Source: Tethya wilhelma (lineage: Eukaryota; Porifera; Demospongiae; Tethyida; Tethyidae). Taken from it: 64,000 nucleotides of DNA. The position numbers and the translations under genes are program-made. Location: positions 1 to 64,000 of the forward strand of contig CAXIPT010000056.1 in the NCBI GenBank assembly GCA_964030475.1. The letters are read 5' to 3'. The notes below the pieces were generated by a model that worked only from the letters and a program-made list of their open reading frames with translations, did not search any database and was not told the origin of the DNA. Numbering within the stretch: the stretch's first letter is position 1; every line of letters starts with the position of its first letter. Positions 1-64,000 of the stretch are shown in pieces.

Positions 1-335
1 TAGTTACATCATGGATGTTCCGAGAGCTATAATATCCATGGTTACATGTACACTATCAGCATGGATATTATAGCTTCTATGCTATCAGTGAAGCATCTCA
101 GGAGTCTGGAGTACTTGTTTTGCTCATCTTTTTATAATGACAACTACATAACAAACCTGAAAGTAGTCTATTCATCTGAAGACTGAAAGGTTACAGAGAC
201 TTCAGTACAACCTGAAATCTTCAGGTAAAGCAGGCAGTGAACGTTCAGATTCCAAATAATGCACACTTGTTATCTGGAAAAGGGTCGTTAACTGGATTTC
301 CCAAGTAGCTGATGAATTATTAATGAGTATAGAAA
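1..335. other. Non-coding stretch, short inverted repeat
   Basis: No gene is supported here. An imperfect inverted repeat around positions 28-85 pairs gctataatatccat with atggatattatagc. A related string recurs near 33841-33866 at the edge of another repeat, so this is probably a repeat edge. Confidence 0.4.
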
Positions 336-400
336 TGAATGGCTGCCATACGGAGAAGTCGCTTTTCGTCTAGAAAGACGAATAACCGATGCAATGAAAG
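336..400 (-). repeat. R1 repeat tail fragment
   Basis: This is the tail of a repeat family (called R1 here) in reverse orientation. It carries the marker of a mutated CGAAAAGCGCC next to CCATATGGCCGCCAT. Better copies of the tail lie at 45475-45560, 49290-49330 and 49838-49870. Confidence 0.5.
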
Positions 401-1037
401 GCACCATATGCATGGTGCACAACCCTCGGCGTATATACACTGTGATACACACTGTCTATGCAATACAATATTTATAGCATGCATTATAATGAGGCAATGA
501 GGAAGGATATCGAGGCATGATTGTACGTATACTGTCAGCATTGCAATCTCATGTAAAACACACTTTCTATACTTTACTGCAGCTGTATAACATCGAGGCT
601 GGCAATGCATGCAGACTATACTGTTGCATGGGCGTGGCTACTTAGGCAACGTCGCGATCATAATATTATCAAAAGCTATCTTGCTGCAGAGTTTGCAAAA
701 CATAAGCGCTTGGACTAGAAATACTCTGTTACGTCTAAGCATTTATACTAGAGTCAGTGTTGCTATCTCAGACTTCCAGTGTTCTAGCAAGGTGCAGCTA
801 GCACACGATCAGGCAACTCTCGTTAGCTCGCTATATACGTATACGTAGTGCTAGTGGGTGGGGCCACGTAGCCAAAATGGCCGCCCGAGCGATGGCTCGG
901 ACTGAAAATCCTGGCATAGCTCAAGAACTATAAGCTTTTAGCTTCTGATACACATATTTTTTTTAGATGAACATCAGTACTCCATGCTTATGTCCTTAAT
1001 TTTCAGAGCAGACTTGCTGTTCTTCAGATTAAGAGTG

Positions 1038-1038
<1 letters not shown>
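401..1038. other. Intergenic, no supported gene
   Basis: Only short open frames without recognisable domains are present. I see no gene. Confidence 0.4.

Positions 1039-1076
<38 letters not shown>
1039..1076. repeat. (AC)n microsatellite
   Basis: Nineteen uninterrupted AC dinucleotides, lying inside or beside an R1 repeat copy. Confidence 0.95.
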
Positions 1077-1080
<4 letters not shown>

Positions 1081-1458
1081 AAAACGACTACTATAACCCT
1101 TTCGGCGTGTTTCACACGCCGAGGGTTAAAAAGCACGTGAAGACAAAGAAACCAAGTAAATTCGTTCAAGAATCAGCTTCTGAAAGTGAGCAGTCTTTGA
1201 GAAAAGTCTTGCCAACATAGAAGAATAAGAAGAAGATGGAGAAAATTGGAGGTTTGGCATATTTTTGTTAAGTACTTTAGTGATGGTTTTAGGCCATGTT
1301 TTTAGGCTCATTAGAAAGAGAATGAGCTAATAGGTAGCTTTAGAAGCCTTATAGTGCTAAGCACTCATTTTTTGCCGAGTTATTAGCATGAATATTTGTA
1401 TTGCGCTAATGGGCCATCCGTGCCATTCCTATGTACCCAGTACTACCGTACTGAGTAT
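1077..1458 (-). repeat. R1 repeat copy
   Basis: Reverse-oriented copy of the R1 family. It runs from the tail side (GAATCAGCTTCTGAAAGTGA near 1170) to the terminal palindrome CCCAGTACTACCGTACTGAG at 1436-1455. It has no coding capacity. It ends about 16 bp before the Tigger/pogo element. Confidence 0.75.
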
Positions 1459-1608
1459 GACGTAATAGATACTACAGTGGAACCTCGATTATCCGAATCT
1501 CGCTTATCCGAACGCTCGACTATCCGAACGGAGCTCTGAAAGTCAATTTGCTTAATTAGAACACATGCACGCGCACGCGCCAGAAGCACATGTTGCCAAA
1601 AGAAAACA

Positions 1609-3403
1609 ATGGCTCAGTGTGTGGCTAGCTCTACCACAAAAAAAAAAAGCGGAAGAGAGTTGTCTTGTCCATTGAAGACAAAGTAAAAATCTTGGAGTTG
1701 ATTGATAAGTCTGTTTCTTACACTATTATCGCGGATAGGTTTGGAATAGGACGGACTACAATCAGTGACTTAAAGAAGAACAAGCAGAAAATTATCTCTT
1801 TCAAGAGAGAAATGGTTGAAATGGGAATGAAAAAGCAAGCTAAAACAACGAAGTTAGGTGATGACAAGCAACTAGATCAAGCTTTGTACCTATGGTTCAA
1901 ACAAAAGAGAATGGAAGGTGTACCTGTTACTGGTCCATTGCTGTGTGCAAAGGCACTAGAACTCAGCAAAAGTCTCAGGGGTGAAACCAAGTTTTGTGCA
2001 AGTGAGGGCTAGAAATGGAGATTTTGCCAGCGCCACGGAATTTGCCAACTGTCTGTACAGGGGGAGAAGCTTTCTGCTGATAAAGAAGAAGCTGATGATT
2101 TTTTTTACCTAATTTCAGGTTGTTAGTTAAAATGAAACAGTTTTCCCTAAACCAGATTTTCAACTGTGATGAAACTGACCTTATTTTTCGACTTCTACCA
2201 AATGTCACTCTTGGTGGAAGTTTTGAAAAATCAGCCTCTGGAAGGAAAAAATCCAAGGAACGTGTGACATTGAATTTGTGTTCAAATGCTTCAGGTACAA
2301 TCAAATTACCTTTGCACATGATTGGCAAAGCCAAAAGACCACGGTGCTTTCGAGATATGGACATGAAATTATTACCAGTGAAATATACAAATCAGAAAAA
2401 TGCGTGGATGACAAGTGACCAATTTATGGAATGGTTTCACAATGATTTTGTACCCTATGTCATCAAAGAATTGAAAGGACTAGGAGAAAAGCCAACTGCT
2501 GTTTTGCTGCTTGATAATTGCTCTGCCCATCCCGAACCTGAAGTTTTGGTTAGTTCAGATGGTGCAATCTTTGCGAAGTTCTTGCCACCTAATGTTACAT
2601 CACTAATTCAGCCGATGGACCAAGGTGTTATTGAATCTGTCAAGAGAAGATACAAATCAAAGTTATTGCGGAGACTTGTCATTGAAGACGAAGCTGGTGT
2701 GTCAGTTGTTGAGTTTCTGAAGGGAATCAATCTAAAAGTCGTTACTAATCTAATTCATGAGTCATGGACAGAAATTAGCTCAACTACACTTCGAAAATCA
2801 TGGCGGAAAATTCTTCCAATGACCCCAAGTTCACCTACAGATATACCTGCACTGAAGACGTTGTACTCAATGGCAGTACCTAATGAGGAAGACTTGACCC
2901 CAACCAAGTCAGATAAGAATGCGACCCACCGTGGATCAGCCTTATGGTGTGGCATTAGAATGCGAATTGCTCACTCTGAGACAAGTACTGTAACAGGAGT
3001 CTCAGATGATGTCGATGATGTTGGAATTCATGTTTTTGAAACTCTCTTCAGTGAACTAGGTGTTGAGATAGAATCTGACGAAATTATTGACTGGCTTGAT
3101 AGTGATGTTAATGACAGTGGGGTGCAGATATATACTGATGCAGAGATTTGTGAGTTGGTATCTCACTCACAAACCTGTGACAACACTGAATCCGACTGTG
3201 ATGAATCTTCTGATGAGGAAGAAATTCCTGTGATATCCAATGGTGATGCAGCTCGCTTTTTTGGATTGTGTTTAACCTGGCTCGAAAGTCAACCTGAAGC
3301 TACAGTGTACAACACATCTGTTTTAAGAGAATTGCAATCTCTTGCTGCCAGGAAGAGGATGGACTCCTTGAAACAAACTAAAATTAGTAGTTACTTTCAG
3401 TAA
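1609..3403 (+). pseudogene. Tigger/pogo transposase (DDE_1), frameshifted
   Basis: Cut-and-paste transposase relic. The likely ATG is at 1609, followed by a basic Lys run. The frame is lost in an 11-A homopolymer (1638-1648) and recovers by about 1665 with a CENP-B/Psq-type helix-turn-helix region (KVKILELIDKS..). A further break near 1985-2110 removes the second DNA-binding half. The catalytic part is one long open frame, 2120-3403. It holds NCDETDL (first Asp), LLLDNCSAHP (second Asp) and QPMDQGVIESVKRRYKSKLL (third Asp), the DDD signature of pogo-type enzymes. The C-terminus is acidic and ends in a KQTKISSYFQ-like tail, as is common in Tigger proteins. With only the DNA-binding half damaged, it probably makes no complete enzyme. 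Homopolymer miscalls could explain one of the breaks. Confidence 0.88.
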
Positions 3404-3606
3404 ATCAGGTACCAAGTTCTCTTGTATTGCATGTCATGTTTTAGTGTTTTTTAAAGTGTGTATAAAATTTAAATAATTATTATGAACATCACCAAAAAAA
3501 TTACAGTTCAATTCATAATCATGTATAATTTATACATGTATAATACATGTACAGACTCACATATGCATGAATTCACATATATAGAAGAGTCACATATTGT
3601 ATATAC
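3404..3606. other. Gap between the two convergent pogo-element genes
   Basis: AT-rich, with several copies of TACATGTA-like strings. No gene seen. It probably holds both 3' ends. Confidence 0.4.
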
Positions 3607-4074
3607 CTAATATGGACAAGATTGTGTTTCTCTTCCCACACTCGAGTTCTTTCTTCTGAGTGACCTCTTCAATTCTTCAACAAGCTCAGGCTTTCCCTGC
3701 ATTTTATATGTGCATGGAACCTCCAGTCCTCTGCCTCTCTTCCTCTCCCCAGTCACCACACTGCTTATCTGTCCTCCCTTAGACAAAAACGTCCAGAAAA
3801 TCTTTGACAATTCCCGTGGTACACGGCCAACGATCACACCATCTCTCTTCACAGTTGTGGCATAAAAATCATGGCTGTTTCCTCACTCCTGCTCCAGAAA
3901 TAGCTCTTCATCTACATAGGGAGTCCATATATCTTTGTATACGTGATGTCCACGTATCACACTGTCTACAGTAAAGCTTGAAACTGCCATAAACTGAGCT
4001 TGAAGCTTGAAACTGCCACGTGCGTACGCAGTTGCATGCACGGATTCTATATCACGCCCACCTAGTTTATTCAC
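3607..4074 (-). pseudogene. HIRAN-like domain ORF inside the pogo element
   Basis: Minus-strand frame of about 155 codons, interrupted by one in-frame TGA near residue 64 (about 3880-3883). From the second third it reads VDSVIRGHHVYKDIWTPYV, then, after the stop, HDFYATTVKRDGVIVGRVPR and LEVPCTYKM. This is the pattern I associate with HIRAN-like proteins, which in Rad5/HLTF bind single-stranded 3' DNA ends. Assignment is by pattern, not by search. The frame lies wholly between the transposon ends, convergent with the transposase, so it travels with the element. A role as an accessory factor that recognises DNA ends or repair intermediates is inference. The same domain is common as stand-alone genes in cnidarian and sponge genomes, so capture of a host gene is another reading. 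Confidence 0.65.
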
Positions 4075-4160
4075 TTCACTTATCCGAACAAATTCGGTTA
4101 TTCGAACACCGGAAATTAGTCTCTGCCCGGAGGTGTTCGGATAATCGAGGTTCCACTGTA

Positions 4161-4336
4161 AAGGGAAATTGGCCTCAATAAACTGATAGAGGTGTGAAAG
4201 TTACAAACACATTCACAACAGATCCTTTGATGTCCAGCCCTCTTCTAAACCAAACAAAACATGGATGGAATGGTTTCCACAAAGTAACTAGTACCTTACA
4301 CCCTCTGTCATGCCACTCAATTGAGTAGTACACACA
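4161..4336 (-). pseudogene. Fragment of cysteine-rich multi-pass membrane gene
   Basis: Matches the minus-strand genes at 11.9-12.1 kb and 14.8-15.0 kb almost base for base, for example GATCCTTTGATGTCCAGCCC and ACACCCTCTGTCATGCCACT. It covers only the central part, around the HDRGCKVLV..WKPFHPC segment. Its right edge meets the Penelope-like element at about 4337, and its left edge meets the pogo transposon. It is a broken paralogue, not a gene. Confidence 0.8.
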
Positions 4337-4345
4337 GCAGTCATT

Positions 4346-4390
4346 TCTTCCTGCTGATGAAGACTACTGGTCGAAACATGTTCGGGAAGA
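4346..4390 (+). ncRNA. Hammerhead ribozyme-like motif (minimal, type I layout)
   Basis: Read directly, the core CTGATGA is at 4354-4360 and GAAA at 4373-4376. Stem I is 8 bp (4346-4353 with 4383-4390, seven Watson-Crick pairs and one G-U). Stem II is GAC/GTC (4362-4364 with 4370-4372) around a TACTG loop. Stem III is only 2 bp (A4376-T4381, C4377-G4380) with a 2-nt loop. The expected cut is after the GTT triplet, between 4382 and 4383. Minimal hammerheads with 1-2 bp stem III are established in Penelope-like retroelements, and this one sits just upstream of such an ORF. An extra unpaired A at 4361 before stem II could weaken it. Activity is not shown. Confidence 0.7.
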
Positions 4391-4462
4391 CTGAACCAGA
4401 AGACTGAAGAACACCCAACCCAAGGAGAACAGGAGGCCTGAAGGTCCAACAATAAACTGATT

Positions 4463-5389
4463 ATGTCGAGCAAAACGGCTACCAATGGTGGACAGGAAGC
4501 CGTCCAAAATTGCTCCCAACCGGAAAGTTTAAACATTATGATACCAGTTAAAAGCCAGACCGAAGAGATGGTCAGCCAAAAGATGCTAAACAGAGCTCAC
4601 AATCTACGGGAGCATCAGCCTGGTACACCACCGCCCACACCTGGCGACCCTTTACCAACAACTACAAATGATAGCCAAATTGAGAAAGAACAGAATATTA
4701 TCAAGCCCATTGAATCATCCATGGTACTGGGAGAAATGCCAAACTGGGCAGATGCTTCACCAAGTGTAGAAGATATGCAACCAGATAATTTCATTATACA
4801 TCAAATGACACAATACAGAGATATTAAACAAAAAGATGACATTCAAGATGAAGGAATAAACGGAGAACAAGAGACATCCAACGTATCAGAGAAACACCAC
4901 GGTCAGAGAGAAGAAAGCATGGAACGTCACGAGTCTGCAGATCCCAGGGCAGCACACCAAGAACTCACTAGACGACTGGAGGAAATAAGTAAGCAAATTT
5001 ACACAACTTTAATAATCTTAACTAAAGCTAACCACCACAAGAAATTCATGGAAAACTGTCTGATAGCCAGAAAGCCACCAAAGGGCCTATCTATATGGTG
5101 CCAACCACATATTTACCGTTCAAATACAGATGTTGAAACTGAATGGCACAAAATCCAAAAAGTAACCACAATGAAACTTACAAAACTTCTCGTAAGGCAC
5201 TATACAAATGTAATCAAGCAACACAAACAAATAATCAACCAAATCCAGGATGAAATGCTGCCAATCAGCACAAATAGCCAAAACTTGGTCACAGAATGGA
5301 ACAAAATATACAGGAATGCACTGAACAAAGTAAAACCACTCAGAGAAAAACTAAAACGAAACAGACTCAAGAAACTCAAACGCCTATAG
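4463..5389 (+). CDS. ORF of Penelope-like element, N-terminal type, no RT
   Basis: An intact 308-aa frame. Residues 1-150 are polar and disordered, rich in Gln, Glu, Pro and Thr. Residues about 155-305 are alpha-helical and basic, with TLIILTKANHHKKFMENC, RKPPKGLSIWCQPHI and a Lys-rich C-terminus RLKKLKRL. This resembles the helical region that precedes the reverse transcriptase in Penelope-like elements, but no catalytic domain is present. It may encode a nucleic-acid-binding protein. The last 215 nt (5175-5389) are repeated exactly at 8540-8754, which I attribute to contig overlap. I do not recognise a precise family. Confidence 0.5.
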   Translation: MSSKTATNGGQEAVQNCSQPESLNIMIPVKSQTEEMVSQKMLNRAHNLREHQPGTPPPTPGDPLPTTTNDSQIEKEQNIIKPIESSMVLGEMPNWADASPSVEDMQPDNFIIHQMTQYRDIKQKDDIQDEGINGEQETSNVSEKHHGQREESMERHESADPRAAHQELTRRLEEISKQIYTTLIILTKANHHKKFMENCLIARKPPKGLSIWCQPHIYRSNTDVETEWHKIQKVTTMKLTKLLVRHYTNVIKQHKQIINQIQDEMLPISTNSQNLVTEWNKIYRNALNKVKPLREKLKRNRLKKLKRL

Positions 5390-5430
5390 ACCAAGAACAG
5401 CATAGACAATGAAAATACTATAGCTGTTAC
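5175..5430 (+). repeat. 256-bp segment repeated at 8540-8795 (contig overlap)
   Basis: Identical to 8540-8795, and both copies abut a single N (5431 and 8539). This is the signature of unmerged overlapping contig ends, with the 5432-8538 contig placed between them. Confidence 0.85.
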
Positions 5431-5431
5431 N

Positions 5432-6289
5432 TCAGGATCAAGTATGGTTTCAACGATTTGCTTTGTATTGAAATTCTTTTTCTGGCATACAAAGATAGGG
5501 AGATCTTTTCTATCACAATGATACTCAATTGCAGTATCAGCAAGAGATATTTTTCTGCAAAATAAAGATTCCAGATAATGCACACCAAGGGAGTGACAAA
5601 TATAGCTAGTAGTAATCAATCTGCTTCTGTTGCAGGTATACTGGTAAGTGTCGACAACGCTACATGCTGTACTTATTGTACTGTCAACACTGACTTCAGT
5701 TGAAAGAAGATTAAACCAACAAAATCTGCTTTGATTATAACCATAATAAATTTGGACACACCAGAGCTACATACTGATGATAAGCAGATGCTTGTAACAG
5801 AGAGCAACTGACCTTTTTTTGATGGGTGAAGTGGATTTTGAGTATCTTCTTCTGTCGAAAAATAAGTCCTCATCAGAGCTATATTAGAACATACATAAAT
5901 CTGAGTCAGAGTTAGCTACACAAACTTGAAGTAACAAACTAAATTACCTTGCATTTGATTCTGATTCATTTCTTTCTCTGTAAATAAATAAAAAACGTTT
6001 CAGCTAAATTTAGATTCAGTTAACTTAATAGAGAGTATTACCGTTTTAGAGAGAGGCTTTTTTCAAAGTCAGCACAGCCTCTGCATTATATGGAAAAGTA
6101 ATCCAAGAGTTAAAAAATCATGCGCTGACACTGACAAACTTGGCATGTAAAACACACGTGCAACATGAAAAATAAAGTTGAGTCATGCAGTTCGACTTAC
6201 AACTTTGCTTCAGCACTGTCGGGATGAAAATCTAGGTCATCTTCGCTTGAAATTTCAATAGGATCCTCAAAAGAACCAGCGTTGGCCAT
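5432..6289 (-). CDS. Spliced gene with acidic SIM-like N-terminus, product unknown
   Basis: Three exons splice in one consistent frame on the minus strand. Exon 1 is 6201-6289 (ATG at 6289, donor GTAAGT). Exon 2 is 5948-5977 (acceptor ACAG, donor GTAATT). Exon 3 is 5813-5878 (acceptor ATAG, donor GTCAGT). The start reads MANAGSFEDPIEISSEDDLD, whose PIEIS plus acidic run looks like a SUMO-interacting motif. Later exons are less certain, but an open segment at about 5432-5570 reads SLADTAIEYHCDRKDLPIF and runs into the N at 5431, so the 3' end is missing. A SUMO-pathway adaptor is one possibility; I do not assign a function. It lies downstream of the ankyrin gene on the same contig and strand. 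Confidence 0.6.
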
Positions 6290-6350
6290 CGATTCGTTTG
6301 GATTTAAACTAGAAATCAGACACTCATACAGCCATGTGTTTGCTGTAAGC

Positions 6351-6707
6351 TTAAATTGCGCAATCGCTGATCAGCTGATCAATTTTTTGTGCACGTGTGC
6401 GAATAGTTAGGTAAGGGTCGTTTTCCATTTTCCGCGTCCATTTCCGCGTCCACGTCCGTTTCCATTTTCCATTTCCGTCTTTTCCATTGACCCCATCCAC
6501 TCCACTCAGTCCCAGTGCCTCAGCTACACGACCCTCCCACTGCTCCATCACGTCAGCTATTGATCCCAGGTGAGTGAAGACACCATGGTGTTCAAAGTCA
6601 ATCTGCTTGTCTAGCTTCCAGCGGTTCTGTTCTGGAACTAGTTCACAGTAGGATTCAAGATCACAAGCTATACTTTCCATGATGGTAACGTTAGCTTTAC
6701 AAGGCAC
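6351..6707 (-). CDS. Hypothetical ORF, possible first exon
   Basis: 118 codons starting at ATG 6707, about 95 bp downstream (in the gene's sense) of a TGCGCATGCG promoter-like site. The first 75 residues look protein-like (MESIACDLESYCELVPEQ, then VMEQWEGRVAEALGLS, with a faint resemblance to the last helices of a death domain). The remainder is low complexity (repeated KWKRTW/TRKW) from a TTCCATTTCCGCGTCC tandem and is probably not coding. It could be the first exon of the gene whose ATG I placed at 6289, or a separate short gene. Function unknown. Confidence 0.35.
   Translation of the reverse strand: MPCKANVTIMESIACDLESYCELVPEQNRWKLDKQIDFEHHGVFTHLGSIADVMEQWEGRVAEALGLSGVDGVNGKDGNGKWKRTWTRKWTRKMENDPYLTIRTRAQKIDQLISDCAI
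6425..6487. repeat. Low-complexity TTTCCATTTTCCGCGTCC tandem
   Basis: Several imperfect copies of a pyrimidine-rich TTTCC-A/G-CGTCC unit, on the plus strand, inside the hypothetical ORF. Confidence 0.7.
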
Positions 6708-6800
6708 TGTAGCTTTCTGAGCGATGGTCTGAGCTTGAGCAAGACAGGAAACACTGACTGAACTGAATGACCTGAACCCCGCCTTTCCCTGCTCATTTTA

Positions 6801-6810
6801 TGCGCATGCG
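6801..6810. promoter_or_regulatory. NRF-1-like palindromic site
   Basis: TGCGCATGCG, about 95 bp upstream of the minus-strand ATG at 6707. GCGCATGCG is the NRF-1 consensus core common in animal core promoters. Use here is inference. Confidence 0.4.
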
Positions 6811-6859
6811 TGCATGCCCACCACCAATTACTTACTGGTGACTGTCAACACATAAGGGA

Positions 6860-7160
6860 TAAAGCAACTGTGTATACTGTTAAACAAAAGTCTGGTAGTG
6901 GTCAGTTATTGCAAGGTTATTGACCATCTGTCTCAGCAAACTGATTTTGTACTGTGTTTAGTTGAGAAAATTGAAAGGGTAACTATTGTAATAATTCATT
7001 GAAAATAATAATCATAGCAAACACACACTAGCTATTTGGGACTTACAAACACAACAGTGACCTATATAATATAATTATATACATATATACTCTTAGAATA
7101 CACTCCTAAACCACTTGAAAACAGTCATAATCAATGAGTATTAATTTTCATGAGTGAAAA
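6860..7160. other. Intergenic spacer, no gene seen
   Basis: AT-rich spacer between the promoter region at 6.8 kb and the 3' end of the ankyrin gene. Confidence 0.5.
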
Positions 7161-7161
7161 A

Positions 7162-7999
7162 TTATTTAAATTGACTTGTGTCTAGCTCTTCACTGACCCC
7201 CTGTGATTGTATGCTGGTAGCTTCCCTCTTCCTAGCTCTCTCTGGTAAGAGATAGTCAGCAATCTTTTTTAAGAGTGTCTTGCTATATGTGGTCCTATTC
7301 AGCAACTTCTGAGCAGCTTTAAGTACATGTTCTCTGGTTTCCTAGAAAAAAATAATACGCCGTCGGATGGATTCCCAAATTCCCTGAATGTAGCTTGATT
7401 ACAATGAATATAATACCTCAGACTGTGGAGTTGACAATGTGGTTTGAGTTGCTGTTTCCTCAGTGGAAATTTCTTTCTTCATTTGTCGACTGAGTAGGTC
7501 AATCACCTCAGTGTGGTGGTATGTCCTAGCCGTGTCCAGAGGGGTTATACCATTCTTTAATGGAACAAAATTATATGCAGTAAGTTAGCAGGAACTGTGA
7601 GTGCAAGTAGCCTCGTACCCAGGCTCTGAGTCTCTTTTAATTGACCTTACACTAACAGGGAGAGCCTGGGTATATATGAGTCTAAGTGGAAGTATTATTG
7701 TAAATACCTTATCTTTGAAGTCCACTTTAGCTCCATGGTCAACCAGAAGACTGACAAGCTCCACATTACCATCCTTAGAGGCAAAGAAGAGTGGAGTCCA
7801 GAGGGTTTCCTATTGTAGTGCAGTTGAGCAAACATAGTATTACGTAATCATTACAGATATCGATATATTATTAATAACATGACGACATATATACTAATAC
7901 ATTCTCAGCCATGTTGGGGTCAGCACCAGCTTGAAGAAGAGTCCTCACCGAACCAACATCTCCTTTCTGAGTTGATGCCGTCAGAGCTGTAAAACCATC
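7162..7999 (-). CDS. Ankyrin-repeat protein, C-terminal exons
   Basis: Four minus-strand exons with correct GT/AG borders, all phase 0: 7901-7999 (33 codons), 7708-7809 (34), 7417-7554 (46) and 7162-7341 (60 including TAA). The first three are ankyrin repeats: GFTALTASTQKGDVGSV..LLQAGADPN, then TPLFFASKDGNVELVSLLVD, then GITPLDTARTYHHTEVIDLL. The 33/34-codon exons match one ankyrin repeat each. The last exon is a helical, basic tail ending LDTSQFK. Ankyrin repeats bind protein partners; the specific role is unknown. Further N-terminal exons should lie beyond 8000 but are not visible before the contig end at 8538, so the gene is 5'-partial. No damage was seen. Confidence 0.88.
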
Positions 8000-8538
8000 C
8001 TGCATGAATAAGCATGTAGTCAGTACATACGACTGTCACAATAGATTGCACCATGAAGAAGTTTATGTATATGCATGTGCTTTAGTCTCATTGGCTAGAC
8101 ATTAAAAAAGAATGAAGAAAAAGAACATCTGGTAACTGTACAGGCAACTTTCCATGGGCTACAAACTCCCAGGATCACTCAGCTGTGTCCAATAGTGATT
8201 TAACTTAAACCACAGTGCCTTAAATAGAGTCACATGAGGGTTGCTTTAAACCGCGGATACATCCCGATAACGTGTGATATAAGTGTTTTCTGTACCGTGT
8301 GTGGGTGGGTTAAAGCACTGTCAGGCGCTTCGCGCCATCAGGCTTCATGCTTCAAACGAGATACATCCAGCACATGCATAATTATAACTATTATGAGATT
8401 AAGACGAGTTTGGTCACCAGAATAACTTATATACATGGGAAGGTGTCAGATGGTCACTAACAACCAATACCAAGGGGTTAAAATTGGCAACATCTTAATT
8501 ACGCATGGTAGACATTGCACCACCATGCATGGATGACC
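8000..8538. other. Upstream of ankyrin exons to contig end, no gene seen
   Basis: No further ankyrin exon is recognisable. The sequence ends at the N at 8539. Confidence 0.4.
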
Positions 8539-8539
8539 N

Positions 8540-8795
8540 AACTTACAAAACTTCTCGTAAGGCACTATACAAATGTAATCAAGCAACACAAACAAATAAT
8601 CAACCAAATCCAGGATGAAATGCTGCCAATCAGCACAAATAGCCAAAACTTGGTCACAGAATGGAACAAAATATACAGGAATGCACTGAACAAAGTAAAA
8701 CCACTCAGAGAAAAACTAAAACGAAACAGACTCAAGAAACTCAAACGCCTATAGACCAAGAACAGCATAGACAATGAAAATACTATAGCTGTTAC
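8540..8795 (+). repeat. Second copy of the 256-bp contig-overlap segment
   Basis: Identical to 5175-5430. It contains the last 71 codons of the Penelope-like ORF. The 79-codon frame seen here is an artefact of the join. Confidence 0.85.
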
Positions 8796-9070
8796 TCTTA
8801 TTGATAATTATTTTGTTTGTGAAAATTATAAAAAATTATTAATTAATGACAAACTGTTAAAGAAGCAAGAATAGTTAACACGAGCAGCTCCCTAGCTCCC
8901 ATAACCAACTAACCGCTAAAGCACTCACATAGGAAAAGCCATCTATACCGACAATACGGAGGCCGATTATCGGCACAGGCGCATGTAGTTCCCACCCATC
9001 CTGACTGTATCACTTTTAAATTGCTTCCATTAAATAAATACACATAAATCTGAGAGAACATTACTAGCAC
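8796..9070. other. Probable true continuation of the Penelope-like locus, no gene
   Basis: AT-rich, without a reverse-transcriptase signature. If the overlap is real, this follows base 5430 directly. Confidence 0.4.
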
Positions 9071-9292
9071 ATTCATGATAGGTGCATTTGCATTAATATG
9101 ACAAATGATGATAGAATCTATGAAAGTGTATTCAATAGGACTGGTCTGTTATGTAGTAAGTGTATGCCAGGATTGGGGCCAGTTGTTCAATTCAGAAGAA
9201 AGTGTGTGAAGTGTTTTGACAGTGGATACGGATGGCTCGTCTGCATTACAGTAGCACTGGGTCCAACCACCCTCTTTTGTATCATAGTTCAA
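9071..9292 (+). pseudogene. Inverted pair of membrane-gene fragments
   Basis: 9071-9105 resembles the antisense of the family (CATTTGCATTAAT as at 15247). 9120-9292 then encodes, on the plus strand, FNRTGLLCSKCMPGLGPVV, KCVKCFDSGYGWLVCITVAL and GPTTLFCIIV, the end of the Cys-rich ectodomain and the first membrane helix. The two pieces are in opposite orientation, so this is a rearranged remnant. Confidence 0.75.
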
Positions 9293-9530
9293 AAAAACAC
9301 AACAAAAACACTTACTGACAGACAATTTAACAAAGAGGACAAGAGGATCTAAAAAAATCCTGCACAGGAGTTTTCGTAAGATCAGCGTCGAAATAGCAAT
9401 TATGCAAGTAGCAAATGCATAACTTAACCTAAGCAGTTATCAGAAAAACTCATACATTATTAGTACTGCTCATCATAGAATTGAAACATAAATCAAATAA
9501 TTATTGTTCACAGTTGGTAATACGTACATT

Positions 9531-9987
9531 AAAGCCTCGTTTATAAGGATACGTTTTGGATGCGTTTTTGGAAAATGACTATGTTTTGATTTGCGTTTAC
9601 ACGAATATGTTTTCCAGTGAACTACGTCGTATGGCATCACGTATAGTGCGCACGTGATAACTTTTGAATCAGCAAAAATTTCACAGAGACAAGAAAAGAC
9701 TCGCTTTTGAACAAGAAAAACTGAACAAGACAATGGAAACTATACTATTTAGACCAAACGAAGCTCAAACGAAGGTACTAGCTAGCTTTAAAGGCCAAGC
9801 GTTTTTGTTTCCAGTTGTGTTTTTGTCGTTTACACGTTGAGCAAAACGTATCGTTTTCAAAACGCTCCACTTTGAATTGCGTTTTTAAAACGCTGCGTTT
9901 TGGACATTTTTGTGTAAATGTAAGCCTGAAACGCATATAAAAGTATGCGTTTTCAAACAAAAACGCATCCGTGTAAACGGGGCCTAA
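9531..9987. mobile_element. MITE with CGTTTACACGG-type ends
   Basis: The left end AAGCCTCGTTTATAAGGATA mirrors the right end, whose complement is AGGCCCCGTTTACACGGATG. The inside is rich in AAAACG/CGTTTT repeats in both orientations. The only reading frames are low-complexity shadows. Such ends occur in many non-autonomous DNA elements of marine invertebrates. I could not fix the target duplication. Confidence 0.65.
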
Positions 9988-10002
9988 GTTTTATATAAAA
10001 AT

Positions 10003-10407
10003 TTCAAAAAAATGAGTAGTGTAGGAATGGGCAGTGCGGTAAAAAGTATTGGAACAAGGCATGTCTCAATTTCGGCACATGACTACTTCATTTTTGATGA
10101 TTTATTCTTAATTGATCCCTAATATGAATCATCAGTGTCATAGATGCAAAGATCTGTACTACTATATATACCATAGCTTAAATTATTTGCATTGGTTCGA
10201 ATTCCTACTAATAATTAAGTTGGCTAAGCAGTGGAGTAAACCATAACATGGCAGGCATGCAACTTAAGAGGCTGGACTGCCGGCCAAGAGTTGCATGGGC
10301 ATAAAAAATGAAGTAGTCATGTGCCGAAATTGAGACATGCCTTGTTCCAATACTTTTTACCGCACTGCCCATTCCTACACTACTCATTTTTTTGAAATTT
10401 TTACTAC
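10003..10407. repeat. Fold-back repeat FB1 (about 100-bp arms)
   Basis: Arms 10003-10100 and 10308-10405 are near-perfect inverted copies (for example ATGAGTAGTGTAGGAATGGG against its complement). The spacer is about 205 bp. A rearranged copy lies at 31507-31790. No ORF. Transcription would give a long hairpin RNA. Confidence 0.85.
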
Positions 10408-10513
10408 TTGTTCATTCACTTTTTTCAACACTACAGTGTGGTGACTATCAGAGACTGGCTAGTCCCTGCAAAAAGCTTGGGTAGCAGCTACAGTGCATGC
10501 TGGAGGAGGCTAA

Positions 10514-10525
10514 TGCGCATGCGCA
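10514..10525. promoter_or_regulatory. TGCGCATGCGCA palindrome
   Basis: A perfect 12-bp NRF-1-like palindrome, about 125 bp upstream of a small exon-like frame at 10651. Confidence 0.3.
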
Positions 10526-10650
10526 TAAAGATGCCACGTGTTAGATAACCTTTGAACTCTACATATGAAGATGGCTGTATTGAAGTACATGAATTTATAC
10601 ACTAAGTTTCAAAGCTTTCTAGTTTTTGCTTAGGCCTATTTGAGATTAAA

Positions 10651-10745
10651 ATGAGTATCAAGGAATGTAGTACCTATGAAAAGAAATTACTTTGTGCTGT
10701 CAAAGTTGGCTCAACACATTCTGGTTCTCTGGAAATCCTTTTCAA
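10651..10745 (+). CDS. Possible small first exon, hypothetical
   Basis: ATG at 10651 opens 31 codons (MSIKECSTYEKKLLC..), ending exactly at a strong donor GTAAGT at 10746. With the NRF-1-like site upstream this looks like a first exon, but no downstream exon is recognisable and repeat R2 starts at the donor. It may be a remnant or chance. Confidence 0.25.
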
Positions 10746-10990
10746 GTAAGTCAGTCAGAAAGTACGTACGTACGTACGTTAGGACAAAAATGGCACTATG
10801 GTGGCTTCCCACTGGCACTCTCTACGAGTGCTAAGGAAAGTTTTTGTGAGTTTTAGGCCTTGCATGCAATTGGTAATCTGTCAGTAAGAGCCTCTGAGCA
10901 ACTTTCAAGGTTTAATTTTGTTTGGCTAGATTTTTATAGTGACCAATATTTTGTATTGTGTCTATGGGACAGTCGGCCCATTCCTACTAT
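10741..10990. repeat. R2 repeat copy
   Basis: Shares long strings with 31796-31990, such as CACTATGGTGGCTTCCCACT and GTCAGTAAGAGCCTCTGAGC. It includes a short TACG tandem. No coding capacity. Both R2 copies lie to the right of FB1 copies, so FB1 and R2 move or duplicate together. Confidence 0.7.
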
Positions 10991-11156
10991 ACGTACTACC
11001 GTACGTATGATAAACATTATTTACATGTACAATAAATGTTTCCCAAAAACTGATAAAATTTTATAAATCACTTCAATGTTGACAATTATACCCAACAGCT
11101 AGTAAAGTCCTTTTCAAAAACAAAACAAAATCAATCCAGGTTCTCCACATCAGTAC

Positions 11157-13327
11157 TCAATCTCCTCCAACTGGTGGTAGCAATGGCTCATATTCAGAGG
11201 AGTGATCCAATCGATGTGGAACAATAGGCTCTTGACGTAGTACACGGTTCTTAGCAGCTTGAAAAAGAGCTTGAGTACAATCAAATGAAATCATAATTTT
11301 AAGCACTTTGAAAATTATAAGGCAAACCAAGAAGAGTAAAGGCAGTGTTCCAATGATGAGTACTGGCATAAACCACAGGAAACCAACTGTAATATACTGA
11401 GTCATTAAAACGATGCAAATCACATACGGAATTGCACATGCTACAATGCCAAACTGAATAGCGTCAAATAAACTAAAAATGTTCTTGCTATAAGGTTTTA
11501 AGAGCGAACATAGAACACTTATAATTTCAGCAAATACAAGTAGAGTAATCCAACCAACAATAGAGGTCCACCCGAAGCAGTTTAATAAGAATAGGAAGAG
11601 AGAGCAGAAAGATAACTCGACACAGAAAGTAAACCCCAGCATACCAACGACAGTCAGGTGTTCCATCAATACCATCCTTGAAGTGGATGTGACAGACCCT
11701 AGCCAACTCAGAGAACAAGATCACATTCATTTTACATGTTTGAAGACACCTTTGGAAAAGTTTGTTTTGATAGAACAAAATGAACACCAGAGGAAGAAAA
11801 TTAAATAGTGCAAGAAACAACATAGCAACTATGGCATATGGTAAGTGAGACTTGCTCATATAAAGGACAGATGGTTCATTGTAGACTACAGTGGTTTTTT
11901 CACCACAGCCATTGTAGAGGTGAATTGGCCTCAGTAAACTGCTGGATGGCATTGTGTAGAACAGCTTGCAATAAGAAAGAACCATGAAAGTTGAAAACAA
12001 ATTCACAAGAGATCCTTTGATGTCCAGCCCTCTTCTAAACCAAACATGGATGGAATGGTTTTCACAAAGTAACTAGCACCTTACACCCTCTGTCATGCCA
12101 CTCAATGCAATAGTACACAACAGCTGTAACTACAAGGGGATACAATGCAACAAGATAGTCAAGGGTTATCACTTGAAGCATGTTCATTTTAGAGCTGATA
12201 CAAATTGAGGGGATCAAATAATGAAAGAAATCAAGATTCCAAAAGCCATAAAATGACAGCACAACCCAAAAGAGGGGCTTCAGCTCTTTGAAATTGTCAA
12301 GGATATCTCTATTGTCAAAGACTAAATAGCCAATTATCTCACAAAACATTATTACGGCATTAATGACAGGAGCATTTGCATTAATGCGGCAAATGATGAC
12401 TATAATACAAAAGAGGGTGGTTGGACCTAGTGCTGCTGTAATGTAGACAAGCCATTTGTATCTACTGTCAAAACACTTCACACACTTTCTCCTGAAGAGA
12501 ACAGCTGGCCCCAATCCTGGCATACACTCACTGCATAACAGACCAGTCCTATTGAACTCCTCTTCACATATTTCATTGAATTGGTGGACATTGGGTGGGA
12601 GGGTAACCTCTAGCTGAAGAGAAGCACTGCTGTTGTCTCTCCAGTTGTTGTAAGGACAAGAACCACTATAGGTAGTCTGACGTTTAGCATCAAATGAAAC
12701 ACAGAACTCCCGATAGAGTATAGTTTTGTTTACATTGCTGTCACATTGAACGTATACAATGACGTATGTTCAGTGGTGGATTTAGGGTGGTTCCTAGGGT
12801 TCCATGGAACCCCTCTTTCAGCTGAGACCTTGCATATTAATTAACTGTGGGAACTGGAAAAGTGCTAGCTGGAACCCCCCTTTCAACTTAAAAATACCAA
12901 AAGCAACTCAAAATCTCACTGTATAGCAATCTTTGGTTTAATATAATATAGTTTCTGACTCTTTCTTGCAGTTTTTTTCTCCATTCAGGCCTTGTTGTGG
13001 CAAAATCTAGCTGTCCGCACGCTAAAGGGGTGGGGCTTTACAAACAGAAGTGGGCGTGGCTTAGCTAAAAATTTCCCGCGCGTTGATTGGAACCCTTCTA
13101 TTTCAAATCCTACATCTGCCACTGATGTTATTTCCATACTGACATGTCTTCTTACCACCATTGCCTGGTTTGAACCAAGCTGGACATTGACTCACAATAT
13201 CACTGGAGATAGCACAAGAGTTTGTAGCTAAGATATTGGTGTGTTCTGAACTGACAAGTGATAGTGACATTACCAGCATGGCTATACTGATGCTATTCTC
13301 TCTTGGAAGTAACATTGTTCCAATCAT
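11157..13327 (-). pseudogene. Membrane-gene A: Cys-rich multi-pass protein, disrupted
   Basis: Paralogue of gene B (14046-15825). It starts near 13327 with a signal peptide (IAMLVMSLSLVSS), then a Cys-rich ectodomain. It is split at 12771-13124 by a MITE. The frame resumes through TGLLC/CMPGLGPAVLFRRKC and the first membrane helices. Breaks are a Trp-to-TGA stop at 12060-12062 (after CKVLVTL), a 2-nt loss just after it, and a frameshift near 11580. The C-terminus is conserved (QEPIVPHRLDHSSEYEPLLP). The intact form would be about 600 aa with a secreted Cys-rich head and roughly ten membrane helices. Such genes are abundant in sponge and cnidarian genomes and remain uncharacterised. Confidence 0.85.
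12771..13124. mobile_element. MITE, CAGTGG family, 5-bp TSD, inside gene A
   Basis: 354 bp with ends CAGTGGTGGATTTAG and complement-matching ATCTGCCACTG. ATGTT flanks both sides (12766-12770 and 13125-13129). Removing it with one ATGTT restores a sequence that aligns with gene C at 19225-19260. No ORF of its own. Four other copies in the window share exact 5-bp duplications, and a fifth has a one-mismatch pair. Confidence 0.92.
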
Positions 13328-14045
13328 ATTATATTTTTTCCGATTTCTTAACCCAATTTAGTTCTTCTGTTTGATTCAATCTGTTAAGGTATACTTGAAG
13401 CAATCAGGTTCAAATGGGGACAGTTTTATAAAAATGGGAACTAACTATAAAGCAATACACAACAACACCACTACTATCAATAACACAATCAGCATTGGCG
13501 GATCTAGGAAAATTAATGGTAGATTAGTAGAGTGTGTGGGATAATCCTTGCCTATTTAATGCAAAGCTCCACCTGCATGCATAAACTCTGTGCAAGTGGT
13601 ATGATACTACTAGCTCATGTGTACTATTCTGTGTAAGTATCTATGCCTTCAAGGTATACAGAAATAAGGTGACACCTGGACTCCAGATGTAATTTTTAAC
13701 CCCCAAAAGACATCTCTCAAGAGTTAAAAAATATCTTCAGTGGTACTCAAACTTGAGTCCATACAGTTAGGAAAATTTTGCTAACAAGTGCTGTTTAGGC
13801 AATAGAAAATATTGAAGGAAAAATTCTATGCACAAGTACTTTATTATTAATGCAATTATATATGCACATACAAAATAAACTCGTAATTAGCTATAGGGAC
13901 AAACTCAGACAATACTTCAGATAAGATAATCAGGATTGGCACTCGTAATTCTACTTGATGAATTGTTTGTTTGTTTTTGCGTAGACTTTGTAAACAAATG
14001 TATAATTTAGGTGCTCAAGTATCCAAGTTGTTTGCCCACCAGTGC
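13328..14045. other. Intergenic between genes A and B; MITE remnant
   Basis: No gene. GGCGGATCTAGGAAAATTAA at 13497 is a remnant end of the CAGTGG MITE family. Confidence 0.5.
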
Positions 14046-15825
14046 TCAAGCTGTCCCAACTGGTGGTAGCAACGGCTCATATTCAGAGGAGTGATCCAAT
14101 CGATGTGGAACAATAGGCTCTTGATGTAGCACACGGTTCTTAGCAGCTTGTAAAAGAGTTTGAGTACATTCAAAAGAAACTATAATCAGCAGCACTTTGA
14201 AAATGATGAGGGAAAGAAAGCAGAATAGAGGCAGTGTTACAAAGATGAGTATTGGCATGATTGAACTAACTGTTGCAAAGTGGATCTTTGAAGCAATCAA
14301 TGCATATGGTAATATGCATGCTGCAATTCCAAAGTATACAGCATCAAATAGGCTAAAAAAATTTCTTTTGTAAGGTTTTAAGAAAGCACACAATACAACT
14401 ATGCTCACAGTAAACACAAGTTGTAAAATCAATGTCTCCTTAATGATGGAACTTATCCAAACAGAGTTTGATAAAAGCAATATCAACATTCGATGCACAA
14501 AGTAAACCCCAGCGTACCAACGGCAGTCAGGTGTTCCATCAATACCATCCTTGTAATGGATGTGACAGACCCTAGCCAACTCAGAGAACAACATCACATT
14601 CATTCTACATGTTTGAAGACACCTTTGGAAGAGTTTGTTTTGAAAGAACAAAATGAACACCAGAGGAAGAAAATTGAACAGAATAAGAAACAACATGGCA
14701 ATGATGGCATATGGTAAGTGAGACTTGCTCATATACAGTACAGATGGTTCACTGTAGACAACAGTGGTTGATCTACCACAGCCATTGTAGAGGTGAATTG
14801 GGCTCAGTAAACTGATGGAGGTGTAGAACAACTTGAAAATAAGATAGAACTAAAAAAGTCGCAAACACATTCACAACAGATCCTTTGATGTCCAGCCATC
14901 TTCTAAACCGAACAAAACATGGATGGAACGGTTTCCACAAACTAACTAACACCTTACACCCTCTGTCATGCCACTCAATGCAATAGTACACAACAGCTGT
15001 AACTACAAGGGGATACAATGCAACAAGATAGTCAAGGGCTATCACTTGAAGCATGTTCATTTTAGAGCTGATACAAAATGAGGGGATCACATCACGAAAG
15101 AAGTCAAGATTCCAAATGCCATAAAATGACAACACTACCAATATGAAAGGCTTTAGCTCTTGAGAACTATTAAGTATACTTTTGTTGGCGTAGAAAAAAT
15201 AGACAATGTACTGACAGAATAATATTAATACATTCATGATGGGGGCATTTGCATTAATGCGACAAATGATGACTATAATACAAAAGAGGGTGGTTGGACC
15301 CAGTGCTGCTGTAATGTAGACAAGCCATCCGTATCTACTGTCAAAACACTTCACACACTTTCTCCTGAAGAGAACAGCTGGTCCCAATCCTGGCATACAC
15401 TCACTGCATAACAGACCAGTCCTATTGAACTCCTCTTCACACATGTCATTGAACTGGTGGACATTGGGTGGGAGGGTAACCTCTAGCTGAAGAGAAGCAC
15501 TGCTGTTTTCTTTCCAGTAGTTGTAAGGACAAAGTCCACCAAAGACAGTGTTTGTTATAGCATCGAAAGAAACACAGGACACTCGATAGAGTTTTGTCTT
15601 GTTTGTGTTACTGTCACATTGAATGTAACCACTCACTGCATTTCCACACTGACATGTGTTCTCATCACCATTGCCTGGTTTGAACCAAGCTGGACATTGA
15701 CTCACAATATCACTGGAGATAGCACAAGAGTTTGTAGCTAAGACATTGGTGTGCTCTGAACTGACAAGTGATAGTGACACTACTAGTAAGGTTACACTGA
15801 TGCTGTTCTCTCTTGGGCGTATCAT
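14046..15825 (-). CDS. Membrane-gene B: Cys-rich multi-pass protein, one frameshift
   Basis: The best-preserved member. The first 350 codons run from ATG at 15825: a signal peptide (VTLLVVSLSLVSS), then an ectodomain with paired cysteines (CPAWFKPGNG..CQCG, N-glycosylation sites NKT and NSS), the TGLLCSECMPGLGP motif, and about four membrane helices. A single-base difference near 14850 relative to gene A (TATTTTCAAG against TATTGCAAG) shifts the frame. The second half continues at 14046-14831 with about six more helices and the tail RLDHSSEYEPLLPPVG. The joined product would be about 600 aa at the cell surface. Given one indel it may be a recent pseudogene or an assembly error. Receptor or transporter role unknown. 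Confidence 0.82.
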
Positions 15826-16370
15826 TGTCTGAAATGTTTGTACAAACCGGTTATTGAATGCTCACTCGTAGTATTAACTTTCATAGCACTCGTGCTATAA
15901 ATCGCTAATACTACTCAATGTTGAGCTATAACCTATATCTGCAATATGAAATAATTAATATTCTGTTGAATTTTCCATTTTAAAATACCTTGTTTCCATT
16001 GGACTAAACAAACACCATTAAGCTAAACCAACTGCAATTACCATTTCATTTAAAGTAATCAACTACTACACCCACTAACCATGTGCATGTATTATGTGTA
16101 GAGTAACTGAGTGTACGTTTGGAATTGAAATATTCTTCCTGTACTTAATGTAGTGAGCATTTGTGACATTGATTATAGCCTAATCATGTTACTTTGTGAC
16201 AGAATACAAATGTATGAACAGACTATTATTAAAACAGTAGTGTTGTTTGTCATTCTGTAAAGTCCCCCAAAATATTTGTGAAAGTATCGCCACAAAACTG
16301 AAAGTGCTATTAAGTATAAATTACTAAAGTACATTTTAGTAAAGATTGTTATTAGTACTGTCACTGAATT
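15826..16370. repeat. 5' flank of gene B, duplicated at 18082-19050
   Basis: Strings such as GGTTATTGAATGCTCACTCG, GTTTCCATTGGACTAAACAA and CAAATGTATGAACAGA recur in the same order at 18082-19050, upstream of gene C. The second copy contains an extra block of about 430 bp. It likely contains the gene-family promoter. Confidence 0.8.
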
Positions 16371-17439
16371 ACGTATGGTGTATCTTCAATTTTATTATAT
16401 CTACCTGCATGTATAAACAAGAGCGTATACAAGAACTAAGACAGAGAGCATAGTGTATAATATTATATGAAGTAGCTGGGTAGGCTGGGTTTTGTGATAG
16501 TATAATGGTATTAATTTTTATCTAGTAAATCTTGTACTTTACTGTTTATCTTGGTGATTCAACCATACACAGTATACAATAATATCAGTACAGAGTTCTG
16601 TACTGTTCCTAATACTCCAGATATAAATCATGCTTTCATACATATCCATACCCTGGAGCATTACAGTTCTCCCATATAGGACTATTCACAATTGAGTAAC
16701 GAAATTATTTGACCAAGCTAACAAACAGATTCTCCAGTCTCAGTTGATGGTAATAGTGGAATGATTGGCACATAAATGGAAGTGGGTGTGGCTAAGAAAT
16801 TTGGGGGGCAAGAATCTTTATCCTAGCCTCAATATAATACGCCTGTATGTAACCCTGTAAATGTTGGATAACATGCAGGGTCACAATTTGCAAACACAGC
16901 TGCTAAGATGGCTGGTTGGAGAGTGTGGTAGTATTGGGTGAAGATATTTTAACCCTTTCTTAAGCTATTAAGCAATAAATTTAGCTCAAGCTTTAGCAAC
17001 CGTGAAACTTTACACTAGTATTGTAATGTGATTTGACAAAGTGTCTCAATGAGTATTCATATGCACTTAGGTAGTCAAGGTATGCACATCGAAATCAACG
17101 ATTTTATGATTCAAAAGTTTTAAGGCAAATTGATAAACGACACCTATTATTGCCATCACAAAAGAGAGGAAGGGAGAACTCTTGCTAAACTGGACGCTCT
17201 ATTAACTAATGAGATGGAGCTAACTTATACTAGTACACAGAAGTACTGAGCATATTACAGTAGCTGCTGGTGTACACAAAGGTAACATTGAAACTTGGTC
17301 ATAGTAGGGGTGTGTCATAAATGAGAATGCACTGTACTATTTTCTGGTAACAAATAATCTTGTACCACAATTACTGTTCTGTTCACCTCAAAAGTATACC
17401 GCCTAGTTTACATTGGCCATGTACACTGTCTAACTACTA
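16371..17439. other. Non-coding, no gene seen
   Basis: No open frame of interest. GTGGGTGTGGCTAAGAAATT near 16783 may be a decayed MITE interior. Confidence 0.4.
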
Positions 17440-17901
17440 TTCCCAGTACGGTAGTACTGGGTACATAGGAATGGCACGGATGGCCCATTAGCACAATACA
17501 AATATTCACGCGAATAACTCTGCAAAAACTGAGCGCTTGGCACTAAAAGGCTTCTTAAACTACTATTTAGCCGTTTCTCTTTCTATTGAGCCTAAAAACA
17601 TAGCCTAAAACCATCGCTAAAGTAACAAACTAAAGTATGCCAAACCTCCAATTTTCTCCATCTTCTTCTTCTTCTTCTTCTTCTTCTTCTTCTTCTTCTT
17701 CTATCTTGGAACGACTTTTCTCGAAGACCGCTCGCTTTCAGAAGCTGATTCTTGAACGAATAAACTTGGTTTCTTTGTCTTCACGTGCTTTTTGTATCGT
17801 TTATTCGTTTTTCTAGCTGAGTCGCTAGATACAAGACAAAAAGGGCCTTCTCCATATGGCAGCCATTCATTTCTATACTCATTAATAATTCATTAGCTAC
17901 C
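17440..17901 (+). repeat. R1 repeat copy ending at contig join
   Basis: Begins with the palindrome CCCAGTACGGTAGTACTGGG. It contains a TTC/TCT microsatellite (17662-17702) and ends at the N at 17902 in the CCATATGGCAGCCAT tail. Confidence 0.8.
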
Positions 17902-18159
17902 NTAAAGGCACAGTGAATACATGATAGAAATTGATGTGTCCAGCAAGTGCTCTAACTTTCTTTTGTATACCACGGAAGCCTTATACTTTAAAGACACCGC
18001 ACACTGAATAAATCTCGTATTGCATGCTGACCTCCCTGAACCTGTCACCGGTGCAATAAGTAGCTATGAAAACTTCCATGGTACAAACCGGTTATTGAAT
18101 GCCCACTCGTAGTATTAACTTTATAGTACTCGTGCTATAAATCATTAATACTACTCATT

Positions 18160-18600
18160 GTTGAACTATATATAAATTCTTCGTAAAATTTGGCAGTTAC
18201 CTCGTCACAGTCACACTGGTATAGTTCACTCCGTTGCTAAATTACAAAGTGTATACAATACCGTTCTTGCAAGGTCTAGAGGTCTCCTGATGTCTGCTCT
18301 CAAGTCTAAGTCTTCTCTCATCTCTGGTTTGTTTCTTCATTCTTCTTCTCGTCTGTATAACTATCTTGGTTATAACATTCAGCTAGGTCAGAAGCATTGC
18401 AAGCATTATTCAGAATCGGACAAACTGTGTGCAAGTTTTATCAGAGATGTTAGATGTAACCAGTCTGCTAATTGTCATTTAGACCATGAAGTTTATTGTA
18501 TATCTACATTATAACTATTAATTATCTACTTATAATTTGTTGTATGTATATGTTGTCGTTCTTGCTCCTCTTGATGGAGTGTTCATTATTAATATAATTA
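18160..18600. other. Extra block inside duplicated 5' flank
   Basis: Absent from the paralogous flank at 15826-16370. It contains a 74-codon frame (18290-18514), Ser- and Cys-containing, without a recognised family. It could be an insertion of an unknown element. Confidence 0.3.
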
Positions 18601-19052
18601 TTATATAACCTATATTTGCAATATAAATTAATTAATATTCTGTTGAATTTTCCGTTTTAAAATAGCTTGTTTCCATTGGACTAAACAAACACCATTAAGC
18701 TAAACCAACTGCAATTACCATTTCATGTAAAGGAATCAACTACTATACTGACTCACCATGTGCTGGTATTATGTGTAGAGTAACTGAGTGTATGTTTGGA
18801 ATTGAAATATTCTTCCTGTACTTAATGTAGTGAGCATTTGTGACTTGATTATAGCCTAATCATGTTACTTTGTGACAGAACACAAATGTATGAACAGATG
18901 ATTATTAAAACAGTAGTGTTGTTTGTCATTCTGTAATGTCCCCCAAAATATTTGTGAAAGTATCGCCACAAAACTGAAAGTGCTAACAAGTATAAATTAC
19001 TAAAGTACATTTTAGTAAAGATTGATAGATTTTATTAGTAGACATTTCAGAC

Positions 19053-19403
19053 AATGATACGCCCAAGAGAGAATAGCATCAGTGTATAGCCTTGCTAGTA
19101 ATGTCACTATCACTTGTCAGTTCAGAACACACCAATGTCTTAGCTACAAACTCTTGTGCTATCTCCAGTGATATTGTCAGTCAATGTCCAGCTTGGTTCA
19201 AACCAGGCAATGGTGGTGAGAACACATGTCAGTGTGGAAATAACATATGTCATTACGTTCAATGTGACAGCAATGTAAACAAAACTATACTTTATCGGGA
19301 GTTCTGTGTTTCATTTGATGCTAAACGTCAGACTACCTATAGTGGTTCTTGTCCTTACAACAACTGGAGAGACAACAGCAGTGCTTCTCTTCAGCTAGAG
19401 GTT
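19053..19403 (+). pseudogene. Membrane-gene C: truncated 5' copy, head-to-head with B
   Basis: Plus-strand copy of the first exon region. The ATG (19053) is followed after 11 codons by TAG, and the frame then shifts. The ectodomain reads SQCPAWFKPGNGGENTCQCG and SCPYNNWRDNSSASLQLEV, then stops matching at about 19403, where an LTR-like sequence begins. It is divergent from gene B with duplicated flanks between them, so B and C arose by an inverted duplication. Non-functional. Confidence 0.85.
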
Positions 19404-19504
19404 TGTAACGGCCAGGGTCTGAGGCCGCGCGTTGAGTGTTGCTAGCTATGATCACTTGTCCTGGTTACTGGTAGTAACAGCTAAAGACATTTCATATGTG
19501 GTTC
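19404..19504 (-). repeat. Possible antisense Gypsy LTR end
   Basis: Begins TGTAACGGCCAGGGTCTGAG, similar to the complement of the Gypsy-1 LTR end (TGTAACAGTCAGGGTCTTAG at 31506 reading back). It interrupts gene C and is cut by the N at 19505. Weak, based on about 20 bp. Confidence 0.4.
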
Positions 19505-19606
19505 NTGCCAGGATCCATCGATCCATGTTGACTGATGCAAGTGTCGTGAAGACTCTGAGGACTGCTTTAACTCTCACCATTCTGGCTCAGTGGTGGCTGC
19601 ACCTAC

Positions 19607-22113
19607 ATGTCTAAGAGGGAGCTGCGGGCTCTGTTGGGAAACAAAAGCTACGGTCAATTGGCAACCAATTCCCCAACAAGCAGAGGACAAGGGCATCCTC
19701 GTAGGACTCCCTGTGTGCTGACTAGCCGACGCACACCGACTCATAACGATATGAAGAAACCCGATGATGGTTCTGAGGGGGAAGTGCAGCCAGGAGTGCA
19801 GCAGGAAACTGAATTGCTGCAGCAGAAGCTCACTGAGTTGCAGGAGCGATTGTCAGCTTCTGAAGTGGAAAGGACAAAGCTGAATGAGCAGCTGTTCCAG
19901 GCTTACCGGGAGGTGACGGAAGCCAAAACTTCAGGCCAAAGAGAGATTGAGGCACTCGCGATCGAACTCGAGAAGGTTAAGTCCCAAAATGAATTGGAAA
20001 CTTACAGGAAGCTGGAAGCGCTTAGGCAAGAACACACTCTCCACCTAAATTTTGAGAGGAACCAAGGGTTGAAAGAGCAGGAAAGAGCCGACCGATTAAT
20101 CAAGGAGATGCAGTCAAGATTTGAGCTTGAAAGAATGCAGTTTGAGGCCAAAATAGCTAGCCTCACGGAGCAAAAGAAAGAAACGAGCAAACCGGTTTGT
20201 ATGTCAAGCAGTTTGGAGCACCTCCCACTGGGGTCAGGGCACAATTGGAACCCGTGTGCCAGCTCCTTTCAACCCAGACAGCCCTCAAAGTTTGGGGCTG
20301 ATGAATGTGAATTTCAGCATCAACAACAACACGTAAGACACAGAGAGGCTTCGGAAACCTATTCAGATAGCCCAGTCATGAATGAAGGTGAAACCCTTCA
20401 CTAGCAGCAAGGTGGTGCTCATGAATATGCCAATCTTCAGACAATGGTCACAGCACAAGGACCCACCCAACTAGGTGGACCTCTACAATTGCAAAGAACA
20501 AACAGCCAAACATGCACAAATGTATTAACAAATCAACAAGCTGAAAGTCACTCCCTGAATCAAAGGGCTTTGAGTTATGGTCTAGACAACATTCCTCAGG
20601 TGCACAATGTTGACCTCCCAGGTCAAAGTGTCCAACAAAGTGTTCAAAATATTGATCCAAGAATGTCGTCAATGGGTAATCTGAGGGAACAAAGAGTTCC
20701 TATGTGCAGGTCACCTCCTCCACTTGAGCAAGGAAGTGTATATGCATCTGGAGTAGACCCCACGGTGAATACTTCTGGCCAATCTGGCCATGGTTTGGTA
20801 GAGTCAATGACCAAACTCTTACAAGCACAAACTCAAATGTTTGCTGCACAGGCACAAGCTGCAGCCATACAAACACTACCTCCACTACGCCCATTCAATG
20901 GAGAGGAACTTGATTAAGAGGATGGTAATTTTGAGCAGTGGCTCAAGTCCTTTGAAGAGCGAACCTACCTCGCTAAGTGGACGGAAGAACAAAAGCTCTG
21001 TCAGCTAAAGTTGCACTTAGAGAAGACAGCACAACAGATCTTCCAAATGCTGCCAGTCACGCAACAGTCTACTTATGCTGCAGCCATTGAGGCACTCAAA
21101 AGGAGGTTCCGTCCAGTTGACATAGAAGAACTAAGGGGGATGAAATTCCATCATCTAATGCAGGACCAGCAAACAGTTGAACAACTTGGTATTCAACTCC
21201 AACGTCTGGGTCAAAAGGCATTCCCCAATGCTAGTGGTCGAGAATTTGATCGGTTGTTGAAAGGTCGCTTCTTTCAGGCTCTACATGCCAAATGGCAAAG
21301 AAAACTCGGAGCACCTAAGACCACTGAAACATTCGGTGAGCTGTATGATAGAGCCCGAACCCTAGAACGGCAAGAGAAACAAATCTCTGCAAGTGCCGCA
21401 GGCAGAGGGGATGCCAAATCCTCTTCTGAGAGAGCCTACAAGCAAAGAACCAATACAAAGAATGTTGACAACAAACAAGCCCAGCCGGTGACACCCAAGT
21501 CCAAAGCAAACTCACAGAGCAAACCTGTACAGGCAGGGAATGAGCAAACCCAACAAAAGAAAGGTTGTTGGATCTGTGGGAGTTTCTCCCATCTAGCCAG
21601 AAATTGCAGAGAAGTCAAACTCGAAGCATCAGGGAAATCTTCTGGCCAAACTCAGTCAGCCAGAAATGCACAACTGACAGCTAAAGTTCAACCGGCTAAC
21701 CCTCCTAATCTTGAAGACCTAACTGAAGAGCAGCTGGAGACTCTCTTGAAACATCGGCGGTTAAGTAAGGAACAAGATCTCTTGGAGCAAACAAAGAATT
21801 CAGAGAGCATTGTTGACACTGTAGTGGCTCAACGGGAGATTGCAGGAGTAGTGGGACCTACTCTATATGTCGATCTTCACATTGAAGGTGTTGTCACAAC
21901 TAAAGCTATGGTAGACACTGGTGCCCAGTCAACCATCATTTCTCGACAACTTCTTCATGAGATTTCATGGAAGATGCACGCACAACAACGATCTGTTCCT
22001 GAGCTTATAGCTCCCAGTGTAAGACTATTCGGAAAGGAATGTAATGGAGTAAAACCCGAGGTGGATATTACCGCCGAAACAAAACTAAGTCTTGAAGTAG
22101 ACTCTAAATGTGC
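19607..22113 (+). pseudogene. Gypsy-1 gag and start of protease
   Basis: One reading frame with two in-frame stops (TAG at 20402-20404, TAA at 20915-20917). The first 265 codons are dominated by a long coiled coil (LLQQKLTELQERLSASEVE). After a Gln-rich linker comes the gag capsid-like region (FHHLMQDQQTVEQLGIQL), a single zinc knuckle CWICGSFSHLARNC at about 21570, and the aspartic protease motif MVDTGAQSTIIS at about 21908. The frame runs into the P-like transposon at 22113 and resumes in frame at 27390. Gag packages element RNA; the protease matures the polyprotein. Confidence 0.9.
22055..22113 (+). repeat. 59-bp direct repeat, left copy, flanking P-like element
   Basis: Identical over all 59 bases to 27331-27389. 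It is part of the Gypsy-1 protease coding region. Four bases (ATAG, 22114-22117) separate it from the transposon end. Confidence 0.97.
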
Positions 22114-22200
22114 ATAGATAATATATACGCTTCACGTGGATTGGAAACGCGATAGTTTACGGAGTAGTCCGCGGAGTTTGTATTCGCAGACACCGTAATG

Positions 22201-22861
22201 TATAGCAGCTGTGCTGCAGCATAACAAGTGTGTCTGTGGGCTGGTCTCTTGAGTGAAGTGGCAAACCCTACGCTAAGGTATGTTACTATGTAACCACATA
22301 CTTAAGTACAGTGATAGTTATGTAAACATTTTATTGGAAGATAGTACCAAGGTGCTTAGCCAAACCAGTATTTAGCTAATCTTTTATTATAAGCGAATCC
22401 TTCTTTGCAGCCATAACAACAGTTATGCAGGTCCAAAGCACCCCCTGTTTCGTTTTAAGCTGAGAATTGGTCTCTACTGTAATGGGTAGAGCTAAGTGCA
22501 TTGGGTGCACTTTGATTGAAATGGATGGGTACTTTAGTGGGTGATTTATTGTGCCAAACAGAGCATAGAAACTGCTATTAAATAATGTATACTTATGCAG
22601 GGTCAAGTCAGTACAAAATGCCTGTTAAGTAAAACCTACTTTTAAATATGTAAGATAAAAGGTACCCCAACCGGGTGGGCCAGCCTAAAAGAGAATTTAA
22701 AGTTCCTTCAAAAAGATATGCTAGTGCAAAGTTATCAAAATATCTATAGTCCATGCATACACTATAATGACATCATATTAATACACATGTGCATATGCAC
22801 AATACATGCACTGAGTCAAAATACCCTGATCTTTATATAAAATCTCTTGTAATCATGAAGG
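22201..22861. other. Left subterminal region and 5' leader of the P-like element
   Basis: No gene seen between the left end and the transposase ATG. It should contain the transposase promoter. Confidence 0.5.
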
Positions 22862-25308
22862 ATGGGCCGAACTCGTAAAAAGAGTTGGAGAAAGTTCTTT
22901 GATAGAAGAAAAAATGATGTCAAGAAATATCAGGCTCTTCAACAGGAAAAACGTGCCGTCCTATTGCCAATAACGAACACTCGAGTACCAATTAGCTTTG
23001 ACCAGCTGAAGAAGAGTATCCCAACAGTCTGCTTACCACAAGCATGGACAACCATCTCAACGGAAAGTCATGTTCAGTTGTGCCAAATGAAGGTTGCTCC
23101 AATGTGTGCCCCTTCTGTTGAGAGATGTGTTACAGTCGAGAGTGACATGGGTTGGACCGTGCATGTAAGAGGAAGAATGCTTACAAGAGGGGTGAATAAG
23201 CTTCTAGCACCATTGTCACAAAGCATTAGTGAAATTGAGAGTCTCCAGAAGATTGTCGAAGCAGTCTTACATGCCCCCATTTGTGCTGGTAATCCAGATT
23301 TAGAGTTTGTTGAACTAATCAAGAAGCGTGGTGGATCACTTGCCAATTCAAATGGAGAAATAGTGAGTGTTCTGGACTCATCAGGTGACGTTATTAACCA
23401 CGATGGTCAGGTATATGGGTGTACAGTTCGGAGATGTGATTGTGAAGTCATATTGCCTTCTAGGGACCAGCCACATTCCTCATCAGCGACGTCCTCTAGG
23501 AGATGCAAGAGCTGCATGAAATACCGTAACATTCTTCGTGCAATGGTGTTTAGATCAAAAGCAAGTTCAGCAGAAGCTAATGTAGCACATGATAGCCACA
23601 CAGCATACTGTCGACTTGATGAGAAAGAGAAGATCCAACGCCTCCGGAATCTACAAAAAGAGAAGAAGACATTGAGAGACAACAACAGTCATTTACAGCA
23701 GAAAGCAAGGAAATTTCTAGAAAATGGTGCTATTCGACTTTCAGATGCTGATTCAAGTGACATGCAGTCACTTGTAACTGATGTCACTGACAAGGTAGAG
23801 ACTGAGTTTTCAGCAAATTCATTTCAACGTGTCTTTTGGGAAGAGCAAAGAAAATTCAATGCTCTTAAGGATAGGCGTCAGATGAGGTGGCATCCTCTAA
23901 TCATTCGTTTTGCTCTTGCCTTGAAGTATTCGTCAACTAGTGCCTATCGTTTTCTTTCTGATGGATACTTATCTCTACCATCTGAAAGAACACTTCGAGA
24001 CTACACCCATTGGTGTTCAGTTGATGATGGAGTGCAAATTTCTTTCATAGAACATGCACGAAAGACACTCAGTGACGAAGGTGTTACCCCAGATCAGCAG
24101 CAGTTCACTCTGTTGATGGATGAAATGAAAATTAAGGAAGGTCTTGTTTTTGGCAAGAATTCCAGAGAGATCATTGGATTTACCAATCTGAGTTCTGTCA
24201 ATCACGATTTGGATGTGCTTACTGGTGAGTATACATGTACACATACTAAATATTAATATTTACACACAAACGGCACCCCAATTCTATAATTATATAGGTG
24301 ATACCACTGAGAGAGATGATGTTATTGCTAACTACCAAGTAGCAAAACAGATGTTGGTTTTCATGATCAGACCAATATACAGACCCTCTCTTTCGTTTCC
24401 TGTTGCTATGTACCCGGCATCAAATTTAAGTGGCGAATCACTGTACCCAGTCGTAATGGATGTAGTAGAGGCTCTGGAGTTGAATGATCTTCCTGTTCTC
24501 GCAATCACAAGTGATGGTGCTTCTCCCAATAGAAAGTTTTATAAAATGTGCAAGCTTCCGGGTGGTCCCAAAGTGACTCACAAGACAAGAAATCCCTATG
24601 CAGACGAGAGAGAAGTTTATTTCATTTTTGATCCTCCACATCTTGTGAAGACAGCCAGAAATTGCTTTAGTAATTCACATTCACACTCTGATACACGTGC
24701 TCTTGAGGTATAGTAGTGTGTATGTGTGTGTGTGTGTGTGTGTGTGTATACCCCAGTCATGTATATGTAAAATACATGTTGCTTCACAAACCACAACTCT
24801 TGTACATAATTGTGTGGTTTATTGTATTATGCAGAAGAATGGATACTCAATCTCGTGGAAGCATATAGAGTCTCTGTTTCTGTTAGAAACTTCAACAGAA
24901 ACACCTGGTGTAAGGCTGGCTCACAAGTTGACAAAAGAACACGTTTGGCTAAATTCTTTCTCTCGAATGAAAGTTTATTTGGCAGCACAGGTATTCAAAC
25001 AATTCAGTGCACTTAAAGTTCATGCTACATTTGCGCTTGAAATTCACGTTACAATTGATCTTATTTTGTCCAGATTCTTAGTGAAAGTGTGGCATGTGCA
25101 CTTGAATATCTTAACAACGATGACACTTTAGAGACGAGAAGATTTATTCGTCTTATGGATGTTTTCTTTGACTGTCTCAACTCAAAGAACACAATTGAAC
25201 ACATTAAGAAGAGAAAAGAAACTCGTGCTCCATTTAGAAGACCAGATGATTGGCGATTCAAAGTTAGCTATGTAACACACACACACACATACACACACAC
25301 ACACACAT

Positions 25309-25347
<39 letters not shown>

Positions 25348-25853
25348 CAGTGGCTTACCGATGTTTTTCTAAAATACCTAAAAGAGTGGAAAGAAGAAGC
25401 CAAGTCAACAACTCGAATTCCAAAAAAGCATAGGGGAAAGCTAACTTTAAGTAGAGAAACTCTTGAAGGATTAGAAATAACAGGTATATTATGCATATGC
25501 AATTGTCATGGAATTGTTGTCATGGTTTTTCACTTTCATAATAATATACTCTATACCCTGCTGTAGTGTTATCTTTCTGTGAGCTGGTACCAACACTCAT
25601 TGGCAAACCAAGCACTTATATACTTAGTGAGGTCTTCTGCCAAGATCCACTGGAGAGGTATTTTTCTAAACAAAGGCACCGTGGAGGGAGTAACGAAAAC
25701 CCAACTGTGGCACAATTCTGGACCAATTCAAAAATATTGATTCAACAACAACAAGTACGTAACGAACTTAAAACTATGAACGTAGAACCAAGCACAGCAA
25801 CTTCAGCAGCCTTGGCATCTCAACCCCTGAAAAAACGTCCACGAAAATCTTGA
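22862..25853 (+). CDS. P-element-like transposase, six exons, intact
   Basis: Exons 22862-24222, 24299-24707, 24834-24989, 25073-25260, 25348-25482 and 25567-25853 join in one open frame of roughly 850 codons, all with GT/AG borders. The N-terminal third has a Cys-rich patch (VRRCDCEV..RRCKSCMKYR) and a coiled coil. The RNase H-like core shows HPLIIRFALALKYSS, FTLLMDEMKIKEGLVF, ITSDGASPNRKFYKMC and FIFDPPHLVKTARNC, then a C-terminal LSEVFCQDPLERYFSKQRH..GGSNENPT segment. The last is very like P/THAP9 transposases, whose acidic residues cut DNA. I saw no THAP zinc finger at the N-terminus. Introns are short; one contains long CA repeats. Confidence 0.87.
24719..24748. repeat. (TG)n microsatellite in transposase intron 2
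   Basis: A run of TG repeats in the intron after exon 2. Confidence 0.9.
25275..25346. repeat. (AC)n microsatellite in transposase intron 4
   Basis: AC repeats with occasional AT or GC steps between exons 4 and 5. They encode nothing. Confidence 0.9.
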
Positions 25854-25935
25854 AAAAAAGTTCAGTTTTAAGTAAAACTTCTAGAAGCTTGTAATCATTA
25901 ATGTGTACATGTATACATGGTTATAAAACATTAAA

Positions 25936-27112
25936 TTAGTCAGCATGTGTATCCTTTTCTGATCCCTTAAGTTTTAAAGTTTTTCTTGTACCACGAGCAT
26001 AACTACCACTCTTGCATAATATATTAACTCCTTGAATATCCTTTCCAATAAGAGTAGGAATAAATTTTACGTTTAAATATTTTCTTGTAATGAGTTCAAT
26101 GTTTTCGATAAGTAGATATACTTCCTTGTTAATATGGAAGAGTCCCCCTCGATCTAATATTTGAGCCCATACCTGCGTGTACTCCTCACAACTATATGCT
26201 ATACAAGGTGGTTGGTTGTCAGCCTGCATTTTTTGTAGCACTTTTATGAACATCCTCCACTTTTTTCTTACGTCTTCATTTGATGCTTGTTTGGACTTTG
26301 ACTGATATTGGTGAATCAGCTTCACAGCCACATATCCGCCCATATATCGTATGACATTTTTCTCTCGATCACTTAGTGTGACCATAACGCTGGTATCTGC
26401 AGTAGCATCCAATACAGCTTGACGACCCATAGAAATCAGTTGATCCAACAGACGTTTTGAGATCATCTGGTACACCATGCTGCAATGCCTTTTCAATTCA
26501 TCTGATAAGCTAAGAGTCAATCCATTCCGCCATACATCCATCATTGTAAATCGTGTGGTATGAAACTCAGTCCAGATAGTCTTCTTCTTAGAGCTGGGTA
26601 GCTTGTACTTCTCTGCTTTCCTTATACAGGACTCCAGCATAGTGAATACATTCATTATAACGCTAACTGTGGACTGGTTGTGACTTGACATCTTGAGTGC
26701 ATCTATAATGCTGATAACACGGGCACCAAACACTGATCTACAAATGATTTCTTCTTTCTTCATATTTTCTAGGGTGTTAAGAAAGATAGTCATATATCCT
26801 CCTCCCAGAAAATCCTCATCACTAATCAACACTGTAGCACTATCAGATTCTGTACATTTATGGTCAACGGTTTGGCCATTCTGTTCCTGTGGTACCTTAT
26901 AACAAGATATAAAAGAGCTAGTAATAATTTTAATCTTTTTTGTAACTTATATGAAATAGTCTTACATCTTCTCTCACTAGTACATGTTCAATCACATTAA
27001 CTCCATCTTCTTCAATATATATTTGCTTTTCTATCAATTCCATATCACTGTCAACATCACTCATTTCTGTATCACTACTAGAAGTATCCCTCTCTACTGT
27101 TGCTTCAGCCAT
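25936..27112 (-). CDS. ORF2 of P-like transposon, unknown accessory protein
   Basis: Two exons on the minus strand: 26966-27112 (ATG at 27112, 49 codons, donor GTAAGA) and 25936-26895 (acceptor ATAAG, 319 codons plus stop). Together they make an intact 368-aa protein. The start is acidic (SSDTEMSDVDSDMELIEK). The main part is helical, with EFHTTRFTMMDVWRNGL, LSDREKNVIRYMGGYVAVKL and a basic C-terminus. The YMGGYVAVKL motif resembles the YxxGYVxxKL strings in C-terminal parts of P and hAT-type transposases, so it may assist target capture or dimerise with the transposase (inference). Its 3' end lies about 80 bp from the transposase stop. Confidence 0.75.
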
Positions 27113-27330
27113 TCTGACAAACTTCACAAGGATCCAAGAACGAACGAACAGTTGTTGTCAAGTAGTGTTGCAATTACAGCCGCATGCAAATTTAAAATTC
27201 CCGCGCCCGCCAATTGTATAGTGTACGGAATTCAGTAAATTTTCCGCCATACCCACCATAACGGTGTTTGCGGAGCGCGATTTTCCGTTATACGGAGGCG
27301 TTTCCAATCCACGTGAAGCGTATATATTAT

Positions 27331-27389
27331 CCCGAGGTGGATATTACCGCCGAAACAAAACTAAGTCTTGAAGTAGACTCTAAATGTGC
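27331..27389 (+). repeat. 59-bp direct repeat, right copy
   Basis: Identical to 22055-22113. It starts at the base after the right terminal inverted repeat, and the Gypsy-1 frame continues from it. Confidence 0.97.
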
Positions 27390-28268
27390 CATGGTACCTG
27401 TGTTGGTACAACCTAATAGTGAGCAGCCATGCCTGCTAGGAACTAATGCTGCAACAGTGTTAGGACTGAAGTTCCTACGACCCACAGGGGAACAACTAGT
27501 AATGGAACCAGCAGTGCAAGCAGGGGTAGATGCTGACCAAGGGCCAGCTCAAGCCAACGTCACCTTGGTACAGACAAGTACCATACCTGGTCGAAAGGGA
27601 AGGTTCTTAGAGGCCATAGTAGACCTGGACTTTGGTGATGGAGTAGATCTACTATTTGAGCCCGAAGGAAATGTATTGAGAGAGAAAGGAATTAGTCCAC
27701 AAGAATGTTTGTTGACCACAAATTCCAAGGGTACCTTGTTGATCCCACTCCAAAATTTCCGAAGTGAAAATGCGAATGTCGCTGGAGGCACAAAACTTGG
27801 AACTGCGAGCATTGTGGACAATACACCTGTCAACAAGTCCAAGGTGGAGTGTGTTCAAGCCAGCACTGAAGCATCACCTGAGGCTGCATATGAGAGGGAC
27901 AGGAGAGAAGTATTAAAGAGCCAATTAAGTCTCACTCAAGGTGAACTGACACCAGACTAATACAGACAATTGGAGGCTCTTCTCCTAGATAATAGCGATG
28001 TATTTGCTGTGAGCAGCTCTGAGCTAGGCCAGACATCCCTAGTGTCTCATAGAATTGATACTGGAGAACAACCACCTATTAAACAGCAACCCAGGAGAAC
28101 ACCATTTGTCCATCGAGAAAAGACAGCAGAACTCGTCGAAGAGATGCTGCACCAGGGCGTGATTAAATCTTCATCTAGTGCCTGGGCCAGCCCTGTTGTT
28201 TTAGTACCCAAAAAGGATGGATCAGTAAGATTCTGCGTGGACTACAGGCGACTAAATGCTGTCACAAA

Positions 28269-28633
28269 CAGTGGCGGATTTAGGCATGGTTCCATGGGTT
28301 CCATGGAACCCCCCTTACAGCTGAGACCTCGCATTATAATTAACTGTGCAGATTGGAAAAGGCCAAGCTGGAACCCTCCTTTCAACTTAAAAATACTAAA
28401 AGCAACTCAAAATCACACTAAATATTAGTTTTTTGTGAAAAATATAGAGTTTCTGACTCTTTCTTGCCGTTTTTGTCTTCCACTCAGGCTTTTTTGGCAA
28501 AATTTTTAGCTGCACGAGCGCTAAAGGGGCGGGGCTGTTGCGACCGGAAGTGGGCGTGGCTACATAAAAATTTTAGCGCGCTCTGCGCGCATTGATTAGA
28601 ACCCCCCTATACAATTTTCTAGATCCGCCACTG
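28269..28633. mobile_element. MITE, CAGTGG family, inside Gypsy-1 RT
   Basis: 365 bp, ends CAGTGGCGGATTTAGG and AGATCCGCCACTG. The flanking 5-bp duplication is ACAAA (28264-28268 and 28634-28638). Deleting the MITE and one ACAAA rejoins the RT frame exactly. Confidence 0.95.
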
Positions 28634-31262
28634 ACAAAAAAAGATGTATATCCTCTTCCCAGAATTGATATCCTTGACACATTGAAAGATGCCAAATATT
28701 TCTCTACTTTAGATCTGGCCTCAGGATATTGGCAAATAGAAATGGACCCTGCCACACGGGACAAATCTGCCTTTCAACTCATGCCGGGCTGTACGAATTT
28801 CAAAGGCTGGTGCAGACCGTATTGCACGGACTGGAATGGAAATCATGTTTCGTATACATAGATGATATTCTTGTATGTTCTCACACATTGGAAGAGCACC
28901 TGGAGCATCTTGCTCAAGTTTTTGAAAGGTTACGAAAAGCTGGCCTAACTCTCAAACCAAAGAAATGCTCATTTTACTGGAACAAGTCAGCTATCTGGGC
29001 CATATCATCTCGAAGGATGGGATTTCTCCAGACCCAGCAAAGATTCTGAAAGTCAAAGAATTTCCCATCCCTACTGATGTAACTAAGGTCAAGCAATTCC
29101 TTGGACTTGCATCCTATTACCGAAGATTTATTCCTGGATTTGCTAAAAAAGCTCACCCCCTCCATTCTCTCACTAAGAAAGATGCTACTTTCGAATGGAC
29201 AGCCAACTGCCAAAGTGCCTTCGAACAAATCAAAGAATTGTTGACACAACCTCCAGTACTTGCATACCCGAGCTTTGGCGAGGACGAGGAATTTGTGCTG
29301 GAAAACGGATGCGAGCGGAGATGGACTCGGTGCTGTTCTAGCACAAAAACAGCCAGATGGTTTTGTTCACCCAATAGCATATGCTTCTCGAAGCCTGAAT
29401 CAGCACGAAAAGAACTACTCCATCTCTGAACTGGAGACACTCGCATTGGTCTGGGCTGTAAAGCAGTTTCGATGCTACCTGTTAGGACATAAGTGCACTG
29501 TATACACTGACCATGCTGCTTGTACCTCTCTTCTCAACACACCTCATCCCTCAGCGAAGTTGGCAAGATGGGTGATGATCATCCAAGAAATGAATCTAGA
29601 CATCCGTCACCGTACTGGCAAGAGTAACAGTAATGCTGACGCTTTGTCACGGAACCCAGTACTTGAAGCTGAGTGTGATGCGGGTGAAGCCCAAGTTTTG
29701 CAAGCAACCTCGGATGACCTAGTTCCACATCAGTCTGACATTCCACCTCCAAAGGCAATCGAAGGGCTCAAAGAGCTGCAGCGAAAAGATTCAACTCTCT
29801 GTCACATATTCAATCTGATTGAAAAAGACAAAGTACCTGAAGAGGAAGGACTAGCAAAGAGGTTAATCCGTGAACAGGACCAGTATGAGATCATCGATGG
29901 GATCCTGCACCATGAAAGCCCTATTAGCCAAGGACACTGGCGGATTGTCGTGCCAGAGTGCCTGCAAGCCAGGGTGCTAGATGAAGCTCATTCAGGAAGA
30001 TTTGCAGGTCATTTTGGAGAGAGAAAGATCTATGACACGTTGAAGAAAACATATTGGTGGAGAGGCATGAGATCTGCAGTGAGGAGGCAGGTCAGATCCT
30101 GTCTAACCTGTGCCACTAGGAAAGGAACTGGAAGGGCAACGAGACCACCTCTACAACCCATCCCAGTAGGAGGACCTTTTCACAGGGTTGGAGTGGATGT
30201 CCTACAGCTCCCACTTACAACATCTGGCAACCAGTATGTAGTCGTTTTTATGGACTACCTAACCAAGTGGGCTGAAGCGTTCCCCGTGGATAACCAAACC
30301 GCCACCACAACAGCTCAGCTACTTGTGGAAGAAGTATTTTGTAGACATGGAGCTCCAGAAGAACTTTGGTCTGACCGGGGACCAAACTTTCTTTCTGAAT
30401 TGATTGAAGAGGTGTGCAGACTCCTGAACATAAAGAAGGTGAACACCTCAGGGTATCATCCCCAGACCGACGGTCTTGTTGAAAAATTCAACTGTACTCT
30501 TTCCAACATGATAGCAAAGTCAGCTCAACAAAATGGAAGTGATTGGGACCGACACCTTCCATTTCTCCTTTTTGCATATCGTGCTACAGTGCAGGAATCA
30601 ACCCGAGAATCTCCGTTTTACCTCCTGTACAGAAGAGACCCTCGTCTGCCGTCAGATAACGTGCTGCACTATCGTAGAAGTCCATATATTGTACACCCAG
30701 ATGACTACAAAACAGAACTCACGATCAACTTGTCAGAAGCTTGGGGAATGGCGCAAGAGAAGATTGAGTCTGCTCAGAAGAGACAGAAAGCAAACTATGA
30801 TAAGCACTCGACAGCAGTCCACTACAAACCTGGTGACCGAGTCATGGTTTACATGCCCAGCGCTGTGCGAGGAAAAGCATGGAAACTTGCAACACCATTC
30901 TATGGACCATACAGAGTTTTGAATGTTACTCCGACCAATCTTGAGGCAAGACCTGTAGACAAGCCTGACGCCGAGTCAATATTCGTCTCCTTAAGTCGAG
31001 TGAGACCATGTTTCCCGGAGCTACCAGATGTGTCATGGTGTGGAAAAGCCAAGAAACAAAGAAAACAGAAGCAGAAAAAGAAGCAGAGAGTGAAGGAGGA
31101 CCCTCAGCCCCCAGCTGAGCAAGAATGGGACCTACCACTCGCTCCATGACAAGGAAACAGCAGGATGTTGCACCATCAACCTGAACCAAACATGACCTGC
31201 ATAAGTAATTTACTGACTCTTAAATTAGTATTCTCTATTGTATTCGAGGACGACTTCAATTT

Positions 31263-31275
31263 CAGTGAGGGGAAG
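31263..31275 (+). other. Polypurine tract of Gypsy-1
   Basis: CAGTGAGGGGAAG lies directly before the 3' LTR, the expected plus-strand primer site. Confidence 0.7.
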
Positions 31276-31506
31276 TGTAAAGTTGTACATTGCTATGCTA
31301 TCGAATTTGTTAATTGCATTCCGTAGTACAGGCAGTATTGTTATGTTGTGTTTAGGAGTATAAGATACTGTGTACTAGAGTTATATTTTAGAGTTGTACT
31401 GAGTCCTCATGATTCTGAGTCTGACATTATAATAAGAAAGGTTTCACTGTGAATAACACGGCCTTGCGGGCACCACAACTTACGGTCTAAGACCCTGACT
31501 GTTACA
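31276..31506 (+). repeat. Gypsy-1 3' LTR
   Basis: 231 bp starting TGTAAAGTTGTACATT and ending GACTGTTACA, with TGTAA/TTACA mirrored ends. It is preceded by the polypurine tract. The 5' LTR is not in the window because of the contig break at 19505. Confidence 0.8.
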
Positions 31507-31790
31507 TAGGGATCAAGAATAAATCAAAAATGAAGTAGTCATGTGCCGAAATTGAGACATGCCTTGTTCCAATGCTTTTTACCGCACTGCCCATTCCTAC
31601 ACTACTTATTTTTTNAAATATAACAGACAGGCAACTTAAACTGGACTGCCGGCCAAGAGTTGGGCATAAGTAGTCATGTGCTGAAATTAAGACACAGTGC
31701 CTTGTTCCAGTACTTTTTACTGCACTGCCCATTTCTACACTATTTTTTTCTACTTGTTAATTCACTTTTTTCAACACGAGACTGTTACTT
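31507..31790. repeat. FB1 fold-back copy, scrambled by a contig join
   Basis: 31507-31614 is one arm in the reverse orientation to the intact copy at 10003-10407. 31616-31790 is the centre and the other arm in forward orientation. The N at 31615 lies between. Confidence 0.7.
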
Positions 31791-31795
31791 TTCAA

Positions 31796-31990
31796 ATAAG
31801 TCAGTAAGTAAGTACGTAAGTACGTATGTTAGGAGAACAAAAAACACTATGGTGGCTTCCCACTAGCGCTCTTTACTGGTGCTGAGAAAAATTTTGTGCC
31901 TTGCATGCAGTTGGTAATCTGTCAGTAAGAGCCTCTGAGCAATTTTGAAGGTTTAATTTTGTTTGACTAGAGTCGGCCCATACGTACTAT
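31796..31990. repeat. R2 repeat copy
   Basis: Diverged copy of 10741-10990, again directly right of FB1. Confidence 0.7.
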
Positions 31991-33420
31991 GATAGTAATG
32001 TCCTTTCACAACAATTTCAAACATCACATAAATCAAAACTATATACAAATACACCAATCCAACCCAAAGGTCAACCTTACATGCCTGGATATAATCAGAT
32101 CATTGCCAATGAATCTAAATGGGCTTCAATTAGAATAAGTGAACTGTGACATTCCAAACAATTTTGATATCCACTCATCGAAGGTAGCTATGTAGCTACT
32201 GTACATCAATGCAGAGGGCAAAAACAGATAACAGCCAGCTCATGAAAGTAATTAAAATAAACACTAGCTAGCTGATAATCACAGTACAATGAATTAGCAG
32301 TACCAAAACTGAGTTGTAGCCATGTGCTTATATCAATGCATACATCACACGATCTAATACTATACCACCTATAGGTAACACATGCGACATTAATCCAATA
32401 ACAAAAAATAGAAATTCCACATTTACTCAAGCACTCAACGATACCTACTTAAATCATATACCATGTTTACCTACACCAAACACGATCACCTCGATCCACA
32501 CCCTTTGGAACATTCGCACACCACCCTATACTATATACATATCGCTATAGTAGCGGTGCGATATCGGGAAATATCACGAGTAAATTGCCTATAGGTATTA
32601 TGTTGTAATGATAATAAAATCAAGTATGCACCCAAAAAATTATTGACTTAGCTGCTATTTGGGAGTGGTATACTTGAATACAGCACTGTAGATCACTGTG
32701 AGTGTTACACAACACGGTTGTGAATTAAAGATCCTATATAAAGCAAAAGAATATAAATTATGACTATTAGCAAATGAATATTTGTATTGCTTCATCGTAC
32801 CTAGAAATTGTTGACTTGTATTATGTTACAGATGGTGTAGCTGCTTAAGAAGGTAATTTGTAGAAACATATATAGTAGAGCTTTTATAGCTATGGAGTTC
32901 TGGTCCAGTGTTAGTTGTACACACGGTTGATGCAGTAATGAAGGCTGCGTATATATGGAGGGTCTATACAGGAGTGAAAAATAATTTGATACAAAGCAAG
33001 CTACTACTTTACTTATCAAACTTACTTTAGGTTTGATGAAAAACGTGATTCCAATCAATACGGACTCTAATTAGTGGGGGGTTTTCTCACTGAGTCAGTT
33101 ATAGCAGAATAGTTTTCTGGAGCAAGTGAGACTCGAAAGTAACTTCTGACTTCAACAGATAGCAGGTACACAACAAGAAACAAACTTTTGTTTTTGTTTC
33201 ATGAGTGAAGCAAAGTTTGAATTTCCAAGCTCAAGTTGAATTCAAGGTGCTATGGAAATGGTTGCTAAGCAGCAAGCTGGGCCAGCCATACACCATGCGC
33301 CACATAATATTATGCACACGAGCTTGGTACGTGCATTTCACGCGCGAGCTCCATACATGGGTAATGAATATGAATAATACATAATTATTGATATCTAATG
33401 AATAATACATGAGTACAATA
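31991..33420. other. Non-coding, no gene seen
   Basis: AT-rich. No frame with domain features and no clear repeat ends. Confidence 0.45.
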
Positions 33421-33832
33421 ATAATGGCTACCATATGGAGAAGGCGCTTTTCGCCTTGTATCCAGGAACTCGATGAGAGACACGAAAAACCGATGGCAAA
33501 AGCGACTGTCCCGGAATAAACCAAGTTCATTCGTTCAAGAATCAGCTTCTAAAAGTGAATATTCTCCGAGAAACTTGAGCCAAGATAGAAGAAGAAGAAG
33601 AATAAGAAGATGGCGAAAATGGGAGCTTTGGCATGTTTGTGTTTGTTACTTTAGTAATGGTTTTAGGCCATGTTTTTTGGCTCATTGGAAAGAGAAAGAG
33701 CTAAATAGTAGCTTAAGAAGCCTTTTAGTGCTAAGCACTCGGTTTTTGCAGAGTTATTCGCATGAATATTTGTATTGCGCTAATGGGCCATCCATGCCAT
33801 TCTTGTGTACCCAGTACTACCTTACTGGGAAT
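33421..33832 (-). repeat. R1 repeat copy, nearly complete
   Basis: Reverse orientation from CCATATGGAGAAGGCGCTTT to the terminal palindrome CCCAGTACTACCTTACTGGG. The longest frame (33473-33901) is not conserved among copies, so it is not a gene. Confidence 0.8.
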
Positions 33833-33902
33833 AACATAAGCTATAATATCCATGCTGATAGTGTACAAGTAACTACCATATACACACAAACTCAAATGTG
33901 AT

Positions 33903-34440
33903 GTAGAATTATGAAAAAATGAGAACAAACAAGTGAAAAAAACATTGAAAATGTAGGAATGGCCAAATCGTAGAAAAGAAAGCAAACAAGATGGAATGGC
34001 TGTTTGAGTGTGTAAAGAATTATTCCTATGGGCAACATGAGGGACGGGAAGAGAATACTACATGCAGCCCACACAGGAATGATTCTGCACACACTCAAAC
34101 AGCCATTCAATTTTGTTCGCTTTCTTTTTTACAATTTGGCCATTCCTATGCATCACAAGAAAAAAAAACATTGGAAATGTAATAAGACACAGGAATGGCT
34201 AATTCATAAAAAGAACGCAAACAAGATTGAATGGCCTTTAGAATTCTTCCTGTATGGGCTGCATTTAACAATCTCCTTATTGAGTCTCTCATTTTGCCCA
34301 CAGGAAGAATTCCTTACACACTCTAACAGCCATTCCATCTTGTTTGCATTCTTTTTACGATTTAGCCATTCCTGTGTCTCATTACACTTCCAATGTTGTT
34401 TTTACTTGTTTGCTCTTATTTTTCCATATTTCTACAAATT
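33903..34440. repeat. Two FB2 fold-back repeats side by side
   Basis: The first palindrome spans about 33903-34158. The second spans about 34163-34432, with arms ACATTGGAAATGTAATAAGA and its complement. Each has arms of about 100-130 bp with GGAATGGC..GCCATTCC marker strings. Frames across them are shadows. Confidence 0.8.
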
Positions 34441-34474
34441 ACATTTGAGTTGGTGTGTGTAGCTACCTACTGAG

Positions 34475-34700
34475 CTAGTAGTCTGGCAAGCCAGACTCAC
34501 TGAGCCAGCGGTGGGCTGCTGAGCTGGTACTCGGTGGTCAAAAGTTGTCATGGTGTAGCCTGCTTGATACTGAAGTGAAACACACATTTGAAGGCAGGAA
34601 CTGTATCATAAGATTTACTTGTCTTTCTATATGTTATGATAATCGAAGTCCTGATTCATATCTTAAGAAGAGCAATGGTCACCATCCACACACATATTTC
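34475..34700 (-). repeat. R3 repeat copy
   Basis: Contains TAGTCTGGCAAGCCAGACTC and TGAAGTGAAACACACATTTG. It is reverse-oriented relative to 45600-45835. It always lies next to FB2. Confidence 0.7.
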
Positions 34701-35253
34701 TCTTCATTGAATATTATAGATCGAGCAAGAAATGGAGATGATTCTTGGTAAGACTGACTGCAAGTCGAGCTTTATATCTCAGTGGAAACTGTTTTATCCA
34801 GCTGTTTTCCGGTATGGACAGAACAGTGGCAAAAAAGCTATATCTACTTTTGTTAGTGAAGTGGATGATAGTATAAATATCATAACATTTCATGGATAAA
34901 AGTGTCTCAATCATCAGGTACATGTATATCTTGTATCACCAACATATGCAGATGAGATTTCCAGACAAGTAGGTGCTTTGCTCATGCTTTGGGGAGAATT
35001 GCTGACAATCCTCTCATTTATTTCTATGAAGAATATGATGGCGTAAGTAAGTAGTTATAAAGTGATTATACACGTGACTGTGCAATTAAATGTGCACGAG
35101 GTTGTAACTGTGGGATGATGCTATCAAGGAGCCACTCCGAAATTCCCCAAGATTGGCAGCATTGAAAAACGACCAAAGTGCAACACAATACTTTAAACAA
35201 AAAGTTCTATGTGAAGTGTCATCACTTCAGATGGCCTTATTTATAACTTATAG
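34701..35253. other. Non-coding, no gene seen
   Basis: No domain-bearing frame. Ends at a MITE. Confidence 0.4.
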
Positions 35254-35607
35254 CAGTGGCGGATCTAGGAAATTGAATAGGGGGGTTCTAATCAATGTGC
35301 GCGAATTTTTTTACGTAGCCACTCCCACTTCTGGTCACAACAGCCCCCGCCCCTTTAGCGCTCATGCAGCTAAAATTTTGCCAAAAAAGCCTGAATGGAA
35401 GAAAAAACGGCAAGAAAGAGACAGAAACTCTATATTTTTCACAAAAGACTAATATTCAGCGTGATTCTGAGTTGCTTTTAGTATTTTTAAGTTGAAAGGA
35501 GGGTTCCATCTTGGCCTTTTCCAATCTGCACAGTTAATTATAATGCGAGATCTCAGCTGAAAGGGGGGTTCCGTGGAACCCTTGAACCCCCCCTGGATCC
35601 GCCACTG
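35254..35607. mobile_element. MITE, CAGTGG family, 5-bp TSD
   Basis: 354 bp in reverse orientation to the copy at 12771. Flanked by TATAG on both sides (35249-35253 and 35608-35612). Confidence 0.95.
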
Positions 35608-35612
35608 TATAG

Positions 35613-36028
35613 CCTGTATTATTATTTCTTTAACCTTCAGTATCTAAAGAAAGCTCAAGGCCTTTTTTTTGTTTTTTCAGGATTATGTGCTACCTGATCC
35701 CTCCAAACGACCAAGTACATATTTGGCAGTAATGTCTGACATAAAATCTCATGTAAACTAGCTACAATTATTAGCTGAAGTTGACTCCCATTATTATCAA
35801 TGACATGATCATTGTGAACTTATTCTTATGATAATAAAATTATTGTACATTACATTATTCATTAAATTACTGTTACTATGGATACAAATTTAATTCAGTG
35901 GTATAGTACTAGTGTGGGGGTTATTGTGTAATATGGTTGGTGGAATTGACCAAAATTATATGGGTTATAAAGCACTTCAATAGCTGCTAGCACAAGTATG
36001 AGCTATCCCATGATCACACAATTGTTTT
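35613..36028. other. Non-coding, no gene seen
   Basis: AT-rich region up to the probable left edge of the CACTA-like element. Confidence 0.4.
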
Positions 36029-36328
36029 GTCATGAACAGAAACATAGCAATATCATGGTAAATTCATTGAAATGGTCATGAAACTACCATGAAAACTTCA
36101 CTTTTCATGGAAAATATGTGCCATTATAATCCCATGAAAATTATTTAGCTAAAGGATACCATGAAAACACCATGAATTGTATCACTGCACAATTTCATGG
36201 CCACTAACCAAAATCAGAGAACCAATTGTAAAAGGTGTGGCTTGTTAATTACAATTAATCATTCATCATTACAACCATATACCCCAGTGATTGGGACAGT
36301 ATACTGAAAGTTAGGATACTATTATTAG

Positions 36329-39300
36329 TCAACAATAACGGCTGTTCGGCTTGCGGTTTCGTTTGCCTTCAACTTCTGTAGCTTTAAAAATGTCCACATT
36401 ATGATCGTCACTTTCATCTTCAGAAATAAACTCCCAAAACTAGATACAAACAAGCCATTGAACATTAGATTATCAGACAATAATATAATAATTATATATA
36501 TGCACTACCTGAGATCTTTTCCTCTTTCTTGAATTATTTCCTGACTGGATCTAAGGAATAATACAGTTGGACAACAATGGGTAAATTTTTTGGTTACAAT
36601 AAGGATAACAAAACCTTAGGGGTCTCAGTGAGTGACTGACTCGTCAGTTCTGTACGTGAGGTCTACATTGTGCGTATGTGTGCACGTGATTGAGTCAATG
36701 TCTACGTATGCAACAATGGGTATATAAATAATAATTTTTTAGATAATCAAACCTTAGGGGTCTTAGTGATCATGAGAGAGCTCTCCACTTCATCCGTACA
36801 TGAAGTCTATAATTATTGTGTGTGTGTGTGTGTGCGATTAAGTCTAAGTCTGTGTATTCAACAGTGGGTAAATAACAACCTAACCTTAGGGGTCTTAGTG
36901 ATCATGAGAGAGCTCTCCACAACAGAATCATCTGAACATGACATCTATGTTGTGTGTGTATGTGTGTGTGCACATGATTGAGCATATGCAACAATAGGTC
37001 AATAATAATTATAAGAAATTTTAAGATTACAACCTAACCTTAGGGGTCTTAGCAATCATGCGAAAGCTCTTTGCATCATCTGGACTGTCACATGAAGTCT
37101 ATAATTATTGTGTGTGCATGTGTGTGCACATGATTGAGTCTATATCTGTGTATGCTACCGTATAGCGGGAAATTTTCGTTGGTGCAAAATTTCGTATGAA
37201 AGTGCTAGAAAAAATTTTTGTAGTTTCAAATTTCTTATACGCAGCGTGCGCTCATATAAAGTAAATGTGGAAGTTAAATTTTTGCAGTTTTAATTTTCGT
37301 ATATTCCAACCGCATAAGAAATATACGAAAATTTCCACCATACTAAATTTCCCACTATACGGTATATAATTGGTAAAAAATAATCTTTCAAACCTTAGGG
37401 GTCTTAGTACTCTTCACTTCATGTGTACGTGAACTCTATAGTGTGTGTGCGTGTGCACGTGAGAATGTGCATATGAAACAATGGGAAAATAACAATATAA
37501 CAAAAATAACCGAACCTTAGGGGTCTCAGTCAATGAAGTATTCTTAGATTTTGAACCCACTACCTTATGTGCAGGTGAAGTCTATATAATTGTGTGTGGA
37601 TCATTGAGTATAGTCAATGTATGTGAATGCAATTGAACTTATAAAAATGGAATTGACTATTCACACCAAATTGCTGAAATAACAGATGTTCTATATGGGG
37701 CATTGATGCAAAACTATCACAAACCATAGGTGTCTCAACAGAGGGGTCATTAATGTCAATGTCACTGTCATCTTCTGTCGTATTCTTTTCATGAATTGTA
37801 CTACTTTTAGACCTCATCCGTTTAGATGCACTCCCTTTACCCCTGCATGTGCTCTGTCTACGAGACCTTGTAACACTAGTATCTTTTGTTTGGTCACCAG
37901 TCTATATAATTTTCATTACAATTATAATTAGCAATGCATGTATCTGGATTACTATACTTACCAGCCCAAATATCTTCCTGTATACTGTTTGGTTTTCTTT
38001 GATCCTTTTCTGCCATTGTATTTCATACGGGCTTAAATCCCTAAGGATCACTAACCACAATGAAATATTAAGTGATACACCAATGCTAATTTTTTTACTT
38101 GTCCTTGTCACTCTCTTCGGAACTATAATTGTGATCAGAAGTTTCCTGACTATAATAGAAAAGAATAGAGTATACAAGCATGATGGTTGAATTATACATT
38201 TATATACATACATGATCGACTCAGGGGATAGTGACTTGGGGACTTGTGATGCAGAATTCTGGACAGACTTGGTTTTAGTAGTTGACTTTGGTCTTTTACT
38301 AGCTCGGTTTTTTGGTTAATCAGATTTTCCCAACTTTACATTTTGGTGCTTCCACAAAAAAATGTCTTGTTTCTCCTACGTATACATTTACAAGCCATCA
38401 CGGTAAAATAATAATTACTATAATTGTAGAAATTCATTATTAATCAGTAATTTGAACTACTCACCTGCAACTGATGAAACAAGCATTTGTCCCCAACTGG
38501 TAATGGGAGTTCAATATCTTCTTTTTCTGTCAGTAACTTCACAAGCAATAATCTTCCATACATCATCTTTTCAGCTTCAGTCTCTCCTCCTGCAAAGCAT
38601 ACCTACAAATAATCACAGTCATATGCTATTCGTAATTATAAAATACCTTCTCCTAAGTATAATCACCTTCCAATCATTTCATCTTTGAACAACAGGGTTA
38701 CTTCAGCACTGAATAATAAGCAGTGATGATAAAAACAAATTGAAAAAAACAGAAAACAAAAAAAAACCCTACCCTACAGACAGCTTTTCAAGAGAAAGCA
38801 CAGCTGAAGAACCAGTCGATGAATTAGAAGACACATTCCTGGTAAACGCATAGGCTGCCTTTTCCTTCTTACTCCTATAAGACATTCTATCGCATGTATA
38901 TATATATATATATTATATGACAATTCTTGACAAAGTCAAACTATATATATAGCTACCTTTTGGGGGGGATTTTAGGACCTCTTGGTGTCGGAGAAGGGAG
39001 CGTCTATTCATCAATGTATCAGACAATCGAGTCCTTAACTCTTTCTCCGACCCTCGTAAGCAAGGTGCAGTGTGATATATCTATGTTAATTAATGCAAAC
39101 AATAACACAGATCATGCAATATATGTATATGTGGTGAATCAATTGCCAGTTTAACTAACATGGTCATAAAATTGTTTAAAGGTTGCAGGGGATATTTCTT
39201 CCTTATAAGGAGCCTTTTCCCACAATCCTGCTGCTTTGGCTGCCTCTCTGACTGTGTACTATATACAAAATACAACAGCAAACAAAGTATTTTGTTAGTT

Positions 39301-39653
39301 ACAACTGAAACTTAATTAGCGTAACCTCATGAATTCAATTAAACGTGCTGCGATTACAATTTCTACAAACAGCAAGCTTTGAGCCGGTGTTGATTTGCTG
39401 TTTTTCTTTTTTCGCTCAAGTCGAATATTGGCAGTCACTACCACTCAAAACAGCACTACTATGGCCAACTTCAGAGGCAGCTGGTTCTGGTGACCTTGCA
39501 TGAAACAAAATACGCTGGTGCCAGTGGTGGACTCTTGTGCTTTCCCTTGACTATTGGTGAACGATTGTCACAGCTAGAAGTGGTGGAAATCTGTTGCAAT
39601 AGTGGCAACAAAAGTGCCACCTGTTCAGGAGAAATAGTCAAGTTAACAGACAT
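36329..39653 (-). CDS. Multi-exon gene with repeated mini-exons, TnpA-like position
   Basis: The ATG is at 39653 (MSVNLTISPEQVALLLPLLQ, donor after SCK). Next come exons near 39170-39258 (TVREAAKAAGLWEKAPYKEE), 38960-39080, 38780-38887, 38465-38590 (EKMMYGRLLLVKLLTEKED), and a Ser/Lys/Asp-rich exon at about 37730-37905. Six mini-exons each end TPK (36615-37581). The last two exons are 36510-36551 (SRKRKRSQ) and about 36329-36436 (ISEDESDDHNVDIFKATEVE, stop TGA at 36329). Borders of the central exons are approximate. The product is basic and low-complexity toward the C-terminus. DNA binding is plausible by analogy with TnpA; I recognise no known domain. Confidence 0.6.
36615..37581 (-). repeat. 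Array of six tandem phase-0 mini-exons
   Basis: Exons at 36615-36662 (48 nt), 36753-36806 (54), 36885-36944 (60), 37039-37098 (60), 37394-37435 (42) and 37516-37581 (66). All are multiples of three, all end in ACCCCTAAG just before a GTT donor, and all start after a TATAG or CATAG acceptor. Each encodes a variant ending in E/K-TPK, starting T-S or S-S. Introns carry TG-rich microsatellites. Any exon can be skipped without changing frame. Confidence 0.85.
37158..37362. mobile_element. MITE with CCGTATAG ends, TA target
   Basis: 205 bp. Ends CCGTATAGCGGGAAATTT and complement of CCGTATAGTGGGAAATTT, flanked by TA on both sides. It sits in the intron between the fourth and fifth mini-exons. A mariner-type MITE by TA target and ends. 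Confidence 0.88.
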
Positions 39654-39757
39654 AACGGCGTAGTAGATCTAGAGCTGAGCCTCTGACTGCCAAATAATTT
39701 GCAAACTTGCAAGAACTTGCATGTAGTTCACGTGATAGTAATTTGTGTGCATGTGAC
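39654..39757. promoter_or_regulatory. Bidirectional promoter region of the CACTA-like element
   Basis: Only about 104 bp separate the two divergent start codons (minus ATG at 39653, plus ATG at 39758), so both genes must share control sequence. No TATA box is obvious. Confidence 0.45.
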
Positions 39758-40016
39758 ATGGGTACGGTAGACAAGTCTCCTCCTCCGTCTCCACCTCTAG
39801 TTTTGTCTGTCTCTGCTCGGGGTACTGAAGAAAGTGCATGTAGTGACTTGCTATATACAGTGAGCATGTCTACAGCATTGGTTCCTTGTGGGTGTCGCTA
39901 TTATCGCGGTAAACTTGTAACTCCGTACGTTAGACGCCAACACACTCAGAAGTACGGTGCTCGGCCTGCAACACGATGTAGATCTGTTGAACCGCCTGCC
40001 ATGGTGAGTTCTCACT

Positions 40017-40018
<2 letters not shown>

Positions 40019-40080
<62 letters not shown>
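40019..40080. repeat. (GT)n(GA)n microsatellite in transposase intron 1
   Basis: About 22 GT units followed by GA units, between exon 1 and exon 2. Confidence 0.95.
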
Positions 40081-40081
<1 letters not shown>

Positions 40082-40228
40082 CTGGCCATGGGCTTTGCTG
40101 TTCATAGTACTAAGCCCACTACTTTTTTATATTATGATTGTGATATATAGGTAGCAATCCTCAGTGACTTTGAGGAAGAAGAGCTGTTGGCACAGTATAA
40201 TAATGTTAATGGCCATGTGGAATCCAGC

Positions 40229-40271
40229 AGCAATTCTGAAACTGAAACTGAAACTGAAACTGAAACTGAAG
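40229..40271 (+). repeat. In-frame (GAAACT)n coding tandem
   Basis: Encodes an alternating Glu-Thr run in exon 2 of the CACTA-like transposase. A 6-bp unit keeps the frame whatever its copy number. Confidence 0.9.
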
Positions 40272-41572
40272 CTATAAAGTTGCCAGATGCTGATGATACT
40301 GATATGGTTTTGTCACCAAGCTCTATAACACCACAACTGGATGAGTCACTTACAAACAAATCAGGTATCTGCCAGCACTTTGACCCCAGCTAATATGATA
40401 CACCCGAAGCAACTACTTTATTGTATGAAGGGGCAAATATCACAGTCCTTGAGGCAATTGCCCATCATATGCACTGGTTTACTAGTCATCCAGGAACTAG
40501 TAAAGAATCACTATCTAACATTCTAGCTATGCAACACTCTAAGATACTTCCGCAGCCTAACTTACTGCCGGATTCTTATAATGCAGCATTGAAGCATATT
40601 GAGCCTTTTCTTGTGCAACCCTTACTTTTTGATGTATGTCCAAATGACTGCATAATCTTTCGTGGTGAGAATGCTATGCTTACCGAGTGTCCTGAATGTC
40701 ACTTTAAACGCTTCAAGAAGAACAAAACCCCTTACAGATCATTCCGATACTTGCCTGTTGGACCCAGACTTGAGAGATTGTTCGGAACAGCTAATTTATC
40801 ACAGCTAGTACAAGCCCATGGCAGTTTGAAAAATACCTCAGTGTTTAGTGACATTCATCAGTCACCTACATGGAGTACTGCTTATAGTGCAAATGGTGTG
40901 TTCAATGGAGATGCCCGTGGTATTGCCTTGGGACTCTGTACTGATGGGGTGAATCCATTTAGTCATCTCCGTACAACTTACTCAATGTGGCCAATTTTTC
41001 TCTCTCTTTTGAACTTACCAAGAACTATATACGATACAATTTTGGCAACATAATATGGGTTGGAATAGCTCCAGGTAATGGAAGACAGGAGCCCAAGAAT
41101 ATCCAGGCTTATTTGGAGATATTGGTTGACGAACTACTTTCACTATCAAATGCTGAAGTATATGATGCATACAAGAAAGCTTCATTTCAGCTTAAAGTTG
41201 AGATCATGCTGCACATTCTCGATTATCTCGGCATTGCCAAGGTGTTTAATATCAATGGTTTTGGCTCATATAAGGGATGTGCCTGGTGTGTGATATTCGA
41301 GGTACCACATTTTGTACTAGCTTTATTCATGCAGTTTGTAGTTAGTTTATATAACATGTATTATGTACTATGTTTGTAGGAACCTACAATAGTTCTTTGT
41401 CAAAAATGGTTTACACGGGTAGTAGGCGGTTTCTTCCGATGACCTCACCTTTAAGGTCAGTTGAGGACAAATTTCCATCAAAATCAAAAGAACTCCTGCC
41501 TCAGCCAAAGACCAGATCATTCACTGAGATGAAGAGTAACCACGAAGCTTACAATAATGCCAAAACCAAGTA

Positions 41573-41994
41573 AAGTTATGTAAATTAAGTTCTATATTAT
41601 ATTTTACATGTATATACACGGTAAACACGCATGTTAGAGTATAGTATCTAGATCTGGTATAAATTACGTATATACCTCGTAACCTTACTATCATAATGGT
41701 TATTGCTAAGTGTGGGGAGGCCTGATTTACTCATGCATATAATGCCCATGCTCATGCACTCAGCATTCCTGCAAGCAATCCTGCTTTTTGCGCTGACAGT
41801 CCTGTCTTGATAGCCTTCATGCACTTTAGTGTTGTAAAAAGTATAATCATGAACAAGTAAACATTTGGTAAAACTATATGCTTGCATGCGCTACAGATTC
41901 TCAAGTTACAAGTCTTGCCTTGTTTCACTGCTTTTTACAGCACTGCCCGTTCTTAAAATACTTTTACAAAATAATTACTACTTGTATCTGCAGA
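41573..41994. other. Intron of the CACTA-like transposase with FB1 remnant
   Basis: 41905-41960 resembles an FB1 arm (GTCTTGCCTTGTTTCACTGC..GCACTGCCC). Confidence 0.4.
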
Positions 41995-44712
41995 GCTCAA
42001 GCTGGTGTGATAGCTCAAGCAACGGGTTGCAAGGGAAAATATGCTCTTATGAGTTTAGAGCATCACAACCCTCAAGACCAAACAGTGCCGGATGCCATGC
42101 ATACTGTAAAAGTTGTGATGGAGCACCTGCTGTATCTGATTGTTGGAAAAGAAGATTCGGGTAAGGTCAGACAGAGATTCAGAGATTTAATCTTCCCTCG
42201 ACAACTACTACATCAACAGCTCCACCAAAGAAGAAAAGGAAGGGTGAATTAGAAGAAGCGCCTTTTCGGATTACTAATGACCAAATGAAACTAGCCGATC
42301 AGCGTGCACAGTCTGTTCTCTGTCCAGTGCATAATGACTTCATTCCTAAGGCATTTTTTTCAAAGACACACTTTAAATCTCATGACTGGAAGCAGGTATG
42401 TGAAATTGGGTCTATAAAATATAGTTGCAAATTTTGTGGCACTTGCAAATTTAGTATAATTCTGCCAAGGTTGATATTTATATAATTGTATACACATGCA
42501 TGCATGTATGCAGATTGCTACTCTAGGAATTTTGAAGTATTGCTTACGAGGCATGCTAGCAGAGCAACACTTTACTTTTTTTTGGACACATTGGTAAAAG
42601 TGTTGCAAGAGAGTCAGTCAAAGATGACATTGAGGAGGAGTTTAATACGGCTCTAGCATATATGGAGCGAGACTTTCCACAGGTAAATAATATACACTCT
42701 GCAAGATTCCTCCATGCATGTGTATATGCAAGTGCATATACTATCAATTATTGTAATATCAGTATAATTTATGCATGTTTTTATATATATATAATTACTT
42801 GTATAATAATACTAGGTTATTTGCATGCATCTGATGCATCATATTGTTCCCGGAATTAAACGATTTGGACCAGTATACAGTACGTGGATGTATGCATTTG
42901 AGCGTTTCAACAGTTGGATTTGCCGACGTGTACTAAATCGAGCTTTCCCGGAAGCTACAGTGATTGAGACATATAGGGTAAATTGCATGCATAATAATCA
43001 TTCAGTGCATGTATAATATTATTGGGAAATTTTTCTATTAAAAATTTTGCACCATGCACTTGTGCAAGATGCAAAAATTTAAATGTGTTAATTGTGTGCA
43101 TGATTCATGATGATGATGATCTTTACCGAATTATAGTCGAAATGGTTAAAATTAAACATGCACAGGAACATATTGCAGTAGTGGAAATTCCCCAATCTAT
43201 GGTATAAGATAACCATAGTACATTATATATGATAAATGTATCCACACTGTCAGGCCTTACTCTTATTATAGAAGTGTGATAAAAGGGTGAAAACATCAAG
43301 CAGTAGCAGTACGTGGTGGCACTGGTTATATATACATGTGCACCCTGTAGCTATTATATTGTGTTTGTAAGCAGGAATAGTTTATTATATACCATGCATT
43401 GTATGTTTCTTATCCAATATTTTGATAATAACTTTAATTGATGGATCGTTGTCTGCATGCATGCAAAATTTATAGCTATAGGCTCCACAAGACTTTGTAG
43501 ATACATATGTATATTGGTTAATTCATTCTGTAATCATTAATTAAAAATGCATGTATATGCAGATATTTGAATGGTGTAACTACATGGAGATGTCAGGAAG
43601 GTTGAAAAACGAGACACAGGCTACTAAAACCCACTTCATTTTTGGAACTGCCACCAAAGGCATACTTCCAATGCAGCATTTGTCAGTTTTGCAAGTGGAG
43701 TATCAAAAGTCAGTAGCAAATTATGCAAGGATACAGAAAGAGTACCAGAGTGCTGCTAAACGAGCTTCAAATTCTCGTTGCAAGTCCTTTTTTCCTGATA
43801 GGGATAGCTGGAATCCGCCTGGAAGAATTTTAAGTGGCAACGAGAGAGAGTTGCTTGTTGGACCATCGAGTAATGTTACTTTTTATAACAAAGTAACAGT
43901 TCAGGATCAAACAACACACAGGCTAATTGAGTACAACTGTCTAAATGCTGATCTTGTACCAAGCAGAATTCCGAAACAGTGTTCATCATTTATTTCAATC
44001 AAGGGTGCAACTACCAAACCAATATTTGGGTATATTGTGGCATTGTTTACGCATAATTTTGCACAAACCAGCTTTTTGTGGGCTGTCATCAATCAGTTTA
44101 TAGACTTTGAATATGATTTTGATGTTAGAATGTGGTATGTGCCTGTGGATCGTGTGATACAATTACCCATTGGACTCGACCAACTGTCATATCCTCTTGT
44201 AGTAGCAGTTGATGAAAGCCTATTATGGTTTTTAAATACACAAGCATCTGCTAATTGACTCTGTGTTTTGTTGTTTCCCCGGTAAATCATGTCATGTGCA
44301 TAAGTAACTGTTATGTCTTGATCTTTTATTGTAATACAAATGAATTCTTTCTCAGTTAATGATGCAAAAATCATATAGTCAGCATAGAGTTTGCTAAGTC
44401 ATATGGTTCTACGACTAGATTTGACAATGCATGCAAGCATAATTATATTATTGCCAATGCCTGATATATAATTATTGTTACTACTGTTGATTGGGCGATT
44501 TTCATAGTTCAAAAAATTTTGTATGACACTGCATTTACGAAAATTAAAATCTGCGAAAATTTAAAACATGGACTTTTAAACATTACAATCCGTTAAAAAA
44601 ATTTTGTACTAAGTATTCTATGCATGGTATATTGATTATTGCAAGCTTTAATGCTTGGTATAATAATTGTGTGTGTTGTCAAAGGTGTATGTTCGTTTTA
44701 GCTAGACTGTAT

Positions 44713-45102
44713 CAGTGGCGGATCCAGAGGGGTTTCCGTAGTTTCCGTGGAAACCCCCTTTTGGCCAGGCCAGCTTATAATTTTTTTTACAACAAACAAC
44801 AGAAAGCTAACTTGTGGACTCTTACAAGTAGAAAATACTTACATTGAGAGCCTTGATTGCAAATTTAGGACAAGAAATATGAGCTAGAACGCTTGGATAC
44901 TTGCACAAAACAGCTAGCTAGTCAGCTCCTTAGCGCGATCGACGCTCGTTGCAAAGTTCATGGAAGTGAAAAATGGGTGGGGCTGTATTACGCAAAATAG
45001 GCGTGTTTTAGCAAAAGTGGGCGTGGCTACCCCAAAATTTTCGCGCGCTCTGCGCGCACTATTGTTACAAACCCCCTTTCAAAAATCCTAGATCCACCAC
45101 TG
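44713..45102. mobile_element. MITE, CAGTGG family, 5-bp TSD, in CACTA-like element
   Basis: 390 bp. Ends CAGTGGCGGATCCAG and GATCCACCACTG, flanked by TGTAT on both sides (44708-44712 and 45103-45107). The interior is diverged from the 354-bp type. Confidence 0.95.
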
Positions 45103-45474
45103 TGTATTCGGGATCCACTGATGATGTGTGCATATGATAATATTATTTCATGGCATCATTGAATCTATTTCATGGGGAAGCTTATATTTCATGGGAAGTT
45201 TTGTATTTCATGGGGTATCATCTCCATTAAATTGTATTTCATGGGATATTCATAGACATGGTATTGTCCCATGAAAATACTATGACGCAACTTTAATGGC
45301 TATCCTCTATTGAAACATAGTAGTTTCATGTAGGCAACATGGAATTTTCATTTCTGCTCACGATTCTAGTGTAGGTTGCCTAAGTTTTAACTGAACCGTC
45401 TGGGTCACTACATCTGTTTTTCTTTAGTTATAAAGTTGGTTTGCAGTAAGATAAATCAACCCAAAAGTTGAAGC

Positions 45475-45850
45475 AAGGCGAAAAGCGCCTCCTCCATATG
45501 GCCGCCATTAATTTCTACACTCATGCATAATTCATTAGCTTCTAGAAAATTTGAATTGACGACCCTTTCCACACACAAAAGTGTGCGTTATTTGGAATTA
45601 AATGCACTGAAGTTTGTGATACCTGGTTGCTCTTCTTAAGAGATGAATCAGGACTTTGATTATCATAACATATAGAAAGGCAAGTAAATCTTATGATACA
45701 GCTCCTGCCTCCAATTGACTGAGATGTGTGTTTCACTTCAGTATCAAGCAGGCTACACAACTTGCCAGTTCAGCAGCCTGCCGCTGGCTCAGTGAGTCTG
45801 GCTTGCCAGACTACTAACTACACACACCAACACAAATGTAATTTGTAGAA
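45475..45850 (+). repeat. R1 tail joined to R3
   Basis: Begins GGCGAAAAGCGCCTCCTCCA, continues through TTCTAGAAAATTTGAATTGA, then R3 with CTTGCCAGACTACTAACTAC. The order R1 tail, R3, FB2 recurs at 57.6-58.9 kb. Confidence 0.75.
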
Positions 45851-45932
45851 TTATAGAAAAAAGAGACCAAACAAGTAAAAAAAAAAACATTGGAAATATA
45901 ATGAGACACAGTAATGGTAAAAAGAATGCAAA
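45851..45932 (+). repeat. FB2 left arm, cut by Gypsy-2
   Basis: Matches the FB2 arm up to AAAAAGAATGCAAA, where the Gypsy-2 LTR begins. Confidence 0.8.
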
Positions 45933-46188
45933 TGTAAAGTGGACACTTGTTTAATATTCATGTAGTTCTATGTTTAGTTGACTGTGTTTTGTATTATACT
46001 ATTGGACATTGGATTTAGCCCTGATTCTTTGAGATTAGGCCCTGATTTTGTTGTTGTTGTATATATTGTAAGCCTTGGACTATTTTGTCAGAGTTGAGTT
46101 GAATTCTGTGTAGTTGAAGTTGCTTTTGCTGTGTATGAGCTAGTGAAAGAATGACATTTACTATTGCTCATTGGTGAACCACTTTACA
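45933..46188 (+). repeat. Gypsy-2 5' LTR
   Basis: 256 bp with mirrored ends TGTAAAGT and ACTTTACA. The primer-binding site follows two bases later. Confidence 0.85.
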
Positions 46189-46190
46189 CT

Positions 46191-46207
46191 TGGAGGTCCT
46201 GCCGAGA
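46191..46207 (+). other. Gypsy-2 primer-binding site
   Basis: TGGAGGTCCTGCCGAGA starts with TGG, complementary to a tRNA CCA end. The tRNA identity is not assigned. Confidence 0.65.
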
Positions 46208-46234
46208 CAAAATTGCAATTGACCACTAGAAGCA

Positions 46235-47749
46235 ATGGCTTACAATCCAAGTGGGAGACAAGCCACTATTCAGCAACAGCACCTGCAAGGGAACCTACCT
46301 GAGTTCAATAGCCCTCTGAGGGTGCTCTCCTCTACTCCTCATGACCAAGGGGTCAGTGAGTGGCCTGGCCAAGCCGTTGAGGGAGCAGAACTGCTGTTTA
46401 GTTACAGCCAGGGCTTCCTTCTGGACAGTACACAAGTCCAGCCATTGAGGTTCCCACTCAACTCTCAACGAATGAAGCTAGCTTACCTCCGCAAGGTTGC
46501 AGAGAAGCTAGGACTGCCTTCTACCGCTCCCGCTGATGATCTACGAATTGTGATCGAAGGGAAGCTGGGTCGTGAACCCGAGAACGTCCAAGTAACAGCC
46601 AAAGAGGCCGCCACGAAAGATGTGGTGCAGCTACAGGATGCTTATGGAGTGTTCCTGGAAGTGGACGTAGACAAAAGCACGAAGCAGGTGCTGCAAGGTA
46701 CTGGCAGTCACACCTCACTGAACACGCTTGATGGCGAAGACGATGATGGTGAGGGAGGAGCTGGAGACCTCCAAAGAGAGCTCATGGAGCTCCGAACCGA
46801 GCGTGATGAGTTGGCAGCTCAGAATGTTCAGCTACAGGAGGAGCTTGCCAAAGAGAAAGAGCGAGTACAGGAGTTGTGGCAGGAAAATTGCTCACAAAAT
46901 GCTATCTCTGACCGTCGGCTCCTGGAGCAAGAGATTGAAATCGCTCAGCTGAGACAAAGACTCTCCCGATTAGAGTCGGGGCATGGCAAAGGCCACGCCC
47001 ACTTTAAACAAACAAGTTGGCTGGGGGGTGGAACATGCCAAGAGGCAACACACCCACTTTCAACTGCTGTCCCAGTGCAGCGCAGAGGTAAAGCTCCACC
47101 AGTGGACCCTTTTACTGGTGATTCACCCACTGTACGTGTGGAGGAGTGGTTCCCTGCCTTGGAAAGGGCAGCTCATTGGAATGGTTGGAACCAAGAAGAA
47201 CTCCTAATCCAACTTGCCGGTCATCTGAGAGGTAGAGCCCTCGTAGAATGGAATCTCCTTGACACACAGGAGAAAGAAAGCTACGAAGCAGCCAAGCTGG
47301 CCCTGCAGTCTCGATTGGATGCAGGTGGACGAACTCTGGCAGCCCAAGACTTCAGGCACACCATGCAACAAGAGGGAGAATCGGTTGCAGACTTCATTGT
47401 AAAGATGGAAAGAATTTTCCAGCTTGCGTATGGCAGAGACCAAATGTCAAAGGAGACTAGGCAGACGCTCCTGCACAGTCAACTGCAGGAAGGACTCAGA
47501 GATGAGCTAATGAGAGCAGCTGCAGTCTCCGGTGCCCAGACGTACCAAGAGTTGTGCCTGGCTGCCAAAAATGAAGAAAAAAGGCTGGCAAATTTCAAGA
47601 AACGGCAACAATATCACCGTTCAGCTGCCCAGCAGCGGCCTGAGAAAAATCCCAAAGTCATTTCTACTGAAAAGTCACAAGGTGATCAATCTGCTTCTCA
47701 AAAGCCAAAGTCAGCACAAAGTGGGCCACATTGCCAGAAACTGCCATAA
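46235..47749 (+). CDS. Gypsy-2 gag
   Basis: 504 intact codons. It has an N-terminal SAP-like stretch (LAYLRKVAEKLGLPSTAPAD), a coiled coil (ELRTERDELAAQNVQLQEEL), then a gag capsid region (WFPALERAAHWNGWNQEELL, ALVEWNLL, VADFIVKMERIFQLAYG). The expected CCHC knuckle at the end is broken: VGHIARNCHKK lies in the +1 frame at about 47717-47750 and lacks its first Cys pair. Indels there separate gag from the downstream protease frame. Confidence 0.85.
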   Translation: MAYNPSGRQATIQQQHLQGNLPEFNSPLRVLSSTPHDQGVSEWPGQAVEGAELLFSYSQGFLLDSTQVQPLRFPLNSQRMKLAYLRKVAEKLGLPSTAPADDLRIVIEGKLGREPENVQVTAKEAATKDVVQLQDAYGVFLEVDVDKSTKQVLQGTGSHTSLNTLDGEDDDGEGGAGDLQRELMELRTERDELAAQNVQLQEELAKEKERVQELWQENCSQNAISDRRLLEQEIEIAQLRQRLSRLESGHGKGHAHFKQTSWLGGGTCQEATHPLSTAVPVQRRGKAPPVDPFTGDSPTVRVEEWFPALERAAHWNGWNQEELLIQLAGHLRGRALVEWNLLDTQEKESYEAAKLALQSRLDAGGRTLAAQDFRHTMQQEGESVADFIVKMERIFQLAYGRDQMSKETRQTLLHSQLQEGLRDELMRAAAVSGAQTYQELCLAAKNEEKRLANFKKRQQYHRSAAQQRPEKNPKVISTEKSQGDQSASQKPKSAQSGPHCQKLP

Positions 47750-47821
47750 AAAGAACAAACCTCTGAGAGCAAGGGCTCAGGAAACAAGGCTAGCAACCCA
47801 CCAACGGGTAACACAAGGCAG

Positions 47822-48204
47822 GTGGAGAGTGAGCAGGTCAATAGTGACCAGCAAAACCCAATGGAGCTCTTGTATTCTGACTCTTCTGAGGAAGAGGCAA
47901 ATGTAAGTCGAGTCAGGGTAGACGACACAGGGAGTCACCCACAATGTGCAAAGGTGCAAGTGCAGGGAGTACCTATGTATGGCATAGTTGACAGTGGAGC
48001 CGATATCACTATCATTGGTGGACGCATGTTCCGCAAGGTTGCTGCTGTCGCAAGACTCAGGAAGAGAGATTTCAAAAAGCCTGACAAACAGGCAAGGACT
48101 TATGATCAAAGAACTTTTACTCTCGATGGTCGAATGGACTTTGAAATTGAATTCAATGGCAAAGTGATCACTACACCTGTGTACATCAAAATGGATGCAC
48201 ACGA
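47822..48204 (+). CDS. Gypsy-2 protease, truncated by contig end
   Basis: Same frame as gag. It contains the retropepsin motif YGIVDSGADITIIGG at about 47980-48020 and reads VYIKMDAH just before the N. The reverse transcriptase must lie on an unlinked contig. Confidence 0.85.
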
Positions 48205-48205
48205 N

Positions 48206-48426
48206 CTCTTACTTTTGGGTGGAGTAACTTCACTTTCTGGTGACGTCTCTTCAGCATCCCCTTCAACAGTAGTACTCTGAGAGCCACCCCCAAGAGCGTC
48301 GATTTCACTATCACTAATGCTGCCCTCACTGTGACTTGTCTCACTCTCCAAGTCACTCGCTTCAGTGCTGTGATAGCTACTTCTTGAACTTGAGTCCCAC
48401 TCGACTGTGCTCACTGTAGCTGCCAT
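48206..48426 (-). CDS. N-terminal exon of unknown acidic Ser-rich protein
   Basis: The minus-strand ATG is at 48426. It reads VEWDSSSRSSYHSTEASDLE then EGSISDSEIDALGGGSQSTT and runs into the N at 48205, so the rest is missing. Ser/Asp/Glu-rich leaders like this are frequent in DNA-transposon proteins and nuclear regulators. CRE-type sites lie upstream. No family recognised. Confidence 0.4.
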
Positions 48427-48529
48427 ACTAGTCCTGTTACACAGAAAGTCTAGCCACGAGGAAACAAAGAACTTTCTCTCTAGCTCTGTGAGCTGCGCGT
48501 GCCCTCTGCCGCGCCATGTGGTCTAAGGT

Positions 48530-48537
48530 TGACGTCA
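48530..48537. promoter_or_regulatory. CRE palindrome TGACGTCA (proximal)
   Basis: A perfect ATF/CREB site 104 bp upstream of the minus-strand ATG at 48426. Confidence 0.45.
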
Positions 48538-48684
48538 TAAAATGAAGCTACCTGATTGGTCACTTGCAGGTTAGACCAGTCTGGCATTCCAGTTTCCCTG
48601 ATTTCTGTCCATGCTCTAACTTCAGTTACTAAATATAGCAGATAGTGATCTAGCCTTGTCAGCTATATTTTTGGCACAGTTAAA

Positions 48685-48692
48685 TGACGTCA
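48685..48692. promoter_or_regulatory. CRE palindrome TGACGTCA (distal)
   Basis: A second perfect site, 155 bp further upstream. Confidence 0.4.
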
Positions 48693-48907
48693 TAGAGAGG
48701 TGTTTGGGGGCAAAATCTGAGTTAATTAAAAGTGGTGGAGTAGCCCACTCTGGTTCTCAGCCATTCAATTGTGAAGATATGGGAAAGAGAGCAGACTACC
48801 CGATACCAGCTAACATTGCAGTTAAGACTTAGCAATGGGTTCACATCACACTCCAATGATGTGAACACTGTAATCTTATTAGATTTTGATGGTTGTGTAG
48901 TGTGTAC

Positions 48908-49345
48908 ATATATTCCCAGTACAGTAGTACTGGGTACACAAGAATGGCACATATGGCCCATTAGCGCAATACAAATATTCACGCAAATAACTCTGCAAAA
49001 ACTGAGCGCTTAGCACTAAAAGGCTTCTTAAGCTACTATTTAGCTCTTTCTCTTTCTAATGAGCCCAAAAACATGGCCTAAAACCATCGCTAAAGTAACA
49101 AACACAAACATGCCAAACCTCCAATTTTCTCCATCTTCTTCTTTTTCTTCTTCTTCCATCTTGGCTCAACTTTTCTCAGAGACTACTCACTTTCAGAAGC
49201 TGATTCTTGAACAAACAAACTTGGTTTCTTCCAGGACAGTCGCTTTTGCCATCGGTTTTTAGCGCCTCTCATTGAGTAGCTAGATACAATGAGAAAAGCG
49301 CCTCCTCCATATGGCCGCCATTAATTTCTATATTATGCAAAATTC
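48908..49345 (+). repeat. R1 repeat copy
   Basis: From the palindrome CCCAGTACAGTAGTACTGGG to the CCATATGGCCGCCATTAAT tail, followed by the R1-R3 linker. Confidence 0.85.
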
Positions 49346-49484
49346 ATTAGCTTCTAGAAAGTTCGAATTGACGACCCTTTCCATACAAAAAAAGTGTGCG
49401 TTATTTGGAATTAAATGCACTGAAGTTGCCTGGAATTATTTTGTGATACCTGGTTGCGAGATGAGTCAGAACTTTGATTATCAT

Positions 49485-49895
49485 TCCCAGTACGGTAGTA
49501 CTGGGTAGCATGGATGGCCCATTAGCGCAATACAAATATTCATGCGAATAACTGCAAAAACTGAGTGCTTGGCACTAAAAGGCTTCTAAAGCTACTATTC
49601 AGCTCTTTCTCTTTCTAACGAGCCCTAAAACATGGCCTAAAACCATCGCTAATGTACCAAACTAAAATATGCCAAACCTCCATCTTCTTCTCATTCTTTT
49701 TCTATCTTGGCTCAACTTTTCTCAGAGACTATTCACTTTTCGAAGCTGATTCTTGAACGAACAAACTTGGTTTCTTCGGGGACAGTCACTTTTGCCATCG
49801 GTTTTTTGTGTCTCTCGTTGAGTCACTAGATACAAGGCGAAAAGCGCCTTCTCCATATGACGGCCATTAATTTCTAAATCATGCATTATTCAATA
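49485..49895 (+). repeat. R1 repeat copy, second in tandem
   Basis: Same orientation as the preceding copy. It starts within the R3 linker of that copy (ATTATCATTCCCAGTACGGT), so it inserted there. Confidence 0.85.
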
Positions 49896-50189
49896 GCTAG
49901 CCTAACGACCCTTTCCATATTCAAGTGCGCGTTATTTGGAATCTATTGCGGCATGCAGTGCCCCAACATCTGTCCTATCCTGTCGTTCTCTGTGTTCAGT
50001 TCTTCAGTATGGAAGCTAACAAGACACAAATATAATGGACATAAATCATGTTCAACCTATGGGCTCAGAGTTTCAGCTGTCTGAAAGGCATGTACTGTAG
50101 CTAGCTAGCTAGCTACTAGTAGGTCCCGGCTGTTGGCAAGTTCTCTACGCAGGATGAAGACTAAATTCCCCTGATATTGTAAACAATTT
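49896..50189. other. R1 3' linker and unassigned sequence
   Basis: No gene. It includes a (TAGC)n run near 50099-50114. Confidence 0.4.
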
Positions 50190-50478
50190 TTCAAAAAAAA
50201 TAGAACAAACAAGTACAAAAAACATTAGAAATGTAATGCAAACATAGGAATGGCCAAATCGTAAAAAAATGAGCAAACAAGATAGAAACGGTTGTCAGAT
50301 TGAGCAAGTTCATTCCTGTGTCTACAATGTCATTGAGCTCAGTTGAGATATGAACATAGGTGACACAGTGAAATGAACTCGCTCAATCTGACAACCATTC
50401 CTATCTTGTTTGCTCATTTTTTTACGATTTGGCCATTCCTATGTTTGCATTACATTTCTAATGTTTTTTGTACTTGTA
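50190..50478. repeat. FB2 fold-back, near-perfect 110-130 bp arms
   Basis: Arms start AAGTACAAAAAACATTAGAA and end with the complement. The centre (50330-50360) differs from other FB2 copies, so arms and centre have different histories. Confidence 0.9.
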
Positions 50479-50616
50479 ACATATAGAAAGGCAAGTAAAT
50501 CATATGATACAGCTCCTGCATCCAAACAGCTCAGTAGCCCGCCGCTGGCTCAGTGAGTCTGGCTTGCCAGACTTACTAACTACACACACCAACACAAATG
50601 TAATTTGTAGAATTAT
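50479..50616 (+). repeat. R3 fragment
   Basis: AACATATAGAAAGGCAAGTA followed by the CTTGCCAGACTTACTAACTA end. Confidence 0.7.
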
Positions 50617-50885
50617 GGAAAAATGAGAACAAACAAGTAAAAAAAACATTGGAAATGTAAGGAATGGCTAAATCGTAAAAAGAGCACAAACAAGATGGAA
50701 TAGCTGTTAGAGTGTGTGAGGAATTCTTCCTGTGGGCAAAATGAGAGACTCAATAAGGAGATTGTTAAATGCAGCCCATACAAGAAGAATTCTGCACACA
50801 CTCTAAGAGCCATTCCATCTTGTTTGTGCTCTTTTTACGATTTAGCCATTCCTGTGTCTCATTACATTTCCAATGTTTTTTTTTT
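50617..50885. repeat. FB2 fold-back copy
   Basis: Arms meet around GTTAAATGCAGCCCATACA. The same centre occurs in the copies at 34.3 kb and 58.7 kb. Confidence 0.85.
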
Positions 50886-50985
50886 ACTTTATAATTATAT
50901 TGCTAATTTAAATCTCATTTCTGCAAAGAACTGAAACAAGTGAGTTCTAAATTTGATGTGTATGTGTCATGGTGTCTGTGCTAGT

Positions 50986-51213
50986 CAGGGGCGGATCCAG
51001 GATTCTGAGATTACTGGGGTTGCAAAAAATGCGTGCAAACCGCGCCGAAAAAGTTTAGTATCCACATAGCCATCCAGGCTTTGAGGCTGGCGCTAAAACG
51101 CCTTATAAACTAAGCTTCAGCAGCAGTAGTAATAGTTTATTGCGTAATATAGCCAATGCAGTTGACTCGTTTTGGGTGGTTGCAACCCCAGAACCCCCCT
51201 AGATCTGTCCCTG
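50986..51213. mobile_element. MITE, CAGGGG variant, 5-bp TSD
   Basis: 228 bp. Ends CAGGGGCGGATCCAGGAT and AGATCTGTCCCTG, flanked by CTAGT on both sides (50981-50985 and 51214-51218). Confidence 0.92.
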
Positions 51214-51237
51214 CTAGTGTCTCTCGATCTCTCTCTC

Positions 51238-51478
51238 TGAGTGTGTGTGTATCTGTACAAGTGTGTTGAAGTCAGTATATGCATGTGCATTTGTGTGTAT
51301 GTGCATTGTGTATGCGTTGTGTGTGAGTGTGCGTGTATATATGTGTGTGTGTATATGATTCATTGTGTGTGAGTTTGCGTGTACATGTGTGTGTGTATAT
51401 GATGCGTTGTGTGTGAGTGTGCATGTACATATGTGTGTGTGTATATGTGTGCATGTGTAGATGCGTGTGTGTGCAATA
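51238..51478. repeat. TG-rich degenerate tandem
   Basis: About 240 bp of TGTG/ATGTG/GCGTG steps with a ~60-bp higher-order unit around ATATGATTCATTGTGTGTGA. Frames on both strands are artefacts. Confidence 0.85.
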
Positions 51479-51507
51479 TTTGGAGTAAAAATTTTTTTAG
51501 CTATTTT

Positions 51508-51614
51508 CAGGGACTTACTACAACTACATCATTTCACTGCTTTGTGAATAATGATTTTTCCTCATCTGTACCTGAGCTTAAAAGGATTTACCAGGAATGG
51601 TTGAGTCTTAGCAA
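51508..51614 (+). CDS. Possible isolated exon, hypothetical
   Basis: Acceptor TATTTTCAG, then an open stretch (TSFHCFVNNDFSSSVPELKR, IYQEWLSLSK) up to a GTAAC donor. No neighbouring exon recognised. Confidence 0.25.
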
Positions 51615-51669
51615 AGTAACAAAATTATCATTGTTGTATACTTACATTTATGAACTTTTCTCTTAGGTG

Positions 51670-52542
51670 GTCAGATGGAGAGCCTATTTATAGTGAACAC
51701 CAGGTGCTGGTTGGCATATTTTGTGTACTGTTTCTGAAATTTCGTCTCTCTTATTCAGTCTGATGACAAAATTTAATGTACATTAAGTTGAACCAGTGGA
51801 GCAAGTTTTGAATTTAACAATGGTCCCATATACAATTTTTATCTTGATTAACATATTCATGCATTAATGCACATGAGGACATTAATCTGTAATCAAAGTA
51901 AAGACTTGAGCTTTGTTAACAGTAGTTAGCTGAGAAGTCTGTAAAGTGCCCCCACCATAATTAATGTAGTTAACTCTTTAGGACCTGGTAGACGGATTTA
52001 TCCGCACGCACATATTCACCAATCGTGTAATCAGCGATTTTTTGCACCTTTTATTTTATAGTCATAGTGTTTGAGCTCTGAGCTTTAGACTTGCTGTGCA
52101 GTTAGGTGAGGATGTGCTCTACCAAGTAAGAGTCAGGTCTGATTAGTGGGAGGGGATATATAAGCTTTAGAGTTCAAAGGTCGTGATCGCGGCGAGATCG
52201 TGACCTTTGGTTTTAAACTCATGTTTTTTCTTAGTGCTATGCAGGAGAAGCTTGACACTAGCTATAGAGGTGCAGGAAGGCTTAGACTATTCCTGCATGC
52301 AAGCGCTTTTGCAGTGCTGCTCTTCAAGCTGGAAAAAAGCCTAAAGTATGCAGGTTGTTTGGCAAACTTTGACCCCTTCCATTTATGCAAGCTTTTTAGC
52401 TAATAAAAGCAAACCTAGAACTAATTTGATATAGCCATGGCTTAGTACAACCATAGCTAAACTACAAAAGAGAGTGACTAAGGCTAAAGCAAGAACAAAA
52501 AAATGTAAGATTAATTAAATATTCATAAAATCTAATTAAATA
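51670..52542. other. Non-coding, no gene seen
   Basis: No supported gene. GTCGTGATCGCGGCGAGATCGTGACC near 52179-52204 contains a small imperfect inverted repeat. Confidence 0.4.
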
Positions 52543-52690
52543 TTCCCAGTACGGTAATACAGGAATGGCACGGATGGTCCAATAGCGCAATACAAATGTT
52601 CACGCGAATAACTCTGCAAAAACTGAGCGCTTAGCACTAAAAGGCTTCTAAAGCTACTATTTAGCTCTTTCTCTTTCTAATGAGCCCATG
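52543..52690 (+). repeat. R1 repeat, 3' truncated
   Basis: From the palindrome to CTTTCTAATGAGCCCATG, then unrelated sequence. Confidence 0.75.
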
Positions 52691-52772
52691 TAAAATGGAT
52701 TATTAGTTTATCATCCTGCAGGCAGGAAGTCATTAGGGCGGGTGGGTGCTTTTTAAATTTATTTTTTACTAT

Positions 52773-54111
52773 GAATATGATTAAAAATGAACACTTCTGA
52801 ATTAAAAGCACAATTACACACATCAAGTTACTCTTACAATACAGAATATAGAACACAATTTAAAGAAAACAATACACTCACACACACACAAATAAATTTA
52901 AAATGTATACACAGCTATCTATTCTCTTCCCTTTGGACTTTTACCTCGGGCAACTGGAACTTTATCTTGTTTCTGTCACGAAGAGCACAGTGGATAGTTG
53001 CTCTCGGAAGATACAAGATCATCAATTGTGCTACAATAAAAACATATATCCTCATACTTCGCAGAAATGTATGGTATCTCAATTGGTGATAAACATGTTA
53101 AGTTTGATTTGACGAAAACTCTGTCAAAAAGTCCAGTTACAGATCCTGTAGTCGACTTTAATATGTAAAGGAAAGTGTCTCAATAACAAGTTCAAGTTCA
53201 TTTTTCTGTTTCGAGCTCAATGCCTTCTTGCTGTAGATGACTCGCCACTTTAGACATTGGTCACACTTCAATACAATGCCCACATTCTTGGCAAATTGTG
53301 CTGATGGTGAAAATGGCATTCCGTGACCTTTCCGTTCAGCCTGAGCAAGATATGATCTGAACTTCTCACATGTATCTGTACCATAAAGGGATTAAAATTC
53401 CTGATATTTCTCACCTTGAGGCATGGGCATGGGGTCTGGTATGTGGTGTAGAGTTGAAAAATGCTCTGCAATCAGTCTTGGCTGCTTACACCATCGGCAT
53501 GACTCGGTTCCACATTTTTCGATACTGAACATGTAATGAGTAGCTTTGCAATGAGACTTCATGAATTCCTGGATGTCTACTTTAGATGCAATCGATTTCT
53601 GTGTGTTGTCAGAAGAGAGTATTGTTGAGTCTATAGAGTGCAAATTTGACCATATTTTATCCAAGTCTTCTTGTGAGGCAGGTGAGAACACAGTAAATGG
53701 CCGATCTTTTAGTTTCAGCCTCTTGATCCGATCACACAGAAGTAATTTTGCTGGTTCAACACTATCCAACACTCTGCCTTGAGAGCGGAAAACTTATACC
53801 TAATTCACAAATGTCTGACAGTGACTTACAACTCTTCAAGTGTTCTTCGAAGTTTTCTGTATTCTTCCTCATCATTCCAACACTTTGAAGTGCTAAGTTT
53901 ATTATAGACATGATCCTCTCCACGGGGTTTTTCCAGCTGTGGTTAGGAGGTGTCCATACAGCACACAGCATATCAAGATCCCTCTCTAAAATAAAGCAAT
54001 CAAAGAAAGTTTTACAGAGACATACGTAAGTCGATGATCAGGACCACCATCAGTGTAGAGTAGCAGAGTAGGGTTTTCATCACCACGTGAGGTGAGTATC
54101 TAGTTTAGTTC
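52773..54111 (-). repeat. First copy of 1339-bp contig-overlap duplication
   Basis: Identical to 54113-55451 at a constant offset of 1340, with the N at 54112 between them. All frames are identical in both copies, including the C-terminal exons of the transposase-like gene (stop TGA at 52976-52978). Best read as overlapping contig ends. Confidence 0.88.
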
Positions 54112-54112
54112 N

Positions 54113-55451
54113 GAATATGATTAAAAATGAACACTTCTGAATTAAAAGCACAATTACACACATCAAGTTACTCTTACAATACAGAATATAGAACACAATT
54201 TAAAGAAAACAATACACTCACACACACACAAATAAATTTAAAATGTATACACAGCTATCTATTCTCTTCCCTTTGGACTTTTACCTCGGGCAACTGGAAC
54301 TTTATCTTGTTTCTGTCACGAAGAGCACAGTGGATAGTTGCTCTCGGAAGATACAAGATCATCAATTGTGCTACAATAAAAACATATATCCTCATACTTC
54401 GCAGAAATGTATGGTATCTCAATTGGTGATAAACATGTTAAGTTTGATTTGACGAAAACTCTGTCAAAAAGTCCAGTTACAGATCCTGTAGTCGACTTTA
54501 ATATGTAAAGGAAAGTGTCTCAATAACAAGTTCAAGTTCATTTTTCTGTTTCGAGCTCAATGCCTTCTTGCTGTAGATGACTCGCCACTTTAGACATTGG
54601 TCACACTTCAATACAATGCCCACATTCTTGGCAAATTGTGCTGATGGTGAAAATGGCATTCCGTGACCTTTCCGTTCAGCCTGAGCAAGATATGATCTGA
54701 ACTTCTCACATGTATCTGTACCATAAAGGGATTAAAATTCCTGATATTTCTCACCTTGAGGCATGGGCATGGGGTCTGGTATGTGGTGTAGAGTTGAAAA
54801 ATGCTCTGCAATCAGTCTTGGCTGCTTACACCATCGGCATGACTCGGTTCCACATTTTTCGATACTGAACATGTAATGAGTAGCTTTGCAATGAGACTTC
54901 ATGAATTCCTGGATGTCTACTTTAGATGCAATCGATTTCTGTGTGTTGTCAGAAGAGAGTATTGTTGAGTCTATAGAGTGCAAATTTGACCATATTTTAT
55001 CCAAGTCTTCTTGTGAGGCAGGTGAGAACACAGTAAATGGCCGATCTTTTAGTTTCAGCCTCTTGATCCGATCACACAGAAGTAATTTTGCTGGTTCAAC
55101 ACTATCCAACACTCTGCCTTGAGAGCGGAAAACTTATACCTAATTCACAAATGTCTGACAGTGACTTACAACTCTTCAAGTGTTCTTCGAAGTTTTCTGT
55201 ATTCTTCCTCATCATTCCAACACTTTGAAGTGCTAAGTTTATTATAGACATGATCCTCTCCACGGGGTTTTTCCAGCTGTGGTTAGGAGGTGTCCATACA
55301 GCACACAGCATATCAAGATCCCTCTCTAAAATAAAGCAATCAAAGAAAGTTTTACAGAGACATACGTAAGTCGATGATCAGGACCACCATCAGTGTAGAG
55401 TAGCAGAGTAGGGTTTTCATCACCACGTGAGGTGAGTATCTAGTTTAGTTC
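54113..55451 (-). repeat. Second copy of 1339-bp contig-overlap duplication
   Basis: This copy is continuous with the upstream exons at 55.5-57.4 kb, so it belongs to the gene annotated at 54316-57402. Confidence 0.88.
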
Positions 55452-57402
55452 AGCTATGTGACATAGAGGACTAGAGGGTTCAAAAGCATTCTCTTTTATC
55501 CCCACAAAACATCTCCTTGATAGAAAGATCCTTCCAATGTATCGGGCACATCAATCAGTAGACACACACTGGGAGTAAATGAAAACTTTGAGAAATCATG
55601 ATCTTCCACTTGAAATTTAGATACCAGTACTTGTTTGCCACGATCTGCAGCAGCTAGGGGATAGCCAGGCTCCCCAACCTTCATAGTGTGTTTGTCATCC
55701 AAACTGTTACACAATCTTGGTAACGAATTGAAAACTCCCTTTCGTATCTGAATATTGCACTTCCATAGTGTGCATCTATATGAGAGAGTCTAATTGATGG
55801 GCTTGCACCATAAACTTAATTTTAAGTTTTCCTGTGTGATGAGCAGCAGTGCGTATGGATGCAATACGTGGCCAAAACTGGAGTCGTAGCCACTGTAGTT
55901 ATGGTATTGGAGTGTTTTCTGGGCAACGTTCCTGGACAGCATTATAAAGGTCTTGAGCACTCATTGCTGCAGCTAAATGAGTGATAACATCATTTCCACT
56001 GCCAACTGTATTATGACGACAATCATCAACTGCAATCTGCACCTGTGAGTCAACATAGTGTTGACAATGTTCAAGAAAGACTTTATACTTCTCATGACCT
56101 TTGTTTCCTACTCTCAAGTCCCACACTAGATCTGGGTCTTCACAGTCAACTATTTGTTTAATTCTAGCATCAATCTCACTTTCTGCAAGATTAGCACAGG
56201 CTGTTTATATATTTCTCTTAAAAAAGCACTTTTCATGTGCTATATGACCAAATGTTTGAATGAATTCTCTCCGCATTGCTCGTGTGCTATACAAGGTAAA
56301 GTCTTTCTTCAGACTATCCCGCAGTGTCACATTTTTGGTCATACATGCATCTTCAGGTTCAGAAGGACACACTTTCCAAACGTGTGTTCTTGTTCCTGTA
56401 TAGGAGTATATGGCCACAGAGCAAGGAACAACAATCTTTTTAAGGTATTCATGTCTTCTTTGGGGATCAGAAGGCATGTGGTCATTAAGAAAATTAATAT
56501 CGGATGATAAGGTTCAGACTTCTCCAACTCCAAGCGGAGGGTACGGTAGTGTGCACTAGGACCAGGAGCGATTTCTCTCTTTCCTAGTAAAAAATGCCCA
56601 TTCGTCAACCTGATTGATGCAACTGCATTTCTCATGACTCGCTTGCATTTTTACTTTTTGTTTGTCAAGATATTCTGCATAATTTCGTAGATTGTTGGCT
56701 AGAAGTAAAATAGCTTCATACATTGAGCTGTGTTTTCAAGTATGATATACTGGCAAGTGTGAACAGAGAGTTAGATTGCGCAAAGAGCTCTGTGCTCTTT
56801 AGATTTGATTCATCTTGTTTACGCTTCTTGGCTTGTATCCTTGAAAACTTTGAAAATACTCTGGTACAGGACAACCACACTGACTCAAGGTATGAAAATT
56901 TCCATCAACATACCACAGACAATCAGCAATACTGTGAATAAATGTACAGTCAATACAGTTAGCATGTGCGGGGTCCCATCCAAGTTTATTTTTGATTAAA
57001 AAATCAATTATGTCATTCTTTACTATTGCCTCTACCATCTTGCTAGCAGATTTGCTTCTTGCAGCACTCATTAATACATCAAATACATTCGACACTTCCC
57101 CATTGTCCTGTAGGAGACACTGTTTGCATACTAGATACAACATAGTTTCCCAAACAATTTACAGCATCAAAAATGACAGTAGAACAGCTTATCTTTGTGC
57201 GGAGAGTGGTTGGAGAGTGTCCAATAACAGCTTCAACAGTAGTAGTTTGATATTGTTCAGAAAGAGGCCGCGAATTGTCCAGAAGTCCAGAGCTCATTTC
57301 ACCGTACACATCACCCACTGTAACAGTCTCTGGCACATTGCATGCGTACCAGGGATTTAGAATTTTCACTCCATCCCGAATGCACAGTACCACAAGAACC
57401 AT
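54316..57402 (-). pseudogene. Transposase-like gene, unknown family, possible DDE core
   Basis: Minus-strand segments in order: 57079-57402, 56799-57143, 56205-56635 (two frames), 55899-56126, 55496-55714 (GYPLAAADRGKQVLVSKFQ), then about 55312-55440 with LLLYTDGGPDHRLTYVSV, 55102-55311 (WTPPNHSWKNPVERIMSIIN), 54732-55112 (HYMFSIEKCGTESCRWCKQP), and 54540-54700 (GMPFSPSAQFAKN, CDQCLKW), ending CFYCSTIDDLV with stop at 54316. The YTDGGPDHR Asp and NPVERIMS Glu have the spacing style of RNase H-fold transposases, and the Cys pairs suggest zinc binding. Related uncharacterised proteins are common in cnidarian and sponge genomes. Frame changes may be introns or decay. Confidence 0.55.
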
Positions 57403-57624
57403 TATAGCAAGCCTCAGTCAACCGCAAATATCCACCATTGCTCTAGGTGTACTTTTTACTTTTACACGTGGCTTTGTGGTCATGTAGGAGTAACAGTGAT
57501 GTAATCACAATAACCAACGTTTATAATGGTATTTGTGAGGTTAATAATAATATTCATGGTTCTAAAAAAGTCGAAACAGAGGAAAAGCTTAGGGCAGGAG
57601 GGGGTGATAAACTAATAATCCATT

Positions 57625-57983
57625 TTACATGGCCTAAAGTAACAACTACAAACATGCCAAACCTCAAATTTTCTCCATCTTATTCTTATTCTTCTATCTT
57701 GGCTCAACTTTATCAGAGACTATTCACTTTCAGAAGCTGATTCTTGAACAACTGAACTTGGTTTCTTCCTGGACAGTCGTTTTTGCCATTGGTTTTTAGC
57801 GCCTCTCATTGAGTAGCTAGATACAAGGCGAAAAGTGCCTCCCATATGGCCGCCATTAATTTCTACACTTCATTGACTTCTAGAAAATTCGAATTAACAA
57901 CCTTTCCACACACAAGTGTGCGTTATTTGGAATTAAATGCACTGAAGTTGCCGGGAGCTATTTCGTGATACCTGGTTGCTCTT
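57625..57983 (+). repeat. R1 copy, 5' truncated, with R3 start
   Basis: Lacks the terminal palindrome. It includes the GCGCCTCTCATTGAGTAGCT and CCATATGGCCGCCATTAAT tail and the linker into R3. Confidence 0.75.
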
Positions 57984-57992
57984 CATAAGAGA

Positions 57993-58574
57993 TAGTCTCG
58001 TCCCCAGACCCCGCCCCTTCTCCAAGGAGAAAGAGAGTCTGATATCTTTTGAGCGATTTCTCGGTTGTGCTGAGTCAGCAGTGAAACTGAATGTCATGTG
58101 ACGAGTGTGTGTGTCTGTGTATGTACGTACAAGCTAGGAGCAGAGCTAGCTCTATTACAAATCTGGTGTGCGTGTGTAGGGAACCATCACTTGAGCCGCC
58201 TAGTCAACTAGATTATAATGTCTAATTGCTTACCAGATCCATCCTGGCTTTAATTTTATAGCCCAATTAGCACAATCTACTTTTTCACAAGTAAAACTCT
58301 TCTGTAAGCGATTTCTACACTTCTATACAACACTTGAGACATTCTGTTGTAAGCGATTCACGCAAAGCTAAGTTTCCCGATCACTGTACTGAGACATCTC
58401 GAGTCTTGTGAGATATGCAATTGAAATGATGACTTTCATGTGAAAACTCGAATGCTGCAATCTGATTGGTAGTTGCGTTTTTAAGAGTGCTGACACATTA
58501 CAACCGGGAAATCGCTCAAAGATACCAGACCCTCTTTCTCCATGGAGAAGGGGTGGGGTCTGGGGACGACACTA
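57993..58574. mobile_element. Mutator-like MITE, long ends, 9-bp TSD
   Basis: 582 bp with about 70-bp inverted ends beginning TAGTCTCGTCCCCAGACCCC. CATAAGAGA flanks both sides (57984-57992 and 58575-58583). A 9-bp duplication with long ends is typical of Mutator-type elements. It is inserted in R3, whose sequence continues GAATCAGGACTTTGATTATC. No ORF. Confidence 0.88.
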
Positions 58575-58609
58575 CATAAGAGATGAATCAGGACTTTGAT
58601 TATCATAAC

Positions 58610-58870
58610 ACAAGTATAAAAAACATTGGAAATGTAATGAGACACAGGAATGGCTAAATAGTAAAAAGACCCCGATGGAATGGCTGTTAGAGTGTGTAAG
58701 GAATTCTTCCTGTATGGGCTGCATTTAACAATCTCCTTATTGAGTCTCTTATTTTGCCCACAGGAAGAATTCCCTACACACTCAACAGCCATTCCATCTT
58801 GTTTGCGTTCTTTTTACGATTTAGCCATTCCTGTCTCATTACATTTCCAACGTTTTTTTTAATTCTTCTC
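58610..58870. repeat. FB2 fold-back copy
   Basis: Arms ACATTGGAAATGTAATGAGA and complement; same centre as at 50.7 kb. Confidence 0.85.
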
Positions 58871-58884
58871 ATTTATCCATATTT

Positions 58885-59065
58885 CTACAAATTACATTTG
58901 AGTTAGTGTGTGTAGCTAGCTACTGAGCTAGTAGTCTGGCAAGCCAGACTCACTGAGCCAGCGGCGGGCTGCTGAGCTGGTACTTGAAGTCACAAGTTGT
59001 GTAGCCTGCTTGATACTGAAGTGAAACACACATCTCCGTCATTTGGAGGCAGGAAAATGTTACAA
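58885..59065 (-). repeat. R3 copy, reverse orientation
   Basis: TAGTCTGGCAAGCCAGACTC and AAGTGAAACACACATCTCCG. With the forward R3 at 57.97 and 58.58 kb it brackets FB2, giving a larger palindrome. Confidence 0.75.
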
Positions 59066-60189
59066 TTACATAGAGGTCAATTATAATATTATTCATATTG
59101 CTCACGTTACATGTAGGTTGCACGATTGCCACAGCCAGCTAGAGAAAGTTGCTGTGAATTCAACTTAATACAGTGTTCACTAAGACCCCGAGTTTATCAC
59201 ACAAACGGAAGCGCGTCAAACAAGTGGAATGCATAGTACAGTTGTGTCATAATCTGCAGTTGTGACACGTTGTGGTTAATGAATATGATTACTCCATGAG
59301 GCTCTGTGGTCATTAATATTCATACCTTGTACTATTGCGCAGCGCCCTCTAGTACTTACGTAAACTGACAGTTTTTGATGAGCAAAGTCGCTTCTTTTCC
59401 AGTATTCCATGCCTGGTATCTTCAACACGCATGGATTGTTTCATTCCATATTCAAGGTACGTATAGTGCTAGTACTTTAGAATTGATATCTGAATTCTAC
59501 ACAAGCAGAGATATCCAGTACCGATTTGATCCAATTTCAAAGTACATGAATATCATTAATTTCTGTGGAAGTTCTAAAACATGCCCAGCAAAGATGGCAA
59601 CTTTTCAATGTCTACCAAGTGCTAGCAGTCTAACTCTTTACAGTCTATTAGTACAAGTGTAGAGCTACATTTCAGTGCTGACTAGAACTCTGTGGACCCT
59701 TCCTAGGCTGTGTGAGTGCTTGATTAATACAGCAATTATTTATGATTTTGTACAAGCTGTATTTTTTTCGTACTTTGGTTGCAACTTTCTTACACATAGC
59801 TGACTACAGTCCAAGATTTAGAAATTCTAAAAATGTACTCTGTAAGCTTCATACATGATTTGATCCAATTTCAAAGTTGTCTTCTCTACTCCATGATAGC
59901 TAGCTACTTAGCTGTAGTTTACTTTTTTACTTTGCTAAAACTTGGTATGCGCTTGACCTCCTCTGCTTAAAAATCATACTGGTTTGAACTGAACTAGTCT
60001 TGAACATGAGTTATAGCTGGTAGAAATAGCAGCTAATTTACAACTTGCCACGTGTAGTATGAATCTCATTATCTCCCATACTCTCTGTACAAACCAAAAA
60101 TGTTCGATAAATAGTATGTATTTCCGGGGGTCTTAGTGTAGACTGAATATGGCTGGCTTTGAGGTTATTATGTCACGGTATATAGCTAT
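59066..60189. other. Non-coding, no gene seen
   Basis: A 95-codon frame at 59375-59662 has no recognisable feature and I do not call it. Confidence 0.4.
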
Positions 60190-60510
60190 CAGGGGTGCAC
60201 CCTGCATAAGGCTGAGCGGGCTCGAGCCCCCCCTTTCGAGCTCACCGGAAGTGTAGATTATTATTAATTATTATTTTCAATATAGCGCAAAACCTACTAA
60301 AAGCTAAGAAAATATATGAAAAAAATCACAGGGCTTGTTGACCTGAAAATTAACGTTTCTAGCGCTTTCCACAAGCTATAAACTTGCCTAGTTTTGATCG
60401 CTACTGGAAGTGCAGCCTAGAGGTCAAAGGTCAAATAATTGATCACGTGCGCAAAAAAGTGGGCGTAGCTGCTCAGCCTCCCCTTTTGCAAAATCCTGAG
60501 TACGCCCCTG
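60190..60510. mobile_element. MITE, CAGGGG variant, imperfect TSD
   Basis: 321 bp. Ends CAGGGGTGCACCCTGC and GAGTACGCCCCTG. Flanks GCTAT and GTTAT differ by one base, so it is an older insertion of the same broad family. Confidence 0.8.
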
Positions 60511-61040
60511 GTTATCCGTAGAAATTAGGTCTAAATTTTTGATTTCTTACACTACCACGCTGTTGAAAGAAAATGGGCAGAGCTTTTGGTTGTATGGGTG
60601 GACCAGCAAGTACCAACCGACTGACTTACTTGCACCTATCAACCGGAAACAAACCTTATGGAGAGATTTTGTGACTTTCTCCCTGATACAACCATGGCAT
60701 GATTTATGTTGTATATGCATGGAAAACATTACCACTAATATATGATGGAATATTAATATGGGAAGCTTTTATGTAAGTACTCGATCTGACCTCACGTAAA
60801 AGCTCCTCATAATATAACTGTCCATGTTCAATTATACACCAATTAGATTCACTCCAAAGAAGTGTCCTTTGACCTTACATAAAATCTCCCCACGTAATTC
60901 AAACCCGCTTAACACGAATTTCTGCTTGTTTCGAACTTTTTTAAAATCCCCCATATCTGGTAGTACAAAATTTCGAATTTTTAAATTTCGGATAAATAGA
61001 AATATTAGTTGCTGCCACGTGTAGACTCAAGAACACATTT
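60511..61040. other. No gene seen; contains 21-bp direct repeat copy
   Basis: 60831-60851 recurs with one mismatch at 62485-62505, on the other side of the Tigger-2 relic. Confidence 0.4.
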
Positions 61041-62393
61041 ATGGCCAGCCGGAAAAAACACCAGTCGCTTAATGTAAAAAGGAAGCTCGAAATTATTACA
61101 AGAGTGGAGAAACTACCTCCAGGAAAGAAAAAGAAAGATGTGGCAGAAGAATATGACATCCCACAGAGCACTGAGTACCATATTGAAGGACAAAGACAAG
61201 TTTAGGTCATATAGTTCTGCCAACAGTCAGATGAAGCGCCACAGGGATGCAACAAATCCTGATGTTGATAAAGCCTTGTACCAGTGGTTCACAACTGCAA
61301 GAGCAGGTTCAATTCCTATAAGTGGTGAGATATTAAAAGCTAAAGCTGAAGAGTTCAGCAATGAGTTTGGGAATTCCGGCTGGTCTTGTTCTTGTGGTTG
61401 GATTAGTCATTTGAAAGAATGTCATGGAATTAGTTTTAGGAGCATTAGCAGGGAAAATGCCAGTGTGGATCAGACTGTGTGTGAGAACTGGAAAAAATAT
61501 GTGCCCTTCAACCCATATTGGCTCCTAGTGATGTGTTTAACGCAGATGAAACAGGGCTCTATTGGCGTATGCTACCTGACAAAACCCATGCATTCAGAGG
61601 TCAACCATGTACAGGAACAAAGATGTCAAAGGAAAGAGAGACTGTATTGGTTTGTAATAACATGACCGGCACTGAAAAACTCCCACTTCTCACCATTGGA
61701 AAATTTAAGAAGCCCAGATGCTTTCGTGGAGTTTGATTTTACCAACCGAATATGACGCAAACTCCAGTGCTTAGATGACTGCAAGTATTTTTGAAGATTG
61801 GTTACACAAATGGGACAACAAACTGAAGAGGGCTAAGAGGAAGATAGTGTTGTTTGTTGACAATTGCAAAGCTCATCCTCCGGACGTTGGTAGTCAGCTG
61901 GTATCGAGTTACCACCAAACACAACGAGTTAAATCCAGCCTTGTGACCAAGGTATAATTTACACACTAAAAACTTACTACAGGAATCAATAGTCTGTTAA
62001 GAGCTATTGAAAGTGGATCGTCTGTAAGCGAATTCAAAATCACTTTGCTTGATGGTTTGCTAATGTTGAAGAAAGAATAGGAGGCTGTCACCCCATCTAC
62101 AATTACAAATTGTTTCAGAAAAGGTGGCTTTGAGGTCTCTAGTCAACCTTCTGATGACCCCTGTGATGATGAAGAAAGCTCAGAAAGTGAACTTCTTTCC
62201 ACATTTTGCTTCAATGAATCAGAGTCTTGCAAATTCAGAGAATATGTGAGTGCTGATGAACATTTGCAATGTTCCCCAATGATAACAACTGAAGACATTG
62301 TGTCAACCATTGATTCATCTGATGTTGTAGAAGAGGATGACACAGGGGAGCCCTTGGAAACTGTTACCCACAAACAAGCTTACGAAGCCTACC
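61041..62393 (+). pseudogene. Tigger-2 transposase, heavily decayed
   Basis: The ATG at 61041 opens an HTH region (KKHQSLNVKRKLEIITRVEK, DVAEEYDIPQST), and the frame shifts near 61165. The second half of the DNA-binding part follows (YQWFTTARAGSIPISGEILK). Then come FNADETGLYWRMLP (first Asp, 61530s), a stop and shift near 61735, VLFVDNCKAHPPD (second Asp, about 61860) and PPNTTS-stop-IQPCDQGII (third Asp, about 61940). The C-terminal part reads AVTPSTITNCFRKGGFE and an acidic tail. It belongs to the same superfamily as the 1475-4158 element but is a different lineage. No matching inverted ends found. Confidence 0.85.
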
Positions 62394-62569
62394 AAAACTC
62401 CGATCATATTTCCTCCGTCACTTATCAGATCAGGACTGTCCATATGCCATGCACTGTAGTATCATTGGGAACTACTGTGGCCAGATTATACACCAATTGG
62501 ATTCAATTAAAGTCATTCTGGAGGTGGTTGCATATATATTGCTTGATCACAGAACTCTATTTTTAAGCC

Positions 62570-63511
62570 TCGGCACGTGTGTAGCATGTGCAGAGGATTA
62601 CATTAGTAGTTTTTGTGTGCCAGTTTGTTCTGTCGAAATCTCAAAAAAGACAGACAAAACTGATGGTACTTGCATTCATAAACCTGAATGGTCATGTACA
62701 AATATATTTTTGCTGTCCAAAACACTATTGTTGAGATTTGAAGCTTTTGTGCTTCTTTAGCGCTTAGCTTCGAGACCACAACCATTGATTTGGTGTGCAT
62801 TATCTAGAATTTGTGTTGAATGGAAGCAACTTCAAGAGCTTAGATGCATGGCTGCTGTTGCTGTTGGTCAATGGTGCTTTGTAAGACAGATAAGAGTTGG
62901 CCTGATATTTATGTAAGCACATAGATGTATAATTTGGCATGTACAGATTTTTTAGTGTGGCAAGCTATCTAAGCTGTAAGCAAGCACTGATACTGAGATT
63001 ATATCTACAAGTTGGGTTACTGAATATAGTGGTTGAGATAGCCCAGCTATATTTTGCATGCTCAATAGGTATCTGAGTTTTCCATGGCCGTCAATCAGCG
63101 GCCACTTTAGTCATCATAGTAGCTAGTATAGCTCAACTAGCTAGCTATAGTTCAGAGGCCTATTGTACTGCTTCATCACAGCTAACCTGTGGGCCTGGCT
63201 TGGGGACTAGGCTATAACAGAGCCTCCATGTAACTCTCAAGTTTCAGTAAAAAATACCCAATTTCCAGTATTTTTTTGGCCATTTTCAGTACTTATAGAA
63301 TAACACACATGTACATGTTTTGTTACAGTTTGATCAAACACAAAAAGAAACTCACACTTATTAAGCATATTTCAAGATTTTTTAAAGTTACAGAGAGAAA
63401 CTGTGAAAAAAACAATGCACAAATTTTAAACAATTATTTATTCAATCCAATACATCAATGAGATTTATACAACTTCTTGTAACATGTTTTTCAAGTTCAG
63501 GTCCTGCAGCA
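62570..63511. other. Non-coding, no gene seen
   Basis: Short frames only. Confidence 0.4.
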
Positions 63512-64000
63512 CTAGCTTGTAAATACCCAAACATGTACCTTGGTTTTTAATATTTTCCAAAGTCCGTTTGGAATGATTTTCCTCAGGCCATCAATAGTGT
63601 AATTTGAATATGCTTGGGTATAACGTTTGGCTTGTGCCCAGCAGCGTTCAATTGGATTCAATTCACAATGGAATTTGGGTAATAGTATGCACACATGTCC
63701 AAAAAGTGCTAAATTTTTGTTTTCTCTTCTCTAAAATCAGTATGGCTTGCAAGCTTGTTTTACATGTGAGCTTTTTTTCATTTTACTGGTGGCAATACCT
63801 CGTTCTTGCAATACTTGTCGAAGTCCTTTAGGTATGCCAAGACTAAATACCATTGTCTGTGCTTTGCCAGTAAAAGGATTTATTGTTTCCCTCAATAGTG
63901 GTTGTTTACCGCCTGGAGCAACATTTATTTTGTATGCATTCAAGGCATTAGTTGAATAGGTACCATGGCAACTACTATGGTCAAAAATCCAAATGAGACA
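63512..64000 (-). pseudogene. DDE-type transposase C-terminal fragment, runs off window
   Basis: Minus strand. From the window edge it reads IWIFDHSSCHGTYSTNAL (probable second Asp), then YKINVAPGGKQPLLRETINP and IPKGLRQVLQERGI. After a frame change come LLPKFHCELNPIERCWAQAK (probable catalytic Glu in NPIER) and YTQAYSNYTIDGLRKIIP. The D..NPIERCW pattern is of the IS630/Tc1-type DDE kind. About 40-60 residues between the two blocks are damaged. The N-terminal part lies beyond 64000. Confidence 0.7.

Follow-up and report, generated by a model that had tools for sequence, protein, structure and literature searches.

Why is a P-like transposon in the sponge Tethya wilhelma bordered by a perfect 59-bp direct repeat? 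The element lies in a window of 64,000 nucleotides, the whole stretch of DNA analysed here (contig CAXIPT010000056.1, positions 1 to 64,000). The left copy of the repeat (22055-22113) and the right copy (27331-27389), both on the forward strand, consist of identical letters, as the earlier note on this DNA had reported. The bases immediately outside them are unlike (A/T before, A/C after), and the last C of the left copy doubles as the first base of the element. Two explanations had been offered for the repeat: widely staggered target cuts in this lineage, or a repair event that duplicated the target.

The repeat is made of Gypsy codons. Upstream of the element is an interrupted Gypsy reading frame (21011-22113, forward strand), the last 413 bp of which are 98% identical to a Gypsy copy at C2:1952215. 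The open reading frame as read (21011-22117) contains a DTGA motif, which we take to be the protease motif. The 59-bp block lies within this frame, downstream of DTGA, and this agrees with its previous description as Gypsy protease codons. Gypsy resumes downstream of the element (27390-28268, forward strand) and extends to a separate small insertion; its first ~370 bp are 97-98% identical to C2:84720 and C2:1952215, and the remainder was assigned by sequence. A genome search with the right flank returned four places, two in the window and the Gypsy copies at C2:84720 and C2:1952215, which align to the window Gypsy at 98% over 570 bp and 97% over 509 bp, respectively. In both relatives, the stretch is uninterrupted and the 59 bp are present once. 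The empty site, therefore, had one copy, which bears out a proposal that was to be checked on related Gypsy copies, and the repeat is no older than the transposon insertion. Two bases shared by the window blocks are absent from both relatives (GATATTACC vs GATATCACT). Since these two private bases are found in both blocks, the template was the same Gypsy copy or its allele, and another Gypsy copy as template was rejected. An empty allele was looked up through the upstream neighbourhood (12000-15700); among the 40 of 313 candidates scored in one assembly, the longest other match was 87% over ~1.66 kb.

The coding content supports the assignment of the element to P-like transposons. A predicted six-exon transposase gene (22862-25853, forward strand) has a GT-AG splice model that is open for 845-848 aa, and its exon pieces were scanned with Pfam. 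An RNase H with a GTP-binding insertion domain, by which the P superfamily is recognized, was found. PF21787 matched the exon 2 piece at 38.7 bits (cut-off 24.6) and the exon 1 piece at 23.4 bits, which is under the cut-off. PF21788 matched at 29.8 and 33.0 bits (cut-off 24.8) and PF21789 at 33.9 bits (cut-off 24). The P-type HTH domain, PF12017, is present marginally, with 23.1 bits against a cut-off of 23. These matches and the open splice model are what make the element P-like, as it had been called before. A database search with exon 1 gave 221 relatives at E <= 0.001, and exons 1-2 are 61% identical to those of a copy at C1:15184089. No THAP domain was found in the exon pieces scanned, with exon 1 as read from 22862.

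A second gene with two predicted exons and open frames is on the reverse strand (25936-27112). Its counterpart in the C1:15184089 copy is 39% identical over 338 aligned positions. Four database relatives were found, and no Pfam family. The predicted structure of the protein has a mean pLDDT of 58.5; there was no PDB match at E <= 0.001, and the best PDB sequence match had an E value of 0.88. We do not claim a link to the P-transposase C-terminal domain (PF12596), which came up in a single relative, P0003, under the threshold (21.1 vs 22.6 bits), and was absent in five other proteins scanned. A PF22824 label precomputed for P0001 was not reproduced by our own scan.

To collect the ends of the family, the whole genome was scanned with the outer 32 bp of the terminal repeat given in the earlier note, allowing up to three mismatches and using the reversed sequence as a control. 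The scan returned 34 ends, compared to none with the control; they form 11 two-ended copies, among them that of the window, plus 12 ends left unpaired at that threshold. Apart from the window copy, all 10 two-ended copies start with CATAG and end with CTATG. The family terminal repeat is 37 bp (CATAGATAATATATACGCTTCACGTGGATTGGAAACG), not the 33 bp described previously, and the same 37 bp are found at both ends of C1:15184089-15189370, a 5.28-kb copy that is one of the 10. In the window, the left terminal inverted repeat is complete (22113-22149, forward strand), with CATAG at 22113-22117. The right terminal inverted repeat (27299-27330, reverse strand) has 32 of the 37 bp. It stops at ATTAT (27330), and the five terminal bases, CTATG, are missing in this copy alone among the 11. 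This explains why ATAG had been seen solely at the left border: ATAG is element sequence, and the right end lost its CTATG.

The seven bases outside each end were then compared in the 10 other two-ended copies. They agreed at 7/7 positions in eight copies, 6/7 in one and 5/7 in one, while the best of 90 mispaired flank combinations reached 5/7, twice. None of the 10 has an exact 8-bp duplication. The 37-bp repeats and the 7-bp duplications are thus as in the P superfamily, which is marked by terminal inverted repeats and duplications of 7 or 8 bp. Eleven one-ended copies were left out of the count. Two further cases were assessed by eye and are outside the 10: C9:395636-396456, the left end of which has an 11-bp inner deletion, has GTAGAAG on both sides, and C6:6320180, with decayed ends above the mismatch threshold, has the flanks CTTGCAC/CTTGCAT (6/7). 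In a wider group with CATAGATAAT tips, five end pairs were taken, and three of them are bordered by exact 7-bp repeats. The remaining two are not; in one of these, the ends lie 7.6 kb from each other and may belong to different elements. Six loci matching the inner part of small family members (C3:7101940, C2:16788435, C1:16768945, C18, C1:6479274 and C11) were set aside and not used for duplications, being copies of another repeat that carries a fragment. A match to CCCGAGGTGGAT near the C4 copy was rejected as a sign of shared cause: the 14-mer TACCCGAGGTGGAT is present at three places in the genome, and the surroundings differ. An ordinary target-site duplication places the same short sequence against two intact ends; in the window copy CTATG is absent, and the abutting repeat is 59 bp.

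The genome also contains many short palindromic sequences made of the tips of such elements. CATAGATAAT and ATTATCTATG were found within 50 bp of each other at 165 places, compared to 0 for the reversed control (330 raw hits, the pattern being its own complement). These relics are too short for whole elements. The pattern demanded 10-nt tips on both sides, and L069, L074, L075 and L079, with single tips, were left uncounted. We examined 45 relics among the 50 places listed of the 165, almost all on contig C1. Their flanks are exact 7-bp repeats in 30 of the 45, match at 6/7 in five and at less in 10, including L105, which has an exact 8-bp repeat. Two extra relics outside the 45, at C5:4729224 and C3:7737111, are flanked on each side by GATTGAT and CTTATAG, respectively. 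The relics are likely to be excision footprints left after end joining, as would be expected from a P-type transposase with a long inner cut; for P, passages in PMC7776569 give an inner cut of 17 nt. Some relics may be something else; in 10 of the 45, the flanks agree at fewer than six of seven positions. Cutting and resealing would be common in this genome if the relics are indeed left by excision.

The flanks of copies and footprints were combined in a target matrix of 61 7-mers, scored leave-one-out: 21 from family copies (11 two-ended and 10 one-ended), nine from the wider group and 31 from footprints, the latter being those with at least 6/7 among 41. The resulting preference is palindromic, roughly GTNNNAC. 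Our first idea of the target in the window was AAATGTG, the 7-mer now before the left CATAG, and it was dropped on its scores: every one of the 61 target sites scores higher, as do two thirds of the window 7-mers. GTAAAAC (22049-22055, forward strand) outscores all 61, and only 0.08% of window 7-mers score as high. With a matrix of the 31 footprints only, which come from other loci, GTAAAAC is above 31/31 (0.11% of 7-mers) and AAATGTG is above 1/31. A weaker matrix, built from 11 wider-group sites only, has GTAAAAC reached by 1.6% of window 7-mers and AAATGTG by 43%. GTAAAAC is flush with the start of the repeat, its last base being the first base of the repeat, and is the best of 173 7-mers around the empty site (4.98). 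Nearby, scores of 4.75 and 4.26 are reached by GTACAAC and GTAAGAC, which lie 17 bp past the repeat and 30 bp ahead of it, respectively. GTAAAAC was spotted only after 72 7-mers of the empty site had been scored, and we estimate a likelihood of several per cent that a good site would be flush with the repeat by coincidence. On the basis of these scores, we infer that GTAAAAC was the original insertion target; of its right copy, nothing but the last C, at 27331, would be left.

We propose that the 59-bp repeat is the repair scar of a failed departure and not a target-site duplication, a reading to which we give slightly less than an even chance. The element would first have integrated normally at GTAAAAC, with a 7-bp duplication, and such an insertion would read GTAAAAC-CATAG...TATTATCTATG-GTAAAAC-CCGAGG. 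Later, both ends were likely cut by the transposase, in a cell where the homologous chromosome or the sister still had the site uninterrupted. The right end may have been resealed by end joining with an 11-bp loss. The left chromosomal end may have invaded the empty allele, been extended for 58 nt past the insertion site and been released, after which the extended left flank would have been end-joined to the left end of the element. The strand invasion, the empty allele and the order of the steps are our reconstruction.

Both junctions can be written out in these terms. The right junction, TATTAT-CCCGAGG, is TATTAT-CTATG-GTAAAAC-CCGAGG minus 11 bp (CTATGGTAAAA), with one C shared. The left junction consists of GTAAAAC, the next 58 bp of the empty site and an intact CATAG end, again with one C shared. 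On this reading, the perfect repeat is 59 bp because the last C of GTAAAAC was retained on both sides in addition to the 58 bp. An aborted strand invasion is expected to leave a copied tract that is identical to its template, ends arbitrarily and has blunt or microhomology junctions, and these features are present, with the two private bases and the single shared C at each junction. In passages of PMC8951532, P-element gaps undergo two-ended invasion of the uncut sister and end joining if this is aborted, and PMC8277862 in part covers gap filling with template switching at animal DNA transposons. More tentatively, it is possible that both ends were cut, the donor flank was extended by 58 bp along the empty chromosome, and the element then went back almost whole into its own excision gap.

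The loss of CTATG, the 7-bp rule of the family, the score of GTAAAAC, the private bases and the Galileo-like target all argue for a repair scar. The 5-bp truncation, the shared Cs and the private bases in the copied block also fit the earlier suggestion that repair duplicated the target. The one-base match at each junction counts for little. On the other side, two abnormal junctions are required, compared to one if the element had inserted at AAATGTG; GTAAAAC was chosen post hoc, good targets are not rare nearby, and the 11-site matrix gives a weaker result.

A rather unlikely explanation is capture without integration by transposase. An element that had been excised and trimmed at its right end would have been end-joined into a break with two nicks 59 bp apart, and the repeat would have arisen when the overhangs were filled in. 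A single step would then account for the repeat, for the 5-bp trim and for the single-base match at each junction, and the present flank, AAATGTG, is indeed unlike the family target. This would leave the best-scoring 7-mer, flush with the repeat, as a coincidence. Captured ends are also usually trimmed, and the left end is not.

Insertion at AAATGTG (22106-22112) with a normal 7-bp duplication is likewise improbable. The left junction would be original; the right junction would have been cut later and lost CTATG, and the chromosomal end on that side would have been extended leftward by 52 bp along an empty allele before the two were rejoined. Such a history needs just one abnormal junction, accounts for the complete CATAG at the left and finds AAATGTG also at the right end of the repeat, where a 7-bp duplication would place it. 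The target scores argue against it, since AAATGTG is under every one of the 61 sites, beats a single footprint of the 31 and is merely average under the smallest matrix.

We consider hybrid-end transposition between sister chromatids, which P elements carry out, to be a poor candidate. Left and right ends from two sisters would have been reinserted nearby with duplication of the flank, a geometry that does yield a one-sided flank duplication, and hybrid element insertion is mentioned in the literature. A 7-bp duplication and an intact CTATG would be expected at the new junction, and neither is present. In addition, a closed donor gap would usually keep terminal-repeat tips, like those in the relics, and there are none at 22055.

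It is very improbable that the second 59-bp block was made by a wrong join in the assembly. Single-N marks are found at 19505 and 31615, on either side of Gypsy, and of six inspected places where one-ended family copies break off, two are at such an N; however, the window has no N between these positions, and an erroneous join would agree with the 5-bp loss and the target motif only through coincidence. Finally, 59-bp staggered cuts typical of the lineage, which would give a perfect repeat flanking the element, can be dismissed almost entirely, given the 7-bp duplications (8 exact, one 6/7 and one 5/7) of the 10 other two-ended copies and the right end of the window copy, which is not intact. 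The 7-bp duplications also count against wide staggering under the test set in the earlier note.

The failed departure that we favour would be an ordinary process with an unusually readable scar. If it is true, failed departures can pass as giant target-site duplications. Long perfect repeats next to transposons are easily mistaken for exotic integration chemistry. Here, family copies, likely excision relics and a target motif jointly help to distinguish insertion from repair and indicate where the element first landed, and this combination is offered as a worked test for other odd duplications. The 165 relic places are also a large natural P-like set for measuring donor-cut geometry and repair.

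Three known systems can be compared with the element. The Drosophila P element and the THAP9 P-like elements share with it the RNase H with a GTP-binding insertion, the HTH and short terminal repeats; they are described with 8-bp duplications in passages of PMC7776569 and PMC1562414, whereas the window family has 7 bp and no THAP domain in the exon pieces scanned. P-element gap-repair scars also combine an excision break, template copying and end joining, often with short microhomology. In the parts of PMC8951532 and PMC8277862 that bear on them, these scars involve synthesis into or capture within the element and flanking deletions, whereas here the flank would have been copied outside a near-complete element. 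Galileo, a member of the P superfamily in Drosophila, has a P-type transposase, and its target-site duplications are given as 7 bp, occasionally 8, in passages of PMC4168063 and PMC3573991. Duplications of 7 bp are thus already known in the P superfamily, contrary to the 8 bp assumed in the earlier note. Its palindromic target, GTATTAC/GTANTAC in a passage of PMC4168063, is near the GTNNNAC-like motif and GTAAAAC found here, and chimeric copies with non-matching flanks are also mentioned (PMC3573991, in part). The terminal repeats of Galileo are ~300 bp to 1.2 kb according to part of PMC3573991; those of the family described here are 37 bp and end in CATAG, and the window element has a second gene on the other strand. 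With 7-bp duplications in its family, the element behaves like Galileo rather than the Drosophila P element.

Pattern searching of the whole genome found 165 places with a palindromic relic that is 20-50 bp long and has CATAGATAAT tips (L065, L066 and L067 are examples), while the reversed control of the same pattern gave 0 matches. Exact 7-bp repeats were present on both sides in 30 of the 45 relics examined. These relics look like excision footprints from several P-like subfamilies.

The P-like transposon of the window carries a second gene on its opposite strand (25936-27112, minus strand), which has a counterpart in the 5.28-kb two-ended family copy at C1:15184089. The two proteins are 39% identical over 338 aligned positions, and near its end the window version is approximately 45 residues shorter than that of the C1 copy. 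An ExxxxRYxxGYxxxxL motif is common to the four database relatives of this gene, for which a Pfam family was not found.

The Gypsy element that holds the transposon is also interrupted by a small repeat with the ends CAGTGGCGG...CCGCCACTG (28269-28633). Similar sequence occurs in the window at 12788-12945 and, inverted, at 35403-35589. A tandem array of related sequences occupies 11148-19403 and has many relatives at C2:16.12-16.23 Mb and on C41, with matches that reach 87% across more than 1 kb. Another repeat, nearly identical at six places (L056-L059, L061 and L062), carries a fragment of a small family member.

Single N bases occur in the window at 5431, 8539, 17902, 19505, 31615, 48205 and 54112, and those at 19505 and 31615 bracket the Gypsy element. 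Since a family copy breaks off at such a single N in two other loci, these bases may be marks of assembly joins.

Another odd junction lies at L053:974-1040 (C4:3213021), where a left end has a 41-bp local repeat, in which CTGTAAT and 14 bases of the end are followed by 20 bp of filler and then by CTGTAAT and the end again. At L049:960-1050 (C126:5508) and L054 (C1:22461768), the CTATG end of a related terminal repeat seems to stand immediately before ATTCAAT-CATAG, so two elements may have one 7-bp duplication in common; ATTCAAT is also present after the right end of C1:22461768. The copies on C19 and C121 (L072-L077) have differing flanks of their own, and their 7-mers (ATATAAG and ATTTGAT) pair with the flanks of other copies. 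Recombination between elements or misassembly may account for these non-matching flanks, in which the C19 and C121 copies resemble the chimeric copies of Galileo, a P-superfamily element of Drosophila.
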